In this document: one piece after another, positions 1 through 64,000 of the stretch
Numbering within the stretch: position 1 is the stretch's first letter
How the letters are laid out: every line of letters begins with the position of its first letter
From: Nonomuraea turcica
Lineage (GTDB): Bacteria; Actinomycetota; Actinomycetes; Streptosporangiales; Streptosporangiaceae
DNA: 64,000 nt
NCBI RefSeq assembly: GCF_030718205.1
Contig: NZ_JAUZQF010000001.1
Location: 1 to 64,000 of the forward strand
Reading direction: 5' to 3'
The notes under the pieces: model-generated
Database searches by the model: none
What the model was told of the DNA's origin: nothing
What the model saw: the letters and a program-made list of their open reading frames with translations, nothing else
Made by a program: the position numbers and the translations under genes

Positions 1-37
1 GCGGGGCATGGCCCCCCCGACCCCCCGTCCCTGGGGG

Positions 38-164
38 CTGTTGCCCTCAGACCCCCGTCTTCTCGGGCTGTTGTCCTCTGGGCTGTTGCCCTCAGACCCC
101 CGTCTTCTCGGGCTGTTGTCCTTTGGGCTGTTGCCCTCAGACCCCCGTCTTCTCGGGCTGTTGT
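38..164. repeat. 45-bp direct repeat, about 2.8 copies
   Basis: The core CTGTTGCCCTCAGACCCCCG recurs at 38, 83 and 128, giving a 45-bp period with only one or two mismatches. The third copy decays at about 164. Read on the + strand it would encode a Leu/Pro-rich 15-residue repeat (GLLPSDPRLLGLLS), but there is no RBS or codon signature of a gene, so I treat it as a non-coding minisatellite. The whole stretch 1-364, downstream of the CNNM gene that ends at 365, holds no convincing gene. Confidence 0.8.
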
Positions 165-364
165 CCCCACGTCTGCTGCGGCTTTGCCCCCAGAAGTCCT
201 TTGTTTGCTGTGGTTGTTCGTCGTTGGGTGCGGTCCCACCCTGACGAAGTCGTCGGCGGATCGCAAGGGTTGTGGGGGCTCTTTTTCTGGGGGTGGGGCG
301 CCCTTGGAGCGTGCTTCAGGGTGGTTGCAAGGTGCTTTCGGGGGGCTTGCTGATGTGTTTTACG

Positions 365-1372
365 TCACAGCCTGGTGTCCAGCAGCTCGCCCAGTAGGTC
401 GGTGAGGCTCACCATTCCGATGACTGATCCTGATTGGTTCGTTACCAGGGCCAGGTGGGATCTTGCCTCTTGTAGGGCTGTTACCGCTTCTGGGACCTGG
501 GTTACGCATGGCAGGTGGGGGAGGGTGTGTGTTAGGTCGCCTGCTTTGTCTCTTGGGTTTAGGAGGGCGTCTCTGGCGTGTAGGGCGCCTTCTACTGAGG
601 TGGGGGTACCTACCAGGAGTCTCAGGTGGCCGCTTTCTGTTGCGGCTGATCTGATCTGGGCTGCTGTTGCTGCTGGCGGGACCATGACCGCCTGGGTTAT
701 GGGGACCATGAGGCGTTCTATGCCTTCTGCCTGGAGGCGGAGGGCTCTGGTCAGGAGGTCGTGTTCGTCTCTGTCCAGGAGGCCCATGCGGCCTGACTCG
801 CCTACCAGCATGGCCAGTTGTCGCGGTGTGCGCGTTGTGGCGAGTTCGTTTTTCGGTTGTACGCCGAAGAGGCGGAGGATGGCGTTGGTCAGGGCGTTCA
901 GGGTCGTGAGCAGGGGGCGCATCACGTGGGTGAAGGCGCGGAACGGCAGGGTCAGGAGGAGAGCCGCGCGTTCCGGGTGTGTTAGGGCCCACGATTTGGG
1001 GGCCATTTCGCCGATCACCATGTGGAGGAACGTCACCAGCGCCAGGGCGAGGGTGAGGGATATGGGGAGGCGGAGGGACTCCGGGATTCCCACGGCGGCG
1101 AAGACCGGCTCCAGCGCGTGTTCCAGTGCCGGTTCCGAGACCAGGCCCAGGCCCAGGGTGCACAGGGTGATGCCCAGCTGGGCGCCGGCCAGCATGAGAG
1201 ACAGTTGCCTTCCGCCGGATACGGCGGATTTGGCGGCGAATCTCACCACGCGGTTGCTGCCTGTGGCCATCTCCTCCAGGCGGTGGCGTCTGGCGGAGAC
1301 GAAGGCGAATTCGGCGGCGACGAACAGCGCGTTGAAGGCCAGGAGGGCGAGGCTGATGAGGAGCATCGTCAT
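365..1372 (-). CDS. CNNM/CorC-family membrane protein (DUF21-CBS), second of pair
   Basis: A 335-residue protein of the CNNM/HlyC/CorC family, which is linked to Mg/Co efflux or divalent-cation homeostasis at the membrane. The N-terminal DUF21 domain (about 1-190) has four hydrophobic segments and the family motifs AEFAFVSARRHRLE, LAGAQLGIT and VIGEMAPKSWA. A CBS-pair region follows (about 200-335). Unlike its neighbour it lacks the C-terminal CorC_HlyC domain. The ATG at 1372 overlaps the upstream stop codon by 4 nt (ATGA), which indicates translational coupling; the longer reading from 1420 would lie inside the upstream gene. The family is secure but the exact substrate is not. Confidence 0.88.
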   Translation of the reverse strand: MTMLLISLALLAFNALFVAAEFAFVSARRHRLEEMATGSNRVVRFAAKSAVSGGRQLSLMLAGAQLGITLCTLGLGLVSEPALEHALEPVFAAVGIPESLRLPISLTLALALVTFLHMVIGEMAPKSWALTHPERAALLLTLPFRAFTHVMRPLLTTLNALTNAILRLFGVQPKNELATTRTPRQLAMLVGESGRMGLLDRDEHDLLTRALRLQAEGIERLMVPITQAVMVPPAATAAQIRSAATESGHLRLLVGTPTSVEGALHARDALLNPRDKAGDLTHTLPHLPCVTQVPEAVTALQEARSHLALVTNQSGSVIGMVSLTDLLGELLDTRL

Positions 1373-2724
1373 TGGGTCGCCTCCGCGTGCGCGTGCTTTG
1401 CGGGGACCAGGCGGACCCATTCGGGGACGCGGCGGTTCAGGGACATGACCGTCACGTGCGCCACGTGGTTGTGGTCGGTCTCTGTGAACGGGTCGTCGGT
1501 GGGGTAGCTCATGGGGACCGTCAGCTCGTCCCCAGGGTCTGGCAGGCGGCCCAGTTGGGCCAGGATCAGGCCGGCGAGGGTGTCGTAGTCGTCGCTCTCC
1601 GGGAGGGAGATGCCGGTGGCGCGCTCTACCTCGTCCAGCCTCAGCCAGCCGGGCACCTCCCAGACGCCGGGCCCGCGCTCCACGGCGCCCGCCGGCTCGG
1701 GGTCGTTCTCGTCCAGCAGCTCGCCGACCAGCTCCTCGGCCAGGTCCTCGATGGTGATCACACCGGCCAGGCCGCCGTACTCGTCGATGACCAGGGCGAT
1801 GTCGTCCCTGGCCGTGCGAAGTTTGTCCAGTACGGCCGGAAGGGGGAGGGAATCTGGGACCAGGAGAGCTGGGCGGGTGATGGTTTTGATGTCGCCTTCG
1901 TTCATGTGTGATGCGAGGAGCTCGCGGACGCCCGTCACTCCGAGCACGTCGCCGTCGGCGCCGAGCACCGGGTAGCGGGAGTGGCCGCGCCGCCGCATGA
2001 CCTCGAGCAGGTCGGAGATCGGCTGCGTGTCGCGGAGCACGACGACTCGAGGGCGGGGGACCATGATCTCTTCCGCTGTGCGGTCGCCGAACTCCAGGGC
2101 TCGCTCGAGGAGCTCTGACAGAGTCGGAGGGAGCTCGCCGGCTTTGGTCGACTCTTCGATGATGCGTGATAGCTCCTCCGGGGTCGCGCCGTGCTCCACC
2201 TCCTCCACGGGCTCGACGCCGACGCGCCTGAGCAGGCCCGTGGCGGCCGAGTCGAACAGGCGCACCAACGGGCCGACCACGGCCAGGTAGGTCAGTGTCG
2301 CGCTCGCCAGGGACTTGGCCACCGGCTCCGGGCGGGCGATGCCCAGGTTCTTCGGCGCCAGCTCGCCCAGGACCATCTGCACCACCGTGGCCACGAACAC
2401 GCCGGCGGCCACGGAGATGCCGGAGATCATGGTGGTGGACAGTCCGGTGTTCTCGAGCCAGGGGCGGACGATCACGGAGATCGCCGGTTCGGCCAGGAAG
2501 CCGACCAGCAGGGCCGTTACCGTGATGCCCAGCTGGGCGCCGGAGAGCATGAAGGACAGCCGCGAGGTCACCTGGAGTGCCTTCTCGGCGGACTTGTCGC
2601 CCGCGGCGGCCTGCTCACGGAGAATGCCGCGGTCCGCGGCGACGTACGCGAACTCCTGAGCGACGAAAAAACCCGTTGCCGCGGTCAGGAGGAACAGGGC
2701 CAAGAGCCCGAAATATGCGCTCAC
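1369..2724 (-). CDS. CNNM/CorC-family membrane protein (DUF21-CBS-CorC_HlyC)
   Basis: A 451-residue membrane protein with the full hemolysin-C-like architecture. It has a DUF21/CNNM transmembrane domain (about 1-195, with AQEFAYVAADR, LSGAQLGITV and LGELAPKNLGIARP), a CBS pair (about 210-335, with IMVPRPRVV and LVIDEYGGLAGVITIEDLAEELVGE) and a C-terminal CorC_HlyC domain (about 350-430, with LRLDEVERATG and YDTLAGLILAQLGRLPDPGDE). It is the first gene of a two-gene operon with the shorter paralogue downstream. Such pairs are common in actinobacteria and are presumed to act together in divalent-cation transport; that function is inferred from the family. Confidence 0.92.
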   Translation of the reverse strand: MSAYFGLLALFLLTAATGFFVAQEFAYVAADRGILREQAAAGDKSAEKALQVTSRLSFMLSGAQLGITVTALLVGFLAEPAISVIVRPWLENTGLSTTMISGISVAAGVFVATVVQMVLGELAPKNLGIARPEPVAKSLASATLTYLAVVGPLVRLFDSAATGLLRRVGVEPVEEVEHGATPEELSRIIEESTKAGELPPTLSELLERALEFGDRTAEEIMVPRPRVVVLRDTQPISDLLEVMRRRGHSRYPVLGADGDVLGVTGVRELLASHMNEGDIKTITRPALLVPDSLPLPAVLDKLRTARDDIALVIDEYGGLAGVITIEDLAEELVGELLDENDPEPAGAVERGPGVWEVPGWLRLDEVERATGISLPESDDYDTLAGLILAQLGRLPDPGDELTVPMSYPTDDPFTETDHNHVAHVTVMSLNRRVPEWVRLVPAKHAHAEATQ

Positions 2725-2987
2725 CGCAGTGAGCTTTCAGAAGAACCCGTGCCAGAGCACGGGCAAAGACTCCACGGGTCCGGAGCGGACACGATCATCC
2801 CTTCGATAGAGGTCGTCACCAACGTAACGACACAAGTGGCGACTATGTTTCCACGGTCACTGTGCGTGACGCCTTATGGCGGATCCGCTGGTTCTCGGTA
2901 GTTTTCCCTAGACAAAGGTTGGGCGAGGCTCTGCACTTGCCGGGGGTTCGACGTACCGTCTATGACAAGCGAAGGGAAGAGGGCGAA

Positions 2988-4250
2988 GTGACTGAGGACG
3001 ACCGGACGAGGGCCATGCGCTCGCCAGGCGACGGCCGCCCGCTGCCTCCAAGGCCCGCTGACGGCTTGCGCTCCGGCGGTGCGCCCGCCTACCAGGTGCC
3101 GTCCGGCGGGGCGGGAGCGCCCACGCACAAGCTCCCTGTCGCTTCCCAGAATCCTGAGGCGCCGGCTCCGCCCAAGGCCGGCTCGCGGGTCTATGGGAGG
3201 GCGCGGTCGGGCAGCAGTCCGGTCAAGCCGCTGCGGTCCAGGCGGGACGGCGCTCCGCCGTCGGAGATGGCCCCCAGAGGGCCCCGCAAGCGGCCGTCGG
3301 GTAAGACGGTTCTGAAGATCGTTGCCGGGCTGCTGGTGGTGTTGCTGGTGGCGGCCGTGGGCATGTTCTTCTGGATCGACTCCCGGTTGGCCGGGATCGA
3401 CGCGGTGCTCGACGACTACGAGGGCCGTCCGGCCGACACCCCGGGCACCAACTGGCTGCTGGTGGGCTCCGACAGCCGCAAGGGTCTGTCGGAGGCCGAG
3501 CGTAAGAAGCTCCGCACCGGGCGTGCCGTGGGGCAGCGTACGGACTCGATGATGTTGCTGCACATTCCGGAAGGCAGCGACAAGCCGACGCTGGTCAGCC
3601 TGCCCCGCGACTCGGCGGTCACCATCCCGGGCAAGGGGCGCGACAAGCTCAACTCCGCCTACTCGCTAGGTGGGCCGAAGCTGCTGGCCCGCACGGTGGA
3701 GACGGTCACGGGGATCCATGTCGACCACTACATGGAGATCGGGTTCGCCGGATTCGTGGACATCGTGGACGCCATCGGCGGCGTCGAGATCAATGTCCGG
3801 GCCGACGTGAACGACCCCAAAGCGGGGCTGAAACTGAAGAAGGGCACGCAGGTGCTCAATGGCGCCCAGGCCCTGGGGTACGTCCGCACCCGGAAGGGCG
3901 GCGCGCTGCCCGACTTCGAGCGGACCAAGCGGCAGCGGCAGTTCCTCGGCGCGGTCGTGAAGAAGGCGGCCAGCCCGGGAGTGCTGATCAACCCGTTCAC
4001 CTCGATCCCGCTGGCCATGAGCGCCACGGACGCGGTCCAGGTCGACGGCGGCACCGGGGCGTTCGACATGCTCTCGCTCGGGCTGGCCATGGGTGACAGC
4101 CCGGTGACGACGGTGGTGCCGTTCGGCGGGGAAGAGCCTGTGCCGAGCGGGGGCACGGCGGTCAAGTGGGACCGGACGAAGGCCCTGGCGCTCTTCGACG
4201 CGCTGAAGAACGACAAGCCGGTCCCGAAGACCGTTGTCGACGCCGGCTGA
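2988..4250 (+). CDS. LCP (LytR-CpsA-Psr) family cell-wall glycopolymer ligase
   Basis: A 420-residue membrane-anchored LCP protein. The family transfers lipid-linked glycopolymers (teichoic acid or arabinogalactan type) to peptidoglycan outside the membrane. A Pro/Arg-rich cytoplasmic tail (about 1-105) precedes one transmembrane helix (about 108-130, IVAGLLVVLLVAAVGMFFW). The LCP domain then runs from about 150 to 340, with the hallmark stretches NWLLVGSDSR, GQRTDSMMLLHIP, LVSLPRDSAVTIPG, DHYMEIGFAGFVDIVDAIGGVE and ALGYVRTR. I chose GTG 2988 because a purine-rich RBS (GAAGGGAAGAGGG) lies just upstream; the frame is open further upstream but shows no family similarity. Confidence 0.9.
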   Translation: MTEDDRTRAMRSPGDGRPLPPRPADGLRSGGAPAYQVPSGGAGAPTHKLPVASQNPEAPAPPKAGSRVYGRARSGSSPVKPLRSRRDGAPPSEMAPRGPRKRPSGKTVLKIVAGLLVVLLVAAVGMFFWIDSRLAGIDAVLDDYEGRPADTPGTNWLLVGSDSRKGLSEAERKKLRTGRAVGQRTDSMMLLHIPEGSDKPTLVSLPRDSAVTIPGKGRDKLNSAYSLGGPKLLARTVETVTGIHVDHYMEIGFAGFVDIVDAIGGVEINVRADVNDPKAGLKLKKGTQVLNGAQALGYVRTRKGGALPDFERTKRQRQFLGAVVKKAASPGVLINPFTSIPLAMSATDAVQVDGGTGAFDMLSLGLAMGDSPVTTVVPFGGEEPVPSGGTAVKWDRTKALALFDALKNDKPVPKTVVDAG

Positions 4251-4264
4251 TTCCCGGGCCGGGG

Positions 4265-4915
4265 CTAGCCCGAGGAGCCGGCCGTGGCGGTTGTGGCGGC
4301 GGTGATCGCCGCCATGGCCGCCGCGTTGATGGAGGCGATGGTCTTGGCGACCGCGTCGCCCGCCCAGGCGCCCTCCGCGATCTCCTTGATGCGTGCCTTG
4401 CTCGCTCCCGGGAACGCCTTGCGATCCAGCTTGGCCGCGTGCATGATCGCGATCAGGACGGCGGTGCGGGCGTCGGGGTCGGCGCCCGCGAGCACGGCGG
4501 AGACTCGTTCACGGACGTTCGCCTCCACTCCCGGCTGCGCCTCCAGCCAGCGGGTGGTCGGAAACAGGCCCAGGACCTTGCCCCGTTCCTCGGTCAGCAC
4601 GCCTGCCGAGGCCAGCTTGGTGAGCAGGCGCGTGCGTAGCTTGGCCGAGTGCAGGCGCTGCACCCACCACTGCGGTGTGCGGTCCTTGCGTTCGGCGGCG
4701 ATGCGGGTGAGCGTGGCGTCCAGCTCGTCGTCGCCGACCGGGGCCGGGTCCTTGAGCGTGAGCTTCTTGTTCGACAGCTCCACGCGGTCCGCCACGGCGA
4801 GCTCGGCCAAGATGGCGCCGGCCAGCGCCGGGTCGAGCTGCGTGGAGTTGATGAGCGGCTTGCCGTCTTCTTTGTAAGCCAGCAGGAGGAGTTCCTCGGC
4901 GATCGTCACCGTCAT
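4265..4915 (-). CDS. GPP34 (GOLPH3-like) family protein
   Basis: A 216-residue protein of the GPP34/GOLPH3-like family, typical of actinobacteria and often multi-copy there. The start TIAEELLLLAYKEDGKP and the mid-section TQLDPALAGAILAELAVADRVEL are characteristic. Eukaryotic homologues bind PI4P on Golgi membranes; the bacterial role is unknown and is presumed to be membrane- or phosphoinositide-related. The C-terminus is Ala/Thr-rich. It is divergent from tenA, with only 23 bp between start codons. On the minus strand a TAGTGT box ends 6 nt before the ATG, so the mRNA is probably leaderless. Confidence 0.87.
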   Translation of the reverse strand: MTVTIAEELLLLAYKEDGKPLINSTQLDPALAGAILAELAVADRVELSNKKLTLKDPAPVGDDELDATLTRIAAERKDRTPQWWVQRLHSAKLRTRLLTKLASAGVLTEERGKVLGLFPTTRWLEAQPGVEANVRERVSAVLAGADPDARTAVLIAIMHAAKLDRKAFPGASKARIKEIAEGAWAGDAVAKTIASINAAAMAAITAATTATAGSSG

Positions 4916-4921
4916 GGTTCG

Positions 4922-4931
4922 ACACTAATCT
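4922..4931. promoter_or_regulatory. Overlapping divergent -10 boxes of GPP34 gene and tenA
   Basis: The gap between the two divergent start codons is only 23 bp (4916-4938). On the + strand TAATCT (4926-4931) sits 7 nt before the tenA ATG. On the - strand TAGTGT (4927-4922) sits 6 nt before the GPP34 ATG. The two -10 hexamers share two base pairs, so the promoters should exclude each other and both transcripts should be leaderless. This is inferred from the TANNNT rule for actinobacterial leaderless genes. Confidence 0.6.
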
Positions 4932-4938
4932 CCCAGCC

Positions 4939-5544
4939 ATGACTATGTCGGAGACGTTGCATGCCGTCGGTCGTCCGCTGCTCCAGGCGCAGCTGGAGCA
5001 TCCCACCGTGGCCGGGATAGCGCGGGGCGACCTGGCCGAGCCGGTGTTCAGGTCGTGGCTGGAGCAGGACTACCTGTTCCTGCTCGACTACGTGCGGGTG
5101 TTCTCCCGGCTGGCCTGGCAGGCGCCCGACGCGCATCTGGGCGACCTGGTGGATCTGGCGCACACGACGTACCACGACGAGCTGAGCTTGCATCGGTCGT
5201 TGTCGGCGGAGTTCGGGGCCGATCTGGACGGGGCGGTGAAGGGGCCGGCGTGTGCGGCGTATACGGCGTTCCTGCTGGATTCGGCGGCGTCGTACGGGGA
5301 GGGGCTGGCGGCGCTCTATCCGTGCATGTGGGGGTATTCGAGCCTCGGGCGGATCCTGGTGGAGAATCCGCCTGCCGAGCCGCGGTACCGGGCGTGGGTG
5401 GACACGTACGCGCATCCGGGGTTCGCGGCGTTGACGGTGCGGATCGCGCAGATGATCGATGAGGCCGACCCCGATCCGGCGCGGGCGGAGGCGCTGTTCA
5501 GGGAAGGGATGGCACACGAGCTGGCCTTCTGGGACGTTCCGTAG
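4939..5544 (+). CDS. tenA: TenA-family aminopyrimidine aminohydrolase (thiaminase II)
   Basis: A 201-residue TenA/THI-4 fold protein that hydrolyses aminopyrimidine breakdown products of thiamine to hydroxymethylpyrimidine for salvage. Active-site residues known from B. subtilis TenA can be placed: D44 (EQDY), Y108, nucleophile C129 and Y133 in the PCMWGY motif (the Cys-x3-Tyr spacing of the family), Y157, and general acid E194 in AHELAFW. It is therefore a TenA_C (cysteine) type. The ATG at 4939 follows a TAATCT box by 7 nt, suggesting leaderless translation. A TPP-riboswitch-controlled CytX-like permease about 4 kb downstream fits the same pathway. Confidence 0.9.
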   Translation: MTMSETLHAVGRPLLQAQLEHPTVAGIARGDLAEPVFRSWLEQDYLFLLDYVRVFSRLAWQAPDAHLGDLVDLAHTTYHDELSLHRSLSAEFGADLDGAVKGPACAAYTAFLLDSAASYGEGLAALYPCMWGYSSLGRILVENPPAEPRYRAWVDTYAHPGFAALTVRIAQMIDEADPDPARAEALFREGMAHELAFWDVP

Positions 5545-5590
5545 TTTCCACAGGCTGTGGACGGCCGGGTGTGCGCCGTACCCTGGTGGC

Positions 5591-6469
5591 ATGCCGGAAC
5601 TTCCCGAAGTGGAATCTCTGGCCCACTTCCTGCGCGACCGGGCGGTGGGCCGCACCATCCTGGGTGTCGACGTGGTCGCCATCCAGGCGCTCAAGACGTT
5701 CGATCCGCCGGTCACCGCGCTCGGCGGGCTGACCGTGACCGGCGTGGCCAGGCACGGCAAGTTCCTCGACCTCGACTGCGACGGGCTGCATCTGGTCATC
5801 CACCTCGCCCGCGCGGGGTGGCTGCGCTGGCGCGAGGATCTGTCCGGGGCGAAGCCGGTCCGTCCTGGGAAGGGGCCGCTCGCGGTGCGGCTGCGGCTGG
5901 CACCCGATGACGAGGACTTGGCGCCCGGGTTCGAGCTCACCGAGGCGGGGACGCAGAAGCGCCTTGCCGTCTATGTCACGAAAAATCCGGACGATGTCCC
6001 CGGCATCGCCGCCCTCGGCCCCGACCCCCTGGACGAATCCTTCACCGTGGAGGCGCTCAGGCGGATCGTGGGCGGGAGCCGCACCCAGATCAAAGGGCTG
6101 CTGCGCGACCAGAAGGTCATCGCGGGCATCGGGAACGCCTACTCCGACGAGGTGCTGCACGCGGCCAAGATGTCCCCGTTCAAGATCGCGGCGACCTTGA
6201 CGGACGCCCAGATCGCCGATCTGCACGAGGCCATCGTGACCACGCTGAGGGAGGCGGTGGAGCGGGCGCACGGGCTGGCGGCCAAGGACCTCAAGGCGGA
6301 GAAGAAGTCCGGGCTTCGGGTGCACAACCGGGCGGGGCAGCCGTGTGACGTGTGCGGTGACACGATCCGCGAGGTGTCGTTCGCCGACTCCGCGCTCCAG
6401 TACTGCCCCACCTGCCAGACCGGCGGCAAGCCCCTCGCCGACCGGCGGCTGTCTCGACTCCTTAAGTGA
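5591..6469 (+). CDS. Fpg/Nei-family DNA glycosylase (bifunctional AP lyase)
   Basis: A 292-residue base-excision-repair enzyme. After Met removal the N-terminal PELPEVE supplies the catalytic proline nucleophile (P2) and glutamate (E3). The conserved lysine loop lies in ARHGKFLDLDC. The H2TH region includes IKGLLRDQKVIAGIGNAYSDEVLHAA. The C-terminal four-Cys zinc finger is CDVCGDTIRE...YCPTCQTGG. The ATG at 5591 is 6 nt after a TACCCT -10 box, which supports this start over the longer open frame. Whether it prefers oxidised purines (Fpg) or pyrimidines (Nei-like) cannot be judged by eye; the actinobacterial Fpg/Nei family call is firm. Confidence 0.92.
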   Translation: MPELPEVESLAHFLRDRAVGRTILGVDVVAIQALKTFDPPVTALGGLTVTGVARHGKFLDLDCDGLHLVIHLARAGWLRWREDLSGAKPVRPGKGPLAVRLRLAPDDEDLAPGFELTEAGTQKRLAVYVTKNPDDVPGIAALGPDPLDESFTVEALRRIVGGSRTQIKGLLRDQKVIAGIGNAYSDEVLHAAKMSPFKIAATLTDAQIADLHEAIVTTLREAVERAHGLAAKDLKAEKKSGLRVHNRAGQPCDVCGDTIREVSFADSALQYCPTCQTGGKPLADRRLSRLLK

Positions 6470-6752
6470 CCCCTTTTTCTTTTACGGTCGCCCAGCGTCA
6501 CCGCACGCGCCGACGTCCCTTGCCGTCTGTCATGGCCGGTCGTGAAGGCTCACGGGTTGCTCGCCGTGACGGAGCGCATGCTTGGCCGGGTTCCGTGGTT
6601 CGGGGCTGGGCCGCCGTGTCCGTTGCGCCGGTCTCCGCCGCACCCCGACCCGGCGCCCATGCCGCCTCCACTCGTCCAGGCGGCTCGGCCCGCCCGCACC
6701 GGTCCCCGGCCTGACGTTGCGTCGATGGCGGTGTCGCTCGGCCGAGGGTGGG

Positions 6753-8153
6753 TCAGGCCTTGACCGGGACGCGGTCCCTTGTCCGTGTGCGGGTGCGGAG
6801 GCCGATGGTGGCGATGATGGCGGCCAGCAGGGTTGCGGTCACCGGGGCGAGGAGGGCTGTGCGGAGGGCGGTCAGGGATGCTTGGGGGGTGGGGTCGGTG
6901 CCGAGAGCCGCGACGTGGATCGCGGTGACGGCCGACAGGCCCAGGGCGGCGCCGAACTGGAACGAGGAGTTGATGAGGCCGCCGGCCAGGCCCTGCTCGT
7001 GCTCGGCGATGCCGTCCGTGGCCACGATCGTGAGCGGGCCGTACACGAAGGCGAACATCAGGCCGATGAGCAGCATCGACGGCAGCATGGCCGCGTACGT
7101 CCAGTCCAGGCCGACGCCCAGGAACAAGGCGTATGCCAGCAGGCCCGACAGCAGGCCGCCCAGCACGACCTTCGCGTTGCCGTACCGGTTGACCAGCCAC
7201 GGGGTGAGTGTGGGGGCCAGCACCACGTCGGCGGCGGCCGCCAGCAGGGCCAGGCCCGTCTGGATGGTGGACCAGCCGCGCAACTCCTGCAGGTAGAGCG
7301 TGACCAGGAACTGGAAGCCGAAGAACGAGGCCGTGAGCAGGGCGGCCATCAGGTTGGCCCGCACCAGGGAGCCCGACCTGAGGATGCCGAGTCGCACCAG
7401 CGGGCCGGCGGAGCGGCGCTCGACGGCGGCGAACGCGGCGAGCAGGGCCAGGCCGCCGGCGAAGGCCGCGACGGTCAGTGGCCAGCCGTCGGCCGGCTGC
7501 TCCAGGCGTACGACGCCGTAGACCAGCAGCATCATCGCGCCCGTGATGGTGACGGCGCCCGCCAGATCGAACCCCGTGGCCGGAGGGCGTTCGGCGGCGG
7601 GCTCCTTGATCAGAGGGATCGCGATGGCCAGGATCACGGCCGACATCAGCACCGGTGCGAAGAAGACCCAGCGCCAGCCGAAGGCTGTGAGCAGGCCGCC
7701 GATCACCAGGCCGAGCGCGAAGCCGCCCGCGGCCGTCCCCGCATAGATGAGCAGCGCCCGGTTGCGCAGCCGGCCCTCGGGGAAGGTCGTGGTGATCAGG
7801 GAGAGGCCGGCCGGGGTCATGAAGGCGGCGGCCACACCCGTGACGAAGCGGGCGATCAGCAGGACCCAGCCCTCGTCCGCGAAGCCCCCGAGGCCGGAGA
7901 ACACCAGGAACACCCCGAGCCAGAGCAGGAACATGCGGCGGCGGCCCAGCAGGTCGGCCGCGCGGCCGCCGAGCAGCATGAAACCGCCGTAGCCGAGCAC
8001 GTACGCGCTCACGACCCCGCTCAGCATGCCCGTGGACAATCCCAGGTCGGCTCGGATAGACGGGAGGGCGACGTTCAGCATGGCCACGTCGATGCCCTCG
8101 AGGAAGATGGCGCCGCACAAGACGGCGAGGACGCCCCAGGAACGGGCAGGCAT
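6753..8153 (-). CDS. MFS drug-exporter-like transporter (DHA2 type)
   Basis: A 466-residue major facilitator with about 14 predicted membrane helices, typical of the DHA2/EmrB drug:proton antiporter group. Signatures include DVAMLNVALPSIRADL near the N-terminus, the motif-A-like loop GGRAADLLGRRRMF and FVTGVAAAFMTPAGLSLITTTFPEGRLRNRAL. The ATG at 8153 follows a GGGGG-containing leader; a longer reading to 8207 would cover the putative operator. It is divergent from an HxlR regulator, the usual arrangement for a locally controlled exporter. The substrate is unknown. Confidence 0.88.
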   Translation of the reverse strand: MPARSWGVLAVLCGAIFLEGIDVAMLNVALPSIRADLGLSTGMLSGVVSAYVLGYGGFMLLGGRAADLLGRRRMFLLWLGVFLVFSGLGGFADEGWVLLIARFVTGVAAAFMTPAGLSLITTTFPEGRLRNRALLIYAGTAAGGFALGLVIGGLLTAFGWRWVFFAPVLMSAVILAIAIPLIKEPAAERPPATGFDLAGAVTITGAMMLLVYGVVRLEQPADGWPLTVAAFAGGLALLAAFAAVERRSAGPLVRLGILRSGSLVRANLMAALLTASFFGFQFLVTLYLQELRGWSTIQTGLALLAAAADVVLAPTLTPWLVNRYGNAKVVLGGLLSGLLAYALFLGVGLDWTYAAMLPSMLLIGLMFAFVYGPLTIVATDGIAEHEQGLAGGLINSSFQFGAALGLSAVTAIHVAALGTDPTPQASLTALRTALLAPVTATLLAAIIATIGLRTRTRTRDRVPVKA

Positions 8154-8163
8154 GACAAACCCC

Positions 8164-8200
8164 CGGTTACGAATAGGCAGTCGGTTCTCTCTTGTAACCG
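8164..8200. promoter_or_regulatory. Inverted repeat, candidate HxlR operator
   Basis: In the 75-bp gap between the divergent MFS and HxlR genes the arms CGGTTAC (8164-8170) and GTAACCG (8194-8200) form a perfect 7-bp inverted repeat with a 23-nt spacer. Position and symmetry suit a dimeric winged-helix regulator. The assignment is inference. Confidence 0.45.
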
Positions 8201-8228
8201 TCCACATCTTGGGCCAGCATGAAATGTC

Positions 8229-8663
8229 ATGGAAGACGGCACTTTCAGATCACTCAGTTACTGCGACAGCACCGTGGACGACGACTACGACGTGCGGCAG
8301 TGGGACACCCGCGAGGACTGCGAGGTCCGCCAGATACTCGACCGCATCGCGGACAAGTGGTCGCTGCTGGTCATCGCGTTGCTCGACTGCCAGAGCCTGC
8401 GTTTCTCCCAGCTGCGCCGCGAGATCGACGGCGTCAGCCAGCGCATGCTCAGCGTGACCCTGCGCCACCTCGAGCGTGACGGGCTGGTGTCCCGTAAGGT
8501 CCACCCGGTGGTGCCGCCCAGGGTGGACTATGCGCTGACGCCGCTCGGGCGGACCCTGCACCAGACGATCAAATCCCTGGTCACGTGGACTGAGGAGCAT
8601 CAGGCGGAGATCGCGTCGGCGCGTGCGGAGTACGACGCGAGGCAAGAGATGATGGAGGCATGA
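8229..8663 (+). CDS. HxlR-family transcriptional regulator
   Basis: A 144-residue winged-helix protein of the HxlR family. The core (about 30-120) shows the family landmarks: a cysteine before the first helix (REDCEVRQILDRIADKWSLLVI), RFSQLRREIDGVSQRMLSVTLRHLERDGLVSRK (recognition helix and wing) and PPRVDYALTPLGRTL. Cys-containing HxlR proteins often sense electrophiles or thiol stress. It is divergent from the MFS exporter and overlaps the downstream rhodanese gene by 4 nt (ATGA), so the two are co-translated. Confidence 0.92.
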   Translation: MEDGTFRSLSYCDSTVDDDYDVRQWDTREDCEVRQILDRIADKWSLLVIALLDCQSLRFSQLRREIDGVSQRMLSVTLRHLERDGLVSRKVHPVVPPRVDYALTPLGRTLHQTIKSLVTWTEEHQAEIASARAEYDARQEMMEA

Positions 8664-8983
8664 CCGTTCCTGAGATCGAGGCCAGTGCCCTTCCCGATGA
8701 CGCCTACCTGCTTGACGTGCGCGAGCAGGAGGAGTGGGTGGCCGGGCACGCCCCTGACGCCGCGCACATCCCCATGACCCAGATCCAGCAGCGGGTGGAC
8801 GAGGTGCCGGCAGACCGGACGGTCTACGTCGTCTGCCGGGTGGGCGGGCGGTCGCTGCAGGTCGCGGCCTGGCTCAACCAGCTCGGGCGGGACGCGGTCA
8901 ACGTCGGCGGCGGCATGCAGTCGTGGGAGGCCGCGCGCCGCCCGATGGTGAGCGAGACCGGACAGCAACCTTTCGTGGCCTAA
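8660..8983 (+). CDS. Rhodanese-like domain protein
   Basis: A 107-residue single-domain rhodanese. It contains the N-terminal LLDVREQEEWVAGHAPDAAHIPM and the active-site loop CRVGGRS (catalytic Cys plus basic residues), consistent with a sulfurtransferase that carries a persulfide. It starts within the stop codon of the HxlR gene. The coupling of a Cys-bearing HxlR regulator, a rhodanese and a divergent MFS suggests a thiol- or sulfur-responsive unit, but that is inference. Confidence 0.9.
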   Translation: MTVPEIEASALPDDAYLLDVREQEEWVAGHAPDAAHIPMTQIQQRVDEVPADRTVYVVCRVGGRSLQVAAWLNQLGRDAVNVGGGMQSWEAARRPMVSETGQQPFVA

Positions 8984-8992
8984 CGCGCAGTT

Positions 8993-9017
8993 CGCCCTTT
9001 ATGGCATCATGAGGGCG
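8993..9017 (+). terminator. Hairpin after rhodanese gene
   Basis: CGCCCT (8993-8998) pairs with AGGGCG (9012-9017). The flanking AGTT and AACT can extend the stem across a small bulge. It lies 10 nt past the rhodanese stop and just before the riboswitch, so it probably ends the hxlR-rhodanese transcript. There is no strong U-tract. Confidence 0.4.
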
Positions 9018-9030
9018 CTAACTTCAGATT

Positions 9031-9122
9031 GTCGCGGGAGCTCGGGGTGCCGGGCTGAGAGGGCAGCTATCCAGCCGCTGCCGACCGCCTGAACCTGTCC
9101 GGGTAATGCCGGCGTAGGGAGT
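9031..9122 (+). ncRNA. TPP riboswitch (THI element)
   Basis: The leader carries the conserved THI-box segments in order: GGGAGCTCGGGGTGCC, the CTGAGAGGG loop that binds the pyrimidine of TPP, and then ACCGCCTGAACCTGTCCGG and GTAATGCCGGCGTAGGGAG, matching the diagnostic GAACCTG...GG.TAATGCC.GCG.AGGGA core. It ends 5 nt before the permease ATG, with the AGGGAG doubling as its RBS. Control is therefore probably at translation initiation: TPP binding hides the RBS and switches the transporter off. Confidence 0.97.
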
Positions 9123-9127
9123 GTGCG

Positions 9128-10462
9128 ATGACGCATGTCGCCGACGAAGTTCCGCTGACCCTCCAGGGAACGCCCCCGAAAACGCTCGGCGTCCTCGATC
9201 AAGGCGCGCTCTGGGCGAACCTCGGCGTCAGTCTCCTGGGCTTCTCGGGCGCCCTCTACCTGCTCGACCCCCTCGGCAACGCACCGCTCAGCCTGATCGC
9301 CGCGCTCACCGCCACCGTGGTGGGCAGCCTGATCGGCACGTCCATGGTGGGCCTGGCCGCCATCCCCGGCACCCAGACGGGGCAACCCTCGATGGTGCTG
9401 CTCCGCGGGCTCTTCGGGGCCAAAGCGTCCTACGTGCCCACGGTGCTGAACATCGTCCAGATGCTCGGCTGGGGCGCGTTCGAGCTCTGGGTGATCGCCA
9501 AGGCCGCCAGCGCGATCTTCAGTGGCATCCCGTACCAGGTGTGGGTGATCGCGGCCGGGGTGCTGACCACGGCGCTCACGATCTGGCCGCTCGGGGCGGT
9601 CCGCCTGATCCGGCGGTACGTCACCATCGGCGTGATCGTGTCCATGATCTGGTTCACCTGGTACCTCGTGTCCGAGGCGCCGGCGCACACAGGTGGCGGC
9701 TGGACCGCCTTCCCCGCGGCCGTGGACTACGTGATCGCGCTCTCGGTGTCCTGGGTGCCGATGGCCGCCGACTTCGCCAGGCACTCCAGGTCCAGCAAGG
9801 CCGCGTTCACCGGCGTGGTGGGCGGCTACACGCTGGCCCAGGTCGCCTGCTTGGGGCTGGGCGTGTACGCGGTGGCCATCGCGGGCGCGGACGCGGTGCT
9901 CGCGGACGGCACGGCGGTGTTCGGACCGTTCGTGGCTGCGCCGCTGGGCGCGTTGTTCTTCGCGATCCTGGTGCTGCGTGAGACCGACCAGTCGTTCGCC
10001 AATGTCTACTCCACCACCGTGTCGCTGCAGAACCTGATGCCCCGCGTGGACCGCAGGGTGTTCTCCACCGGCATCGGCGTGCTCACCATCGCGATCGCGC
10101 TGGTCGTGGACGTCACCTCGTACGGCGCCTTCCTCGGCGTGATCGGCGCGGTGTTCGTGCCGATGTTCGCGGTGCTCGCCGTCGACTACTTCGTGCTGGG
10201 TGGCGCCGACCGCTGGAACACCGACGAGAACGCGCCCTCGCGCTGGACGATGCTGGTGCCGTGGGCGCTCGGTTTCGTCGCCTACTGGCTGACGACCTCG
10301 ACTCCCACCGTGCCTGCATGGGACGGCTTCTGGGCGTCGGCCCGTGAGCTGATCGGCTTCACCCGGCAGCCCTGGATGAACGGCGCGCTCGGCGGGGCCT
10401 TGGTGGCCGCGCTGGTGACGCTGGTCATCGGCCTGCTGCTGCGGCGCGCTGCTCGACGTTGA
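9128..10462 (+). CDS. cytX: NCS1-family permease, CytX-like hydroxymethylpyrimidine transporter
   Basis: A 444-residue permease of the NCS1 (purine-cytosine/allantoin) family with about 12 membrane helices. Family features include the helix-1 region LGVLDQGALWANLGVSLLG, the segment GTSMVGLAAIPGTQTGQPSMVLLRGLFG and SWVPMAADFARHS. It sits directly under a TPP riboswitch, the known context of CytX, which imports the thiamine pyrimidine HMP. With the TenA enzyme upstream this implies pyrimidine salvage. Substrate specificity is inferred from the riboswitch. Its last 38 bp overlap the convergent ogt gene. Confidence 0.9.
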   Translation: MTHVADEVPLTLQGTPPKTLGVLDQGALWANLGVSLLGFSGALYLLDPLGNAPLSLIAALTATVVGSLIGTSMVGLAAIPGTQTGQPSMVLLRGLFGAKASYVPTVLNIVQMLGWGAFELWVIAKAASAIFSGIPYQVWVIAAGVLTTALTIWPLGAVRLIRRYVTIGVIVSMIWFTWYLVSEAPAHTGGGWTAFPAAVDYVIALSVSWVPMAADFARHSRSSKAAFTGVVGGYTLAQVACLGLGVYAVAIAGADAVLADGTAVFGPFVAAPLGALFFAILVLRETDQSFANVYSTTVSLQNLMPRVDRRVFSTGIGVLTIAIALVVDVTSYGAFLGVIGAVFVPMFAVLAVDYFVLGGADRWNTDENAPSRWTMLVPWALGFVAYWLTTSTPTVPAWDGFWASARELIGFTRQPWMNGALGGALVAALVTLVIGLLLRRAARR

Positions 10463-11000
10463 GCAGGTGCTGCTTGGCGGCCGGGCCGCCCGCGTAGTCG
10501 CCGAGGGCGCCGTCCTCGCGCACCACCCGGTGACACGGCACGATCACGCAGACGGGGTTGGAGGCCAGCGCGTTGCCGATCGCCCGCAACGCGCGCGGCC
10601 GGCCGATGCTCGCGCCGATCTCCTCCAGCGTCGTGGTCGTGCCGTACGGCACCGCCATGGTCTTCTGCAGCACCGTGCGCGCGAAGGAGGTGGCCAGCGC
10701 CAGGTCCACGGGCGTGGCGAAGGCACGCAGGCGGCCGGAGAAGTAGGCGTCCAGCTCCCTGCGCACCGGGTCGAGCCGGCGCGGGTCCGGGCCGATGAAC
10801 CTGCCCACATGCTTGGTGACCAGCTCGAAGACGGCGTTTTCCGGCTCGAAGGAACACGCGGCGATGCCTTTGCCGGTTACCGCCAGCACCATCCGGCCCA
10901 GCGCGCCGTCGTAGGTGCCGAAGGCGATGTCCGGCGGCGTCTCGCCCCGATAGGTGGTGGAGGTCACACGTAGCAGGGCATCCAGATCGCCGCTCGTCAT
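10425..11000 (-). CDS. ogt: Methylated-DNA-protein-cysteine S-methyltransferase
   Basis: A 191-residue O6-alkylguanine DNA alkyltransferase. The C-terminal domain has the suicide active site in NPVCVIVPCHRVV (the PCHR cysteine), preceded by the helix-turn-helix segment TTTTLEEIGASIGRPRALRAIGNALASNP. The N-terminal half (DIAFGTYDGALGRMVLAV) is the ribonuclease-like domain of Ogt. I chose ATG 11000; the longer open frame runs antisense into the next gene and is not family-like. It overlaps cytX tail to tail by 38 bp and is divergent from the PAS-GAF kinase. Confidence 0.92.
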   Translation of the reverse strand: MTSGDLDALLRVTSTTYRGETPPDIAFGTYDGALGRMVLAVTGKGIAACSFEPENAVFELVTKHVGRFIGPDPRRLDPVRRELDAYFSGRLRAFATPVDLALATSFARTVLQKTMAVPYGTTTTLEEIGASIGRPRALRAIGNALASNPVCVIVPCHRVVREDGALGDYAGGPAAKQHLLNVEQRAAAAGR

Positions 11001-11096
11001 GCCTCCACCCTTCCCCGCGACTGAGAAATCGCCGTGACCGCAGCGTATCGGACGGATCGCCCGACGCACCCACCTCGCCACGGGCACTATGGAGGT

Positions 11097-12965
11097 GTGG
11101 GGGACCAATGGGCCGGTAGTGACGATGAGATCGCTCGCGCGGTGCTCGCCAGCTCGCCCAACGCCGTCGTGGCGCTCGACAGGGACCAGAGCGTGCTGGT
11201 CTGGAACGAGGCCGCCGAGCGGCTCTTCGGGTGGACGGCCGAGGAGATGCTCGGGCGCAGGGCGCCGATCGTGCCCGCGGAGCTGACCGCCGAGCTCAAC
11301 GCCGTGCTCGAACGCGTGCGCACCGGGGGCCAGGTGTCGCTCCGCACCAAACGCCTGCACAGCGACGGCAGCGTGCTCGACCTGCGGGTCGACATCAGCG
11401 CGTTGCGGCTGGGCAGCGCCGTGGCCGGCTACGTGTGCGTGCACCACCTGGCCAGGACCGACGAGGTCGCCAAGAACCGGATGGCACGCCGGGCCAGGCT
11501 CGTGCGCAAGCTGACCGACGTGGTCGGCGACATCAACTCCGAGCTGGAGCTGCCGGCCGTGCTGGACCGGATCTCGGCCAGCCTCACCGAGCTGACCGGG
11601 GCGGACGCGGGCGGGTTCGTGCTGATCGAGGAGGAGCGGCTGCGGCTGGTCAGCACGTACCAGCTGCCGGAGTCGATCAGGGGGACCACCTCCGACCTGC
11701 GGACGAGCCTGGTGGACCGGCTCTTAAGAACCGGCAAGACCGTCCTGCTGCAGTCGAACGAGCTCGACGACCTGGTGTGGGCGAAGCTGAACGGGCTGCA
11801 CACGATCGCGCTGGGCCTGGCAGCCGTCGGCGGGCGGCCGTACGGCGCGCTCTACGCGCTGTTCGCCCGGCGCACGCCGGGGCATCTCGAACTGGAGCTG
11901 CTGGAGCTCCTGGCCGGGCACGCCGGCATCGCCGTCGGCAACGCGGTCGCCTACCAGGAGGCGGTCCGGCAGCGGGCGCACGAGCAGGCCGTGTTCGACG
12001 CCAGCGCCGACGGGATCGCCGTGCTGGATCAGGCCGGGCGCGTGGTGCGGTGGAACCCGGCCGCCGCCGAGATCACCGCGTTCCCCGCCGACGCCGTCAT
12101 CGGCGGGCCGCCGCCGTTTCCGCTGCCCGAGGCGGGGGAGAAGCTCACGTTCCAGATGGAGAGCGGGCGGTGGCTGGACGTGGTGAGCGCACGGGTCGAG
12201 GAGACCGGCGAGATCGTCGTCGACTTCCGCGACGTGACCACGGCCAAGGAACTCGAGGAGGCCAAAGACCTGTTCCTGGCCACGACCAGCCACGAGCTGC
12301 GCACGCCGATCACGATCGTGCGGGGGTTCGCGAGCACGCTGGACTCGCGCTGGGACAAGATGAGCGACCCCGAGCGCCGCTCGGCCGTGCACACGATCGC
12401 CGAGCGGGCCAGGTCCCTGGGGCAGCTCATGGACCACCTGCTGCTCGGCGCCCGGGCGGGCGCGGACGAGCTGAAGGTGCGGATCGAGACGTTCGACCTG
12501 GCCGAGCGCATCCACGCCGCCACCCTGGGCCTGCCGGCGTTGTCGGACAAGCACCGGGTGGAGGTCGTGCTCCCCGACAAGCTGCCGGACGTGCTCGGCG
12601 ACGCCCTGGCCACGGACATCGTCCTGGGGCAGCTGCTGGAGAACGCGTTCAAGTACTCGCCGAAGGGCGGGCTGATCAGCGTCGAGGCCTGGCTGGAGGA
12701 CCAGAGCGTCGTCGTGGTGGTCGACGACGAGGGCGTCGGCATCGCCCCGCCGGACCGCGAGCGGATCTTCGAGAGGTTCGTCCAGGTGGACAGTGGCGAC
12801 CGGAGAAGGTTTGGTGGAGTGGGGCTGGGTCTCTACATCGTCCGCAGCCTCGCCCGAGCACAGGGAGGCGACGTGAGCGCTCATCCGCGACCCGGAGGTG
12901 GCACCAGGATGCGGCTCGTCCTGCGGTGCCCGTCCCCTATCGGATCCGACACACCGATGCGGTAA
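11097..12965 (+). CDS. Sensor histidine kinase (PAS-GAF-PAS-HisKA-HATPase)
   Basis: A soluble 622-residue hybrid-sensing kinase without evident membrane helices. PAS domain 1 covers about 10-110 (SSPNAVVALDRDQSVLVWNEAAERLFGW). A GAF domain follows at about 150-300, then PAS 2 at about 305-385. HisKA has phospho-acceptor H399 in TTSHELRTPIT. HATPase_c covers about 440-615, with N-box LLENAFKYSP, G1 DDEGVGIAP and G2 GVGLGLYIV. No response regulator is adjacent, so it is an orphan kinase. The GTG at 11097 is the only plausible start after the promoter gap; the GGAGG upstream is too close for a normal RBS, so the start is uncertain. Confidence 0.9.
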   Translation: MGDQWAGSDDEIARAVLASSPNAVVALDRDQSVLVWNEAAERLFGWTAEEMLGRRAPIVPAELTAELNAVLERVRTGGQVSLRTKRLHSDGSVLDLRVDISALRLGSAVAGYVCVHHLARTDEVAKNRMARRARLVRKLTDVVGDINSELELPAVLDRISASLTELTGADAGGFVLIEEERLRLVSTYQLPESIRGTTSDLRTSLVDRLLRTGKTVLLQSNELDDLVWAKLNGLHTIALGLAAVGGRPYGALYALFARRTPGHLELELLELLAGHAGIAVGNAVAYQEAVRQRAHEQAVFDASADGIAVLDQAGRVVRWNPAAAEITAFPADAVIGGPPPFPLPEAGEKLTFQMESGRWLDVVSARVEETGEIVVDFRDVTTAKELEEAKDLFLATTSHELRTPITIVRGFASTLDSRWDKMSDPERRSAVHTIAERARSLGQLMDHLLLGARAGADELKVRIETFDLAERIHAATLGLPALSDKHRVEVVLPDKLPDVLGDALATDIVLGQLLENAFKYSPKGGLISVEAWLEDQSVVVVVDDEGVGIAPPDRERIFERFVQVDSGDRRRFGGVGLGLYIVRSLARAQGGDVSAHPRPGGGTRMRLVLRCPSPIGSDTPMR

Positions 12966-13107
12966 CGAGGTGGTCACGGTTCCGCTGACCTATCGTCCAA
13001 TGTGTACAAGCTGTGATCGAGATGCGGTTTCTGGGATCGAGTAACGGGGCATTTCGGTCGTACCGGGGAGTGTTCCCGCGGGGGGCACAGGGAACGGGGA
13101 GGTGGGT

Positions 13108-13539
13108 GTGTCAAGCGTGGTGCTACTGCCGTACGCGCCGTCCAGCGTTGCCGTCGCCCGCCAGCGTCTGAGCACTGACCTGCAGGAAAGCGGGGTCTTT
13201 TCCACAGCGATCGACGATGCCGTGCTCGTGGTGAGCGAGTTGCTGAGCAACGCGCTGCGGCACGCGCATCCGCTGCCGTCGGGCATGGTGAGGGTGGCCT
13301 GGCTGCGTAGCGACGATCACATCGAGGTTGCGGTCAGCGACGGGGGCGCGGCGACCGAGCCGCGGGCCGGCCGCCCGACCCTGTCCTCGCTGGGGGGCAG
13401 GGGGCTCGGCATCGTGGAATACGTGGCTGAGAGCTGGGGAGTGCGTCACGACGGGGACACCACGACGGTGTGGGCCATCCTGCCCGCCCCCAAAGGATCG
13501 ATGAACGGGCAGGTCGCAGCACTCAAAGAGGCCGGCTAG
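13108..13539 (+). CDS. Anti-sigma-factor-type ATP-binding protein (HATPase_c_2)
   Basis: A 143-residue RsbW/SpoIIAB-like GHKL ATPase, the kinase/anti-sigma class common in actinomycetes. It has the N-box VVSELLSNALRHA, the ATP-lid SDGGAATEP and the G2 box GGRGLGIVEYVAESWGV. It would phosphorylate STAS antagonists, two of which are in this window. GTG 13108 has a GGGAGG RBS at good spacing; GTG 13102 is an alternative that would overlap it. Confidence 0.88.
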   Translation: MSSVVLLPYAPSSVAVARQRLSTDLQESGVFSTAIDDAVLVVSELLSNALRHAHPLPSGMVRVAWLRSDDHIEVAVSDGGAATEPRAGRPTLSSLGGRGLGIVEYVAESWGVRHDGDTTTVWAILPAPKGSMNGQVAALKEAG

Positions 13540-14164
13540 TCAGCACGGCCCGCTCTCCGGTCGCCCATGCCGTGGACACCAGCAAGTAGAGCCCGGCCGC
13601 CAGCGGGAGCACGAGTGCGGCCAGCACGGAGCCGTACGGCAGCAGCCGCATGATCCTCCGCATCACCTCAGGCTGCTCCTCGGAAACCTTGATCTGCCGC
13701 GCGGACAGCCACGCCACCGCTGTGACCAGTGCAATGACCAGAACGAAGACCAAAACCGGAGCACTGACCAGACCGTAATTGGTGACCAGTCCGGCCACTT
13801 GGTGCCCCAGGGGCGCCCCGAACAGGTCGTGACCGGCCAGGGCGGTCGGATGCGTGGCCACCCGGTACATCAGCCACATGAACGGCAGCTGCGCCAGCAT
13901 CGGCAGGAAACCGGCGAACGGCGAGCTGCCTTCCTTGGCGTAGAGCGCACGTGTCTCCTTGGCCAGTCGCTCCGGATTCCGCCCGAAGCGTTTCTGCAGT
14001 TCGCGAAGCTTGGGCGCGAGCCGCTCGCGGATCTTCACCGTACGGGCCTGGCGGACGTTGAGCGGCAGCAGCAGGAGCCGCACGGTCACCGTGAACAACA
14101 CGATCGCGAGCGCGGCATTGCCCCCGGACATGCCGATGATGAACGTGACAAGAGAATCGATCAT
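13523..14164 (-). CDS. YidC/Oxa1-family membrane insertase (short paralogue)
   Basis: A 213-residue polytopic protein with YidC/Oxa1 features. It has N-terminal and central helices (FTVTVRLLLLPLNVRQARTVKIRERLAPKLRELQKRFG, the family's cytoplasmic coiled region), GFLPMLAQLPFMWLMYRV and late helices. It lacks the periplasmic domain of proteobacterial YidC, as expected for Gram-positives, and at about 210 residues is shorter than the main actinobacterial YidC next to oriC, so it is probably a second copy. Met at 14164 has GGAAGGG upstream; an ATG 15 nt earlier is possible. It converges on and overlaps the anti-sigma gene by 17 bp. Confidence 0.88.
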   Translation of the reverse strand: MIDSLVTFIIGMSGGNAALAIVLFTVTVRLLLLPLNVRQARTVKIRERLAPKLRELQKRFGRNPERLAKETRALYAKEGSSPFAGFLPMLAQLPFMWLMYRVATHPTALAGHDLFGAPLGHQVAGLVTNYGLVSAPVLVFVLVIALVTAVAWLSARQIKVSEEQPEVMRRIMRLLPYGSVLAALVLPLAAGLYLLVSTAWATGERAVLTSRPL

Positions 14165-14211
14165 GAGCCCTTCCATCAACAGGAGGTGAGAGAGGGCTCA
14201 CATGCCGATGA

Positions 14212-14237
14212 GCCCCGCTGACGAGTGGTAGCGGGGC
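14212..14237 (-). terminator. Intra-operon hairpin upstream of yidC-like gene
   Basis: GCCCCGCT (14212-14219) pairs perfectly with AGCGGGGC (14230-14237) around a 10-nt loop. It lies between the DUF6412 gene and the YidC-like gene, without a U-tract. It may act as an attenuator or processing site, or as a partial terminator. Confidence 0.4.
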
Positions 14238-14241
14238 ATGC

Positions 14242-14442
14242 CTAAGGCGCTCGTGGACGCGGACGTCCGGCCGCGTCGGGGTCGCGCTGGCGCTGGAACG
14301 CCGTACGGCGCGCGTAACTCAGCGGAAAGCTCGGCGGCTCCCCGCTGAAGACGGGCAGCAACGTGGCCGCCCACGTGGCCAGCAGCAGGATCGCCACCAT
14401 GGTGATCCCGACCAGCCACGGATCAAGCAGGAAAAGTGTCAA
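14242..14442 (-). CDS. DUF6412-like small membrane protein
   Basis: A 66-residue protein with two hydrophobic stretches (LFLLDPWLVGITMVAILLLA and WAATLLPVF) and a basic tail, RRTAFQRQRDPDAAGRPRPR, that I associate with the DUF6412 family found beside Oxa1-like insertases in actinomycetes. It begins with TTG at 14442, whose first two bases overlap the TGA of the upstream small ORF, implying translational coupling. The function is unknown; proximity suggests a partner or substrate of the insertase. Confidence 0.72.
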   Translation of the reverse strand: MTLFLLDPWLVGITMVAILLLATWAATLLPVFSGEPPSFPLSYARRTAFQRQRDPDAAGRPRPRAP

Positions 14443-14612
14443 TGTGACCGGGAGGACTTGCCGACCACGGTGACCGCGATGAAGGCGACCAGGCCGACCA
14501 CACCGATGATCAGGGCGATCTTGAACAGGAATGCCAGCATCGGCAGCAGGAAGTTGAACACCACGAAGAGACCCAGCAGGGTCCCTAGGACGAGCATGAC
14601 GACTTTACCCAT
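14439..14612 (-). CDS. 57-residue hydrophobic small protein
   Basis: An ATG-started ORF of 57 codons reads MGKVVMLVLGTLLGLFVVFN and continues hydrophobic to a KSSRSH tail. Two transmembrane helices (about 4-22 and 24-50) are joined by a Phe/Pro-rich turn. It stops with TGA overlapping the TTG start of the DUF6412 gene. Start-to-stop coupling and conserved small size argue that it is a real first gene of a three-gene membrane operon ending with the YidC-like insertase. I do not recognise a family. Confidence 0.65.
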   Translation of the reverse strand: MGKVVMLVLGTLLGLFVVFNFLLPMLAFLFKIALIIGVVGLVAFIAVTVVGKSSRSH

Positions 14613-14705
14613 GGAGCCACCGTACGTCCTCCGGTCATGATCCGCGAGCCTTACGAAGCGATGACGTCATGCCACTTCCGCAGGGCGTGGCCGTACCGTG
14701 AAGGG

Positions 14706-15404
14706 GTGAACACGCGCATCCTGGTGGTCGATGACGATCCGACCGTCTCCGAGGTCGTCGCCCGCTATCTGGAGCGCGACGGGCACGAGGTCGAGTGTGT
14801 GGGCGACGGCGCGGAGGCGCTGCGCAGGGCGCTGGCGCACCCGCCGGACCTCATGGTCCTCGATCTCATGCTGCCCAAGATCGACGGGCTGCAGGTGTGC
14901 AGGAAGCTCAGGGAGCGCTGGCCGGTCCCGGTGATCATGCTGACCGCGCTCGGCGAGGAGATCGACCGGGTGGTCGGCCTGGAGACGGGGGCCGACGACT
15001 ACGTGACCAAACCGTTCAGCCCACGTGAGCTGGCGCTGCGCGTGCAGTCCGTGTTGCGGCGGGCCAGGGGCGCCTCCGTGACCGGGGGGACCGGGGTGCT
15101 ACGTGACGAGGACCTCGTGGTGGACGTGGGAGCCCACGAGGTGCGGCTGCGCGGGGACGAGGTCATGCTGACCGCCCGGGAGTTCGACCTGCTGGCATAC
15201 CTCATGCGCAACCCACGCCAGGCGTTCAGCCGCTCGGCGCTGCTCAACCAGGTGTGGGGGTGGTCGTTCGGCGACTCGTCCACGGTGACCGTGCATGTAC
15301 GGCGGCTGCGGGAGAAGATCGAGCCCGATCCGACCGCCCCGCGCAGGATCGTCACCGTGTGGGGGGTCGGCTACCGGTACGAGCCCTTGGAGGACGGCTC
15401 ATGA
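14706..15404 (+). CDS. OmpR-family response regulator
   Basis: A 232-residue two-component regulator. The receiver domain (1-120) has the acidic pocket [10 protein letters not shown], phospho-acceptor Asp in [13 protein letters not shown], and the conserved Lys in [13 protein letters not shown]. The OmpR winged helix (about 135-230) includes [32 protein letters not shown] and [17 protein letters not shown]. The GTG at 14706 is 6 nt after a TACCGT -10 box, so it is probably leaderless. It overlaps the downstream kinase gene by 4 nt (ATGA). Confidence 0.94.
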
Positions 15405-16495
15405 TGCCTTCTCTGTGGATGGTCGTCGCCGTGTCGGCCGGGTTGGGGCTGCTGGTCGCGCTCGCGGGGATCTTGCTGATGGGGCGGCTGCGCACCAGGT
15501 CCATCGGGGTGATGATGGCCGTGGTCGTGGTGGTCGCCGTGGCCGCGACGCTGGCCGGCATCGTGGCGATCATCATGCAGATGCTCCTCGAGGGAGCGGT
15601 CAGGGACTTCGTGCTCGTCGTGGTGGCCGTCGGGGGCCTGGTGGGACTCGGGGTCGCGTTCGTGCTGGCCAAGCGGGTGGTGCGGGAGAGCAAGCGGCTC
15701 GTGGACGCCGTACGGGAGCTGCCCTTCGTGGCGCCGCAGGGGCTGCCCGCCGAGTTGCAGACGATCGCGAACACGCTGGAGGAGGCGTACGCGCGGGAGC
15801 GGGCCCTGGAAGGGGCGCGGCGCGAGCTCGTCGCCTGGGTGAGCCACGACCTGCGGACGCCGCTGGCCGGGATGCGGGCCATGGCCGAGGCGCTGGAGGA
15901 CGGGGTGGTGTCGGACACCGAGACGGTCGCCCGCTATCACGGCCAGATCAAGCTGGAGGTGGAGCGGCTGTCCGCCATGGTGGACGACCTGTTCGAGTTG
16001 TCCCGCATCCACGCCGGGGCGCTGCGGCTGTCCAGGGCCCGCATCGGGCTGACGGACCTCGTCGCCGACACTCTGGCGGGAGCCGAGCCGCTCGCCAGGG
16101 CCAAGGGCGTGGTGCTCACCGCCGAGGCGGCGGAGCCCGTGCCGGTGGAGGCCGACGCCGGGGCGCTCGGGCGGGCCCTTGGCAACCTCGTGGTCAACGC
16201 CATTCGGCACACGCCGTCGGACCGGACCGTGGTGTTGCGGGCCGGGGTGGAGGAGGGGATGGCGTGCCTGTCCGTGACGGACTGTTGCGGGGGGATTCCC
16301 GACGAGGATCTGCCTCGGGTGTTCGAGGTGGCCTTCCGTGGGGAGGCGGCGCGGACTCCCACCGCGGACGGCGGCGCGGGGCTCGGGCTGGCCATTGCGC
16401 AGGGCATCGTGGAAGCGCACGACGGGCTGATCGGGGTGGTCAACGAGGGGCCTGGGTGCCGGTTCGAGATCCGGCTTCCCCTGGTCAGCGGCTGA
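15401..16495 (+). CDS. Sensor histidine kinase, cognate to upstream regulator
   Basis: A 364-residue membrane kinase. Three hydrophobic segments lie in residues 1-90 ([40 protein letters not shown] and [20 protein letters not shown]), with almost no extracytoplasmic loop. A linker and HisKA domain (H149 in [13 protein letters not shown]) follow, then HATPase_c with N-box [12 protein letters not shown] and G2 [14 protein letters not shown]. The start overlaps the regulator stop (ATGA), and ATG 15404 is an alternative. The short sensor suggests intramembrane or envelope-stress sensing. Its end overlaps the convergent hypothetical gene by 11 bp. Confidence 0.92.
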
Positions 16496-16928
16496 CGCCC
16501 TTGGTCGGTTCGTGCGGCCCGGCGCCGTTCGCGGCAGCCGTATCGGGTATGTCCGGCTGGGTGCCGAACGACTCCGACATTGCCCGAAATGTCGGGCAGG
16601 GCCAGCGCCACATGCAGCTCCTGCACCGCAGGATCGGGTGTGCGGCGTCGCTGGTAATGCCGCCCGCGTCCCTCGGCTGGTGGAGATCGAGCAGCCTGAG
16701 CCCCAATTCGGAAAATTTGAGCAAATCGCTGCGGGCGCCGGCGAGGAACTCGAGGTCCTCGGTCGCCAGCCGGGTGCGGATGGGGACGTAGCCCTCGTGG
16801 TTCACCAGGCCACGGAGCCGTCCTGCTTCGTCATGCCATGAGGTGGCCTTCTCTGTGCGGATGAGGATGGACTCCAGGCGTTCTCGGAGCCCCTGACGCT
16901 GGAGATCTTCAGGGTTTTCTGCCTTCAT
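16485..16928 (-). CDS. Uncharacterised actinobacterial protein with CxxC...C motif
   Basis: A 147-residue soluble protein of no family I can name. The first 90 residues are charged and helical ([60 protein letters not shown]). They are followed by a compact motif, [16 protein letters not shown], with three cysteines spaced like a metal site or redox knuckle. The tail is disordered. It is convergent with the kinase and divergent from the STAS gene. ATG 16928 has GGAGGGG about 13 nt upstream; the extension to 16982 looks non-coding. Confidence 0.7.
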
Positions 16929-17100
16929 CGATACGGGATCCGCCCCTCCTACTCGACGCCGCGGCGGCTGATTCGGTGTCACACTGTCAAGCTTTGCGTA
17001 CTCTCTGTTTCCGTGGAGCCCAAACGGCGGACAAAAACCTGTCGTTGCCCTCTCGGCGTGACAACGTGACCGAAAGGCTTCGCGCCGCTAGCCTGCCCCT

Positions 17101-17448
17101 GTGGAGCTCAAGGTCTCGACTCGATCACATGCCGGGTGCGCGGTCGTCGCGGTCACCGGGGAAATCGACCTCTATACGGCGCCTCACCTGCAGTCCGAGT
17201 TCACTCGGCTGCTGCAGGAGGGGCCAAGCCGGGTGGTCATCGACATGTCCGCCGTGGATTTCTGCGACTCCACGGGGATGAACGTGCTGCTTTCGGCGCT
17301 CAAACGGATGAAAGAACAGGGTGGGACGCTCGAAGTGGCCGCGCCACGTCCCGCCGTACGCAAGATCCTGCAGGTCACCGGGCTCGACTCGGTGTTCATC
17401 GTGCATGACGAGGTGCCAGAGGAGTTCCTCATCGCCGAGGGATCGTGA
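17101..17448 (+). CDS. STAS-domain anti-sigma factor antagonist
   Basis: A 115-residue SpoIIAA/RsbV-type protein. The fold signature GEIDLYTAPHLQSEF and the phosphorylatable serine S57 in DFCDSTGMN are present. When dephosphorylated such proteins bind a GHKL anti-sigma kinase and free a sigma factor. The GTG at 17101 follows a TAGCCT -10 box by exactly 6 nt, so the transcript is probably leaderless. No sigma factor is adjacent. The anti-sigma ATPase near 13.1 kb is a plausible partner, though unlinked in transcription. Confidence 0.92.
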   Translation: MELKVSTRSHAGCAVVAVTGEIDLYTAPHLQSEFTRLLQEGPSRVVIDMSAVDFCDSTGMNVLLSALKRMKEQGGTLEVAAPRPAVRKILQVTGLDSVFIVHDEVPEEFLIAEGS

Positions 17449-17663
17449 CGCGAGCCGTACGCGGACGCGGGGCGGTGCTGCCGGTGTGTGCTGCCCGGCC
17501 GCACCCCCGTGTCCAGCGCGTCGATGCGCTGTGCCGGGTAGGCGTGAGGTGGAGCGTCCTACGGCTTGGGCGGTGACGGCGACGTCCCGTTCGGGTGATG
17601 TTCTCTGTCTGGGGCGACTACCTTGGAGGACGATGTTGTCCTGTTCATGGAAGGTGACGGCCA

Positions 17664-18392
17664 GTGACCGGTGACACCGCGGTCATCATCCCGGCCGCCA
17701 ACGAGGCCGACCGCATCGCGGCCACCGTCAAGGCCGCCGCGGCACTGCCCGGCGTGGACCTTGTCGTGGTCGTCGACGACGGCTCGCGGGACCAGACCGG
17801 CAGGGTGGCGCGCGCGGCGGGAGCCCGGGTGGTGCGGCACAGCCGCAACAGGGGCAAGGCCGCGGCGATGGAGACCGGAGCGGAGGCCGTACGCCTCCTG
17901 GACGAGGACGCCACCCCCCGCCACCTGCTCTTCCTCGACGCCGACCTGGGCCGGACGGCCGCCGCCGCGGCGCCGCTCGTCGAGCCCGTGCGCGCTGGCG
18001 AGGCCGACATGACCATCGCCGTGTTCACGACGAGGGTGAAGCTCGGCGGCCACGGCTTAGTCGTACGCCTGTCCAGGGAGGGCATCCGCCGGGCCACCGG
18101 CTTGGAGCTCGCCCAGCCGCTCAACGGTCAGCGTTGCCTGACGAGAGCGGCCTTCGAAGCGGCCCGGCCGCTGGCGCACGGGTTCGGCGTAGAGACCGCG
18201 CTGACGATCGACCTGGTGCGCAAGGGCTATCGGGTGACGGAGGTCGAGGTGGACATGGCACATCGGGCGACGGGGACGGACTGGCGGGCGCAGCTCCACC
18301 GCGCGATCCAACTCCGTGACGTGGCCCGCGCCCTGGCGATTCGCGACCCCCTGGTCACCCAAAACCTCCACAAACTTCACCCCAATCGCTGA
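17664..18392 (+). CDS. Family 2 glycosyltransferase
   Basis: A 242-residue GT-A fold glycosyltransferase with the N-terminal nucleotide-sugar site AVIIPAANEADRIAAT and VVVDDGSRDQT, and the metal-binding DxD-like LFLDADLG (D92, D94). The C-terminal region (GFGVETALTIDLVRKGYRVTEVEV) resembles dolichol-phosphate-mannose synthase-like members. There are no transmembrane helices. It precedes an MptB-like polyprenol-dependent mannosyltransferase, which suggests it could make or use the lipid-linked donor. The 215 bp upstream hold no gene. Confidence 0.85.
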   Translation: MTGDTAVIIPAANEADRIAATVKAAAALPGVDLVVVVDDGSRDQTGRVARAAGARVVRHSRNRGKAAAMETGAEAVRLLDEDATPRHLLFLDADLGRTAAAAAPLVEPVRAGEADMTIAVFTTRVKLGGHGLVVRLSREGIRRATGLELAQPLNGQRCLTRAAFEAARPLAHGFGVETALTIDLVRKGYRVTEVEVDMAHRATGTDWRAQLHRAIQLRDVARALAIRDPLVTQNLHKLHPNR

Positions 18393-18494
18393 CCACCTGC
18401 GCCTCCCGCCCGGACCGTTGTCGTGCTCCGCCGGTTATCCACAGGCAACGGCCACCCGGCCGAAGGCGGTCGGCGTGTGTGCTGGAATTTGCGG

Positions 18495-20087
18495 GTGACT
18501 TCGCAGACGCGGCACGACAAGGCACGAGGCCGGCTGGCAGGGGCGGCCACGGGGGCGATCGGTGTCTCGATCCTGCTGACGATCATCATCGGCCTGCTCG
18601 GCCCGTCCCCCATGGTGCCCGCACTGGGTGGTCCGGCCTGGCACCCGCCCTATTCTCTCGACGTCCACCCCGCGCCTCACCTGACCGTCGCCCTCGCCGC
18701 TGTCGCGCTCATCCTGGGCGGGCTCGGCCTCCTGGCCGCCCTTTTCGCCGTGCGCACGACACCCGCGGCCAATGCCGACGTTCCGGTTCCGGTCGGCTCC
18801 GGCTCAGCCGGGACTCAAGCCGCACCCGGCCAAGAGACCCAGCCGATGGCACGGCGGCCCGGCCGACGCCGCTGGGGCTTGCCGAGCGCGCGCCTGCTGG
18901 TGCTCATGGGCTGCCTCGCCGCCGGGATCCTCGCGTTCCTGCCTCCCTCGGGCTCTGCCGACCATCTCAACTACGCAGCGTACGGCCGCATGGTGACGCT
19001 GGGCCTCAGCCCCTATACGCATGGTGCCGCCGACCTGGCGGGCGACCCCGTCGCCGACGCGGTCGAGGAGCCGTGGCGTGAGGAGGCCAGCGTCTACGGC
19101 CCGATGGCGACGGCTCTGCAGGCGGCCGCGAGCTGGGTCGGCGGGGACTCGCTCCGGTTGACGATCTTCGTTCTGGCGCTCTTCAACGCCGCCGCCTTCA
19201 TCGCGACCGGCCTCCTCATCGACCGTTTCACCAAGGACGACCCGGACCGGCGGCTGCGGGCGGCCCTGCTGTGGACGGCCAACCCGCTCTTGCTCTATCA
19301 CCTGGTCGCGGGCATGCATGTGGACACGCTGGCGGTCGCCTGCATGGTCGCGGCGCTCCTGGCCAGGAGTCGCCCCGTGGGCTCGGGCGCCCTGCTCGGG
19401 CTGGGCGTGGCCATCAAGATCAATGCTGGCCTCGTGGCCCTCGGGCCCGCCTGGGAGCTGCGCAGGCGCCCCGCCCGGCTGGCCCTCATGGCGGGCTGCG
19501 CCCTGGCGTTGGTGGTCGCCGGCTACGCGATCGTCGGGGCGGAGGCGATCACGCCGGTGACCCGCACCAGCAAGTCGATCTCGCATGCCTCTTACTGGAA
19601 GCTCGTCCAGGGCTGGCTCCAGTCCATCGTGGGCACGGGGAGCGCCTACCGGGGCGAGATCCAGGTCGGCTCGTTGCTGGTGCTCGCGCTCGTCGCCTGG
19701 TGCCTGCTCCGCTGGGCCTCCCGCACGCACTGGGCCGGCGGGGAGGCGCCGGTGGTGGCGGCGGGACTGGTGGTGGCATACCTGTTCGCCACGCCGTACA
19801 TCCTGCCTTGGTACGACGGGCTGGCGTTCGGCATGTTGGCGCTCGTGGCGGCCTCTGCCGTGGACGGGTTCATGGTCGCTCACCTGCTGGCGTTGTCCCT
19901 CGCCTACTTGCCTGCCCGGGTCGAGGCGCAGCCCGCCGACCTCGAGTGGCTCAGGACGGTGGTCCGGCCTCAGATCGCGTGGGTGCTGCTTGCCCTGACC
20001 GTGGCGCTGGCGGTGTGGGCGTGGCAAGCTGCAGGGCGCGCACACAGGCGGCCAGCGTCAGCGGGACGGCGACCGTCAGCGCCATAG
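18495..20087 (+). CDS. MptB-like polyprenol-phosphate-mannose-dependent mannosyltransferase
   Basis: A 530-residue GT-C membrane glycosyltransferase with about 12 helices. The segment SPYTHGAADLAGDPVADAVEEPWREEASVYGP contains the acidic loop typical of the actinobacterial MptB/alpha-1,6-mannosyltransferase group, followed by LWTANPLLLYHLVAGMHVDTLAVA. It would elongate lipomannan-type glycans on the outer face. GTG 18495 is preferred; GTG 18423 in the same frame is possible. The last 137 bp overlap the opposite-strand gene at 19951, so the true C-terminus may be atypical. Confidence 0.8.
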   Translation: MTSQTRHDKARGRLAGAATGAIGVSILLTIIIGLLGPSPMVPALGGPAWHPPYSLDVHPAPHLTVALAAVALILGGLGLLAALFAVRTTPAANADVPVPVGSGSAGTQAAPGQETQPMARRPGRRRWGLPSARLLVLMGCLAAGILAFLPPSGSADHLNYAAYGRMVTLGLSPYTHGAADLAGDPVADAVEEPWREEASVYGPMATALQAAASWVGGDSLRLTIFVLALFNAAAFIATGLLIDRFTKDDPDRRLRAALLWTANPLLLYHLVAGMHVDTLAVACMVAALLARSRPVGSGALLGLGVAIKINAGLVALGPAWELRRRPARLALMAGCALALVVAGYAIVGAEAITPVTRTSKSISHASYWKLVQGWLQSIVGTGSAYRGEIQVGSLLVLALVAWCLLRWASRTHWAGGEAPVVAAGLVVAYLFATPYILPWYDGLAFGMLALVAASAVDGFMVAHLLALSLAYLPARVEAQPADLEWLRTVVRPQIAWVLLALTVALAVWAWQAAGRAHRRPASAGRRPSAP

Positions 20088-22281
20088 CCGGGATGGCGAT
20101 GCCCGAGTCGTTCATCAGGAAGCCGACGAGGGCGCACGTCAAGGCGCCGAACAGGCCTGCTCTGAGCGTCGGGGCCAGCCCGTACGCCTGGCCAAGCGCC
20201 GGCGCCCCCCAGCGCGAGGGCCGGGTGAGGACCAGGAACAGGAACGCCAGCGCCACCACCGACAGGAGGGTCAGTGACCAGTTGCCGACCGTTACGCCGA
20301 TCATGGCGCTGAACTTGCGGCCGACGACGGTCCACGCCTGACCGTCGATGACCTGCTGCACGAACGTGCCCAGGTGGGTCCGCTGGGTCTCGGGCCGCAG
20401 CCAGTCGACCACGGACAAGGCGCCGACCAGCGCCGCCCCCGCCAGGCCGACCAGCAGAAGGCGCAGCACCGACACCCGTCTGCCCGAGAGCAGGATGAGG
20501 AAGACGGCCAGCCCGACCACGAACGCCGGCACCCCGCCGAAGTCCGCACCCCACGACGGCCAGCCATCCGCGAACACCGCGAAGCCTCCATACAGCGAGC
20601 ACACGCCCACCACGACAAACCTGGACAGCCCTCTGCTCAGCAACCATTGCGCCACCCCGGCCAGCCCGAGGATGGTGCCCGTGGCGTAGACGGCGAAGGC
20701 GATGTTACTGAAGCCGTAGAACCGCCCTCCGGTCACGGGCTCGTAGCCGGTCACGGCGTTCACCTGGAGTCTCGAGCCGGTCATGACGTCGATGAGGAGG
20801 GCGAGGGAGGTGATCGCGGCTACGGCGGTGAGCGGGCCGAGGACGTGCGCCCGCCAGGGGCCGGCGAAGGCGACGGCGGTGATCAGGCCGGCGATGGCCA
20901 AGATCGTCACAATGACGGAAAGCATCGGCACCGGCAGCGCCCACCAGGGCACCAACTGTGCCAGGAACGTGGAGACGGCGATGGCTCCGCTGACGACCGC
21001 CACGACTTGAACGGCACGCAGGAGCTTGGAGGTGCTCGCGAGCTGGTCGGTCGCGGCGGAGGAGGTGGAAGCGCTGAGGTGCGGTGGCTGGGCGGGGGTG
21101 CGGCGGCGGCGGAGTGCCAGGGCGGCCCAGGCGTAGAAGAGGAGCTGGACCGTCACCAGGACGGTGAAGAACGGGCCGCGAACCTCGCGGAGGACCTGGC
21201 TGGCCAGATCGCCGTCCGCCAGCTCCGCCACCGTGCCCGCCGCGGTTGCGGGCCCGGGACCGCCCGGTTGCCAGGGGCGGCCCACCACCTCGCGCGGGGC
21301 GGTCAGGCCCAGGAGCTGGATGGTGGTGGCGGTGAGGTCGGTGATGGTGACCAGGGCGTCCTGGCGGGTGGAGGTGGCGGTGAGGTGGCCGTGCGGGTAC
21401 GGCTCCCCGCTCGGGGACGGGCCGGCGGCGATCGCCACGTGCAGGTGCGCGTTCGGGGTCACGTCCGAGATTCCGGCCACCAGGATCGTCGTGCCGGACG
21501 GCACCTTGCCGACCAGGGCGCCGATTTGCTGGTCCGCCCGGGCCACGGCGGCCTGGCGAGCCGGGGCCGACAAGGGGACCGGGACGCCGTACTCGTCGAG
21601 GGGCTGGCCCGCCCAGGCGTCCGCGAGGTCGGCTGCCTCGAAAACGATCAGGTTGTACAGGGCAGGATCGCCCAGGGCATCGAGATTAGGGGCGTATTTG
21701 GCGATATTTCCAGACCTGTCGGCCCCGGCAATCGCGGCGCCCGGCCCGACGGCCGCAACCTTGCCACCCCCGTCCGTCACCAGCTGCCCCAAGGTCCCGA
21801 GCCGCGCGTTGAAGCCGGTTTCCGACTGATGCGCCGTCAACGTCGACCAGTTGGGGACGGCCGCACCCGCGCCCGCCGGCTGGGGCGCGGCAGGGGCCGG
21901 GCAGCCCTTGCCCGCCGTGCCGGCCCGCTGACCGGCGGAGACCGTCATCCAGCCGGCGATGGGGCAGGTGATGCCGCGGTCCGGCGGGGGCACGGCCCGG
22001 GTCGAAAGCGAGGCCGAGGCGCCCTGGCTCACCAGACGCCACAGGTTGGGCGTCCGGGCCTGGTCGAGATCGCTCCATTCGAGCCCAGGCACGCCGATGA
22101 GGGCCACGCGCCCCTCGGCCGCGGTCGCCGATGCCGCTCCGGCCGCGCTCGTCAGGGCAAGTGGTCCCGTGATCAGCATGCCCAGCAGGAGCACCACGAC
22201 GAACCGGCGAAGGCGGGACCCGCGGCCTACCAGCGAGCGCCGCTCGTGGCGTGCCGGGGTTGGCATGGCGTCGTTCGGCAT
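19951..22281 (-). CDS. Membrane protein with alkaline-phosphatase-superfamily-like ectodomain
   Basis: A 776-residue protein. A signal/anchor segment (about 25-50) is followed by an extracytoplasmic region of about 330 residues that starts RVALIGVPGLEWSDLDQARTPNLWRLVSQGA, resembling phosphodiesterase/sulfatase-like folds (metal Asp near the start, target Thr/Ser region), with HGHLTATSTRQDALVTITDLTATTIQLLG near its end. At least nine membrane helices follow from about 385 to 760. Its place between two GT-C transferases suggests a role in envelope glycan decoration or export. It overlaps the convergent MptB-like gene by 137 bp. The catalytic assignment is tentative. Confidence 0.72.
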   Translation of the reverse strand: MPNDAMPTPARHERRSLVGRGSRLRRFVVVLLLGMLITGPLALTSAAGAASATAAEGRVALIGVPGLEWSDLDQARTPNLWRLVSQGASASLSTRAVPPPDRGITCPIAGWMTVSAGQRAGTAGKGCPAPAAPQPAGAGAAVPNWSTLTAHQSETGFNARLGTLGQLVTDGGGKVAAVGPGAAIAGADRSGNIAKYAPNLDALGDPALYNLIVFEAADLADAWAGQPLDEYGVPVPLSAPARQAAVARADQQIGALVGKVPSGTTILVAGISDVTPNAHLHVAIAAGPSPSGEPYPHGHLTATSTRQDALVTITDLTATTIQLLGLTAPREVVGRPWQPGGPGPATAAGTVAELADGDLASQVLREVRGPFFTVLVTVQLLFYAWAALALRRRRTPAQPPHLSASTSSAATDQLASTSKLLRAVQVVAVVSGAIAVSTFLAQLVPWWALPVPMLSVIVTILAIAGLITAVAFAGPWRAHVLGPLTAVAAITSLALLIDVMTGSRLQVNAVTGYEPVTGGRFYGFSNIAFAVYATGTILGLAGVAQWLLSRGLSRFVVVGVCSLYGGFAVFADGWPSWGADFGGVPAFVVGLAVFLILLSGRRVSVLRLLLVGLAGAALVGALSVVDWLRPETQRTHLGTFVQQVIDGQAWTVVGRKFSAMIGVTVGNWSLTLLSVVALAFLFLVLTRPSRWGAPALGQAYGLAPTLRAGLFGALTCALVGFLMNDSGIAIPAMALTVAVPLTLAACVRALQLATPTPPAPRSGQAAPTRSEAGPPS

Positions 22282-22380
22282 GGACGGAATCGTTCCTCAA
22301 GACTGAGCGGGAGCAAACCTGATCTCAGAGCTTATGCTCACCGACGCGCGAAACGCGGTCGCCGGGTAACGTGCGACCTC

Positions 22381-23589
22381 GTGATAGATGGCGAGGTGCG
22401 GGTGATCCGGCGGCAGTGGTGGGCGTGGGCGGTCGCGGCGCTCGTCGTCGTGGCGGCCGTGGCGCCGTTGGTGCACGCGTGGCTCACCAACCCGGACGAT
22501 CAACGGCTGGTCGACCTGGACGTCTACCGCACCGGTGGGCAGATGCTGCTCGAGGGGCGACGGGTCTACGACTACTTCACGCCCGCGCCGCAACTGCTGC
22601 CGTTCACCTACCCGCCCGTCGCCGCGATGCTGGCGGTGGTGCTGGCGAAGATGTCCTGGGAGACGGCCCAATGGGTGTGGACGGCCGGGATCTTCGTGGC
22701 ACTGGCCGTGACGGTGTGGTTCGCATTCAGGGAGGCGCTGAGCGGACCAGCGGTGCGGAAGTACGTGCCGTGGGCGTTCGCGCTGCTGATGGTCGCCGGC
22801 ACATACCTGATGCCGATCAGGGACCAGGTGCGGTTCGGGCAGGTGGACATCATGCTCGTCGCGCTGTGCCTGGCCGACTGCGTGGCCAGGCGGCCGTGGT
22901 GGCCTCGGGGGTTCCTGATCGGGCTGGCCACGGCGGTGAAGCTGACGCCCGGCGTCTTCCTGATCTATCTGTTGATCACCAGGCAGTGGCGCACGTTCTT
23001 CATGGCGTCGTTCGCGGCGGCCGTGCTCACGTTGGTGCCGTTCGCGGTAATCCCGCAGGACGCGGCCGACTTCTGGTTCTCGGCGCTGCTCGATCCCGAA
23101 CGCCTCGGCTCGAACGCGGCCACCACCAACCAGTCGATCCGCGGCATGCTGATCCGCCTCTACTTGCCGGACGCGCTGACGTCCGTTCTCTGGCTCGCGA
23201 TCGTGGCCGGGGTCGGCTGGTACGGCTTCCGTGGCGCCCGCGACGCGTACCGGGCGGGTGACCAGCTCACCGCGGTCGCGCTCGTCGGACTGATGGCCGT
23301 GCTGCTCTCGCCCGTCGCGTGGATCCACCACCTGGCCTGGGTGGTCGTGGTGCTCGGTGCGATCGTCGGCGACGGGCGGGATCCGGTCAGGCTGCGGGTG
23401 GCGGCGGGGGTGTGGCTCTACTACGTGGTGCCGATCCCGTGGTGGGGAGTTTCGCTGAAGGCCGCGGACATACCGGGGGTCAGCGTGGTGCTGGGGAAGA
23501 TCGTTCAGAACGGGTTCGGGCTGGGGGCGTTGGCTCTGGTGTGGATGTTGGTGTCCTGGTTGCCGAAACACCGGAGATCCCCTGACTGA
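22381..23589 (+). CDS. GT87-family (DUF2029) polyprenol-dependent mannosyltransferase
   Basis: A 402-residue GT-C membrane enzyme with about 10 helices. The first extracytoplasmic loop carries the family signature DLDVYRTGGQMLLEGRRVYD followed by LPFTYPP, where the acidic pair is catalytic in PimE/GT87 enzymes. Later conserved parts are FGQVDIMLVAL, LIGLATAVKLTPGVFLIYLL and ATTNQSIRGMLIRL. It likely adds alpha-1,2-mannose to lipid-linked glycans. GTG 22381 is used, and GTG 22402 is an alternative. A TAACGT box lies 10 nt upstream. Confidence 0.87.
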   Translation: MIDGEVRVIRRQWWAWAVAALVVVAAVAPLVHAWLTNPDDQRLVDLDVYRTGGQMLLEGRRVYDYFTPAPQLLPFTYPPVAAMLAVVLAKMSWETAQWVWTAGIFVALAVTVWFAFREALSGPAVRKYVPWAFALLMVAGTYLMPIRDQVRFGQVDIMLVALCLADCVARRPWWPRGFLIGLATAVKLTPGVFLIYLLITRQWRTFFMASFAAAVLTLVPFAVIPQDAADFWFSALLDPERLGSNAATTNQSIRGMLIRLYLPDALTSVLWLAIVAGVGWYGFRGARDAYRAGDQLTAVALVGLMAVLLSPVAWIHHLAWVVVVLGAIVGDGRDPVRLRVAAGVWLYYVVPIPWWGVSLKAADIPGVSVVLGKIVQNGFGLGALALVWMLVSWLPKHRRSPD

Positions 23590-23607
23590 ACCATTACCCT
23601 CTGTGCC

Positions 23608-24027
23608 GTGCTCGTTACCACCTGGATCATCGTGGGCGTCGTCGCCGGGGTCAGTGGCGTCATGATCGGTTATCTGGCGCTCCGGCAGGCCAGAGCCGTC
23701 GTGGAGGACTGCCAGCGGATGCTGGCCAGACAGACCAGCGAGGGCAGGGGCGATCTCAAGGCCATCAGGGACGTGGCCGTCTGCCGGTACGACGCGCTCT
23801 CCGAGATGACGGGGCGGCTGTCCTTCTCGATCGCGATGATCAACGGGCTGGGTGACGGCATCGTCCTGACCTCGATCAACGGCCGGAGCGAGACCCGTAC
23901 GTACGTGCGGCCGGTGGTGGGCGGGAAGGGGCAGCAGCCGCTGTCGCCGGAGGAGGAAGAGGCGGTGCGCGCGGCCAGGCTGGGGCTCGGCCCGCTGGTC
24001 CCGTCCCGGGCATCAGGCCCGCTCTGA
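23608..24027 (+). CDS. DUF4446 family protein
   Basis: A 139-residue protein with one N-terminal transmembrane helix (about 3-25, WIIVGVVAGVSGVMIGYLAL) and a conserved DUF4446 core, IRDVAVCRYDALSEMTGRLSFSIAMINGLGDGIVLTSINGRSETRTYVR. The function is unknown. In actinobacteria it commonly lies just upstream of pheA and serS, as here. GTG 23608 follows a TACCCT box by 7 nt (leaderless). Confidence 0.88.
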   Translation: MLVTTWIIVGVVAGVSGVMIGYLALRQARAVVEDCQRMLARQTSEGRGDLKAIRDVAVCRYDALSEMTGRLSFSIAMINGLGDGIVLTSINGRSETRTYVRPVVGGKGQQPLSPEEEEAVRAARLGLGPLVPSRASGPL

Positions 24028-24112
24028 CGGCCGGAACGGACCGTCGGCCATGGTGACGGCCGGGACGGACCGTCGGCCATGGTGACGGCCGGGACGGGCG
24101 GTCGGCCTTGGG
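24026..24112. repeat. 29-bp direct repeat, three copies
   Basis: The unit GACGGCCGGAACGGACCGTC... recurs with a 29-bp period from 24026, 24055 and 24084, starting inside the stop codon of the DUF4446 gene. Each unit contains self-complementary GGACCGTC / GACGG parts able to form small hairpins. The third copy is diverged. Confidence 0.75.
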
Positions 24113-24185
24113 TGAGGGCGTGGGACGGTGCAGGCCGTAAGCGATAGGGCGCGCGTGCCTGCCGACCTGCGGATACTCTAGATGC

Positions 24186-25106
24186 ATGCCCAGACTCGCC
24201 TATCTCGGGCCGGAAGGGACCTTCACCGAAGAGGCCCTGCGGCTCCTCGACCCCACCGCCGAGCGGCTGCCCTGCGCCACGGTCAGTGCCGCGCTCAACG
24301 CCGCTCGCACCGGTGAGGCCGACGGGGCCGTGGTCCCGCTGGAAAACTCGATCGAGGGCGCGATCACCACGACGCTCGACGAGTTCGCCTGGGGCGAGCC
24401 GTTGCTGATCACGGCCGAGCTGCTGCTGCCCGTGCAGTTCTCGCTGCTGGCCCGGCCCGACACCGAGATCCCGCACATCAAGCGCGTCTACACGCATCCT
24501 GCGGCCATCACCCAGTGCCGCGCCTTCCTCGCCCGCGAGCTGCCCGACGCGGTCGTGGTGTCCGCGCCTTCGACGGCGGCCGCGGCGCAGGAGGTGTCGC
24601 TGCCGGGCGCCCCATACGACGCCGCCATCGCCGCCCGCATCGCCGGCGAGCACTATGGGCTGGTCGAGCTGGCCACCGACATCGGCGACAGGTCGGACAC
24701 CGTGACCAGGTTCGTCAAAGTCGGCCGCCCCGGGCCGCTGCCCGAGCCGACCGGCTCCGACCGCACCACGCTGGTCGTTTTCCTGGCTGACGACCACCCG
24801 GGCGCGCTGTTGGAGATGCTGACCGAGTTCTCCGTGCGTGGGGTCAACCTGACGCGCATCGAGTCGCGGCCCACCGGCGACGGCATCGGGCGTTACTTCT
24901 TCCACTTCGACTTCGAGGGGCACGTGGCCGACGCCCGGGTCGGCGAGGCCATCTCGGGGCTGCACCGCATCTGCGGCGAGGTGCGTTTCCTGGGCAGTTA
25001 CCCGCGGGCCGACGGCATCGCGCCGCAGATCAAGCGGGGCACGGCTGACGCCGAGTTCGCCGAGGCAGGCGATTGGCTTGCCCGCGTCCGCGCCGGCCAA
25101 GTCTGA
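24186..25106 (+). CDS. pheA: Prephenate dehydratase
   Basis: A 306-residue monofunctional prephenate dehydratase that converts prephenate to phenylpyruvate in phenylalanine synthesis. The catalytic domain (1-185) has LGPEGTFTEEAL, PLENSIEGAI and the essential TRF motif at T174-R175-F176 (DTVTRFVKVG). The ACT regulatory domain (about 195-275) has HPGALLEMLTEFSVRGVNLTRIESRP, expected to mediate feedback by phenylalanine. The ATG at 24186 is 6 nt after a TACTCT box, so it is probably leaderless. serS follows after a repeat-rich gap. Confidence 0.95.
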   Translation: MPRLAYLGPEGTFTEEALRLLDPTAERLPCATVSAALNAARTGEADGAVVPLENSIEGAITTTLDEFAWGEPLLITAELLLPVQFSLLARPDTEIPHIKRVYTHPAAITQCRAFLARELPDAVVVSAPSTAAAAQEVSLPGAPYDAAIAARIAGEHYGLVELATDIGDRSDTVTRFVKVGRPGPLPEPTGSDRTTLVVFLADDHPGALLEMLTEFSVRGVNLTRIESRPTGDGIGRYFFHFDFEGHVADARVGEAISGLHRICGEVRFLGSYPRADGIAPQIKRGTADAEFAEAGDWLARVRAGQV

Positions 25107-25345
25107 GCGCTCCAGCATCCGCGAGTCGGACCGTCCGCGAGTCCGAGTGTCTCAGCGTCCGCGAGTCCGGCGTCCGCGAGTCCGGCGTCCGCGAGTCCGA
25201 GCGTCTCAGCGTGCGCGAGTCTGAGCGTCCCAGCGACCCGTCGCCCCTGAGTGTCCGAGCGTCCGCAAGCCTGAACGTCTGAGCGTCGCGAGTCTGAGCG
25301 TCTCAGAGTCCGCGAGCCTGAACGTCCCAGCATCCCGTCGCCCTG
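25107..25345. repeat. Degenerate GCGTCCGCGAGTCC-type repeat array
   Basis: The pheA-serS gap carries about a dozen variants of a short element: GCGTCCGCGAGTCC, GCGTCTCA and GCGTCGCGAGTCTGA. The clearest copies are 15-bp direct repeats GGCGTCCGCGAGTCC near 25165-25200, nested in longer units of about 25 bp that alternate with AGCGTCTC. Copies are imperfect and lack the constant repeat/unique spacer pattern of CRISPR. The rest of the gap to 25551 has no gene. Confidence 0.7.
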
Positions 25346-25551
25346 AGCGACGCTCGCCCTGCCCGGGTCCTTTGGCGGTCAGGCGGGTGTGTCGGGGGCG
25401 CCGACGAGGGGCCGCGGCCGCCGAGACAGCCGTTCGGGGCATGAGGCCCGGTGCGTGGTCACCGCGACCGCGTGGGGCAGGTGAGCGGCAGGTCCAGGGG
25501 CGGTCATGGCGGGCAGAGGTAATCCGGGGGCGAGACGCAGCCGGGCGCCGG

Positions 25552-25557
25552 TAGCCT
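25552..25557 (+). promoter_or_regulatory. Putative -10 box of serS (leaderless)
   Basis: TAGCCT ends 6 nt before the GTG start of serS, the spacing seen for leaderless actinobacterial transcripts and for other genes in this window. Confidence 0.5.
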
Positions 25558-25563
25558 TTCCTT

Positions 25564-26826
25564 GTGATTGACCTGCGTACCCTTCGTGAGCATCCCGACC
25601 GGCTACGGGCGTCGCAGCGTGCCCGCGGTGAGGACGACTCCGTCGTCGACACGCTGCTCGACCTCGACGAGCGCCGCCGATCCGCGCTGACCTCGTTCGA
25701 GTCTCTGCGCGCCGAGCAGAAGAGCATGGGCAAGTCGGTCTCCAAGGCGCAGGGCGAGGAGAAGGCGGCGCTGCTCCAGCGTGCCAAGGACCTCGCGAGC
25801 CAGGTCAAGGCGGCCGAGGCGGAGGCGGAGAAGCTCGGGGCCGAGCTCGACGAGCTCGTCCAGACGCTGCCCAACATCGTCGAGGAGGGCGCGCCGCCCG
25901 GCGGCGAGGACGACTACGTGGTGCTCGAGACCCACGGCGAGCCGCGGACGTTCGACTTCGAGCCCAAGGACCACCTGGAGCTGGGCGAGGCGCTCGGCGC
26001 CATCGACATGGAGCGGGGCGCCAAGGTGTCCGGCTCGCGGTTCTTCTTCCTCAAGGGTGTAGGCGCGCGCCTGCAGCTGGGGCTGCTCAACATGGCCATG
26101 CAGCAGGCGATCGAGGCCGGGTTCACGCCGATGATCACGCCGGTGCTCGTCAAGCCGGAGACCATGCAGGGCACCGGCTTCCACGTGGCCCACGACAAGG
26201 AGATCTACCGGCTGCCGGAGGACGACCTCTACCTGGTCGGCACCTCGGAGGTCTCGCTGGCCGGCTACCACGCCCAGGAGATCATCGACGCCGGCGAGCT
26301 GCCGCTGCGTTACGCGGGCTGGTCGTCGTGCTTCCGTCGCGAGGCGGGCTCCTACGGCAAGGACACCAGGGGCATCATCCGGGTCCACCAGTTCGACAAG
26401 GTCGAGATGTTCTCCTACGTGCGCCCCGAGGACGCCCACGAGGAGCACCAGCGCCTGCTGGCCTGGGAGAAGGAGATGCTGGCCAAGATCGAGGTCCCCT
26501 ACCGGATCATCGACACGGCGGCGGGCGATCTCGGCATGTCGGCCGCCCGCAAGTTCGACTGCGAGGCCTGGATCCCGACCCAGGGCCGCTACCGGGAGCT
26601 GACCTCAACGTCCAACTGCACCGAGTTCCAGGCTCGCAGGCTCGGGACCCGCTACCGCGACAAGGACGGCAAGCCGCGCCACCTGGCCACGCTCAACGGC
26701 ACGCTCGCCACGACCCGCTGGATCGTGGCGATCCTCGAGAACCACCAGCAGGCCGACGGCTCCGTGGTGGTTCCCGAGGCGCTGCGCCCTTACGTGGGCC
26801 TCGACGTGCTCACACCGGCCAAGTAG
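25564..26826 (+). CDS. serS: Seryl-tRNA synthetase
   Basis: A 420-residue class II synthetase charging tRNA-Ser. The N-terminal long coiled-coil arm (about 25-105, [20 protein letters not shown]) binds the tRNA variable arm. The catalytic core has motif 2 ([28 protein letters not shown]), the serine-binding TSEVSL and motif 3 ([18 protein letters not shown]). Length is normal. GTG 25564 begins [11 protein letters not shown], the usual start. A tRNA-Ser(TGA) gene lies at 33.2 kb. Confidence 0.97.
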
Positions 26827-26853
26827 CCGGCCAGGCAGCCCACGCCGACCGAG

Positions 26854-26872
26854 CTGGGCTCAAGGAGCCCAG
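26854..26872. terminator. Hairpin between convergent serS and membrane gene
   Basis: CTGGGCTC (26854-26861) and GAGCCCAG (26865-26872) form a perfect 8-bp stem with loop AAG. It sits 27 nt past serS and overlaps the final codons of the opposite gene, so it could serve serS. Confidence 0.5.
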
Positions 26873-28284
26873 GGAGGACTGTCCGCCGGCGAGCTCGCCC
26901 GGCGGGCGTCCCTCCTGATGAGGGTGAGGGCGGGCAGCAGCACCAGCGCGGTCAGCAGCACGGCGAGCACGACCGCCGCCCAGTAGGTCGCAGGCGTGCC
27001 CGCCGCCCACCCGTGGAAGGGTGTGTAGACGCTCAGGTAGACCAGCGGCGCGCCCAGCACCCCGACGGCCAGGGGCGCCGCCCGCGCCCGCCCCGTGAAG
27101 AGCAGCGCGATGCACACCGCGAACCCCACCGGGATGGTCATCAGACCGAGGAGCCGCACCACGACATCGAGATCGGCGATCGGGCCGGCAAAGCGCTGCG
27201 CATTCACCACGGCCAGATAACTCAGGCAGGCGGCCGCGGCGAAGCCCAGGTAGAGGCGGTGGTATCGGCGCAGCCCCGCTCCGGCGCAGCCGAACAACAT
27301 GCACGCGGCCAGGAAGATCGCCACGTGCATCTCGGGAGAGAGGTCCACCGACGGGCTCTCCGGGTCGTTGCCCGGCCAGCCGAGCCGCCGCCAGGTGCCC
27401 GCCTCGTCGCGGACCACGATGCCGTCCAGTCCGTTCGCGACGACCACGACGTGCCCGCCGCGCCAGGCCTGCACGGCGAGCCCCATCGAGCGCAGCCCGG
27501 ACTCGTCGTCGTACGTCCTGACGAGGCGCTCGCGCTCGTCGCCGTCGGACAGGGACCACGAGGGGTGCCAGGTGTCGCCGCCGTCGTCGGACTGCTCCAC
27601 GGCCATCAGACCGTGCACCACCCGATAGCAGCGCGTCGCCTGGTAGGGCACACACGCGGCGGCCTGCGGCGACTTGACGTCCTGGAGTCGGCTGCGGATG
27701 TCTGGAGGCAGGTCGTCGAAGGGGACGCTGCTCGACGACCAGGTGGCCGCATGGTCCTCGGACTCCCAGATGGTGAAGTCGTCGGCGTACACGAGGATCC
27801 GGTCGTCCTTCACCTCGACCGCAGCGGCCGTGGGCGGGCCAGGCGCGGCGGACGTGGCGGTGACCGCCAGGACGGCCAGCGGCATCGTCACGATGATCCG
27901 CCAGCGCGGGGAGGAACCTGCCGCGAGGCTGCGCCGGCGTACCCACCAGGCCAGCGCGAGCGCGGGCAGGGCGAGAAGGTCCGTGGAATCGGCCAGGACG
28001 CGCGAGGGGCCCGCTACGAGGGTCCAAGCTTGGGAGGCGGCCTCAGCGCCCGTCTCCGTCGTTTTCACGAGCGCGAACAGCACTCCCGTCAGCACGGTGG
28101 CGGCCAGGTCGGCCCGCCGCCAGAAGAACAGGGCCAGCAGCGCGGGCGCCACGACAAGGCCGGCCGCGTCGCTGAGCTTGCCCGTCACGAACCCGGGCCA
28201 GGCCTGCTTGAGCAGGTGGTCGTTGACCAAGAGCACGATCACCCCGGCAACGGTCACGGGATGACATAACCACGCGTACCTCAT
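26860..28284 (-). CDS. Polytopic membrane protein with BNR/Asp-box-like ectodomain
   Basis: A 474-residue protein of unknown function. Four hydrophobic segments occupy about 1-150. An extracytoplasmic domain (about 160-310) then contains sialidase-type Asp-box-like motifs: SEDHAATWSSS, SDDGGDTWHPSW and a third weaker VRDEAGTWRRLGWPG. Seven further helices follow (about 320-465). Asp-box repeats usually build beta-propeller blades, so a small or partial propeller between two membrane modules is likely. ATG 28284 (MRYAWLCHPV) is preferred to the longer ORF. No operon partners are evident. Confidence 0.75.
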   Translation of the reverse strand: MRYAWLCHPVTVAGVIVLLVNDHLLKQAWPGFVTGKLSDAAGLVVAPALLALFFWRRADLAATVLTGVLFALVKTTETGAEAASQAWTLVAGPSRVLADSTDLLALPALALAWWVRRRSLAAGSSPRWRIIVTMPLAVLAVTATSAAPGPPTAAAVEVKDDRILVYADDFTIWESEDHAATWSSSSVPFDDLPPDIRSRLQDVKSPQAAACVPYQATRCYRVVHGLMAVEQSDDGGDTWHPSWSLSDGDERERLVRTYDDESGLRSMGLAVQAWRGGHVVVVANGLDGIVVRDEAGTWRRLGWPGNDPESPSVDLSPEMHVAIFLAACMLFGCAGAGLRRYHRLYLGFAAAACLSYLAVVNAQRFAGPIADLDVVVRLLGLMTIPVGFAVCIALLFTGRARAAPLAVGVLGAPLVYLSVYTPFHGWAAGTPATYWAAVVLAVLLTALVLLPALTLIRRDARRASSPADSPPWAP

Positions 28285-28350
28285 ATAGGTGTGGACGGTG
28301 GGGACGGCCCGGCGGTTGAGGTGTGGTCCCACCCGTGACCAACCCGACAC

Positions 28351-28395
28351 AAGCAAAAGACCGAGGCCCGCTGGAAGCGAACCCCGGTCTTGCTT
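28351..28395 (-). terminator. Terminator of cold-shock gene
   Basis: On the minus strand, CGGTCT (from 28390 to 28385) pairs with its complement AGACCG at 28358-28363, and outer AAGCAA/TTGCTT bases extend the stem. The descending strand ends in TTTTGCTT. It is 13 nt past the csp stop codon. Confidence 0.6.
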
Positions 28396-28407
28396 GCCGA
28401 TTACAGG

Positions 28408-28611
28408 TCAGACGGCGCGGACCTGCGAGGCCTGCGGCCCCTTCTGGCCCTGTGTGATCTCGAACTCGACCCGCTGCCCGTCTTCAAGGCTGCGGTAGCC
28501 ACTGCCGACGATCTCGGAGAAGTGCACGAACACGTCCGGCGCACCGCCGTCCGGGGCGATGAAGCCGAAGCCCTTCTCGGCGTTGAACCACTTGACGGTT
28601 CCCTGAGCCAT
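28408..28611 (-). CDS. Cold-shock protein (CspA family)
   Basis: A 67-residue single CSD protein that binds single-stranded nucleic acid. RNP1 KGFGFIAPD and RNP2 DVFVHFSEI are intact, and the start [17 protein letters not shown] is canonical. A GAGGGAG RBS lies 8 nt upstream. The 223-bp gap to the divergent HAD gene would hold a long 5' UTR, as is common for csp genes, and no ORF. Confidence 0.96.
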
Positions 28612-28834
28612 AAAAGCTCTCCCTCAGGATGTGAATCTATGGGACCCACACCTCGTGGGTCCCGGTGTGTCGTACAGCAAGCACCCGGGGTGGCTCAGAC
28701 AAAGTCATGCTGGTTTTCACTACGGGATCAGCTAATACAACGCCATCACATCTAACACCATTCTGGCGCGTTGGTGTTCCCCTCCCATGGAAGATTTCTC
28801 TCGGGCAGCATGACCGGGCAAACTGGAACCTGTT

Positions 28835-29632
28835 ATGCAGAGCCTTCCCATGCCCCGTCTAGTGGCCACCGACCTCGACGGCACCGCGTTGCGTCCGGAC
28901 GGAACGGTCTCTCCCCGTACGGTCGCGGCCTTCGGCCGGGTCGAGGAATCGGGCGCTGTGCTGGTGTTCGTGACCGGACGGCCGCCGCGGTGGATGGGCG
29001 GGGTCGCGAATGCGCTACGTCACCGCGGGCTCGCGATCTGTGCGAATGGGGCACTGATCTACGACCTCCATACCGAGCGGATAGTGGAATCTCACCTCAT
29101 CACGGTCGAGGTACTCGAGGAAGTCGTCGCTCAGCTAAGAGCGAACGTGTCCGATCTCGTATTTTCGGTCGAGTATGAAGCTGGTTTTGCGCATGAGTCC
29201 GATTTCCTGCTGGGTGGCCTGGACCGCGTAGGCGCCGGTGCGGTTCGTGCCGAGTCGGTAACCGCCCACCCTTGCGCCAAGCTTCTGGCCTTGCACCCGC
29301 ACATGGGCCCGGACGAGCTGCAGGCCGTCGTGCACGAGCTGGTCGGGCACCTGGTGACCGCCACCCACTCCAGCGGCAGGGGCCTGATCGAGATGAGCGC
29401 GCAGGGCGTGACGAAGGCGACCGCCCTGGCGGCGCTCGCGGCGCAGCTCGAGATCAAGCCGTCGCAGGTCATCGCGTTCGGTGACATGCCGAACGACCTG
29501 CCCATGCTGAGCTGGGCAGGCACGTCGTACGCGGTCGCGAACGCGCACCCCGACGTGATCGCGGCGGTCGATCACGTGACCGCCGCGAACGACGACGATG
29601 GGGTCGCGCAGGTCCTGGAGAAGCTGTTCTAG
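28835..29632 (+). CDS. HAD-superfamily phosphatase (Cof-type)
   Basis: A 265-residue Cof/IIB HAD hydrolase. Motif I is ATDLDGTAL (nucleophile and acid Asp), motif II VFVTGR, the motif III Lys lies within GVTKATALAALA, and motif IV GDMPNDLPML. The substrate, probably a sugar phosphate or cofactor phosphate, cannot be told. ATG 28835 is used and ATG 28850 is a close alternative. The stop overlaps that of the convergent bpa gene. Confidence 0.92.
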   Translation: MQSLPMPRLVATDLDGTALRPDGTVSPRTVAAFGRVEESGAVLVFVTGRPPRWMGGVANALRHRGLAICANGALIYDLHTERIVESHLITVEVLEEVVAQLRANVSDLVFSVEYEAGFAHESDFLLGGLDRVGAGAVRAESVTAHPCAKLLALHPHMGPDELQAVVHELVGHLVTATHSSGRGLIEMSAQGVTKATALAALAAQLEIKPSQVIAFGDMPNDLPMLSWAGTSYAVANAHPDVIAAVDHVTAANDDDGVAQVLEKLF

Positions 29633-30153
29633 AGGTAGGGGCCCGAGCCGCCGGGCGGCCGATGCCCCGGCTCATCGTGCGGCACGCCGGGCAACGCCCT
29701 GCGCATCTGCTCCAGCTGGGCGCGCGCCGCCATCTGCTGCGCGAACAGCGTGGTCTGGATGCCGTGGAACAACCCCTCGAGCCAGCCGACCAGCTGGGCG
29801 TGCGCGATGCGCAGCTCGGCCTCGCTCGGCGGCGTGCCGTTGTCGTCGGTGAACGGCAGCGACAACCGCTCCAGCTCGTCGACCAGCTCCGGCGCCAGAC
29901 CGTCCTCGAGCTCCTTGATGGAGGACGCGTGGATCTCCTTCAACCGCTTGCGGCTGGCCTCGTCGAGGGGAGCGGCGCGGACCTCCTCCAGGAGCTGCCT
30001 GATCATGCTGCCGATACGCATCACCTTGGCGGGCTGCTCGACCAGCTGCGTGACCGAGCGGTCCTCGTCGCCGCTATCGCCCTGACCTTGGAAGTCGGGG
30101 CCCACCACCACGATGTGGGGGGTGTTGTTGTCCTCAGCATTCATATGACTCAC
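29629..30153 (-). CDS. bpa: Bacterial proteasome activator (Bpa/PafE)
   Basis: A 174-residue DUF2587 protein, the ATP-independent ring activator of the actinobacterial 20S proteasome. The helical core (about 35-145) includes PAKVMRIGSMIRQLLEEVRAAPLDEASRKRLKEIH and ELRIAHAQLVGWLEGLFHGIQ. It ends in GPYL, close to the GQYL C-terminal anchor that opens the 20S gate. The start overlaps the stop of the upstream quinone oxidoreductase gene by 4 nt (ATGA), so they form an operon. Confidence 0.93.
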   Translation of the reverse strand: MSHMNAEDNNTPHIVVVGPDFQGQGDSGDEDRSVTQLVEQPAKVMRIGSMIRQLLEEVRAAPLDEASRKRLKEIHASSIKELEDGLAPELVDELERLSLPFTDDNGTPPSEAELRIAHAQLVGWLEGLFHGIQTTLFAQQMAARAQLEQMRRALPGVPHDEPGHRPPGGSGPYL

Positions 30154-31106
30154 CGTACTAGGAGGATCTTGCCGACGTGCTGTCCCGAATCCAACATACG
30201 GTGTGCTTCGGCCGCCTCGGACATAGGAACTTCGGCGTAGACCACCGGACGCACCGCACCCGCGGCCACCAGCGGCCAGACGTTGTCCACGACGCTCCGG
30301 ACGATGACGCCCTTCTCCTCCACCGGCCGCGAGCGCAGCGTGGTGCCGTGGACGGCGGCGCGCTTGGCCATGAGGGCGCCGATGTCGAGCTCGGCCTTGC
30401 GGCCGCCCTGCATCCCGATGATCACCAGCCGGCCGCCGGTGCGCAGCGCCCGGACGTTGCCCGCGAGGTATTTGGCGCCCATGATGTCGAGGATCACGTC
30501 CGCCTTGATCTTTTCCGCGAAGTCCTCCTCGCGGTAGTTAACGACCTCGTCGGCGCCCAGGCGCCGGACCTGCTCGGCCTTCTCCGCGGTGCCGACGGTC
30601 GCGATCACGTGCGAGCCGAGCGCCTTGGCCAGCTGGACGGCGAACGTGCCCACGCCGCTGGCGCCGCCGTGCACCAGCAGTGTCTCGCCGCGGCGCAGCC
30701 GCCCGACCATGAACACGTTGGACCAGACCGTGCAGGCCGCCTCCGGCAGCGCCGCCGCGACCGTCAGGGGCACGCCGTCCGGCACCGGCATCACCTGCTG
30801 CCAGGGCACGGCTACGCGCTCGGCGTAACCGCCGCCGCCGAGCAGTGCGCACACCTCGTCCCCGACCTGGAACTGCTCCACGTCCGCGCCGACCTCGGCC
30901 ACCACGCCGGCGACCTCGAGCCCCGGGTAGGGCGGCGTGCCGGGGGGTGGGTCATAGAATCCGTTGCGTTGCAGCACGTCGGCGCGGTTCACCGCCGAGG
31001 CCGCCACGTCGATGAGCACGTCTCCGCGCTCGACACGTGGCTCCGGCACCTCGCGCCACTCCAGCACCTCAGGGCCGCCGGGCTCGGTGATCTCAATGGC
31101 TCGCAT
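30150..31106 (-). CDS. NAD(P)H quinone oxidoreductase, PIG3-type MDR family
   Basis: A 318-residue medium-chain dehydrogenase/reductase without the zinc ligands. It starts MRAIEITEPGGPEVLEW, with ASAVNRADVLQRNGFYDPPPG near the active site and a Rossmann motif GGASGVGTFAVQLAKALG. This matches the PIG3/QOR group that reduces quinones with NADPH. ATG 31106 is 7 nt after a TACCGT box on the minus strand (leaderless), which supports this start against a much longer open frame. It is followed by bpa with a 4-nt overlap. Confidence 0.93.
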   Translation of the reverse strand: MRAIEITEPGGPEVLEWREVPEPRVERGDVLIDVAASAVNRADVLQRNGFYDPPPGTPPYPGLEVAGVVAEVGADVEQFQVGDEVCALLGGGGYAERVAVPWQQVMPVPDGVPLTVAAALPEAACTVWSNVFMVGRLRRGETLLVHGGASGVGTFAVQLAKALGSHVIATVGTAEKAEQVRRLGADEVVNYREEDFAEKIKADVILDIMGAKYLAGNVRALRTGGRLVIIGMQGGRKAELDIGALMAKRAAVHGTTLRSRPVEEKGVIVRSVVDNVWPLVAAGAVRPVVYAEVPMSEAAEAHRMLDSGQHVGKILLVR

Positions 31107-31220
31107 GCGAACCACGGTAGCCGGGCAAAGAAGTTGTGGGTTGCCGGGCTGCACGGCAACGCGTGGCGTTACCCTGCAAGATATTTGCTGCCCCTTTAGA
31201 CCCACCCGAGGGGGAACACG

Positions 31221-33236
31221 GTGGCAAGACACGATCGAGAAGAATCGCTCGAGGAACAGCTCGCCTGGCTGGACGCGATCAAGGAGACGGAAGAAGCTCC
31301 GGTCGCGGTCAGCGCCTCGAGTGCTTCTGCCGACGAGCCCATCGCCTCGCCGTACCCCAAGGACCCGTGGCTGCTCGTCCCGACGCAGCACGAGACGCCG
31401 ACACCGCCGCTGTTCAGGGCCGCCGTCGACTCGGTGTACGGCCACGCGGCGGCCGAGGATCTGCCCGAGGCCGAGAGTGAGGCCGGGGAGTGGCTCGGCA
31501 AGGCGACCACCAGGGACGAGCCCACGAGCCCGGCGGGCCCGAGTGCGGACGACCCGTTCCACGCCCCGCTCAAGCCGCTGCCGCGCCCGGACGACACCGA
31601 CACGTTCAGGTTGTCGTTCACGCCGCCCCTGGAGACAAGCACGCCCGAGCAGGCGGCGGAGGAGGCTAAAGACACCTCGTGGCCGCCGGCCGACTGGTCA
31701 CGCCCGGCCGAGGAGTCGCCGGCCGCCGAGCAGCCCAAGCAGTTCGAGGGCGACCAGCCCGGCCCCGCTGAGGCGGATGACGACGACGAGGCCTGGGAGG
31801 AGACCCTCCCCAGGAACGAGCGCCCGCAGTGGACGGACCCGCCGCTCAAGGACGAGCCTCCCCAGGACCCCGAGCCGGTCCAGCAGCGAGCCGAGCCGCT
31901 TCAGGAGCGAGCCGAGCCGCTGGAACGGCGTCCCGATCCGCTCCAGCAGCGTCCCGAGCCGCTGGAGCGGCGTCCCGAGCCGCTGGAGCGGCGTCCCGAG
32001 CCGCTGGAGCGGCGTCCCGAGCCGGTGGAGCGGCGTCCCGAGCCGCTCCAGCTCCGTCCCGAGCCGGTGGAACGGCGTCCCGACCCGCTCCAGCAGCGTC
32101 CCGAGCCGACCGAACGGCCTGCCGAGCACGTCGAGCGGCGTCCCGAGCCGCCGTCCCCGCAGCAGGAGCGCCCTCAATGGACGGAGCAGCAGGAATGGCG
32201 GCCCGCGGAGCGCGAGATCCCCACACCGCCCCCTCAGCCGCGCCGCCGCCCGGCCCCCATCCCCGTGTTCACCGCCCCGCCCAGGCCGCCGGTCACCGGC
32301 CGGCCCACCGCCGAGAGCCTGGACCCGGAGTCCCTGCTACGCGGACGGCGTAACGCCCCTTCCAAGGGCTGGCGCCGCCTGGTCTACAAGGCCTCCGGAG
32401 GCTGGATCAAGCCGGGCGAGCCACCGGAGGTACGCCGCCGCCGCCAACTCGTCGGCCGTGCCCGCACCCCCGTGACGACGGGGCACCACCGCGTGGCCGT
32501 GCTGAGCCTGAAGGGCGGCGTGGGCAAGACCACGACCACGGTCGGCCTCGGCGCCACCTTGGCGCAGATGCGCGGCGACCGCGTGATCGCCGTGGACGCC
32601 AACCCGGACCGCGGCACGCTCTCGGACAAGCTGGTCCTGGAGACCTCGGCCACCGTGCGCGACCTGCTCAACGAGCGCGACCAGGTCAAGCGGTACGTCG
32701 ACATCAGGGCGTTCACCTCGCAGGCGCCCTCGCGCCTTGAGGTGCTGGCCTCCGACCGCGACCCGTCGGTCTCCGAGGCGTTCAGCGGCTCCGACTACCA
32801 GGCCGTCTCCCAGGTGCTGGAGAACTTCTACTCGATCTGCATCACCGACTGCGGCACTGGGCTGCTCCACTCGGCCATGGGCGGTGTGCTGGGGCTCGCC
32901 GACCAGATCGTCCTGGTCAGCTCCCCGTCGGTAGACGGCGCCCGGGCGGCCTCGGCCACGCTCGACTGGCTGGAGGCGCACCACTACGCCGACCTGGTGA
33001 AGAACGCGACCGTGGTGTTGTGCAGCGTCCGGCCCCGGTCGAAGTCGGCGGTCGACATCAAGAAGCTGGAGGCCCACTTCGCCGCCAGGTGCCGCGCCGT
33101 GATCCGGGTCCCGTACGACCCGCACCTGGAGGAGGGCGCGGAGATCGACCTGGACCGGCTGCAGGAGTCCACCAGGGACGCCTACCTCCAGCTCGCCGCC
33201 TGCGTGGGCGACGGATTCGCGGGGATCCGAGATTAA
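31221..33236 (+). CDS. MinD/ParA-like ATPase with long Pro/Arg/Glu repeat region
   Basis: A 671-residue protein. Residues 1-215 are acidic and disordered. Residues about 217-315 are a heptad repeat EPLERRP with variants, and 315-400 are Pro-rich. The C-terminal 250 residues form a deviant-Walker ATPase: P-loop SLKGGVGKTTTTVGLGATLA (about 430), VIAVDANPDRGTLSDKL, and ITDCGTGLLHSAMGGVL with LVSSPSVDGARAASATLDWL. This layout resembles the EspI-type or other actinobacterial MinD-like proteins with disordered leaders. GTG 31221 has a GAGGGGG RBS. The tRNA-Ser gene follows directly. Confidence 0.88.
   Translation: MARHDREESLEEQLAWLDAIKETEEAPVAVSASSASADEPIASPYPKDPWLLVPTQHETPTPPLFRAAVDSVYGHAAAEDLPEAESEAGEWLGKATTRDEPTSPAGPSADDPFHAPLKPLPRPDDTDTFRLSFTPPLETSTPEQAAEEAKDTSWPPADWSRPAEESPAAEQPKQFEGDQPGPAEADDDDEAWEETLPRNERPQWTDPPLKDEPPQDPEPVQQRAEPLQERAEPLERRPDPLQQRPEPLERRPEPLERRPEPLERRPEPVERRPEPLQLRPEPVERRPDPLQQRPEPTERPAEHVERRPEPPSPQQERPQWTEQQEWRPAEREIPTPPPQPRRRPAPIPVFTAPPRPPVTGRPTAESLDPESLLRGRRNAPSKGWRRLVYKASGGWIKPGEPPEVRRRRQLVGRARTPVTTGHHRVAVLSLKGGVGKTTTTVGLGATLAQMRGDRVIAVDANPDRGTLSDKLVLETSATVRDLLNERDQVKRYVDIRAFTSQAPSRLEVLASDRDPSVSEAFSGSDYQAVSQVLENFYSICITDCGTGLLHSAMGGVLGLADQIVLVSSPSVDGARAASATLDWLEAHHYADLVKNATVVLCSVRPRSKSAVDIKKLEAHFAARCRAVIRVPYDPHLEEGAEIDLDRLQESTRDAYLQLAACVGDGFAGIRD
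31876..32160 (+). repeat. In-gene 21-bp tandem repeat (EPLERRP)
   Basis: The unit GAGCCGCTGGAGCGGCGTCCC repeats about a dozen times in frame, with three nearly identical consecutive copies at 31976-32040 and variants (CAGCAG, GTGGAG) on either side. The near-identical DNA shows recent slippage or gene-conversion expansion. Confidence 0.85.
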
Positions 33237-33237
33237 G

Positions 33238-33324
33238 CGGAGGGTATGGGATTCGAACCCATGAGGCCATCGCTGACCTGGCCGCTTTCAAGGCGGCTGC
33301 ACTCGTCCACTATGCGAACCCTCC
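33238..33324 (-). tRNA. tRNA-Ser (TGA anticodon)
   Basis: On the minus strand an 87-nt cloverleaf begins GGAGGGTTCGCATAGTGG (acceptor and D-arm) and has the anticodon loop CTTGAAA with anticodon TGA (33290-33288). A long variable arm follows, typical of class II Ser tRNAs, then the T-arm GGGTTCGAATCCC and closing CCCTCC with discriminator G. No CCA is encoded. It lies 1 nt past the convergent MinD-like gene. Confidence 0.97.
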
Positions 33325-33375
33325 TGTGCGCCAACCACGATAGCGGCTGCGGTGACGCGGGTGTACGTTCAGGAC

Positions 33376-33702
33376 GTGGCGGATCTCAACGTCGAGGTGG
33401 CGCGTGCTGACTCCGGCACGATCGTGCGCCTGGTCGGCGATCTCGACAAGCTCACCGCGCCGTTGCTCAAGGAACGCCTGCTGAAGCTCTTCGCCGACGG
33501 CCGGGTCGAGATCGTCGTCGACGCGACGCGGCTCGAGTTCTGCGACTCGAGCGGCCTGTGGGTGCTGGTCGAGCACCAGCGCAGGGTGGCAGCGCAGGCG
33601 GGCTGCTTACGCCTGGTCGGCGTGCATGGTGTGCTGCAGCGCGTCCTGGAGGTGACCGGCCTCAAGGCCGCCTTCGACAGCGTGGTCATGGCCGAGCTGT
33701 AA
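33376..33702 (+). CDS. STAS-domain anti-sigma factor antagonist
   Basis: A 108-residue SpoIIAA-like protein with LVGDLDKLTAPLLKERL and the phospho-serine site EFCDSSGLWVL (S58/S59). It is a paralogue of the STAS protein at 17.1 kb. I choose GTG 33376 because a TACGTT box ends 6 nt upstream, the leaderless spacing used elsewhere in this window; the longer in-frame GTG at 33352 would add eight residues not typical of the family. It is adjacent to tRNA-Ser. Confidence 0.88.
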   Translation: MADLNVEVARADSGTIVRLVGDLDKLTAPLLKERLLKLFADGRVEIVVDATRLEFCDSSGLWVLVEHQRRVAAQAGCLRLVGVHGVLQRVLEVTGLKAAFDSVVMAEL

Positions 33703-33705
33703 GGG

Positions 33706-34554
33706 TCACCGGTCGCCCAGCTGGGAGAGCAGCCACTTGGGACCCACGATCTCCGCGCCCAGCTCGCTGACCCGCTCCCGCAGCCCCCGATCCGCGGTGA
33801 CCACGACCACCCGCTCCCACGGCCGGCTCTCCCGCACGACCTCCACGATCGCGTCGTCTCCGCTGCCGGCGGCCGCCACCACCTCGATCCCGGGAACGGC
33901 GGGCACGTGCTTGGCCGCCCCCTCGACGACCGCGACCACCCTCGGATACCACTGCGCCAGCACGGGATGGTCCAGCCTGAGCCCCGCCACATCCTCAAGC
34001 AACCGCGTCGCCGCCCCCGCGCGATCGCGCCACCAGCCATGTTCGGCCCGCGCGCCGACGATGTTGGCCACGTCGAGCACGATCATCTCCGGCCTGATCG
34101 CCCCCTGGATCTCGCCCCACGTCGCCGCGAACCCCGGATGCAGCTTCCGCCCGGCCACCTCGTCCAGCGCCAGCCAGCGCAGCTCGGTGCTCTCACGGTT
34201 GGCCGGCGCCGCGGCCAGCCGCTCGGCCGACGCCGCGATCACTGTCTCGAACGCCCATCCGCCGTGATCGTCGAGGTAGACGCCCTGCACCCGCAGCCCT
34301 TCGCCGCGGAGCGCGGCCTCCTCGTGAGCCTCGCGCAACGCGCTGGTGACGGCGTCCTCGTGGCTGTCCCGCGCCCCGCCGGGCAGCCCCCACGTGCCGC
34401 CATGGTGGCTCCACCAGGAACGTTTCTGCATGAGCACGTACGGCACGCCCACGTCGTCATGGTGCACGATGAGCAACCCCGAGGCCCCATGCACCCCCCA
34501 ATGCCTGTGGCCTAGAGAGCACTCGGCCCACCCATCGCCGTCCTTAGCCGCCAT
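33706..34554 (-). CDS. NUDIX hydrolase fused to NYN/PIN-like domain
   Basis: A 282-residue two-domain protein. The NUDIX domain (about 20-155) has the full box GGARDSHEDAVTSALREAHEEA, which cleaves nucleoside-diphosphate-X substrates. From about 158 a separate domain begins MIVLDVANIVGAR and continues with AAGSGDDAIVEVV and VVVVTADRGLRERVSELGAEIVGP, whose spaced acidic residues look like a NYN/PIN-type nuclease fold. The start has GACAAT 6 nt upstream (possible leaderless -10). NUDIX is certain; the second domain is my reading of the motifs. Confidence 0.85.
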   Translation of the reverse strand: MAAKDGDGWAECSLGHRHWGVHGASGLLIVHHDDVGVPYVLMQKRSWWSHHGGTWGLPGGARDSHEDAVTSALREAHEEAALRGEGLRVQGVYLDDHGGWAFETVIAASAERLAAAPANRESTELRWLALDEVAGRKLHPGFAATWGEIQGAIRPEMIVLDVANIVGARAEHGWWRDRAGAATRLLEDVAGLRLDHPVLAQWYPRVVAVVEGAAKHVPAVPGIEVVAAAGSGDDAIVEVVRESRPWERVVVVTADRGLRERVSELGAEIVGPKWLLSQLGDR

Positions 34555-34566
34555 GGTGGGATTGTC

Positions 34567-35292
34567 TCAGCCTCCGCCCTTGGAGAAATGCTGGTAGTCC
34601 TTCGCACCGGACCAGTAGCCACCCCACTCCCAGCCGACCTGAGCGAAGGCCTTCACCACCTTGTCGCCAGGATTAATCACACCTTTGCCCTTCATTGGGC
34701 GCTCGGTGTACTTCTCGGCATTTTCGTGTGCCGTGCTGCCACTTGCGGTGACATATGGGTTCTGCTGGGGATTGATGTCTATCGCTTCCCCGTAGGCGTG
34801 GTTGGACCAATTACTGGAACCGGTCGCCTTGCGGCAGTTGAAGGCAGAGGTGTTGTTCGCCTCGATCGAGGCGAAGTCGTCAGCCTTGTACGCGTCCACC
34901 AGCTTCATCTGGTAGACCGGCCAGCGCCACCCGTACAGCTTCTTGAAGACCGTCACGATGTCGTCGGTCACCGTCTTGCGCACGACCAGCTCGCCGGTGT
35001 GCGGCTTGTTGTCGAACCCCCAGTAGGACAGCGTGACCAGCCGCAGATCCCGGTAGTGGACCGGGCAGCCGGGCCGCCACGAGTACGGCAGGCGGTCGCG
35101 GGCTACGTTGGACACCTTGGCGCTGAACTCGGGCGGCGAGGCCGGTTTGGTCGGCGTGGCCGTCGGCGAGCCAGGTGTCTCGTATGCGGGTGTGGACGTC
35201 GTGGGCTCAGGAGCGACCGACGCGATCGGCTCGGTCGCGGCGCACGAAACGGACGCGAGCACCACGAACGCCATGGTTGCAGCACGTTTCAT
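34567..35292 (-). CDS. M15-family D-Ala-D-Ala carboxypeptidase-like metallopeptidase
   Basis: A 241-residue exported protein. An N-terminal export signal, MKRAATMAFVVLASVSCAAT, has a Cys that could be lipidated, though the lipobox is poor. A Pro/Thr linker follows. The M15 catalytic domain (about 75-240) has zinc ligands in WSNHAYGEAIDINP (His, Asp) and in DYQHFSKG (final His), with a preceding acid. It would trim peptidoglycan stem peptides. It is the last gene of the operon that begins with the EmrB-type MFS. ATG 35292 is chosen at the signal peptide. Confidence 0.87.
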   Translation of the reverse strand: MKRAATMAFVVLASVSCAATEPIASVAPEPTTSTPAYETPGSPTATPTKPASPPEFSAKVSNVARDRLPYSWRPGCPVHYRDLRLVTLSYWGFDNKPHTGELVVRKTVTDDIVTVFKKLYGWRWPVYQMKLVDAYKADDFASIEANNTSAFNCRKATGSSNWSNHAYGEAIDINPQQNPYVTASGSTAHENAEKYTERPMKGKGVINPGDKVVKAFAQVGWEWGGYWSGAKDYQHFSKGGG

Positions 35293-35321
35293 CCACCCAC
35301 CATATGCGACGTCTCGCCAGG

Positions 35322-35801
35322 TCAGGGGACTATCAGCACCGTACGGCGAGCCCTCTTCGCCAGCGTGGCCGCCACCGAGCCGCACCAGGCATGACGCGAG
35401 CGGCCCACCACGATGGCGTCGGCCATGTAGGCGCCGGCGAGCGTCTCCAACTCCCGCGCCGTGTCACCCCGTACGCTGACGAACTGCCACGGAACGCCCG
35501 CGCCCTTCAGCTCGTCCCTGAGGTCCTCGGCGAGGTCGGCCGCCGAGTCCGGGATGATCGGCGACCCGGCGAAGAACCATAGGGCGGCGGCGTTGAGCGC
35601 CTCCACGAAGGCGATGAGCAGCGCGGCGCCGTCCCTGCGGGCGAGCCCGGCTGCGTACGCGAGCGCGTTGCGGCTCGGGCCCGATCCGTCGAACCCCACC
35701 ACGAGCAGGCTCGCACCGTCCTTGCCGATCTCGAACCGCCCGGCGGGGAGCCTGCCCGTCAACGGCGGCTCCCACCGCGGGTCCGTACTTCCGCCGGACA
35801 T
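35322..35801 (-). CDS. Universal stress protein domain protein
   Basis: A 159-residue single USP domain. It contains SLLVVGFDGSGPSRNALAYAAGLARRDGAAL and a C-terminal MADAIVVGRSRHAWCGSVAATLAKRARRTVLIVP. The ATP-binding G-2x-G-9x-G(S/T) motif is altered (GRSRHAWCGSVA), so nucleotide binding is uncertain. ATG 35801 lies 4 nt downstream of the preceding gene's stop codon, in the same operon. Confidence 0.86.
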   Translation of the reverse strand: MSGGSTDPRWEPPLTGRLPAGRFEIGKDGASLLVVGFDGSGPSRNALAYAAGLARRDGAALLIAFVEALNAAALWFFAGSPIIPDSAADLAEDLRDELKGAGVPWQFVSVRGDTARELETLAGAYMADAIVVGRSRHAWCGSVAATLAKRARRTVLIVP

Positions 35802-35805
35802 GGGC

Positions 35806-36042
35806 TCAGTTGTCGGCGTGCTTGCCGCGACGAGCCAGCTCACGCAGGGCGTCCGCCGCGTAGATCACGATGGCGACGAAAGAGAGCGCGGCGAGCGAGC
35901 CGCCGACCCACAGGTCGTTGACCGTCGCGTCGACGTACGCGGCGCCCCTCGGCTGGTAGCCGACCGCGAACGGGGCCGCGACCAGCCACAGGCCGCCGAG
36001 GAACAACAGGACCAGGGCGGAGACGCCCAGCTTGGCCTTCAT
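35806..36042 (-). CDS. Small two-helix membrane protein (paralogue B)
   Basis: A 78-residue protein with two transmembrane helices and a basic tail. Its core GGLWLVAAPFAVGYQP...AALREL-like pattern matches the protein encoded just upstream (GGLWLMIAPFALGTQP), including the position of both helices and the ending ALREL. It resembles SPW-type small membrane proteins (segment W..APF). The start overlaps the upstream stop (ATGA). The function is unknown. Confidence 0.8.
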   Translation of the reverse strand: MKAKLGVSALVLLFLGGLWLVAAPFAVGYQPRGAAYVDATVNDLWVGGSLAALSFVAIVIYAADALRELARRGKHADN

Positions 36043-36449
36043 CGGTTCTCCTCCACTCCGACCAGGGGAGCCGTGCCGTTCCTGCGGTGCTCACCCGTCT
36101 TCAAGTCCTCACGCAGCGCCTCGACGAGCGGGGCGAGCAACGCGGCCAGTTCGGCCGACGACGCCTGAGGCGTGCTCGGCACGGCCTCGGGCTCCGGCTC
36201 GGCCACGCGCGGGCGCACGGCCACCACCCCCCGCGCCACCAGCTCCTCACGCAGGGCCATGGCGAAGCTGACCACGCCGGCGAGCCCCACCACCGCCACG
36301 CCGAGACCGGTGAAGAACTCCGAGATCGTGGGGTCGGTCCAGTCGGCGTTCTCCGGTTGGGTGCCGAGGGCGAAGGGCGCGATCATCAACCACAGCCCGC
36401 CCAGGACCGCCAGGGACGCCGCGACGGCGCCCACGAACTTGCGAATCAT
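36039..36449 (-). CDS. Two-helix membrane protein with acidic cytoplasmic tail (paralogue A)
   Basis: A 136-residue protein. Residues 1-75 have two helices (AAVSLAVLGG-type region, VLGGLWLMIAPFALG and FFTGLGVAVVGLAGVVSFAMAL), paralogous to the next gene product. Residues 75-136 form an added tail, AELAALLAPLVEALREDLKTGEH, predicted amphipathic. It starts inside the MFS stop codon and ends inside the start of the 78-residue gene, so all three are translationally coupled. The function is unknown; an accessory of the exporter is likely. Confidence 0.8.
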   Translation of the reverse strand: MIRKFVGAVAASLAVLGGLWLMIAPFALGTQPENADWTDPTISEFFTGLGVAVVGLAGVVSFAMALREELVARGVVAVRPRVAEPEPEAVPSTPQASSAELAALLAPLVEALREDLKTGEHRRNGTAPLVGVEENR

Positions 36450-38251
36450 TGCGAGATTCCTCCAGAGACGAGGTCTTTCTGCGGGGGCGTGGCCTGCGCG
36501 ATCAGGGCACGCGAGGTGGGCCGCAGTACGGTACGCGCCACCGCCCTGGCGCGTTCGCGTTCGGAGCGATCGTCCGGCGGGGCCATCTTGGCGACCGCGG
36601 TGAGCAGCGCTGACGGCTCGCCGTTCGCCCGCTCGACGCGCTGGGCCACGAGCTCCAGCAGCAGCCCGGCCAGGACCAGGTCGTCCTTGCTGAGCGGCGC
36701 GGGCGCCGCGGGCGCCGTCGCGGGGCCGCGCAGCGGGAGCTCCTTGAGGAAGATCGTGGCCACGAAGCCGAGCAGCGCAATGGGCACGCCCACCATGAAC
36801 ACGGTCTCCAGGCCGCGCGTGAACGACTCCAGCACGATGTTCTTGATCGGCCCGGGCAGCTGCTGGATGGCACTGGGGCTGCCGAGCTTGACGTCCGAGC
36901 CGCCGGGCAGCGAGATGCCTGCCGCCTTGAGCATCTCGGCCATTTCGTCCTTGAGCCGGTTCGTCAGGATCGCGCCGAACGCGGCCACGCCGACGGCGCC
37001 GCCCAGCGAACGGAAGAACGACACGCCCGACGTGGTGGAGGCCATATCGCGTGGTTCGGCGCCGTTCTGGGCGGCCAGGATGAGCATCTGCATGGACAGG
37101 CCGAGGCCGACGCCGAGAACCGCCACGTCGAAGCCGATGAGCCACTCGCTGGAGTTCACGTGCAGCCGGGAGAGCAGGAACAGCCCCACGGCCACGATGA
37201 GCAGGCCCGCGACCGGGAAGATCTTCCACTTGCCTGTCTGGGTGACGATCTTGCCGGAGATCACGCCGGCCAGGAAGAGCGCCAGCACCATGGGCAGCGT
37301 CATCAGACCCGAGTTCGTCGGGCTGAGGCCCTTGACGATCTGCAGGTACTGCGGCAGGTAGATCATCGCGCCGAACATCGCCATGCCGACGAACAACGAG
37401 GCCAGGCTGGTGAGCACGAACGTACGGTTGCGGAACAGCCGCGGCGGCAGGATCGGGTTGCTCGCCGTCCGCTCGGACAGCACCGCGAGCGCCAGCATGA
37501 GCAGGGTGAACGCGGCCAGGAAGTACGTCCAGCCCGAGTTCCACGCGAACTCCGTGCCACCGAGTGTCAGCAGCAGCATGAGCCCGCTCGCGCTGGCCGT
37601 GATCGTCGTCGCACCCCAGATGTCGATCGAGGTGTTCCGCTTGACCGTCGGCAGCCGCAGCACCTTCTGGATCACCAGGAACGACACCAGCGCGAACGGC
37701 ACCACGACGTAGAAGCACCAGCGCCAGCCCAGCCAGTCGGTGTCCACGATGAACCCGCCGAGCAGCGGCCCCGCGACCGTGGAGATCCCGAAGACCGCGC
37801 CCATGTAGCCCGAGTACCGGCCCCGCTCGCGCGGCGAGACGATGTCCCCCAGGATCACTTGGGAGAGCGCCGACAAACCGCCCACACCCAGGCCCTGCAC
37901 GGCCCGCGCCGCGATCAGCTGCCCCATGTTCTGCGACAGGCCGGCCACCACCGACGACGCGACGAACAACGCCAGCGCCGACTGGAAGAGCAGCTTGCGC
38001 CCGAAGAGGTCGGACAGCTTGCCCCACAACGGCGTGGACACCGTCATCGTCAGCATGGTCGCGGAGGCGACCCATGAGTACTGGTCCTGACCGCCGAGCT
38101 CCCCCACGATCGTCGGCAGAGCCGTGCCCACAACCGAGGTCGAGATCATCGATGTGAGCATCGCGAGCATCAGCCCGGACATGATCTCGAGGATCTCGCG
38201 GTGGGTGTACGTCCGCTTCGTGGGGGAGGCGGCCTGCGCCTGGGCTACCAC
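36446..38251 (-). CDS. EmrB/QacA-type MFS exporter (DHA2)
   Basis: A 601-residue 14-helix drug:proton antiporter. Landmarks include STSVVGTALPTIVGELGG, motif A GKLSDLFGRKLLF, RAVQGLGVGGLSALSQVILGDIVSPRERGRY and the motif C-like GPLLGGFIVDTDWLGWRWCFY. A C-terminal cytoplasmic extension of about 80 residues (LSKDDLVLAGLLLELVAQRVE...) is longer than usual. It heads a five-gene operon and is divergent from a TetR regulator with a dyad operator in between, so it is probably induced by its substrate. Confidence 0.92.
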   Translation of the reverse strand: MVAQAQAASPTKRTYTHREILEIMSGLMLAMLTSMISTSVVGTALPTIVGELGGQDQYSWVASATMLTMTVSTPLWGKLSDLFGRKLLFQSALALFVASSVVAGLSQNMGQLIAARAVQGLGVGGLSALSQVILGDIVSPRERGRYSGYMGAVFGISTVAGPLLGGFIVDTDWLGWRWCFYVVVPFALVSFLVIQKVLRLPTVKRNTSIDIWGATTITASASGLMLLLTLGGTEFAWNSGWTYFLAAFTLLMLALAVLSERTASNPILPPRLFRNRTFVLTSLASLFVGMAMFGAMIYLPQYLQIVKGLSPTNSGLMTLPMVLALFLAGVISGKIVTQTGKWKIFPVAGLLIVAVGLFLLSRLHVNSSEWLIGFDVAVLGVGLGLSMQMLILAAQNGAEPRDMASTTSGVSFFRSLGGAVGVAAFGAILTNRLKDEMAEMLKAAGISLPGGSDVKLGSPSAIQQLPGPIKNIVLESFTRGLETVFMVGVPIALLGFVATIFLKELPLRGPATAPAAPAPLSKDDLVLAGLLLELVAQRVERANGEPSALLTAVAKMAPPDDRSERERARAVARTVLRPTSRALIAQATPPQKDLVSGGISQ

Positions 38252-38288
38252 GACACCACATCCCCTTCATACAGTTTTAGCTGACTCG

Positions 38289-38306
38289 AGTATACGTGTG
38301 TTTACT
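38289..38306. promoter_or_regulatory. Dyad operator for TetR regulator
   Basis: AGTATACGTGTGTTTACT is an 18-bp imperfect palindrome, AGTA-n-AC / GT-n-TACT, in the 99-bp space between the divergent MFS and TetR genes. The low local G+C and location suit autoregulation and control of the exporter operon. Confidence 0.6.
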
Positions 38307-38350
38307 AGCCGAGCGGCAAGTGGGGTCGGGTCTTGAGTAGAGTTCGGGTC

Positions 38351-38908
38351 ATGAACGCCGAGGTGACCCGGCCCCGCGGCAGGGAGGCCACCCGTGAACG
38401 GATCCTGCAGGCCGCCCGGACGTTGTTCGGCGAGCACGGCTACGAGCAGGTGACCATCCGCATGATCGCCGCCGCGGCGGACGCCAACATCGCGCTGGTC
38501 GGCCGCTATTTCGGCTCCAAGGCCGGGCTGTTCGGCGCGGTGCTGGAGGGCGAGCCGACCATCAGCGCGCTGTTCGAGGGCCCGGAGGAGGGGCTGGCGA
38601 GGCGGCTGGCGGTTTACGCCGCCGAGCGCATGCAGCACCCGCCGGACAGCCCGATCCTGCGCACGCTCGAACGCTCCGCCCGCCACCCCGAGGTCCAGGA
38701 GGTGGCCCGCGAGCGTCTGATCGCCGCCGTGCTCGATCCGTTGCAGGCCCAGCTCGGCGGCGGCCCGGACGCTCTGGCCAGAGCCCGCATGGTGGCGGCG
38801 GTCTTCCTGGGCATCGGCGCCATGCGTCGCCGGCTCGGCCCGGAGACGCCGACGCCGGCCGACGTGGACCGGCTGACCGCGATCTTCGAGGCGTGCCTGG
38901 CCGAGTGA
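38351..38908 (+). CDS. TetR-family transcriptional regulator
   Basis: A 185-residue regulator. The N-terminal HTH is ATRERILQAARTLFGEHGYEQVTIRMIAAAADANIALVGRYFGSKAGLF, where YFGSK replaces the more common YFxSK/YHHF pattern. The C-terminal ligand domain resembles TetR_C proteins that control efflux pumps. ATG 38351 is 7 nt after TAGAGT (leaderless), which favours it over ATG 38333. The divergent exporter is the likely target. Confidence 0.9.
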   Translation: MNAEVTRPRGREATRERILQAARTLFGEHGYEQVTIRMIAAAADANIALVGRYFGSKAGLFGAVLEGEPTISALFEGPEEGLARRLAVYAAERMQHPPDSPILRTLERSARHPEVQEVARERLIAAVLDPLQAQLGGGPDALARARMVAAVFLGIGAMRRRLGPETPTPADVDRLTAIFEACLAE

Positions 38909-38974
38909 AACTTTCACCCCCCAACGACCTCCTGGCCAGGGGATATGCGGTGGGAAGCGATCCGATGTCTTTGA

Positions 38975-40375
<1,401 letters not shown>

Positions 40376-40379
40376 CAGA

Positions 40380-40414
40380 TTCGCCGGGCCCTCGATCCCC
40401 GGGGGCCCGGCGAA
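40380..40414 (+). terminator. Terminator of cellulase gene
   Basis: TTCGCCGGGCCC (40380-40391) pairs perfectly with GGGCCCGGCGAA (40403-40414), a 12-bp stem that starts 5 nt past the stop codon and is followed by ATATCC. This is a strong intrinsic-type hairpin without a long U-run. Confidence 0.8.
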
Positions 40415-40484
40415 ATATCCGCGCCTTCATTGCTGTTGCAACGAGCCAGGTCATCTATGCCGGCTCTGCGAAAGGCGCGTACCC

Positions 40485-41465
40485 ATGGCTTTGCCGCTGT
40501 CCATCCTGGATCTGGCGCACATCGGCGAGGGAGAGACGGCGGGTGACAGCTTCACCGCCAGCGTGGCCCTGGCCCAGCGGGCGGAGGAGCTCGGATATCA
40601 GCGGATCTGGTACGCAGAGCACCACAACATGGACAGCATCGCCTCCTCGGCGACCAGCGTGCTCATCGCCCACGTGGCCGCGCACACCCAGACGATCCGC
40701 CTCGGAGCGGGCGGCGTGATGCTCCCGAACCACTCCCCGCTGACCATCGCCGAGCAGTTCGGCACGCTCGAAACCCTGCATCCCGGGCGCATCGACCTGG
40801 GCCTGGGCCGCGCGCCCGGCAGCGACCAGCAGACCATGCGGGCACTACGCCGCACCCCGGCCGCCGCGGACACCTTCCCCGAGGACGTGCTGGAGCTGCA
40901 GGGATACCTGACTGGCCAGTCGCGGATCCCCGGCGTCAACGCGACCCCCGGCAAGGGGACCGACGTCCCGCTGTACATCCTCGGGTCGTCCCTGTTCGGG
41001 GCCCAGCTGGCCGCCATGCTGGGGTTGCCGTACGCGTTCGCCTCGCACTTCGCCCCGACAGCGCTGGAGGAGGCCGTGGCGCTCTACCGGCGCGAGTTCA
41101 AGCCGTCCGAGCAACTGGCGCAGCCGTACGTGATGGCGGCGCTCAACGTAATCGCGGCGGACACGGCCGAGGAGGCGCAGGAGCAGTTCCTGGCGGCCAA
41201 GCGGCTGCGGGTGAGCAGGTTCCTGGGGCGCGGGCGCACGTTCACGCCGGAAGAGGCCGACCTGATCCTCGACTCGCCGGCCGGGCAGCAGCTCCTGCAG
41301 ATGGCCAAGTATTCGGCCGTCGGGGACCCGGGCGAGGTGAAGGACTACGTCGACCGTTTCGCCGAGCACGCCCAGGCCGACGAACTCATCGTCGTGTTCT
41401 CCGCGCCCGACAGGAAGGCATGGCTGCGCTCGGCGGAGCTGCTGGCCCGGGCGTACGGGCTCTAG
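40485..41465 (+). CDS. Luciferase-like (LLM) flavin-dependent monooxygenase
   Basis: A 326-residue TIM-barrel LLM-class oxidoreductase that uses FMN or F420. It starts [12 protein letters not shown], with [68 protein letters not shown] and [15 protein letters not shown], all typical of the MsnO8/group-1-like subfamily. The substrate is unknown. An AAAGG RBS is weak but present. It stands alone between the cellulase terminator and a convergent coiled-coil gene. Confidence 0.9.
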
Positions 41466-41469
41466 GCGG

Positions 41470-41925
41470 TTATTCGTGGTGCGGGCCGATCACGTAAGGC
41501 CCGGTGGTCTCAGAGGCCGGCAAAGGGGACAGCCCTGCCGCGACCAGCTGGGTCCGCAACGTCATCACCGTCCGCTCCAGTGCCCTGATCTGCGCCTGGA
41601 GCCGCCGGATCTGGTCGCGCATCGCGGTCGAGGTGCTCTGCTCGGTGATCAGGTCGGTGCTGAGCTGGGTGGCCTGGCTATGCACCCGGCTCATCTGCCG
41701 CTCCATCTGGGTCAGCGCGTCCTCGTAGATCGTCTTCGCTCGGAGGAACGCCTCGGCGTCCACTTTGGACCGTTCTATCTCGGCCTGATGTTCGGCCTGC
41801 GCCAGCGCGGTCTGCTGGGTCTTCTTGTTGGCGTCGGTGGCCGACTTGAAGGCCAGGTACGCCACGCCGAGCGGGACCACGCCCACGCCGACCTGGATGA
41901 GGATGTCAGTCAGCCCGGGCATCAC
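41470..41925 (-). CDS. Membrane-anchored coiled-coil protein
   Basis: A 151-residue protein with one N-terminal helix (about 5-27, LTDILIQVGVGVVPLGVAYLAF) and a long coiled coil (about 30-130, rich in Q, E, R with heptad spacing). The tail is short. No family is recognised. The start may be Met 41925 or 41922. It overlaps the upstream PAS protein gene by 20 bp and is probably co-transcribed with it, so it may be the PAS protein's partner. Confidence 0.72.
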   Translation of the reverse strand: MMPGLTDILIQVGVGVVPLGVAYLAFKSATDANKKTQQTALAQAEHQAEIERSKVDAEAFLRAKTIYEDALTQMERQMSRVHSQATQLSTDLITEQSTSTAMRDQIRRLQAQIRALERTVMTLRTQLVAAGLSPLPASETTGPYVIGPHHE

Positions 41926-42694
41926 GGCCTCCCCCCACCGGCCGGATCACGCCCGTATAGGTGATGCCGTCGTCGCTGTGCCAGGCGTTGACGGTCAGCG
42001 CGATGGGAAACTCGCTGCCGTCGCGACGCAGACCCACCAGGGGGATGATCCGGCCGTCCAGCTCCGACTCGCCGCTGGCGCGTACCCGGGCCAGCCCGGC
42101 GGCGTGCTGGTCGCGGAAGCGGGACGGCATCAGTACCGTCAACGGCCGCCCGACGGCCTCGTCCGTGCTCCAGCCGAACAAGGCCGCGGCCTGCGGGTTC
42201 CACGACAGAATGATCCCGGACGCGTCGGCGACGACGACGGCCGTGGACCCCGTGCCCGGGAGCCGGTCCACGCTGACGGCCTCCGGCCAGGTGGCGATCA
42301 GCGCGATCCAGCCGCCGAACGCCAGCCAGACCGCCCCGCCGACCCAGCCACGTGGATTGTCGCCGGTGAAGGTCGAAACCAGATATACCAGGCCGTAGAG
42401 CACGAGCAGTGCCGTGGCGGCGGCGAAGGCGACCCGGTCGGAGCGCATGAACGTCTGCACCAGGCACAGGGCGCCGATAACGCACCAGGCCGCGGCCCAG
42501 ACGGTCAGCGGGGCGAAGGAAGCCAGCATGGCGTAGCCGGGGGTGGCGCGCTGGTCGGCCGGCGCGAACGCCAGGGAGGCGGCGATGGCCAGGCTGAGCA
42601 GCCCGACGAACGCGAGAGACGCGCCACGTCGTCCGATGCGGCGCATCACCCGTGCCACGACGTCGTTACTCACAGTGGCAAGATTAATGCACAT
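41906..42694 (-). CDS. Membrane protein with C-terminal PAS domain
   Basis: A 262-residue protein. Four or five hydrophobic helices (about 18-145) are followed by a PAS domain (about 150-258): GSTAVVVADASGIILSWNPQAAALFGWSTDEAVGRPLTVLMP and a PAC-like end, LVGLRRDGSEFPIALTVNAWHSDDGITYTGVIR. No kinase or cyclase domain follows, so signalling must go through a partner. ATG 42694 or GTG 42673 are possible starts, and the longer open frame has no support. Confidence 0.78.
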   Translation of the reverse strand: MCINLATVSNDVVARVMRRIGRRGASLAFVGLLSLAIAASLAFAPADQRATPGYAMLASFAPLTVWAAAWCVIGALCLVQTFMRSDRVAFAAATALLVLYGLVYLVSTFTGDNPRGWVGGAVWLAFGGWIALIATWPEAVSVDRLPGTGSTAVVVADASGIILSWNPQAAALFGWSTDEAVGRPLTVLMPSRFRDQHAAGLARVRASGESELDGRIIPLVGLRRDGSEFPIALTVNAWHSDDGITYTGVIRPVGGGRDARAD

Positions 42695-42738
42695 CGTTAG
42701 CTCTGTAAGGGTGAATCCTTGGCCGTTGCTCAACGGGG

Positions 42739-43125
42739 TCAGCCGGAACGCCGGATGACCGGCATGTATCCACCTCGCGCCCGCCCGCTCTCGGCCAGAG
42801 CTGCCCAGCTGAACGTCTCGTTGTGCACGTCGACCGCCGCCACAACGGCCCCACCGGCCCGGTCCACGGTGCCCAACCACGCGAAACGCTCATCGGCCTC
42901 GTCCCGGTGCGTGATCCCTTCGACCATGAGCCGAAACCGCCCCGGCCCTTCGATCATCGAGAAGGTCACACCGGGGATGAACTCCCACCCGGCGCAGGTG
43001 GACGGCCTGCCCGAAACGAGCCGGAACGTGGGAAGTTGCACGATGGGTTCGGCCGAGTAGAGGACCAGCGTCGGTAGGGCGCCGCCGAAATAACGGGCAT
43101 CCTCACGAGGGACACAGGATGGCAC
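42739..43125 (-). CDS. Hypothetical protein, 128 residues
   Basis: A soluble ORF with normal high-GC codon bias. Its middle (IVQLPTFRLVSGRPSTCAGWEFIPGVTFSMIEG; GRFRLMVEGITHRDEADERFAWLGTVDRAGGAVVAAVDVHNETFSW) looks like a beta-rich domain, but I cannot name a family. It is convergent with nothing and divergent from the DUF1579-like gene. It may be a real lineage-specific gene. Confidence 0.5.
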   Translation of the reverse strand: MPSCVPREDARYFGGALPTLVLYSAEPIVQLPTFRLVSGRPSTCAGWEFIPGVTFSMIEGPGRFRLMVEGITHRDEADERFAWLGTVDRAGGAVVAAVDVHNETFSWAALAESGRARGGYMPVIRRSG

Positions 43126-43264
43126 GCGGGGGAGTATGCCACCGGCACCACCTGATCACCTGAGAAAGACGTAACCGATCTGTGGCAGATCGTGGCCGGG
43201 ATCTCTCGCCAACGTGGATGTCCCGCTGTATGACGGACTGGTGACCACGTCGATGAGAAGGAAC

Positions 43265-43738
43265 ATGTCCATGGAAAGCAGGCATCCCGCGCTCTCCCGG
43301 CTCGATGTGCTCGTCGGCCGGTGGACCGTACACGTCCCCGGCGTGGGCAGCGCGTGGGCGGAATTCGCCTGGCAGGACGAGGGCGCTTACCTGCGCCAGG
43401 TGTCCGACATCGACGCGATGCCGGACACGGCCCCGCAGGCGTGGAGGGAGAACGCCCCCTTCCCGACCACCGCCCTGATCGGCCTCGACGACGCGACCGA
43501 GCAGTTCACGATGTTGTACGCCGACGCCCGCGGCGTGCACCGGGTGTACCAGATGACGTTCGCGGGCGGCGAGTGGCGGATCTGGCGCGACACCCCCGGC
43601 TTCAACCAGCGTTTCATCGGCACGCTGAGCCCGGACGGCGACACCATAGAAGCACGCTGGGAGCAGTCGAAGGACGGCATGACCTGGGACCTCGACTTCG
43701 AGCTCACGTACTCGCGCATCGCGCCCGCACGTTCATGA
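43265..43738 (+). CDS. DUF1579-like lipocalin-type small protein
   Basis: A 157-residue soluble protein with a calycin-like pattern: LDVLVGRWTVHVPGVGSAWAEFAWQDEGAYLRQVS, YQMTFAGGEWRIWRDTPGFNQRFIGTLSPDGDTIEARWEQS and DLDFELTYSRI. It resembles the DUF1579/heme-independent lipocalin-like proteins of actinobacteria. ATG 43265 follows an AGAAGGAAC RBS. A perfect hairpin follows the stop. Confidence 0.75.
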   Translation: MSMESRHPALSRLDVLVGRWTVHVPGVGSAWAEFAWQDEGAYLRQVSDIDAMPDTAPQAWRENAPFPTTALIGLDDATEQFTMLYADARGVHRVYQMTFAGGEWRIWRDTPGFNQRFIGTLSPDGDTIEARWEQSKDGMTWDLDFELTYSRIAPARS

Positions 43739-43744
43739 CCGGCT

Positions 43745-43768
43745 CGTCGGCACCGGGTCGTGCCGACG
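43745..43768. terminator. Hairpin between convergent genes
   Basis: CGTCGGCAC (43745-43753) and GTGCCGACG (43760-43768) form a perfect 9-bp stem with a 6-nt loop, just after the DUF1579-like stop and before the end of the truncated permease gene. Confidence 0.6.
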
Positions 43769-43787
43769 CGTCCGGAGCGTGCGGCCG

Positions 43788-44168
43788 TCAGACGTCGGTG
43801 CGCTTGAGCCGCCAGGCGGCGGCGATGACGGTCACCGCGATGTAGGCCACGAAGACGGCGAGCCCGCCCCACGGTGCGAGCATGCCCTCGCCGGGTGAGA
43901 CGGCGGTGAACGCGGCGGCGGCGTCGGCAGGCAGGTACTGGGTGACCTCGGCCCAGCTCGCCGGCAGCAGCAGCGAGGCGACCCCGCTGAGCAGGAACAT
44001 GACGCCGAACAGCGTGGTGATGGCTGCGGGGGTGGAGCGTAGGAGCCCGCCGAGTGCGACACCGAGCACGCCCGACCCGGCGAGTACGACCGCCGAGCCG
44101 ACGACTGCGCGCGCCACCCCTGGATCGGACCATGAGGCGCCGGCGTCACCAATGATCGCTTGGCCACC
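43788..44168 (-). pseudogene. Truncated ABC-2 permease (C-terminal half)
   Basis: The reading frame encodes the last ~125 residues of an ABC-2 type permease: AIIGDAGASWSDPG, LGVALGGLLRSTPAAITTLFGVMFLLSGV and a final helix AVFVAYIAVTVIAAAWRLKRTDV. The N-terminal helices and the partner ATPase are absent. Similarity reaches upstream past the GTG at 44117 to about 44165 and then stops, where a DMT transporter fragment begins on the other strand. I infer a rearrangement breakpoint and a non-functional gene. Confidence 0.7.
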
Positions 44169-44171
44169 GCT

Positions 44172-44746
44172 GAACGGGCACCCTCATCGCGGCCTCGGCG
44201 CAGTGGCTGTCCGCCATCGCCGTGATCGCGATCGTCGCCCTCGCCGTCACCGCACGCCGCGCCACCTCTCCCATGGCCAGAAGCCTCCTGCTCGCAGGCG
44301 CCGCAGGCGTGGCGTTCGCCGTGTCATCGGTCCTGACCAAGACCGTGATGATCGACCTGCCCGCCGGCATCACCGGCGCCTCGCTGCCTTCTCTGGTCAC
44401 GATCGCCGTCCTGGCCGTGGCCGGACAACTGCTCAGCCAGCATTCCTACCGAGGGGGCGGCCTGGCGGCCCCGCTGGCCATGGTCAGTGTCGCGAACCCG
44501 GTCGTCGCCGGCGCGATCGGGATCCTGCTGCTGGGAGACGGCGTTCGCATGGGCGGGGCGGGAGTGGTCCTCGCCGTGGGCGCGGTCGTCGTCACCGTCG
44601 GCGGCGTCATCGGCCTGGCCGCACACACTCCGGCCGGTGACGCCGCCGCGCCCGTCCGAGGCGGTGGCACGACGCGGGACACCGTAACCGCCCTCGACCC
44701 GGACAACGCGGACACCGGCCGATCAGCGCCCTGCGTGTTCGCTTGA
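44172..44746 (+). pseudogene. Truncated DMT/EamA transporter (C-terminal part)
   Basis: From the stop at 44171 the frame reads like the second half of a drug/metabolite transporter: SAQWLSAIAVIAIVALAV, LLLAGAAGVAFAVSSVLTKTV, GGGLAAPLAMVSVANPVVAGAIGILLLGDG and a last helix. The first half is missing and only internal GTG starts exist (44222). It abuts the truncated ABC permease head to head, so it is probably a remnant. Confidence 0.68.
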
Positions 44747-45170
44747 CCTTGAACGAGCGCTGTCGGCTCGTGCGCTGGGATGTGAGCGTCGGCCGACGCC
44801 GGACCGCGGGTCGTCATCGACCACGGGCAGGCACCCAAGTCGGCGATCAATCCCCAAGCCGGAGTGCCACGCCGGAGGCGATCCGATGAGCATCGCGCCG
44901 GCGGCGCGGAGCACCGCAGGGGGTCACCTCCATCAGCGGCTGGGGACGCGACACCCCGGGAGCCGGCCATGGCGGCGATCGTTAAGGGGCTCGCATGTGG
45001 TGATCTTATGGCGGTTTTGTGGGGCCCGACGCAATTGTTGACCATGAGGCGATCGCACCGGGAGAGCCGGCTCTACCTGCGCCGTCTATCAGTCCGGTAA
45101 CCGCTGATCGTGTGGCTGCTCACCACACCACCCATATGCCTCGCTGCGGACAGGCCGGAGCGAGAGTCGA
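44747..45170. other. Gene-free stretch upstream of peptide cassette
   Basis: There is no convincing ORF; the short frames that exist have no RBS and no family-like sequence. The part from about 44980 to 45180 is visibly lower in G+C than its surroundings and contains TTGACC (45038), but no well-spaced -10, so it is only a possible promoter region for the peptide gene. Confidence 0.5.
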
Positions 45171-45182
45171 ATGGAGGAACCT

Positions 45183-45263
45183 GTGGTCAGAATGAGCCTG
45201 CGCTATGCCAGGTACGCACTCAGCACCCTGACGACTGCACTGTTCCAGCTGCCCTGCAGCTAA
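45183..45263 (+). CDS. 26-residue candidate precursor/signal peptide
   Basis: GTG 45183 has an ideal GGAGGA RBS (45173-45178, 4-nt gap). The ORF reads M-V-R-M-S-L-R-Y-A-R-Y-A... (basic first half), then a hydrophobic stretch STLTTALFQLP, and ends in Cys-Ser followed by TAA. A basic N-terminus, amphipathic or hydrophobic centre and near-terminal Cys are typical of leaderless signal peptides or small modified peptides. A perfect hairpin follows, then a ligase and an intramembrane protease gene on the same strand. Too small for reliable homology; I have no family. In-frame ATG at 45171 lies on the RBS and is unlikely. Confidence 0.5.
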   Translation: MVRMSLRYARYALSTLTTALFQLPCS

Positions 45264-45271
45264 CGGAAACA

Positions 45272-45301
45272 CGGTCGGCCGGTCTACGGACCGGCCGACC
45301 G
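45272..45301 (+). terminator. Perfect 13-bp hairpin with TACG tetraloop
   Basis: CGGTCGGCCGGTC (45272-45284) pairs completely with its reverse complement at 45289-45301 around TACG. It lies 8 nt past the peptide stop and 35 nt before the ligase start. With no U-tract it is better seen as a partial terminator or RNA-stability element, giving more peptide mRNA than enzyme mRNA. Confidence 0.75.
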
Positions 45302-45335
45302 AGCCAGTCTGTGCCGTCAGATGAATTGAGGCCCC

Positions 45336-46769
45336 ATGCTTGCCACAGCCGCTCGACAGCTCCGCTATGTCGCCACCGTGCTCCGCGGCGGCCGATTCGA
45401 CGTTGACGCACTACGGAAAATGGTGAGCGACCTCCGTCAGACGCTTGACGAGTTCGGCGAGCCGGGTGAGGGCGCCAATGAGCTGCTGCCCGGCGGCGGT
45501 GTCGATGACCCGGAGATCCGGCGGTCGATGGCGGACCGGCGCCTGCGCCAGGCGATCCGCCAGGCTGCCGAGCACACTGCCTACTATCGGCTCTGGTTCA
45601 AGGAGCACGGGGTCGATCCGAGTCGTATCGGTCTCGATCAACTGCACCAGGTCGCGTCCACGCCCAAGTCGGCCTTGCGCGGCGCCGGTCCGGCGTTCGT
45701 GTCCGACCAGAGCGAACCGGTCCTGATGGCACAGACCACCGGCACCACCGGGACGCCGACGGTCGTCTGGTTTTCGCGCTACGAGCTGGAGCTGTCCGCG
45801 GTGCTGTCCGCGATCTCCTACCTCATGGTCGGTGGCGTGCGGGAACACCACGTCAGCATGTCGTGTGTCAGCTCGCGAGCGACCGTGGGCCTGATCTCGG
45901 TGCAGCGGGCGCTGGGCCTCGTCGGCGCCGGTTTCGTCGCGCAAGGACTGGTCGACCCGGGCATCGCGTTGGACCGGCTGGCCACGCCGCTGCACCTGCC
46001 AGGAAAGGCGCCGCACATCACCGACCTGTACACGGTTCCCTCGTACCTGGGGGCGCTCGTGCAGCGCGCCGAGCAGGACGGCTGGCAGGCCAGAGATTTC
46101 GGGCTGCGCCAGATCCTGACCGGAGCGGAAATCCTGACCGACGCGCTGCGCGAGCGGGTACGCGAGGTGTTCGACGTGCCGGTCTCCGACGTGTACGGAA
46201 TGACGGAGCTCGTGCCGACCACGGGACTGGTCTGCACGCAGCAGCACCTTCATCTGGCATCCGAGCAGGCCCACTTCGAGGTACTCGACCGGAACGCCGA
46301 CACCCCGGCGCCGGTGGGTGAGATCGGCGAACTCGTGGCCACGCCGTACGTTCCCTACCGAGACACGACGCTGCTCGTCCGGTACAGAACGGGCGATCTC
46401 GTCCGCCGGCTCCCGGACGAACCCTATGGCTGTGAGCTGGCCCAGCTCCCGGCCACCTCACCGATCGTCGGGCGGGCCAAACACTTCACCGGAGGTCCGA
46501 CCGCCCGCGACATCCTGGAGGTGCTGCAGGGAGTGAGGGAGGTCCCGCTGCCCACCCGGTACGCGCTGACCGGCGATCCGCTCAAGCCCGATCTTCATGT
46601 CGTCGCACCACGCGGCGGCGGTCTGCTCGGCCGGATCGAGGAGCGAGCGGCGGCTCGGTCACTCCAGGTCGCCGACATCGTGCTCGTCGAAGAAGCCGGG
46701 GATCTTCCCGAGCCGTGCCGAGTGCGCGCGGACCTGTACGAGCACAGTTTCGAGACGTCGCCTTCATAG
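45336..46769 (+). CDS. PaaK/LuxE-like adenylate-forming enzyme
   Basis: A 477-residue member of the phenylacetate-CoA ligase-like/acyl-protein-synthetase branch of the ANL superfamily. Residues 70-110 are PaaK-like (RQAAEHTAYYRLWFKEHGVDPSRI). The AMP-binding P-loop is AQTTGTTGTPTVVWFS. The A5-type motif SDVYGMTELVPTTG is followed by YRTGDLV and the A8-region GRAKHF. The usual DDM after GR is absent, so the C-terminal step may differ. It would activate a carboxylate as an acyl-AMP. It lies between the peptide ORF and the GxGD protease gene, 33 nt apart from the latter, in an apparent operon. Confidence 0.85.
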   Translation: MLATAARQLRYVATVLRGGRFDVDALRKMVSDLRQTLDEFGEPGEGANELLPGGGVDDPEIRRSMADRRLRQAIRQAAEHTAYYRLWFKEHGVDPSRIGLDQLHQVASTPKSALRGAGPAFVSDQSEPVLMAQTTGTTGTPTVVWFSRYELELSAVLSAISYLMVGGVREHHVSMSCVSSRATVGLISVQRALGLVGAGFVAQGLVDPGIALDRLATPLHLPGKAPHITDLYTVPSYLGALVQRAEQDGWQARDFGLRQILTGAEILTDALRERVREVFDVPVSDVYGMTELVPTTGLVCTQQHLHLASEQAHFEVLDRNADTPAPVGEIGELVATPYVPYRDTTLLVRYRTGDLVRRLPDEPYGCELAQLPATSPIVGRAKHFTGGPTARDILEVLQGVREVPLPTRYALTGDPLKPDLHVVAPRGGGLLGRIEERAAARSLQVADIVLVEEAGDLPEPCRVRADLYEHSFETSPS

Positions 46770-46802
46770 CGGCGATCACCTCTCTCGCCGGCCCGGAGAC
46801 CC

Positions 46803-47831
46803 ATGTTCACCTTGCAGAACTTCGCGTTACTCGACCTCCTCATCGCTCTGATCGTGCTGCTCGGCCTCGGCTACGCGCACCGGTTCCGGCTGCCGCGACC
46901 GCCGGTAGGGCGTTTCACCACCTCCGACGTGCTCATCATGAGCTGTCTGGTGGTCGTGATGCCCATCACGTATCTCGCCATGCCGGCACCGGCCGTCTCC
47001 GGGGTATTCGGCGTCATGTTCCTCGCCAGCGTCCAGCTCGCGCTCGCGCCGTTGCTGGGGGGACGATCGGCCACGGTCGCCGCCGTCCTGCTCGCCGCCG
47101 CCGCGGCCGGGGCCGCCATCGCCGGGTACGGCACCTTGGTGCTGGTGCTCAATGCCGTCCTCATCATGATCGCCGTGATCGGTGTGACAAGTCTGTGGAC
47201 GCAGACCGGGATGACAGCCGGGCACGTCGCGGCGTTCGCCACCGCGCTGGCGGTGTACGACCTGTTCGCTACCGGCCTTGGCGACATGACCGATCGGTTC
47301 CTGGCTCAGGTGGAGGGCTATCCGTTCGCGCCGCTCCTCGCCGTGACGAGCGGAGCCATACCGGTCGCGGCGGGCCTCGGCGACTGTCTGATCCTGGCGC
47401 TGTGGCCGATGGTGGCGACCAAGGCGTACGGCAAGCCCGCGGGATGGATCGGGGCGGCCACCGGCATCGGCCTGATCATCGTGGTGCAGATCGGATTCGC
47501 CACCGGCGTGCTCCACTCAGGCATGGCGTTCCTCACCGTGCTGGGGCCGGCGATCCTTGTTCAGTATCTGCTCTGGCGCAGGATCCGCGGGGCGGAACGC
47601 CGCACCCACCAATGGCTCGGTGTACCGACGTCAGCGGTCGACACGTCCGGCCGAATCGACCAGATGGCGAGCGCCCTGCGCACCGCCCGATCCGCGACCG
47701 ACCTGCCGGCCGGCACCTGGGCGGCCGTTGACGACGATGCGGTCATCGCACAGGGACCGACACCTGGGACGGCGCTAAGAGCCGCACGCCGCGCCGGTTA
47801 CCTGAACGTCCCGTTCATCAGGCAGATCTAG
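46803..47831 (+). CDS. Presenilin/SPP-like GxGD intramembrane aspartyl protease
   Basis: A 342-residue membrane protein with about nine helices in 1-260. It has the paired catalytic signatures of the presenilin/signal-peptide-peptidase clan: YD (Y152-D153) in one helix, GLGD (G191-D194) in the next, and PA-I-L (P249-L252) in a late helix. The two Asp are 41 residues apart, as in SPP-type enzymes. A second GLGD (158-161) occurs in the loop. The cytoplasmic end (about 300-342, GTWAAVDDDAVIAQGP, ALRAARRAGYLNVPFI) resembles small DUF5678-like domains. It probably cuts membrane-bound peptides, plausibly the upstream 26-mer. The stop overlaps the convergent SARP gene by 4 nt. Confidence 0.75.
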   Translation: MFTLQNFALLDLLIALIVLLGLGYAHRFRLPRPPVGRFTTSDVLIMSCLVVVMPITYLAMPAPAVSGVFGVMFLASVQLALAPLLGGRSATVAAVLLAAAAAGAAIAGYGTLVLVLNAVLIMIAVIGVTSLWTQTGMTAGHVAAFATALAVYDLFATGLGDMTDRFLAQVEGYPFAPLLAVTSGAIPVAAGLGDCLILALWPMVATKAYGKPAGWIGAATGIGLIIVVQIGFATGVLHSGMAFLTVLGPAILVQYLLWRRIRGAERRTHQWLGVPTSAVDTSGRIDQMASALRTARSATDLPAGTWAAVDDDAVIAQGPTPGTALRAARRAGYLNVPFIRQI

Positions 47832-50800
47832 GGCCGGTATAGCAAGGCGAACGTCTCCGTCTGTTCAGGTGCGCCCGCTTTCGTCAGGATGGCGTGCGCA
47901 CGCCGCCAAGCCGACCGTGCCGCGCCCTCTCTCCCCGTCCCCTGAAACACATGCCCCAGAGTGATCAGCGTTCTGGCCTGGGCGAGCCGCTGCCCGGTTC
48001 GCCGGAAGATCCGCAGTGCCTCCTCACAGTGCTCCTCGCAGGAGACCAGCTCGCCCAGACCAAGGCACGCGGCCGAAAGAGCGCTATGTGCCTTGCCCAG
48101 CGCCAAGGCGTACCCATTGCCTGCCAGGTGCCGGGCACAGTCGGCGAGGCTCAGCGCCTCGGTGTGAAGACCTCGGAAGTGGGCCAGCTCCGATCGCGCC
48201 AGCAGCAGCTCCACCTGGTTCGGCCGATGGCTGGTGTGTTCGGCGATGGCCGCAGCCGCGGCGAGGCGGTCATCGGCGTCTCCAGCATCCCTGCACCGGA
48301 GGCTCACCAGCGCCAGTCCGATCAGCGCGCGCACCTCGACTTCGTGGTTCTCGACGCTCTTGGCCACGGATATCGCCTCCGACAGGGCTTGGAGCGCGGA
48401 GTCATAGCGACCGGCCTCCAGATGCACGCCGCCGAGGGATTCCAGCGCCATGGCCTCCACGTACGGGGATCCGATCTCGCGCCCGACGGTCAATGACCCG
48501 CTGAGCGTGGCGAAGGCGTCCTCGAGCCGGCCCATCTCCCGCTGAACCACTCCGAGGTTGGTGCGCACGACGGCCTCGAGCTGGCGCTTGCCGATCTCGA
48601 TGGCCGCGGCGAGCGCCTGCCGGTGGCGCTCTTCAGCGTCGCGCAAGCGGCCGAGGTCAAGATACAGAGCCGCCAGGTTGCCGAGGCTGGACGTCTCGCC
48701 CGCGCGGTTGCCGAGTTCGCGGTCGATGGCAAGGGCTCGCCGGAACCGGCCGATGGCCCGCTCCGGCACCCCGGCCTGCGCGAGAGCCACCCCGCTGGCT
48801 CGCAGCACGGCCGATTCTCCCGCGCTCCAGCCCGCGCGGCGCAGGAAAGGCAGCGCCTGGCGGTAGGCGTCCATGGCGGCGTCCAGGTCGGCGATCCGCC
48901 ACCGTATGTAGCCGATGGACATCAGCATCGCGCCCTGCCCCATGCTGTCCTGCTCGATGCGGGCGGCCTTGAGCCCGAGTTCGGCGATGCGCAGGCACTC
49001 GGTGATGGGCCGTTTCCAGGGCAGGACATCTCTCAGGGCATCGGCCAGCCGCCAGGCCAAGGCGTGGGGGCCGCGCTCAGCCGCACGGGCGATCAACGTG
49101 GCGATGGTGTCCCACTCCCGGTCGAGCCAGTTCTCCGCGTCGGCCGTGCTGCTGAAGGAGAGGGGCGTCACCTCCGTGACCGGTCCGTCCGGCGCCGGTC
49201 CGACCACGCGTACATCGACGTGCTCACCCGCGGAGACGATGGTCCGCAGGTAGAAGTCCAAGTACCGGTTGATGGCGGTCTCACGCTCGGCGGGCGGGTC
49301 CTCCGCCTCAGCCCGCTCCGCGGCGTACGTGACCAGCAGGTCGTGACAGGTATAGCGGTCCGGTCCCGCGTTCATCAGATGGACCCGCGCCAAGTCGTCC
49401 AGGAGCTTGGCCGTGTCCGTCGGGGAGTAGCCTGCCAGCGCCACCGCGCCCGCGACGGTGATGCCGGTGTTCGGCACCAGCCCGATCAGCCGGAACAGCC
49501 GCCGTCCCGCCGGGGCCAGCGCCTCGTGGGATCGTCCGACCGCGCCGCGCACCGCCGTGCGCCGATCGCCCGCGACCTCCAGTTGGGAAAGAAGGTCGTG
49601 ATCGCCGAGCTCGGCCATGTACTGTGCGATCGTCTTGTGCGGGCTGCTCGCCACCCTGGCGCCCGAGACCCGCAGGGCCAGCGGCAGGCGCGCGCAGAGT
49701 TCAGCCAGTCGCGCGGCGGCGTGCGGTTCCCTGCGGACCTTGTCCGGTCCCACGGTGTCGGCGAGCAGTTCGACGGCATCGTCCGGATCAAGCACGTCCA
49801 GCGTGACCCGCCCGGCGGACTCCAGCGCCACCAGGCCGCTCAGCCGGTCCCGGCTGGTAACCAGGATCCGGGATCCGGTGTCGGGGGGTATCAGCGAACG
49901 GATCTGGTCCGGCTCGGCGGCGTTGTCCAGCACCACGAGAACACGCTGTCCAGCCAGGATCGACCGGTACAGGCCGATCTGGGCCTCAAGCTCCACGGGG
50001 ATGTCCTCCGCGGGCCAGCCGAGCGCCTGGATCAGGCGCGGCAGCGCCTCGGCTGTGCTCATCGGCGGCGCCTGGTCGAACCCCCGCAGGTCGAGGAAGA
50101 GCTGCCCGTCGGGGAAGCGCTCCGCCACGTGATGCGCCCAGTGGACGGCGAGCGTGGTCTTGCCGACTCCGGCGCCCCCGACCACGAGGATCACCTGCGC
50201 GGCTGACACCTCGTCCAGCTGTCCGAGCTCCGCCCGCCTGCCGATCAGCCGGCCCACCGCCGGCGGGAGCTGCCGGGGAACGAGGCGGCGTACAGTCTGG
50301 CGCTCGGGCAGGGTGAGCGCCTCGTCGTTCCCCAGGATCGCCGCGTGCAGGCGCTGGAGCTCGGTGCCCGGTTCGACGCCCAGCTCACCCGCCAACACCG
50401 TCCGGACCCGGTCGTAGATCTCCAGGGCCTCGGCCCGCCTGCCGGACCGGTGGAGTGCCAGGATGAGCTGCAGCCAGACGCGTTCGTTGAGCGAGTTGGC
50501 CTCGGCGAGCGCCCGTAGCTCGCCGATCAGCTCTTCGTGCAGGCCCAGCCGCAAGCGGACGTCGGTCCAGTCGGACCGGGCGGAAAGCGCCAATTCCTCC
50601 AGAACAGCGACGCGAGGCGTCACGGCGGAGGTGAGCAGCGCGTCCTCGGCAGGTCGGCCGCGCCACAGCGACAGTGCGGTCCGGTATGCGTCGTTGGCCG
50701 CGGCCAGGTCTCCATCGTTCGCGTGGTGGCGGGCCGTGCTCAGCAGGTCCTCGAAGACGAGCAGGTCGAGCTGGGTCCGCTCGAGATTCAGAAGATAGCC

Positions 50801-51043
50801 GTGGTCCTGGGTGACGAGGTGAGGGACGACCGTTCGGCGGAGGCGGGTGACGTAGCTGTGGATGTTCGACACGGCGGACGCGGGCGGCTCTTCCCACAGG
50901 CAGTCGATCAGCCGCTCCAGGGAGACCGACATATTAGGAAAGAGCAGTAACACGCCAAGCACGGACCGCTGTTTTCCCGAGAGGTGCACGGGCCTGTCTG
51001 CGGAGAGGGCCTGAACAGAACCGAGGATTCCGTACACGGTCAC
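47828..51043 (-). CDS. SARP-type regulator (BTAD-NB-ARC-TPR, AfsR-like)
   Basis: A 1071-residue AfsR-like STAND regulator. Residues 1-90 are an OmpR-like winged helix (VYGILGSVQALSADRP...GKQRSVLGVLL; RLIDCLWEE), and about 95-245 a BTAD domain. The NB-ARC ATPase has the P-loop GGAGVGKTT (about 292) and the RVLVVLDNA and SRILVTSRDR Walker B/sensor segments. TPR repeats occupy about 600-1060. Such proteins activate secondary-metabolite or signalling genes. The GTG start has GGGAG 6 nt upstream. Its end overlaps the protease gene; its start is divergent from the AICARFT-like gene. Confidence 0.92.
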   Translation of the reverse strand: MTVYGILGSVQALSADRPVHLSGKQRSVLGVLLLFPNMSVSLERLIDCLWEEPPASAVSNIHSYVTRLRRTVVPHLVTQDHGYLLNLERTQLDLLVFEDLLSTARHHANDGDLAAANDAYRTALSLWRGRPAEDALLTSAVTPRVAVLEELALSARSDWTDVRLRLGLHEELIGELRALAEANSLNERVWLQLILALHRSGRRAEALEIYDRVRTVLAGELGVEPGTELQRLHAAILGNDEALTLPERQTVRRLVPRQLPPAVGRLIGRRAELGQLDEVSAAQVILVVGGAGVGKTTLAVHWAHHVAERFPDGQLFLDLRGFDQAPPMSTAEALPRLIQALGWPAEDIPVELEAQIGLYRSILAGQRVLVVLDNAAEPDQIRSLIPPDTGSRILVTSRDRLSGLVALESAGRVTLDVLDPDDAVELLADTVGPDKVRREPHAAARLAELCARLPLALRVSGARVASSPHKTIAQYMAELGDHDLLSQLEVAGDRRTAVRGAVGRSHEALAPAGRRLFRLIGLVPNTGITVAGAVALAGYSPTDTAKLLDDLARVHLMNAGPDRYTCHDLLVTYAAERAEAEDPPAERETAINRYLDFYLRTIVSAGEHVDVRVVGPAPDGPVTEVTPLSFSSTADAENWLDREWDTIATLIARAAERGPHALAWRLADALRDVLPWKRPITECLRIAELGLKAARIEQDSMGQGAMLMSIGYIRWRIADLDAAMDAYRQALPFLRRAGWSAGESAVLRASGVALAQAGVPERAIGRFRRALAIDRELGNRAGETSSLGNLAALYLDLGRLRDAEERHRQALAAAIEIGKRQLEAVVRTNLGVVQREMGRLEDAFATLSGSLTVGREIGSPYVEAMALESLGGVHLEAGRYDSALQALSEAISVAKSVENHEVEVRALIGLALVSLRCRDAGDADDRLAAAAAIAEHTSHRPNQVELLLARSELAHFRGLHTEALSLADCARHLAGNGYALALGKAHSALSAACLGLGELVSCEEHCEEALRIFRRTGQRLAQARTLITLGHVFQGTGREGAARSAWRRAHAILTKAGAPEQTETFALLYRP

Positions 51044-51273
51044 AGGCGGCTCCCGATCATCGTCGAGACACGTTGTACACCGGGCCGTCGAGGCCACGCA
51101 AGGCGACCTCGTGGTCACCCGCGCGTCCACGACGCTCGGCACCGGCCTGAGTACACTAGTGCCCGGCCGCGACTGGCGCAGGTGGGCCACCACCGGGGAG
51201 CGGCCGTGTCCCGATGCGAGCGTCGACCGCCTGGGCGCCTCCATCAGCGAAGTCCCGCTGAGGAGGCCAGAAC

Positions 51274-52431
51274 GTGCAGTTGCGCTACGGAATCAACCCG
51301 CAGCAAACACAAGCGCACGCCATCCCGACGACGCCGGACCGCTGGCCGGTCCGGATTCTGCACGGACAACCGTCGTTCACCAACCTGCTCGATGCCCTGA
51401 ACGCCTGGCAACTCGTGCACGAGGCCGCCCAGGCGCTGGGCAAGCCCGCTGCCGCGTCCTTCAAGCACGTCTCACCCGCGGGCGCGGCCCTGTCCGGGCC
51501 CATCGACGAGGTCACCGAGCAGCTCCATGGCATCGTCGGCTCGCGCATCACCGACCTGACCAGCGCCTACCTTCGCGCTCGCGACGCCGACCCCAAATCC
51601 TCCTACGGCGACATCGCCGCCGTCTCCCATCCCGTCGACGCCGACCTCGCCGAACTCCTGACCGGAATGGTCTGCGACGGCATCATCGCCCCCGGATTCG
51701 AGCCCGGCACCGTCGAACGGCTCAGCACCAAGAAGAACGGCCGATTCCTCATCCTGGAGGCGGACCCGGCGTTCATCCCTCCGCCGCAGGAGTCGCGGGA
51801 GGTCTTCGGCGTGCGCCTGAACCAGGACCGCGACCAGGTCCCGATCTCCCGAGACCTGCTCGACGTCGTCGTAGGCGCGCCGTTGCCCGAGACGGCCGCC
51901 GACGATCTGGTGCTGGGCCTGATCGTCCTGCGCTACACCCAGTCGAATTCGGTCTGCTACCTGCGTGACGGTATGACCCTTGGCATCGGCGCGGGCCAGC
52001 AGTCTCGGGTGGACTGCACCCGCCTGGCCGGCGCCAAGGTGGACACCTGGTGGCTCCGCCGTCACCCGACGGTGCATGCCCTTCCCTTCGTGCCCGGGTT
52101 GCGGAACCAGGAGAAGATCAACTGGCAGGTTCGCTTCATCGAGGGCGGCCTCACCCCCCTCGAGCGGCGCCACTTCGCCCAAGCCCTGATAGAACCGGTC
52201 GACGAGCTGACACCCGACCAGCGTGCCGAGTGGAGCCGCCGTCTTAGGGAAGTCGCGTTCGTCTCCGACGGCTACCTGCCGTTCCGCGACAACATCGATC
52301 ATGCCCAGCGCCACGGCGTCACCTACATCGCCGAGCCGGGCGGATCCATCCGGTCCGACGAGATCGCGGTCGCCTGCCGCGAGCACGGGATCACGCTGGC
52401 CCGCACCGGCCTACGGCTGTTCCACCACTGA
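51274..52431 (+). CDS. Stand-alone AICAR formyltransferase-like protein
   Basis: A 385-residue protein matching only the transformylase half of PurH. It opens LRYGINPQQTQAHA, has ASFKHVSPAGAALSGP (the active-site Lys-His pair), LTSAYLRARDADPKSSYGDIAA, YTQSNSVCYLRDGMTLGIGAGQQSRVDCTRLA and SDGYLPFRDNIDHA. The IMP cyclohydrolase domain is missing. It would formylate AICAR or a related aminoimidazole. The sequence is diverged from housekeeping PurH, so a dedicated role is possible. GAGGAGG RBS. It is divergent from the SARP gene. Confidence 0.87.
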   Translation: MQLRYGINPQQTQAHAIPTTPDRWPVRILHGQPSFTNLLDALNAWQLVHEAAQALGKPAAASFKHVSPAGAALSGPIDEVTEQLHGIVGSRITDLTSAYLRARDADPKSSYGDIAAVSHPVDADLAELLTGMVCDGIIAPGFEPGTVERLSTKKNGRFLILEADPAFIPPPQESREVFGVRLNQDRDQVPISRDLLDVVVGAPLPETAADDLVLGLIVLRYTQSNSVCYLRDGMTLGIGAGQQSRVDCTRLAGAKVDTWWLRRHPTVHALPFVPGLRNQEKINWQVRFIEGGLTPLERRHFAQALIEPVDELTPDQRAEWSRRLREVAFVSDGYLPFRDNIDHAQRHGVTYIAEPGGSIRSDEIAVACREHGITLARTGLRLFHH

Positions 52432-52498
52432 GCGTCATTCCTGGCCGGGCCGGACAAGCCGCTCTTGTACGCGAACGCCGCCCCCCGTCACCTCGGCA

Positions 52499-54034
52499 TC
52501 AGTGACCGGCTCCCTGGAACTCGGCGGTGTTGTCCGCCCGGGCCGGTAGAAGCAGGGCGGTGATGACCACAGCCACGGACAGCACCGCGCCGATGATGAA
52601 GGCCAGCCGCATGCCGTCGAGGACGGCGAGCACCTCGGTGACTCCCGCGGACTTCAGGGCATCGGCCCGCGCGCTCATCACGGTGATCACGAGCGCGGTG
52701 CCGAAGGCCGCCGCGACCTGCTGCAGCGTGCTCAGGATCGAACTGCCGTGGGAGTAGAGCCTCGGGGGAACCGCTCCGAGCCCAAGAGTGAACACCGGGG
52801 TGAAGGTCGCGGCCAGACTCACCATCATCAGCGCGTGCAGACCGAGCAGCTGCCAGAACGGCATGGTCATCGTGACCTGGGTGAATCCGGCGAGCGAGAG
52901 GGTGATCCCGATGGCGCCGGGGATGACCAGGACCCGGCCGCCGAACTTGTCGAACAGCCGGCCGACGGTCGGGCCCAGCAGTCCCATCGCGAGGCCGCCC
53001 GGCATCACGAGGAGTCCGGTCTCCAGGGCGCTGAGCCCGCGGACGTTCTGCAGGTAGAGCGGCAGCAAGATCATCGAGCCGAGCATCGCCATGAAGGCCA
53101 CCGACATCAGGATCAGCGCGACCGTGTAGGTGCGGTGGCGCAAGGTGCGCAGGTCCATCAGCGGCACACCGCGCTTCTGCAACGACAGCTGGCGCACGAC
53201 GAAGACGACGATGGCGGCCAGGCCGGCCGCCACGATCGCGGCCGCGACGCGGATGTCACCGCCCTCGAACTGGCTGAGCCCGTAGACCAGGCCGCCGAAG
53301 CCCGCACCCGCGGTCACCACGCTCAGCCAGTCGATGGTGCTGAACTGGGGCTCTCCGACGTTCTTGAGCTGCTTCAGGCCGCCCCAAGTGATCAGAGCGG
53401 CGATGGGGAGCACCACGGCGAACAGCAGCCGCCAGGACCCGAATTGGAGGATCACTCCCGAGACCGTCGGGCCCATCGCGGGCGCGACCGAGATGGCCAG
53501 GGTGACGTTGCCCATCACCCGGCCCCGGTCCTCCTCGGGGACAACCTGCATCAACGTGGTCATCAGCAGCGGCATCATCACGGCCGTCCCGGACGCCTGG
53601 ATGATGCGGGCGCCCAGCAACACCTCGAACGACGGCGCGACGGCGGCCAACGCCGTGCCGAGCAGAAACAAACCCATCGCGGTGGAATAGGCGCGGCGGG
53701 TGGACACCCGCTGCAGGAACCATCCGGTGATGGGGATGACCGCGGCCATCGTCAGCATGAAGGCGGTCGAGAGCCACTGCGCGGTCTGCTCGGTGATGTT
53801 GAGCGCGCCCATCAGCCGCGGGATCGCGTTGATCATGATCGTCTCGTTGAGGATGACCACGAATGTGGCGAGCACCAGCAGCCGGACCACGGCTGGGGTG
53901 CGACCCGCGGGGGTCGCCAATTGGGCAGGTGAGTCGAGCTGTGGGCTGGACACGGCACCTCGATCTGGGTTGTCGGACAAGACAGGGTGATGGCTGGCGT
54001 CGCAGCCCTCGGTCTCACAAGAAGTTGTGGTCAT
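52499..54034 (-). CDS. EmrB/QacA-type MFS exporter
   Basis: A 511-residue DHA2-family antiporter with 14 helices. Landmarks include LNETIMINAIPRLMGALNITEQTAQW, GARIIQASGTAVMMPLLMTTLMQVVPEEDRGRVMG and the motif C region ISVAPAMGPTVSGVIL. A 45-residue soluble N-tail with several cysteines (CETEGCDASH) precedes the first helix. ATG 54034 is used. It lies beside the DrrAB exporter and SARP genes, suggesting export of a local product or self-resistance. The substrate is unknown. Confidence 0.9.
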   Translation of the reverse strand: MTTTSCETEGCDASHHPVLSDNPDRGAVSSPQLDSPAQLATPAGRTPAVVRLLVLATFVVILNETIMINAIPRLMGALNITEQTAQWLSTAFMLTMAAVIPITGWFLQRVSTRRAYSTAMGLFLLGTALAAVAPSFEVLLGARIIQASGTAVMMPLLMTTLMQVVPEEDRGRVMGNVTLAISVAPAMGPTVSGVILQFGSWRLLFAVVLPIAALITWGGLKQLKNVGEPQFSTIDWLSVVTAGAGFGGLVYGLSQFEGGDIRVAAAIVAAGLAAIVVFVVRQLSLQKRGVPLMDLRTLRHRTYTVALILMSVAFMAMLGSMILLPLYLQNVRGLSALETGLLVMPGGLAMGLLGPTVGRLFDKFGGRVLVIPGAIGITLSLAGFTQVTMTMPFWQLLGLHALMMVSLAATFTPVFTLGLGAVPPRLYSHGSSILSTLQQVAAAFGTALVITVMSARADALKSAGVTEVLAVLDGMRLAFIIGAVLSVAVVITALLLPARADNTAEFQGAGH

Positions 54035-54251
54035 GCAAGACTGACCGCCCCCACCGACAAAACTCATCGCCCCGCCCCAGGATTCCGGCAAGCGATGCGA
54101 AATGTCACCCGGTTTTCACCGATGGCGGACGATGACCAGGCCGGGCCGGACGCGCGCGAGGTCACCTCATCGGCGTCGGCCATCGGGGCAGCGGCAACCG
54201 GTGAAACCCGGTCGAGGGCGCCGTGAAACCGGCACCCTCGACAGTGAAGCC

Positions 54252-55277
54252 ATGAGCATCACAGAACTCAAACGTACCGGGGGCGGCCCGGCCCACGCAG
54301 GTGGCGCCGATCTGGCCGTACGTGCGGAAGGGCTGGTGAAGACGTTCGGCGAGCACCGTGCCGTCGACGGGATCGACCTGGACGTACGCCCCGGTGAGAT
54401 CTTCGGCGTCCTCGGCCCCAACGGGGCGGGCAAAACCACCACGCTGCGGATGCTGGCCACTCTGTTGAAGATCGACGCGGGCCGTGCCGAGATCTTCGGG
54501 GTCGACGTGGCCGGCAATCCGCACGTGATCCGCCAACTGGTCGGCGTCACCGGACAGTACGCGTCGGTCGACGAGAACCTGACCGCCCGCGAGAACCTCT
54601 GGCTCTTCAGCCGCCTGCAGGGCATCGCCGCGCCGCGCGCCCGGCGCATCGCCATCGAACTGCTGGGCCAGTTCGGCCTGGAGGAGGCCGCCGACAGACC
54701 GATCGCGCAGTTCTCCGGCGGCATGCGCCGGCGCCTCGACCTGGCGGCCAGCCTGATCACCAGGCCGCCGCTGATCTTCCTCGATGAGCCGACGACCGGT
54801 CTCGATCCGCGCACCCGTGGTCAGATGTGGGACACCATCCGCGGTCTGGTCGCCGACGGCTGCACGGTGCTGCTGACCACGCAATACCTGGACGAGGCCG
54901 ACCAGCTCGCCGACCGCGTCGCCGTCATCGACCACGGCCGCAAGGTCGCCGAAGGCACTCCCGACGAGTTGAAGACCGCGGTCGGCAACTCCACCCTCCA
55001 GCTGCTGCTCGCCGATCCGGGCGAGGTGCCCGCCGCCGTGGAGGTCATGCGGCGTGTCCTCGGCTCCGACCCGGTCCTCAGCCCGGAGCAGGGCCGCCTC
55101 AACGTCGCCCTCGACCAGGCGGACCTGGCGGCGGACGTACTGATCGCGCTGCGCACCGCAGGGGTGTCGATCTCCTCGGTCAGCGTGGCCAAGCCCAGCC
55201 TGGACGAGGTGTTTCTCGCCCTCACCGGCCACGAGACGGACAGGGACGACGAGACCGGCACGGAGGAGAACCGATGA
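54252..55277 (+). CDS. ABC exporter ATPase, DrrA-like
   Basis: A 341-residue ATP-binding subunit. Walker A is GPNGAGKTTT, the Q-loop is near TGQYASVDENLT, the signature is FSGGMRRRLDLA, Walker B is PPLIFLDEPTTGLD, and the H-switch region is TQYLDEADQLAD. The C-terminal ~90 residues match the DrrA-type regulatory extension of the drug-resistance subclass. It overlaps the permease gene by 4 nt. A GACAGT box 6 nt before the ATG may be a leaderless -10. Confidence 0.93.
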   Translation: MSITELKRTGGGPAHAGGADLAVRAEGLVKTFGEHRAVDGIDLDVRPGEIFGVLGPNGAGKTTTLRMLATLLKIDAGRAEIFGVDVAGNPHVIRQLVGVTGQYASVDENLTARENLWLFSRLQGIAAPRARRIAIELLGQFGLEEAADRPIAQFSGGMRRRLDLAASLITRPPLIFLDEPTTGLDPRTRGQMWDTIRGLVADGCTVLLTTQYLDEADQLADRVAVIDHGRKVAEGTPDELKTAVGNSTLQLLLADPGEVPAAVEVMRRVLGSDPVLSPEQGRLNVALDQADLAADVLIALRTAGVSISSVSVAKPSLDEVFLALTGHETDRDDETGTEENR

Positions 55278-56110
55278 GCACCATGATCGCACCCGCCCGC
55301 GAGGCGGTGCGGGCCGCCGACCGCGTGGCGGCCGCCCGGCGGCGCGTCTCCATGGGGGAGACGCTCGCCCAGACCCTGACGATGGCGTGGCGGGCGCTCA
55401 AGAAGATGCGCCGCAACCCGGAGCAGTTCTTCGACGTGGCGTTGCAGCCCCTCCTGTTCACCGCGATGTTCGCCTTCATCTTCGGCGGCGCCGTCGCCGG
55501 CGACGTGGAGAGCTACCTCCCCCTGATGATCCCCGGCATCATCGCCCAGACCGTGCTGACCACCTGCATGGCCACGGGCACGCAACTCCGCGAGGACATG
55601 GAGAAGGGCGTGTTCGACCGGTTCAAGTCGTTGCCGATCGCCCGGATCGCGCCGCTCGCCGGCCCGATGGTGGCCGACCTGCTGCGCTACACGATCGCGG
55701 CCACGCTGACCTTCGCCATGGGCCTGCTGATGGGCTACCGCCCGGGTGGCGGAGCGGGCGGGGTGCTCGCCGCGATCCTGCTGGCGATCTTCACGGGCTG
55801 GTCGCTGGCGTGGGTCTTCACCTGGGTCGGCACGATCGCCCGGAGCGCCCAGGCCGTGCAGGGCATCTCCATGATGATCTTGTTTCCGCTGACGTTCCTG
55901 TCGAACGCGTTCGTCCCCGTAGAGACCCTGCCCGGCTGGCTGGCCGCGTTCGTCCGGGTCAACCCGGTCTCACACCTGGTCACGGCCGCCCGCGACCTCG
56001 CCAACAACGGCGTCGTCAGCGGAGAGGTGGCCTGGACGCTCCTGGCGTGCCTGATCGTCATCGCGATCTTCGCGCCCCTGTCGGTACGCAGCTACAAGCG
56101 GCACATGTGA
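55274..56110 (+). CDS. ABC-2 exporter permease, DrrB-like
   Basis: A 278-residue permease with six helices. The DrrB-type features are TMAWRALKKMRRNPEQFFDVALQPLLFTAMFAFIFGG, GVFDRFKSLPIARIAPLAGPMVADLLRY and FVPVETLPGWLAAFVRVNPVSHLV. Its ATG overlaps the DrrA stop, with GGAGGA as RBS. The 3' end overlaps the opposite-strand SARP gene by 141 bp. Together with the ATPase it forms a homodimeric-type drug or lipid exporter. Confidence 0.93.
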   Translation: MSTMIAPAREAVRAADRVAAARRRVSMGETLAQTLTMAWRALKKMRRNPEQFFDVALQPLLFTAMFAFIFGGAVAGDVESYLPLMIPGIIAQTVLTTCMATGTQLREDMEKGVFDRFKSLPIARIAPLAGPMVADLLRYTIAATLTFAMGLLMGYRPGGGAGGVLAAILLAIFTGWSLAWVFTWVGTIARSAQAVQGISMMILFPLTFLSNAFVPVETLPGWLAAFVRVNPVSHLVTAARDLANNGVVSGEVAWTLLACLIVIAIFAPLSVRSYKRHM

Positions 56111-59100
56111 TCTCCGCCCGTCGCGACCGGAGACCTGCTGGACGAGACTTCGTGCCTTGTCGAGCAGGTCGGAGCCGCGCCGGTCGCCGTACTCGGCTTG
56201 CACGGTGGCGATCATCCCCGACGCGGCCCGCTCGGCGTACGGTTCGATCCGCTCGAAGGCCATGCTCGGCATGAGGCCGTTGTACGCGAACCGCTCGGCC
56301 AGCACCAGCAACCGGATCGCGTCGCCGGGAGCCATGACACCCCGCAGCAGCCCCCAGGCGCCGAGCGCGAACAGCATGCAGCCGCACAACGGGTAGTCGA
56401 TGACGGGACTTTCCGCGGACAGCACGTCGTGGCCGCCGAGGATGGAGAACAGCTCCTCGCCGTACCGGACGGCTTCCGGCGGGGCGTGGTACGCGTACGC
56501 CGTCAGGGTGACCGACTCCGCGACGATCGTCCACGGCAGGGACCCGCCGTTCAGTATCCCCGGCAGGCGCAGGTCACGCGCCCGCTGGACGGCCCGGCGG
56601 TATTCCGTGAGCGCGGCGGCCGTCTCGCCGCGGGCCAGAGCGAGCTCGGCCGCGCACAACGAGACCATCGCCATTCCGCCGAGCACTGCCTCGTTGTCGT
56701 TGATCCGGGTGATCGCGGCGAGTTCGGCCTCCGCGGAGCCGAGGTCGCCGTCGGTGATCGCGGAGGTCAGCAGCAGCGCGCGGAGCTGGGTCTCGTCGTC
56801 GGCGGCGCCGAGCCTGCTCAGCACGGGAATGGCGGTTCGCGCGTGTCCGACCGCCCGCCGCCGGTCGCCGAGACGCATGACCAGGTGGGCCAGCACGGCA
56901 TGCATGATCGCGGGGAACCAAGGCCCGTCGTCCTCGCGGAGCATCGTCAGGGTCCGCTCCGCGGCCTCGATCGCCCCGGCCACGTCTCCCGCGTTCTCCA
57001 GGACGTGAACGCTCGCGTGCGTCGCCGCCAAGGCCACGTCATCGTCGGGGCTCCGGCGCAACTCCGACAGCACGCGTGGCAGGTCGGGGCCGTCGGCCGC
57101 GAGCGCCACCGTGGCCATCGCCGCCACGCGGGAATCCGTCGCGTCACTGGTGGGCAGCGCGCCGAGAAGATCGCGCAGCGGATCGTCCCGGCGGTCGGTG
57201 ATGATCATGACGTTCATGAGCATGATCAACGTGGCGGCCCTGGTCGCCTCGACGAGGTGCGGTGGCGGCATCCAGCCGGTGATCACCTGGGTGATGGCGT
57301 CCCGGTGCGCGAGGATCCGGGGATGGTCGCCGCGGATCGACCACAGCGCGCCGACGCCGGCCAGCAACTGGATCGCCGTGACGGGATCGGGCTCGCCGAG
57401 AGCCTGCCGGAGCAGATCGGCGAGGTTGCTCTCCTCAGCGCGCAACGCGTCGGCCGCGGCGAACTGCGCCGGGCCGAACAGCTGGGTGGCGTGACCGAGG
57501 GCGTAGGCCGTCGCCCACTCCCGCTGCGCGGCCCGAGCGGTCGACTCCTCGCCGGCCTCCTTCAGCCGCATCCGCCCGAACTCCCTGACCGTCTCCAGCA
57601 TCCGGTAGCGCAGGCCGTACGTGGTCTCGCGGACGCTCAGCATCGACTGCTCGGTCAGCGCGTCCACGACGCGCAGGGCGTCCGGGCCGAGGACGTGCTC
57701 GGCCGCGGCCAGCGTGAAACCGTCGCCGAACAGCGACAACCACCGCAACGCCCGCCGTTCCGGCTCATCCAGCAGATTCCACGACCAGTCGATGACCGCG
57801 AGTAACGTCTGGTGCCGGTCAGGGGCCGTACGGTTTCCACCGCGCAGCAGGGCGAACCGGTCCGCCAGGCGCCGCGCGATGTCCTCCACCGTCATCACCC
57901 GCACCTTGGCCGCGGCCAGCTCGATCGCGAGCGGCAGTCCGTCGAGGCGGGCGACGACCTCCTCGACCACTGCCTCGTCGATCCGCACACCCGGGCGGGC
58001 GGCCGTGGCGCGCTGGCGGAACAACTCCACGGCGTCACCCGCGGGCAGCTCGCCGAGCAGGTAGACACGTTCGGCGGGGATCGACAAGGCGGCGCGCGAG
58101 GTGATGAGCACCCGCAGGTCGCGGGTCGTCACGGTCAGGAACGCCACCAGGTCGGCGACGGCCTCGATCACGTGCTCGCAGTTGTCCAGGATCAGCAGCG
58201 CCGGAGCCTGGTCGAGATGCTGGGCGATCCGGGCGCGAACGTCGGAGCGCTGCTCGGCGGTCAGGGCACGACGCCCGCTGACCGAGTCCCGAACCCCGAG
58301 CGCCGAGCCCACCTCGCCCGCCACGCCCTCCGGCGAGGAGACGCTGACGAGTTCGATGAAGTGAGCGACGTGCTGCGTGGCGTTCCTGCCGACGACATGA
58401 GCCAGCCGCGTCTTGCCCAGCCCGCCGGGGCCGACGATGGAGACCACCCGGTTCGTCTGCAACAGGGCGTGCACCGCACGGATGTCGCCGTCGCGGCCGA
58501 GCAGCGAGGAACCGTCGAACAGGATGCCCTCACGCACCGGCCGATCCGCGACGAGGAGCTCGGCGTACACGCGGGCGAGCTCAGGTCCTGGGTCGGTGCC
58601 GAGCCGCGCGACCAGGCCCGCGCGATAACGCTCGTAGCGCTCCAGAGCGGCGGCGGCACCGCGTACGGCGGCCTCGCTGCGCAGCAGGCAGGCGAGCAGC
58701 TCCTCGTCGTACGGCCGATCGGCCGCGGCCTCCTCCAGCAGCGGCAGCGCACCCTCGTGAGCGCCGCTCCGGCTCCGCGCGATCGCCGCCACCCGTCGCG
58801 CCTCGGCCACCCGCCCTGCCGCGACGCTCCTCAGCTCGGCGAGTGCTCCCGTCGCGCCGTCCAAGCCGGCCACGAGTCCCATGGCCTCTTCGGCGCGGCG
58901 CCCCGCGAGCGCCATGTCGTCGTCGCCGAGTGCGGCACGTGCCTGCTCCACCAGCGCGCCGAGCAGCAGCGCGTCCACCTGGTCGGCGGGCAGCCCGAGC
59001 CGGTAACCACGCGGCATCCGTACCACGACGTCGGCGTATGTCGCCGACCTGGTCCGCGAGACGACCACCTGCAGCGCCTTCGTCGGGTTGGCCGGCGCCT

Positions 59101-59251
59101 CGTCGGGCCACAGCTCCTCGACCAGGCGCTCGTCACTGACGCCTGCCCGCCCGTGCAGGGCGAGCACGGCCAGCAGGGTCTGCGCGCGATCGCCGACCAC
59201 GCGCACACCCCGCCAGCGGACGCCGTCGAGCAGGACCAGTGTGGGGGACAC
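55970..59251 (-). CDS. SARP/BTAD-type STAND regulator
   Basis: A 1093-residue regulator. Winged helix (about 1-90): LDGVRWRGVRVVGDRAQTLLAVLALHG, ERLVEELWPDEAP and VSRTRSA. BTAD (about 95-235) ends LGTDPGPELARVYAELL. NB-ARC-like ATPase has P-loop GPGGLGKT (274-281), LLILDNCEHVIEAVADLV and LRVLITSRAAL. The C-terminal ~500 residues are helical TPR-like. GTG 59251 is 6 nt after a TAAGCT box on the minus strand (leaderless). The final ~47 residues run antisense to drrB and look translated-by-default, so the functional end may be earlier. It likely controls the neighbouring exporter genes. Confidence 0.9.
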   Translation of the reverse strand: MSPTLVLLDGVRWRGVRVVGDRAQTLLAVLALHGRAGVSDERLVEELWPDEAPANPTKALQVVVSRTRSATYADVVVRMPRGYRLGLPADQVDALLLGALVEQARAALGDDDMALAGRRAEEAMGLVAGLDGATGALAELRSVAAGRVAEARRVAAIARSRSGAHEGALPLLEEAAADRPYDEELLACLLRSEAAVRGAAAALERYERYRAGLVARLGTDPGPELARVYAELLVADRPVREGILFDGSSLLGRDGDIRAVHALLQTNRVVSIVGPGGLGKTRLAHVVGRNATQHVAHFIELVSVSSPEGVAGEVGSALGVRDSVSGRRALTAEQRSDVRARIAQHLDQAPALLILDNCEHVIEAVADLVAFLTVTTRDLRVLITSRAALSIPAERVYLLGELPAGDAVELFRQRATAARPGVRIDEAVVEEVVARLDGLPLAIELAAAKVRVMTVEDIARRLADRFALLRGGNRTAPDRHQTLLAVIDWSWNLLDEPERRALRWLSLFGDGFTLAAAEHVLGPDALRVVDALTEQSMLSVRETTYGLRYRMLETVREFGRMRLKEAGEESTARAAQREWATAYALGHATQLFGPAQFAAADALRAEESNLADLLRQALGEPDPVTAIQLLAGVGALWSIRGDHPRILAHRDAITQVITGWMPPPHLVEATRAATLIMLMNVMIITDRRDDPLRDLLGALPTSDATDSRVAAMATVALAADGPDLPRVLSELRRSPDDDVALAATHASVHVLENAGDVAGAIEAAERTLTMLREDDGPWFPAIMHAVLAHLVMRLGDRRRAVGHARTAIPVLSRLGAADDETQLRALLLTSAITDGDLGSAEAELAAITRINDNEAVLGGMAMVSLCAAELALARGETAAALTEYRRAVQRARDLRLPGILNGGSLPWTIVAESVTLTAYAYHAPPEAVRYGEELFSILGGHDVLSAESPVIDYPLCGCMLFALGAWGLLRGVMAPGDAIRLLVLAERFAYNGLMPSMAFERIEPYAERAASGMIATVQAEYGDRRGSDLLDKARSLVQQVSGRDGRRSHVPLVAAYRQGREDRDDDQARQERPGHLSADDAVVGEVAGGRDQV

Positions 59252-59356
59252 ACCCTCAGCTTACGGACGAGCCACTGAGGAGCGTGACCGCGAGCACCGC
59301 TCCACGGCCGGCCTTGCTGTGACAACCTTCGCGAAGAAGATGGCATCTAACCCGCC

Positions 59357-62300
59357 ATGGAAGCGCTGAGCGCGGGGGACCCCCAGCGCATCGGGAACTA
59401 CTGGCTCGCCGGACGGCTCGGTTCGGGCGGGCAGGGCATCGTGTACGACGCCTACGACGCCGACGGCAACCGGGTCGCGGTCAAGGTCCTGCACGCGGCC
59501 GGCGATCGTGCGATCCGCGACAGGTTCGCGAAGGAGACGACAGCCGCGCGGCGGGTGTCGTCGTTCTGTACGGCCCGCGTGCTGGCCGCCGATCTGGATG
59601 GGCGCAGGCCGTATCTGGTCTCCGAGTACGTGCCGGGGCCGAGCCTGGGCGCGGCCGTGCGGGACGGACGCCGGTTCACCGGTGACGACCTCTACCGGCT
59701 GGCCACGGCGGTGGCCACCGCGCTGACGGCGATCCATGACGCGGGAGTCGTGCACCGTGACCTCAAACCGGACAACGTGCTGCTCGGTCCCGACGGCCCG
59801 CGGGTGATCGACTTCGGCATAGCCCGCACGCTCGACATGTCGCTCACCAGGACCGGCGAGGTGTCGGGCACGCCGGCGTACATGGCGCCCGAGGTGTTCA
59901 CGGGGGAGCGGGCGGGCGGGCCGGCCGACGTGTTCGCGTGGGGCGTGATCATGGTGTTCGCCGCCACGGGGCGCGAGCCGTTCGCCGCCGACAACCTGGG
60001 CGCCGTCATGCACCGGGTGCTGTCGCACCGACCCGACCTGAGCGCCCTGCCGCCACGCCTGGCCCCGCTGGTCGAGGCGGCCATGGCCAAGGACCCGGCG
60101 GCCCGTCCCACGGCCCGCGACCTGCTGCTGGCGCTGGTCAGCGGGAACGGCGCCGACACCAGGGGGCTGCTGGCGGCGGGCAGCAGGACCGCACGGGGCG
60201 TGTACGGGTCGGAGCAGGGCGATCCCGCTCTGGGGACGATCGCCGAGGACGCCTACGAGTCGCTGAACCCCGAGGAGCGGGAGGTGGCGGCCGAGGTGTT
60301 CCTGCGGCTGGTGGCCGTCGGGGAGGACGGGCACGAGACCGGACGGTCGGCCGGATATGACGAGCTGTTCGAGGGGCGCTCCGAGCGGGAGTCGGCGGCG
60401 GTCAGGCGGGTGCTGGCCGCGTTCTCGTACGTGATCGTCAGCGGCGACGGCACGGTGTCCCTGTCCCGACCCGGCCTGCTGCGTGCCTGGCCGAGACTAC
60501 GCATGTGGGTGGATGCCGACCGCGACGGGCTGGCCATGCTGAACGGCATCAACGCCGCCGCCCGCCGCTGGGCCGAGAACGGCAGGCGCGATGCCGACGT
60601 GCTCCAGGGCAGCCACCTGGAGCAGGTGCTGAGCTGGGCCGCGACCGGTCGCCGGCACGTCACGCTGACCCCGTTCGAACGAGACTTCCTGCGTGCCGGC
60701 ACCGACCTCACCAGACGGCGGGCCAGGCGCAGGACGCTGACCACGGTCGCGCTGGCCGGGCTGCTGGTGGTGTCGCTCGTGGCCGGCGGGCTGGCCGTCT
60801 GGCAGCGCCAGGAGACGGCACGGCAACGCGACATCCTGGCCGCCAAGCAGGCGGCCGCCGAGGCGGACCGGCAGCGGACCATCGACCCGTCCCTGGCGAT
60901 GCTGCTGAGCGTGGCGGCCTGGCGGGTCTCGCCGGCGCAGCCGGAGGCCCGCTCCAGCCTGACGGCCGCACTCCAGCAGCATGAGACGGCCGTCTTCCGC
61001 GACCCGCCGGTCACGGGCGTGGCACGGCGGCTGCTCAGCCGCGACGGCCGCACGCTGGTCAGCGTCAGCGAAGGCGGGGTCAACGTGTACGACGTGCGCA
61101 CCGGCAGGCGTACGGCGAGCTGGCCCCAGATGACCCTGAGCGGGACCATCTTCTATCCGCCGGCGCTGAGCCGCAGCGGGCGACTGCTGGCCGCGACCAC
61201 GACCGAGAGGCTCGGTGTCTGGGACCTGAAGACCGGCAGGAAGCTGCTCGAACGGCCGCTTCCATCACCGTCCATGTTCTACTACAGCGCCGTGTTCGGC
61301 GAGCACGAGACCATGCTCACGGTGCTGTACAGCATGCATGACATCCACTACCTGCTCGACGTCTCGACCGGCGAGCAGTTCGGCAAGGGCGTCTTCGAGC
61401 TCCGTGAGGAGAAGGCGGTGAACCGGCCGCTCGTGGACCTCGCGGGCAAGCGTCTGTTACTGCCGGGAGAGCGCCTCGACCAGGTCGCGCTGCCCGGGTG
61501 GCGGATGGAGCGGCCGTTCCCCGCCTGTGCGGACCATCCCAAGGAGGTGGCGTTCAGCCAGGACGGCAGGACGCTCGCCTGCGGCAACAGCACGGATATC
61601 GCCCTCGTCGACGCCGCCTCGGGTCGCGCCCGCGGCGACTCGCTGTCCTGCCACGCCTGCGGGACCGACGGCCAGTTGCGCTTCAGCCCGGACGGCCGGT
61701 ACCTCGCCTCCTTCCTCAAGAGGGATGTGCAGGTCTGGGACCTGCGCACCCGGAACCTCGTGCTCGACTACCGCGCCGAGGGCGAGCTGACCGACATCGC
61801 GTTCGACCCCGACGGCGCCACGCTCCGGTACATCATGGACGACGCCGTCGTCAGCCTGGACCTGCGGCCGCGCACCCAGGCGACGGCCGTGCCGGGATTG
61901 CCCTACCTCAGTGGAGACGGCAAGTGGGCCGTCGTCAGAGCCGGCAAGCAGCTTCGGATCTGGGACGTGGGCGCGGACAAGGAGACCGGCCGCCTGTCCG
62001 TCGATACGGAGAACGCGGTGCCCGCCGACTTCTCCCATACGAAGCTGGCCGTCATGGACGTCAACGGCACGGTCACGCTCTGGGACCTGCGTACCCGGGC
62101 GAAGCTCTGGTCGGTGCGGATGCCCGGGAAGGGTGGCGCCCCCGTCGACGTGCACTTCGCCCCGGACGGGCGGCGGCTCGCGATGACCGTCATGTACGGG
62201 CGGGTCCCGGTGTTCAAGAAAGTGGTGCTCGACGCCGCCGACGGGCACGTGCTGAGCTCGTTCGACACGAGTTCCCGAGGCGGGCCGTTCCTGCCGGGCG

Positions 62301-62827
62301 GCACGGCGTACGTGTCGCCGGATGGCGGCAGGTTCATCGACGTCGGCACCGGCAAGCCGGTAGGTGCCGGGTTCGTGCCCACCGAAGCGGTCGCGATCAG
62401 CAAGGGAGGGCTCCTCGCCGCGTACGAGAGCACCACCGGGCGGGTCGGGCTGTGGAACGTCGACGGGCCGAAGGCACTGCGCCCCGCCCTGCCCCGGGCC
62501 GCCGCAGCAGTCGGTTTCCTGGCCTTCTCACCCGACGGCAGGACGCTCGCCACCGTCTCGATGAGCGGCGTGCTCCAGCTCTGGGACGTCGAGGCCAGGC
62601 GACGGCTCGGCGGGTCCTACCTGCTGCAGGAGGGCCAGCCGTGGTCGCTCGCGTTCAGCGCCGATGGGGCGGCCGTGTACGTCGGGATGGGCGGGGCCGT
62701 CCGCACGGTTTCCGTTGGCGGAGAACGGGTCGCGCGGGAGGTGTGCGCGCGGGTCGGGCGCTCGCTGTCGCCCGCCGAGTGGGAGCGGTACCTGGGCGGA
62801 GCGCCGTACCAGAACGTCTGCCCCTGA
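59357..62827 (+). CDS. Ser/Thr protein kinase with STAND-like middle and WD40 repeats
   Basis: A 1156-residue protein. Kinase domain (about 12-270): glycine loop GRLGSGGQGIVYDA, K43 (VAVKVL), HRDLKPDN (D135), DFGIA and TPAYMAPE. Residues 300-455 (SLNPEEREVAAEVFLRLVAVGEDG...LSRPGLLRAWPRLRMWVDADRDG...TRRRARRRT) match the region found after nSTAND ATPases, here without the ATPase. One membrane helix (461-483) follows. The outside C-terminal domain (about 540-1150) has WD40-type repeats ending in LWDVE or VWDLR. No PASTA domain is present. Confidence 0.9.
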   Translation: MEALSAGDPQRIGNYWLAGRLGSGGQGIVYDAYDADGNRVAVKVLHAAGDRAIRDRFAKETTAARRVSSFCTARVLAADLDGRRPYLVSEYVPGPSLGAAVRDGRRFTGDDLYRLATAVATALTAIHDAGVVHRDLKPDNVLLGPDGPRVIDFGIARTLDMSLTRTGEVSGTPAYMAPEVFTGERAGGPADVFAWGVIMVFAATGREPFAADNLGAVMHRVLSHRPDLSALPPRLAPLVEAAMAKDPAARPTARDLLLALVSGNGADTRGLLAAGSRTARGVYGSEQGDPALGTIAEDAYESLNPEEREVAAEVFLRLVAVGEDGHETGRSAGYDELFEGRSERESAAVRRVLAAFSYVIVSGDGTVSLSRPGLLRAWPRLRMWVDADRDGLAMLNGINAAARRWAENGRRDADVLQGSHLEQVLSWAATGRRHVTLTPFERDFLRAGTDLTRRRARRRTLTTVALAGLLVVSLVAGGLAVWQRQETARQRDILAAKQAAAEADRQRTIDPSLAMLLSVAAWRVSPAQPEARSSLTAALQQHETAVFRDPPVTGVARRLLSRDGRTLVSVSEGGVNVYDVRTGRRTASWPQMTLSGTIFYPPALSRSGRLLAATTTERLGVWDLKTGRKLLERPLPSPSMFYYSAVFGEHETMLTVLYSMHDIHYLLDVSTGEQFGKGVFELREEKAVNRPLVDLAGKRLLLPGERLDQVALPGWRMERPFPACADHPKEVAFSQDGRTLACGNSTDIALVDAASGRARGDSLSCHACGTDGQLRFSPDGRYLASFLKRDVQVWDLRTRNLVLDYRAEGELTDIAFDPDGATLRYIMDDAVVSLDLRPRTQATAVPGLPYLSGDGKWAVVRAGKQLRIWDVGADKETGRLSVDTENAVPADFSHTKLAVMDVNGTVTLWDLRTRAKLWSVRMPGKGGAPVDVHFAPDGRRLAMTVMYGRVPVFKKVVLDAADGHVLSSFDTSSRGGPFLPGGTAYVSPDGGRFIDVGTGKPVGAGFVPTEAVAISKGGLLAAYESTTGRVGLWNVDGPKALRPALPRAAAAVGFLAFSPDGRTLATVSMSGVLQLWDVEARRRLGGSYLLQEGQPWSLAFSADGAAVYVGMGGAVRTVSVGGERVAREVCARVGRSLSPAEWERYLGGAPYQNVCP

Positions 62828-62834
62828 CGGAAGG

Positions 62835-62855
62835 GGCGGGCACGGGATGCCCGCC
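62835..62855. terminator. Hairpin after kinase gene
   Basis: GGCGGGCA (62835-62842) pairs with TGCCCGCC (62848-62855) around CGGGA. It sits 7 nt past the kinase stop, between convergent genes. Confidence 0.6.
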
Positions 62856-62874
62856 TCACCAATTGGTGCGGGGT

Positions 62875-63510
62875 TCAGGGTTCCGCGTGCCGGTCGAGGC
62901 CGAGCGTGGCGATGAGGTCTTCATGGAGCTCGAACCAGACACGATGGCAGGAGTCGACGTCGGTGCGGTCGACCCAGCTGCCGTCCCCGGCTCGGGCGCG
63001 CGCCAGGGCTGCGGTGAATCGTGTGTCGTATCCGCGGAACCGCGTCAGGACGCTCCCGAGCCGGTCCGCGAGCGGCCGGAGTGCGCGGTCGATGTCGGCG
63101 AGCTCGTGGAGGATTCTGGCGTCCCAGGCGGGATCGGAGTGGTCGTTGACGGCGAGCCGATCGCCGGCGGTGGGCCGGAGTTGCCAGTCGGTGCAGGCTC
63201 GTAGCAGGAGGGCGTTCAGCGGGAGGAATGCGCGGTAGACGTCACCGACCTCGTCGGCACCGTCGACGCGGGCGAGCTCGGCCGCGAGCTGGCGCTCGTT
63301 CTCGGCTCGGCCCGATCCGGTCAGCGACCAGCCTCCGGTGCCGGCGAAGGCGGTGTGTTCGACCCAGCCACATGCCTCGGCGTCGAGGAGCACCTCTTTC
63401 GTCTCGGCCGTGCTGAGGCCGTACCGGTGTGCGAGCACCGGGGTGTCGGCGAACCCGGTGATGCGCACGGCATGCAGGACCAGGAGGGCGGGCGGAGAGT
63501 CTGGCGTCAT
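62875..63510 (-). CDS. Uncharacterised regulator-like protein (winged-helix N-terminus)
   Basis: A 211-residue soluble protein. Residues 8-75 look like a winged helix: ALLVLHAVRITGFADTPVLAHRYGLSTAETKEVLLDAEACGWVEHTAFAGTGGWSLTGSG. The rest is helical (LHELADIDRALRPLADRLGSVLTRFRGYDTRFTAALARA) and unmatched. It begins inside the stop of the upstream gene (ATGA, 63507-63510), so the pair is co-translated. A regulator role is inferred from the first domain. Confidence 0.75.
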   Translation of the reverse strand: MTPDSPPALLVLHAVRITGFADTPVLAHRYGLSTAETKEVLLDAEACGWVEHTAFAGTGGWSLTGSGRAENERQLAAELARVDGADEVGDVYRAFLPLNALLLRACTDWQLRPTAGDRLAVNDHSDPAWDARILHELADIDRALRPLADRLGSVLTRFRGYDTRFTAALARARAGDGSWVDRTDVDSCHRVWFELHEDLIATLGLDRHAEP

Positions 63511-63902
63511 GAGTCGGCGTCCTGTCGTGCTGTCAGGCGGGTGTAGTGCTGCTGGCAGGCCTGCGGGGAGTTGAATCCCATCGCCTGCGCCATCTGCGCC
63601 CAGGTCAGGCCTGCGCTCCGGGCCATGAACAGCAGGGCTGATTCAAGTCCTTCGACCTCGGCGCGTGCGGCGGGCAGGAAGGTGAGCGCGCTCAGGATGT
63701 CCTCCGGGTTCAGGTCGGCGTTGCGCCAGACGGCGAACTGCACAAGGTCGACCGCTGACGGCGGGGCGGGCGGGGGTCGCCACGGGCGGGCGTCGAGCGC
63801 GTCCGCGCCCAGGCTCAGGAGACGCTGACGCGCGTCCTGCTCACGTTGGGCCTGAGCGTGGTCGGCGTGCGCACTGTGAGCGATGTCCTGCTTGCGTGCC
63901 AT
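63507..63902 (-). CDS. Small HTH-containing protein
   Basis: A 131-residue protein. The basic/charged N-terminus (MARKQDIAHSAHADHAQAQREQ) is disordered. The C-terminal ~60 residues (ALLFMARSAGLTWAQMAQAMGFNSPQACQQHYTRL) carry a helix-turn-helix of the type in which the second helix ends SPQACQQHY; this resembles the GcrA/Myb-like or RNAP-sigma-like HTHs of actinobacterial small regulators. ATG 63902 is preferred to Met 63920. It is the first gene of the regulator pair, facing an operator-like repeat. Confidence 0.7.
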   Translation of the reverse strand: MARKQDIAHSAHADHAQAQREQDARQRLLSLGADALDARPWRPPPAPPSAVDLVQFAVWRNADLNPEDILSALTFLPAARAEVEGLESALLFMARSAGLTWAQMAQAMGFNSPQACQQHYTRLTARQDADS

Positions 63903-63920
63903 ACGACTTACGATGCACAA

Positions 63921-63949
63921 TCAACGAAACGTTGTCAACAATCTGTTGA
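63921..63949. promoter_or_regulatory. Nested inverted repeats (TCAAC/GTTGA), candidate operator
   Basis: In the 59-bp divergent gap four arms alternate: TCAAC (63921-63925), GTTG (63931-63934), CAAC (63936-63939) and GTTGA (63945-63949). The inner GTTGTCAAC is a perfect palindrome about one base, and the outer arms are symmetric about the same centre. It is AT-richer than its surroundings. It probably binds one of the two regulator proteins and controls both sides. Confidence 0.55.
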
Positions 63950-63961
63950 AAGCGAGGGCGG

Positions 63962-64000
63962 ATGATCGTACCTCTCACGGAGGCTGTCGCCGATACCTGC
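63962..64000 (+). CDS. Partial CDS cut by window end
   Basis: ATG 63962 with a GAGGG RBS 5 nt upstream opens a frame M-I-V-P-L-T-E-A-V-A-D-T-C that is still open at the last base. It is divergent from the regulator pair. Too short to assign; the opening resembles that of erythromycin-esterase-like proteins, but this is only a guess. Confidence 0.45.
   Translation, partial: MIVPLTEAVADTC

Follow-up and report, generated by a model that had tools for sequence, protein, structure and literature searches.

On the plus strand of the 64,000-nucleotide stretch of Nonomuraea turcica DNA analysed here (the window), a 26-codon peptide gene is followed by genes for a PaaK-like adenylate-forming ligase and for a membrane protease with a presenilin/signal peptide peptidase (SPP) fold. 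Judged by comparison of sequences, the three genes are one conserved cassette. They look like an undescribed system for producing a small peptide derived from the membrane, which may be a signal. We favour, with some reserve, a self-contained three-gene peptide-maturation system that probably yields a short signal or a modified peptide. We infer cleavage, modification and signalling by the cassette. A full-text literature search gave no such peptide-ligase-protease system among the matches listed. The preliminary description of this locus named a short open reading frame, a hairpin, a ligase, a membrane protein and a SARP regulator, and all of them are present in the sequence.

The peptide and the hairpin that follows it

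The peptide gene (VVRMSLRYARYALSTLTTALFQLPCS; 45183..45263) begins with GTG at 45183, shortly after the ribosome-binding site GGAGG (45173-45177), and ends with TAA at 45261-45263 after the residues LPCS. An alternative in-frame ATG at 45168 would give a product of 30 amino acids, and an ATG within the reading frame would give a shorter form. The GTG is preferred: its ribosome-binding site is the better one, and it lines up with the starts of the relatives. Precursors from the other loci range from 22 to 31 amino acids and share a layout in which the N-terminal half is basic and aromatic, the core hydrophobic and the tail variable. The core, [YHQ]-x-[KR]-[YF]-[AVI]-x-[SGA]-x-[LM]-x4-F, spans 14 residues and recurs, ungapped and identically spaced, in 41 distinct peptides; the pattern was fitted to these same peptides, so its fixed letters are given by construction. 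The hydrophobic stretch is about 14-18 residues long, short for a full membrane span, and the hydropathy split falls one repeat too early in some 25- and 26-mers. The tail is 3-8 residues long, with 33 distinct tails among the 41 peptides.

A profile search of the Nonomuraea turcica genome returned the peptide locus as the sole strong match (E 2.9e-11; next 0.13), with no orphan copy elsewhere in that genome. In Nonomuraea solani the peptide is identical in amino acids and the gene carries synonymous changes only (pS 0.098, pN 0, one pair). The single strong match and this synonymous-only copy indicate that the reading frame is more than chance. Purifying selection is also seen among the relatives, with pN/pS ratios of 0.27 (120 pairs) and 0.50 (55 pairs). 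Six peptide variants scanned against Pfam and NCBIfam reached no family cut-off; one sub-threshold Pfam match, to Vta1_C (E 0.0049), was taken as chance. The preliminary description had proposed a conserved C-terminal end of the PCS type and possibly an acyl group on its cysteine. A conserved cysteine was rejected, and neither the conserved end nor the acyl group is supported: variability is greatest in the tail, which contains a cysteine in 11 of the 41 distinct peptides.

Between the peptide and ligase genes lies a perfect hairpin (45272..45301) with a 13-bp stem and a TACG loop. The spacer RNA has a stability z-score of -4.71, and none of 200 shuffled sequences was equally stable. GC hairpins are predicted at the same place in the compared loci. 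Eight were scored, one of which (L060) was unremarkable (z -1.73, 10/200 shuffles as stable).

The PaaK-like ligase

The adenylate-forming enzyme (45336..46769, 477 aa) matches the AMP-binding family (PF00501) above the cut-off with E 1.5e-13, as do 22 of 26 members of its family at the looser limit of E<=0.1. Its structure model (pLDDT 89.1) superimposes on a PaaK-type enzyme with a VIA Z of 31.7 and on NatL2, AjiA1 and ClxA with 28.6-29.9. The TTGT and T-x-D nucleotide-binding motifs are retained, placing the enzyme by fold and motifs in a PaaK-like branch of the ANL enzymes. Against the phenylacetate-CoA ligase model TIGR02155 (PaaK) it scores 88.8 bits, below the cut-off of 646.3. The C-terminal domain is altered. 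Enzymes of this kind normally use a C-terminal lysine, and at the position of K424 in E. coli PaaK, where the alignment is weak, no lysine is found in any of 51 ligases. The loss of the usual lysine means that the chemistry may differ. NatL2, AjiA1 and ClxA-like ligases couple an activated acid with a nucleophile. The cassette ligase shares the ANL fold and the P-loop with them but differs in lacking this lysine (51/51), in having its own C-terminal R-x-D-L-x-E motif, and in being accompanied by a peptide and a protease.

The presenilin/SPP-fold protease

The third gene (46803..47831, 342 aa) encodes a membrane protein predicted to have nine long helices and a small C-terminal domain (AlphaFold pLDDT 89.7). 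It had been called presenilin-like, and the fold comparison agrees: the VIA Z is 24.0 to SPPL2a (9k93; rmsd 3.1 over 252 residues), 20.9 to presenilin-1 and 16.9 to the archaeal PSH (MCMJR1), and the first unrelated row scores 4.7. Foldseek gave a best E of 1.7e-3 with a probability of 1.00, and no hit at E<=0.001. The YD (residues 152-153) and GLGD (191-194) motifs reported earlier are borne out, while the reported PA(I)L reads LGPAI, a variant of the presenilin PAL, with GP at 248-249. YD, GxGD and GP are invariant in 29/29 aligned proteases, with YD and GxGD in neighbouring transmembrane helices. In clade B, the 11 proteases that were read carry YD together with GMGD or GLGD; six of these passed the motif script and the other five were read by eye.

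The cassette protease and the presenilin/SPP family have in common the nine-helix fold, the YD and GxGD motifs on helices 6 and 7, and a predicted N-out/C-in topology; a proline motif also stands at the place of helix 9, with a differing sequence. SPPs are oriented N-out/C-in, and the basic loops of the cassette protease alternate as expected for this orientation; the loop between helices 6 and 7, predicted to be outside, holds 1.79 Lys/Arg and also 3.00 Asp/Glu per sequence. In contrast to presenilin and SPP, the cassette protease is bacterial, is about 13% identical in sequence, and is linked to a ligase and a single small peptide gene. The helix-9 motif, in which G248-P249 is invariant, reads GP-[LA]-x instead of PAL, and many members have an extra C-terminal domain, which is weakly DUF5678-like in the window protein. 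Pfam does not recognize the family: no A22 model matched any of 15 members at E<=1, and the protease reached no family cut-off in Pfam or NCBIfam. One protease gave a sub-threshold Pfam match to ArAE_1 (E 0.01), taken as chance.

Co-inheritance and distribution

Starting from protease relatives in named genomes, the ligase gene lies directly upstream of the protease gene in 33/33 loci, and a gene for a peptide of 22-31 amino acids lies beside them in all 33 (31 loci together with L064 and L067). The suggestion that the trio is a conserved cassette is thereby upheld, and the refuting outcome named in advance, that neither a short reading frame nor a ligase would be conserved next to orthologous protease genes, did not arise. 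One protease fragment (G545) has no ligase match beside it. Holders belong to Nonomuraea, Streptomyces, Actinacidiphila and Actinomadura and include metagenome-assembled genomes of Anaerolineales and Thermomicrobiales. The locus samples overlap (many same-genus loci share genomes with a second set, and at least two with a third), so counts are stated per sample.

The protease is present in 18 of 295 genomes of one Streptomyces genus. Ligase matches at E<=1e-30 (up to five candidates were scored per genome) occur in 17 genomes, and peptide-profile matches in seven, the profile having been built without the MSA-type peptides and so missing that clade. All of these genomes are among the 18 protease holders, and no orphan ligase or peptide was found in the remainder of the 295. 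The peptide is seen in 16 of the 18; in the other two the locus has decayed and the enzymes are broken or missing. On a ligase tree of 51 rows, peptide type changes three times, which is the minimum (shuffled mean 24.2). The types were grouped by hand, with 24- and 26-mers placed among the 25-mers, and the 25-mer group has support of only 84/49.

Wider searches at class and phylum level yielded no trustworthy new holder (2/197 and 3/296 including the genome studied here, the remainder being marginal fragments), and a plasmid search with the 26-mer as query gave no matches. The distribution of the cassette is patchy and includes plasmid records. One annotated plasmid, whose gene table is incomplete, gives the ligase a family name and the protease the label hypothetical, and lists no gene where the peptide lies.

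The SARP regulator and the upstream repeats in Nonomuraea

As described before, the trio ends convergently on a SARP gene (47828..51244, minus strand). This gene is of the large AfsR type and overlaps the final bases of the protease gene. Its product has SARP/BTAD (E 2.1e-38), NB-ARC and TPR domains by Pfam. SARPs are activators of antibiotic biosynthesis, according to an excerpt of PMC10936776. The gene adjoins the protease convergently in 13 of 16 same-genus loci. It was rejected as a general part of the cassette, since it adjoins the cassette only in Nonomuraea loci; two Streptomyces loci (L054 and L063) have a weak SARP-like match elsewhere within 20 kb, not convergent on the protease. The crude survey of the Streptomyces loci revealed no common regulator family.

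Upstream of the peptide gene, three 11-bp direct repeats (44996..45022, plus strand; TGTGG / TATGG / TGTGG; score 14/15) form a putative SARP-type operator. Scores of 12-15 are found in 12 Nonomuraea loci of this type, comprising all 11 with an adjoining SARP gene and one whose contig ends first. The 21 other loci score at most 10, and none has the repeats. Because these same loci served to design the score by eye, the control of random stretches, with 0 of 272-298 for each of the 12, is not an independent one; the comparison with SARP-less loci is independent. With up to one mismatch, the pattern occurs at four places in the 12.66-Mb genome, including the cassette, against two for the reversed-pattern control. 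The SARP is a candidate activator of the cassette in Nonomuraea. The window SARP resembles AfsR in domain order and in its operator type of 11-bp repeats, as far as an excerpt describes these; its distinguishing features are the adjoining cassette, seen only in Nonomuraea, and the putative operator upstream of a peptide gene.

Proposed maturation pathway and alternatives

In the maturation pathway that we propose, the precursor would be embedded in the membrane, its basic N-terminus facing the cytoplasm and its tail the exterior. The cytoplasmic ligase would use ATP to modify the conserved N-terminal half, most likely by nucleotidyl transfer or by attaching an acyl group to Lys, Tyr or the N-terminus. 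The protease, with its SPP-matching fold and predicted N-out/C-in topology, would cut the precursor within the membrane. One or both of two products would then be freed: a short C-terminal peptide on the outer side, and a modified N-terminal fragment in the cytoplasm. The variable tail may make the product a lineage-specific signal, like the short hydrophobic pheromones of Gram-positive bacteria. In Nonomuraea, the neighbouring SARP may switch the promoter on through the 11-bp repeats, and its TPR sensor is a candidate receptor. Taken together, these steps would make a peptide quorum-sensing loop in which a presenilin/SPP-type protease, its gene-linked substrate and an ATP-using modifier produce a secreted signal, and the TPR/NB-ARC part of the Nonomuraea SARP reads it and activates the cassette. 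We put this full loop forward only tentatively, as less likely than not.

Instead of a signal, the same maturation could yield a modified peptide that acts on membranes, a new ribosomal natural product of antimicrobial or surfactant-like character, which we consider a rather doubtful but serious proposition. The cationic N-terminus and hydrophobic core suit such a product, the patchy distribution (18/295) and plasmid records resemble those of natural products, and the role of SARPs in antibiotic biosynthesis (PMC10936776, excerpt) points the same way. ABC ATPases within 10 kb in 11/38 loci, including one in the window at 54102-55277, also speak for it, but they lie at scattered distances and were rejected as exporters. 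In this crude survey of 38 loci, no gene for an exporter, importer, receptor or immunity function kept a fixed position next to the cassette, and the variability of the peptide lies in its short tail, not in the core.

Alternatively, the peptide could stay uncut and act as a small, stable partner of the protease, whether as a subunit, as a regulator or as an adaptor holding the ligase to it. Small membrane subunits are common, and a subunit, too, would be expected to be strictly co-inherited and matched in type. We nevertheless hold this to be improbable: L066 and L064 each have two peptide genes, the hairpin 3' of the peptide gene could favour an excess of peptide over the enzymes, and the tail is hypervariable.

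A small, hydrophobic, cationic peptide with a patchy distribution and plasmid records would also fit a toxin-antitoxin or phage-defence unit, with a membrane toxin held in check by the protease and ligase. This is very unlikely, since PADLOC gave no match of the ligase or protease, PHROGs none of the window's three proteins, and a pattern scan of viral contigs no confirmed ligase relative; phage or defence origin is unsupported by these searches. In addition, three decayed loci have lost the peptide along with parts of the enzymes. That the short reading frame, lying upstream of the ligase gene with a hairpin in the spacer, is a regulatory leader peptide attenuating the ligase-protease mRNA is rejected as highly improbable, because the peptide gene is duplicated (L066), downstream of the protease gene (L067) or on the opposite strand (L064), and because what is conserved between phyla is the amino-acid sequence, with codon changes at many positions. 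With its duplicated (L066, L064) or downstream (L067) genes, the peptide behaves as a substrate rather than a leader.

Relation to known peptide systems and implications

For the maturation of a peptide substrate, the closest parallels are the SHP/Rgg systems and the enterococcal sex pheromones, in which short hydrophobic peptides are matured by the site-2 protease Eep. The cassette shares with them a precursor of 20-30 amino acids with a basic start and a hydrophobic C-terminal half, and an intramembrane protease. In Nonomuraea a TPR regulator also lies nearby, as in SHP/Rgg. Unlike in SHP and RRNPP systems, the cassette itself encodes the protease, an aspartyl enzyme of the presenilin type, and a ligase accompanies it. 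No RRNPP regulator was seen among ten immediate neighbours from six loci, which are mostly unrelated to each other. As in RiPP systems, the precursor gene is co-inherited with a candidate tailoring enzyme and a protease, and the ligase may do the tailoring.

Presenilin is known as a human protease involved in Alzheimer's disease. If the proposed maturation is true, presenilin-type proteases would gain a defined bacterial substrate, and an adenylating enzyme would be added to peptide maturation. The question of what triggers an AfsR-type regulator could then also be put to a direct test. If the quorum-sensing reading is true, actinobacteria would have a peptide signalling loop, and a large SARP a peptide input.

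Organization and co-inheritance of the peptide cassette

In the 12.66-Mb genome that contains the window, a 26-codon peptide gene (45183-45263), a perfect hairpin (45272-45301), the gene of a 477-aa PaaK-like ligase (45336-46769) and that of a 342-aa membrane protein, the protease (46803-47831), follow one another on the forward strand. The gene of a large SARP regulator (47828-51244, reverse strand) converges on the end of the cassette. Adjoining the SARP gene is the gene of a 385-aa AICARFT/IMPCHase-like protein (51274-52431; E 2.7e-56, with the profile matched from position 78 onward only), and 2.9 kb past the SARP gene lies the gene of an ABC transporter ATPase whose C-terminal domain is DrrA-like (54102-55277).

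A pattern-seeded scan with the protease alignment, covering one genome per species in 84,980 species, yielded 33 named loci. The holders are Nonomuraea, Streptomyces, Actinacidiphila, Actinomadura, a Streptosporangiaceae MAG, and two MAGs labelled Anaerolineales and Thermomicrobiales; the protease of Nonomuraea solani is an 85% match to that of the window. The ligase gene lies immediately 5' of the protease gene at every locus (35-95% identity to the window ligase), and a peptide gene of the same type lies 5' of the ligase at 31, including a tandem pair at locus L066. At the remaining two, the peptide gene directly follows the protease (L067) or is present as two copies past the protease on the opposite strand (L064). 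The peptide system proposed in the preliminary description is borne out as real and conserved, with ligase and peptide both at 33 of 33 named loci.

The protease occurs in 16 of 98 related genomes, the window's own among them. A peptide was found at 15 of the 16 wider loci retrieved; the sole peptide-less locus, L035, has a broken ligase. Among 295 Streptomyces genomes, 18 carry the protease. Ligase matches at E<=1e-30 are found in 17 genomes and peptide profile matches in seven, the most divergent peptide type having been left out of the profile, and every one of these genomes is within the protease-positive 18. Direct inspection located the peptide at 16 of the 18 loci. The other two are L106, with a partial ligase and a split protease, and L110, with no ligase match and a partial protease. 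All three decayed cassettes (L035, L106 and L110) lack a recognisable peptide.

Nonomuraea sp. NEAU-A123 has two cassettes on separate scaffolds (L047 and L050): one is accompanied by a SARP gene and SARP repeats; the other lacks both and encodes a 24-aa peptide. Linear plasmids carry the cassette as well, as seen in the records from Streptomyces sp. NBC_01324 (L070) and Embleya sp. NBC_00896 (L071) (two of four matching plasmid records examined).

The peptide family

The 41 distinct peptides, of 22-31 aa, share an ungapped 14-residue core, [YHQ]-x-[KR]-[YF]-[AVI]-x-[SGA]-x-[LM]-x-x-x-x-F, a pattern derived from these same peptides. Core position 4 is Tyr in 40 of them. The tails that follow, of 3-8 residues, are diverse (33 distinct). 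The pN/pS ratio is 0.27 for the 22-mers and 0.50 for the 25-mers; this per-site excess of synonymous changes supports translation of the peptide genes. On the 51-row ligase tree, the four peptide types require three changes, the minimum possible, with the 25-mer group weakly supported (84/49). Since this fit holds despite two types within Streptomyces and two within the window's genus, peptide type tracks the enzymes and not the species. Tails of the divergent MSA type often contain a Cys that precedes Pro-Ser or Ser-Ala-Ser, as in TNCPS and ATCSAS. The window peptide ends in LPCS, though the enzyme clades are far apart.

The membrane protease

The protease was modelled with AlphaFold2 from a 29-sequence alignment including the window's (mean pLDDT 89.7). 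Its best match among solved structures is human SPPL2a (VIA Z 24.0, rmsd 3.1, 252 residues), followed by presenilin-1 (20.9) and then by PSH, an archaeal homologue (16.9), against 4.7 for the first unrelated row. Foldseek alone places the same families at the top (E 1.7e-3, probability 1.00). Neither the Pfam A22 models nor the sequences of solved structures matched the protease. YD, GLGD and the helix-9 Gly-Pro are invariant in all 29 sequences; the divergent clade retains YD together with GMGD or GLGD.

Basic residues are enriched at loops 1-2, 3-4, 5-6 and 7-8 and at the C-terminus; loop 6-7 also contains them, but its acidic residues are more numerous. Because basic residues favour alternate loops and the C-terminus, the N-terminus should face outside, the same orientation as in SPP. 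With its basic N-terminus and hydrophobic C-terminal half, the cassette peptide would be type II, and type II membrane proteins are what SPP cleaves (PMC2947513).

At its C-terminus the protease has a small domain (residues 303-332; 47709-47798) that gives a weak DUF5678-like match (E 0.0079). This match recurs in five of 15 protease members (best E 0.0009), and the domain is missing from several relatives.

The ligase

The ligase model (pLDDT 89.1) has the fold of PaaK-type enzymes, with Z scores of 31.7 to 4rvo, 31.6 to PaaK1, 29.9 to 6six (a NatL2 family entry) and 28.8 to AjiA1. Nucleotide-binding motifs are retained, and the score against the phenylacetate-CoA ligase model (88.8 bits) is far under the cut-off of 646.3. 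None of 51 ligase relatives has Lys at the site of the E. coli PaaK C-terminal K424, whereas all 51 retain Lys at the site of K68. Some PaaK-like relatives couple the activated acid to an amine or phenol instead of CoA. By analogy with these acceptors, acylation or nucleotidylation of the peptide at Lys, Tyr or the N-terminus is the foremost candidate chemistry.

Control of expression

A GC hairpin between peptide and ligase genes is predicted across the 31 loci with the peptide 5' of the ligase, except for five in which a long spacer replaces it (L053, L056, L061, L063 and L066). RNA z-scores for eight peptide-ligase spacers range from -1.73 to -6.15. The hairpin would fit a higher output of peptide than of enzyme. 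At L056, L061 and L063, a very GC-rich stretch of repeats, 163-291 bases long, makes up the spacer in place of a single short hairpin.

Upstream of the window peptide gene (44996-45022) are three direct repeats of TGTRG with an 11-bp period. Twelve Nonomuraea loci score 12-15 of 15 for this repeat, 11 with an adjoining SARP gene and one on a contig that ends first; the remaining 21 loci score 10 or less. SARP binding sites are direct repeats spaced 11 or 22 bp, and AfsR is inhibited by its own NOD and TPR domains, like stimulus-awaiting STAND proteins (PMC10936776). On these grounds, the Nonomuraea SARP probably activates the peptide-gene promoter. That it senses the cassette product is a guess.

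Our neighbour survey of Streptomyces cassettes found no regulator at a fixed position. In nine promoters there (L038, L039, L041-L043, L046, L051, L055 and L070), an inverted repeat resembling GTTGA-N4-TCAAC sits about 115-120 bp 5' of the peptide start, beside a likely -10 box. Spotted by eye, and perfect at some loci and imperfect at others, it may be a repressor site.

Relation to known systems

Among the full-text literature matches listed (titles and abstract starts, with few subscription papers or preprints), there was no account of the trio, of a bacterial protease of the presenilin/SPP family or of the peptide strings. The cassette would work much like the short hydrophobic pheromone systems of streptococci, which use a different type of protease, and like RiPP pathways. 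It is real and conserved and, as far as we can see, an undescribed peptide system. In our judgement, the three genes very probably function together, and the protease is likely to cleave the peptide; that the product is a signal we rate at slightly below an even chance.
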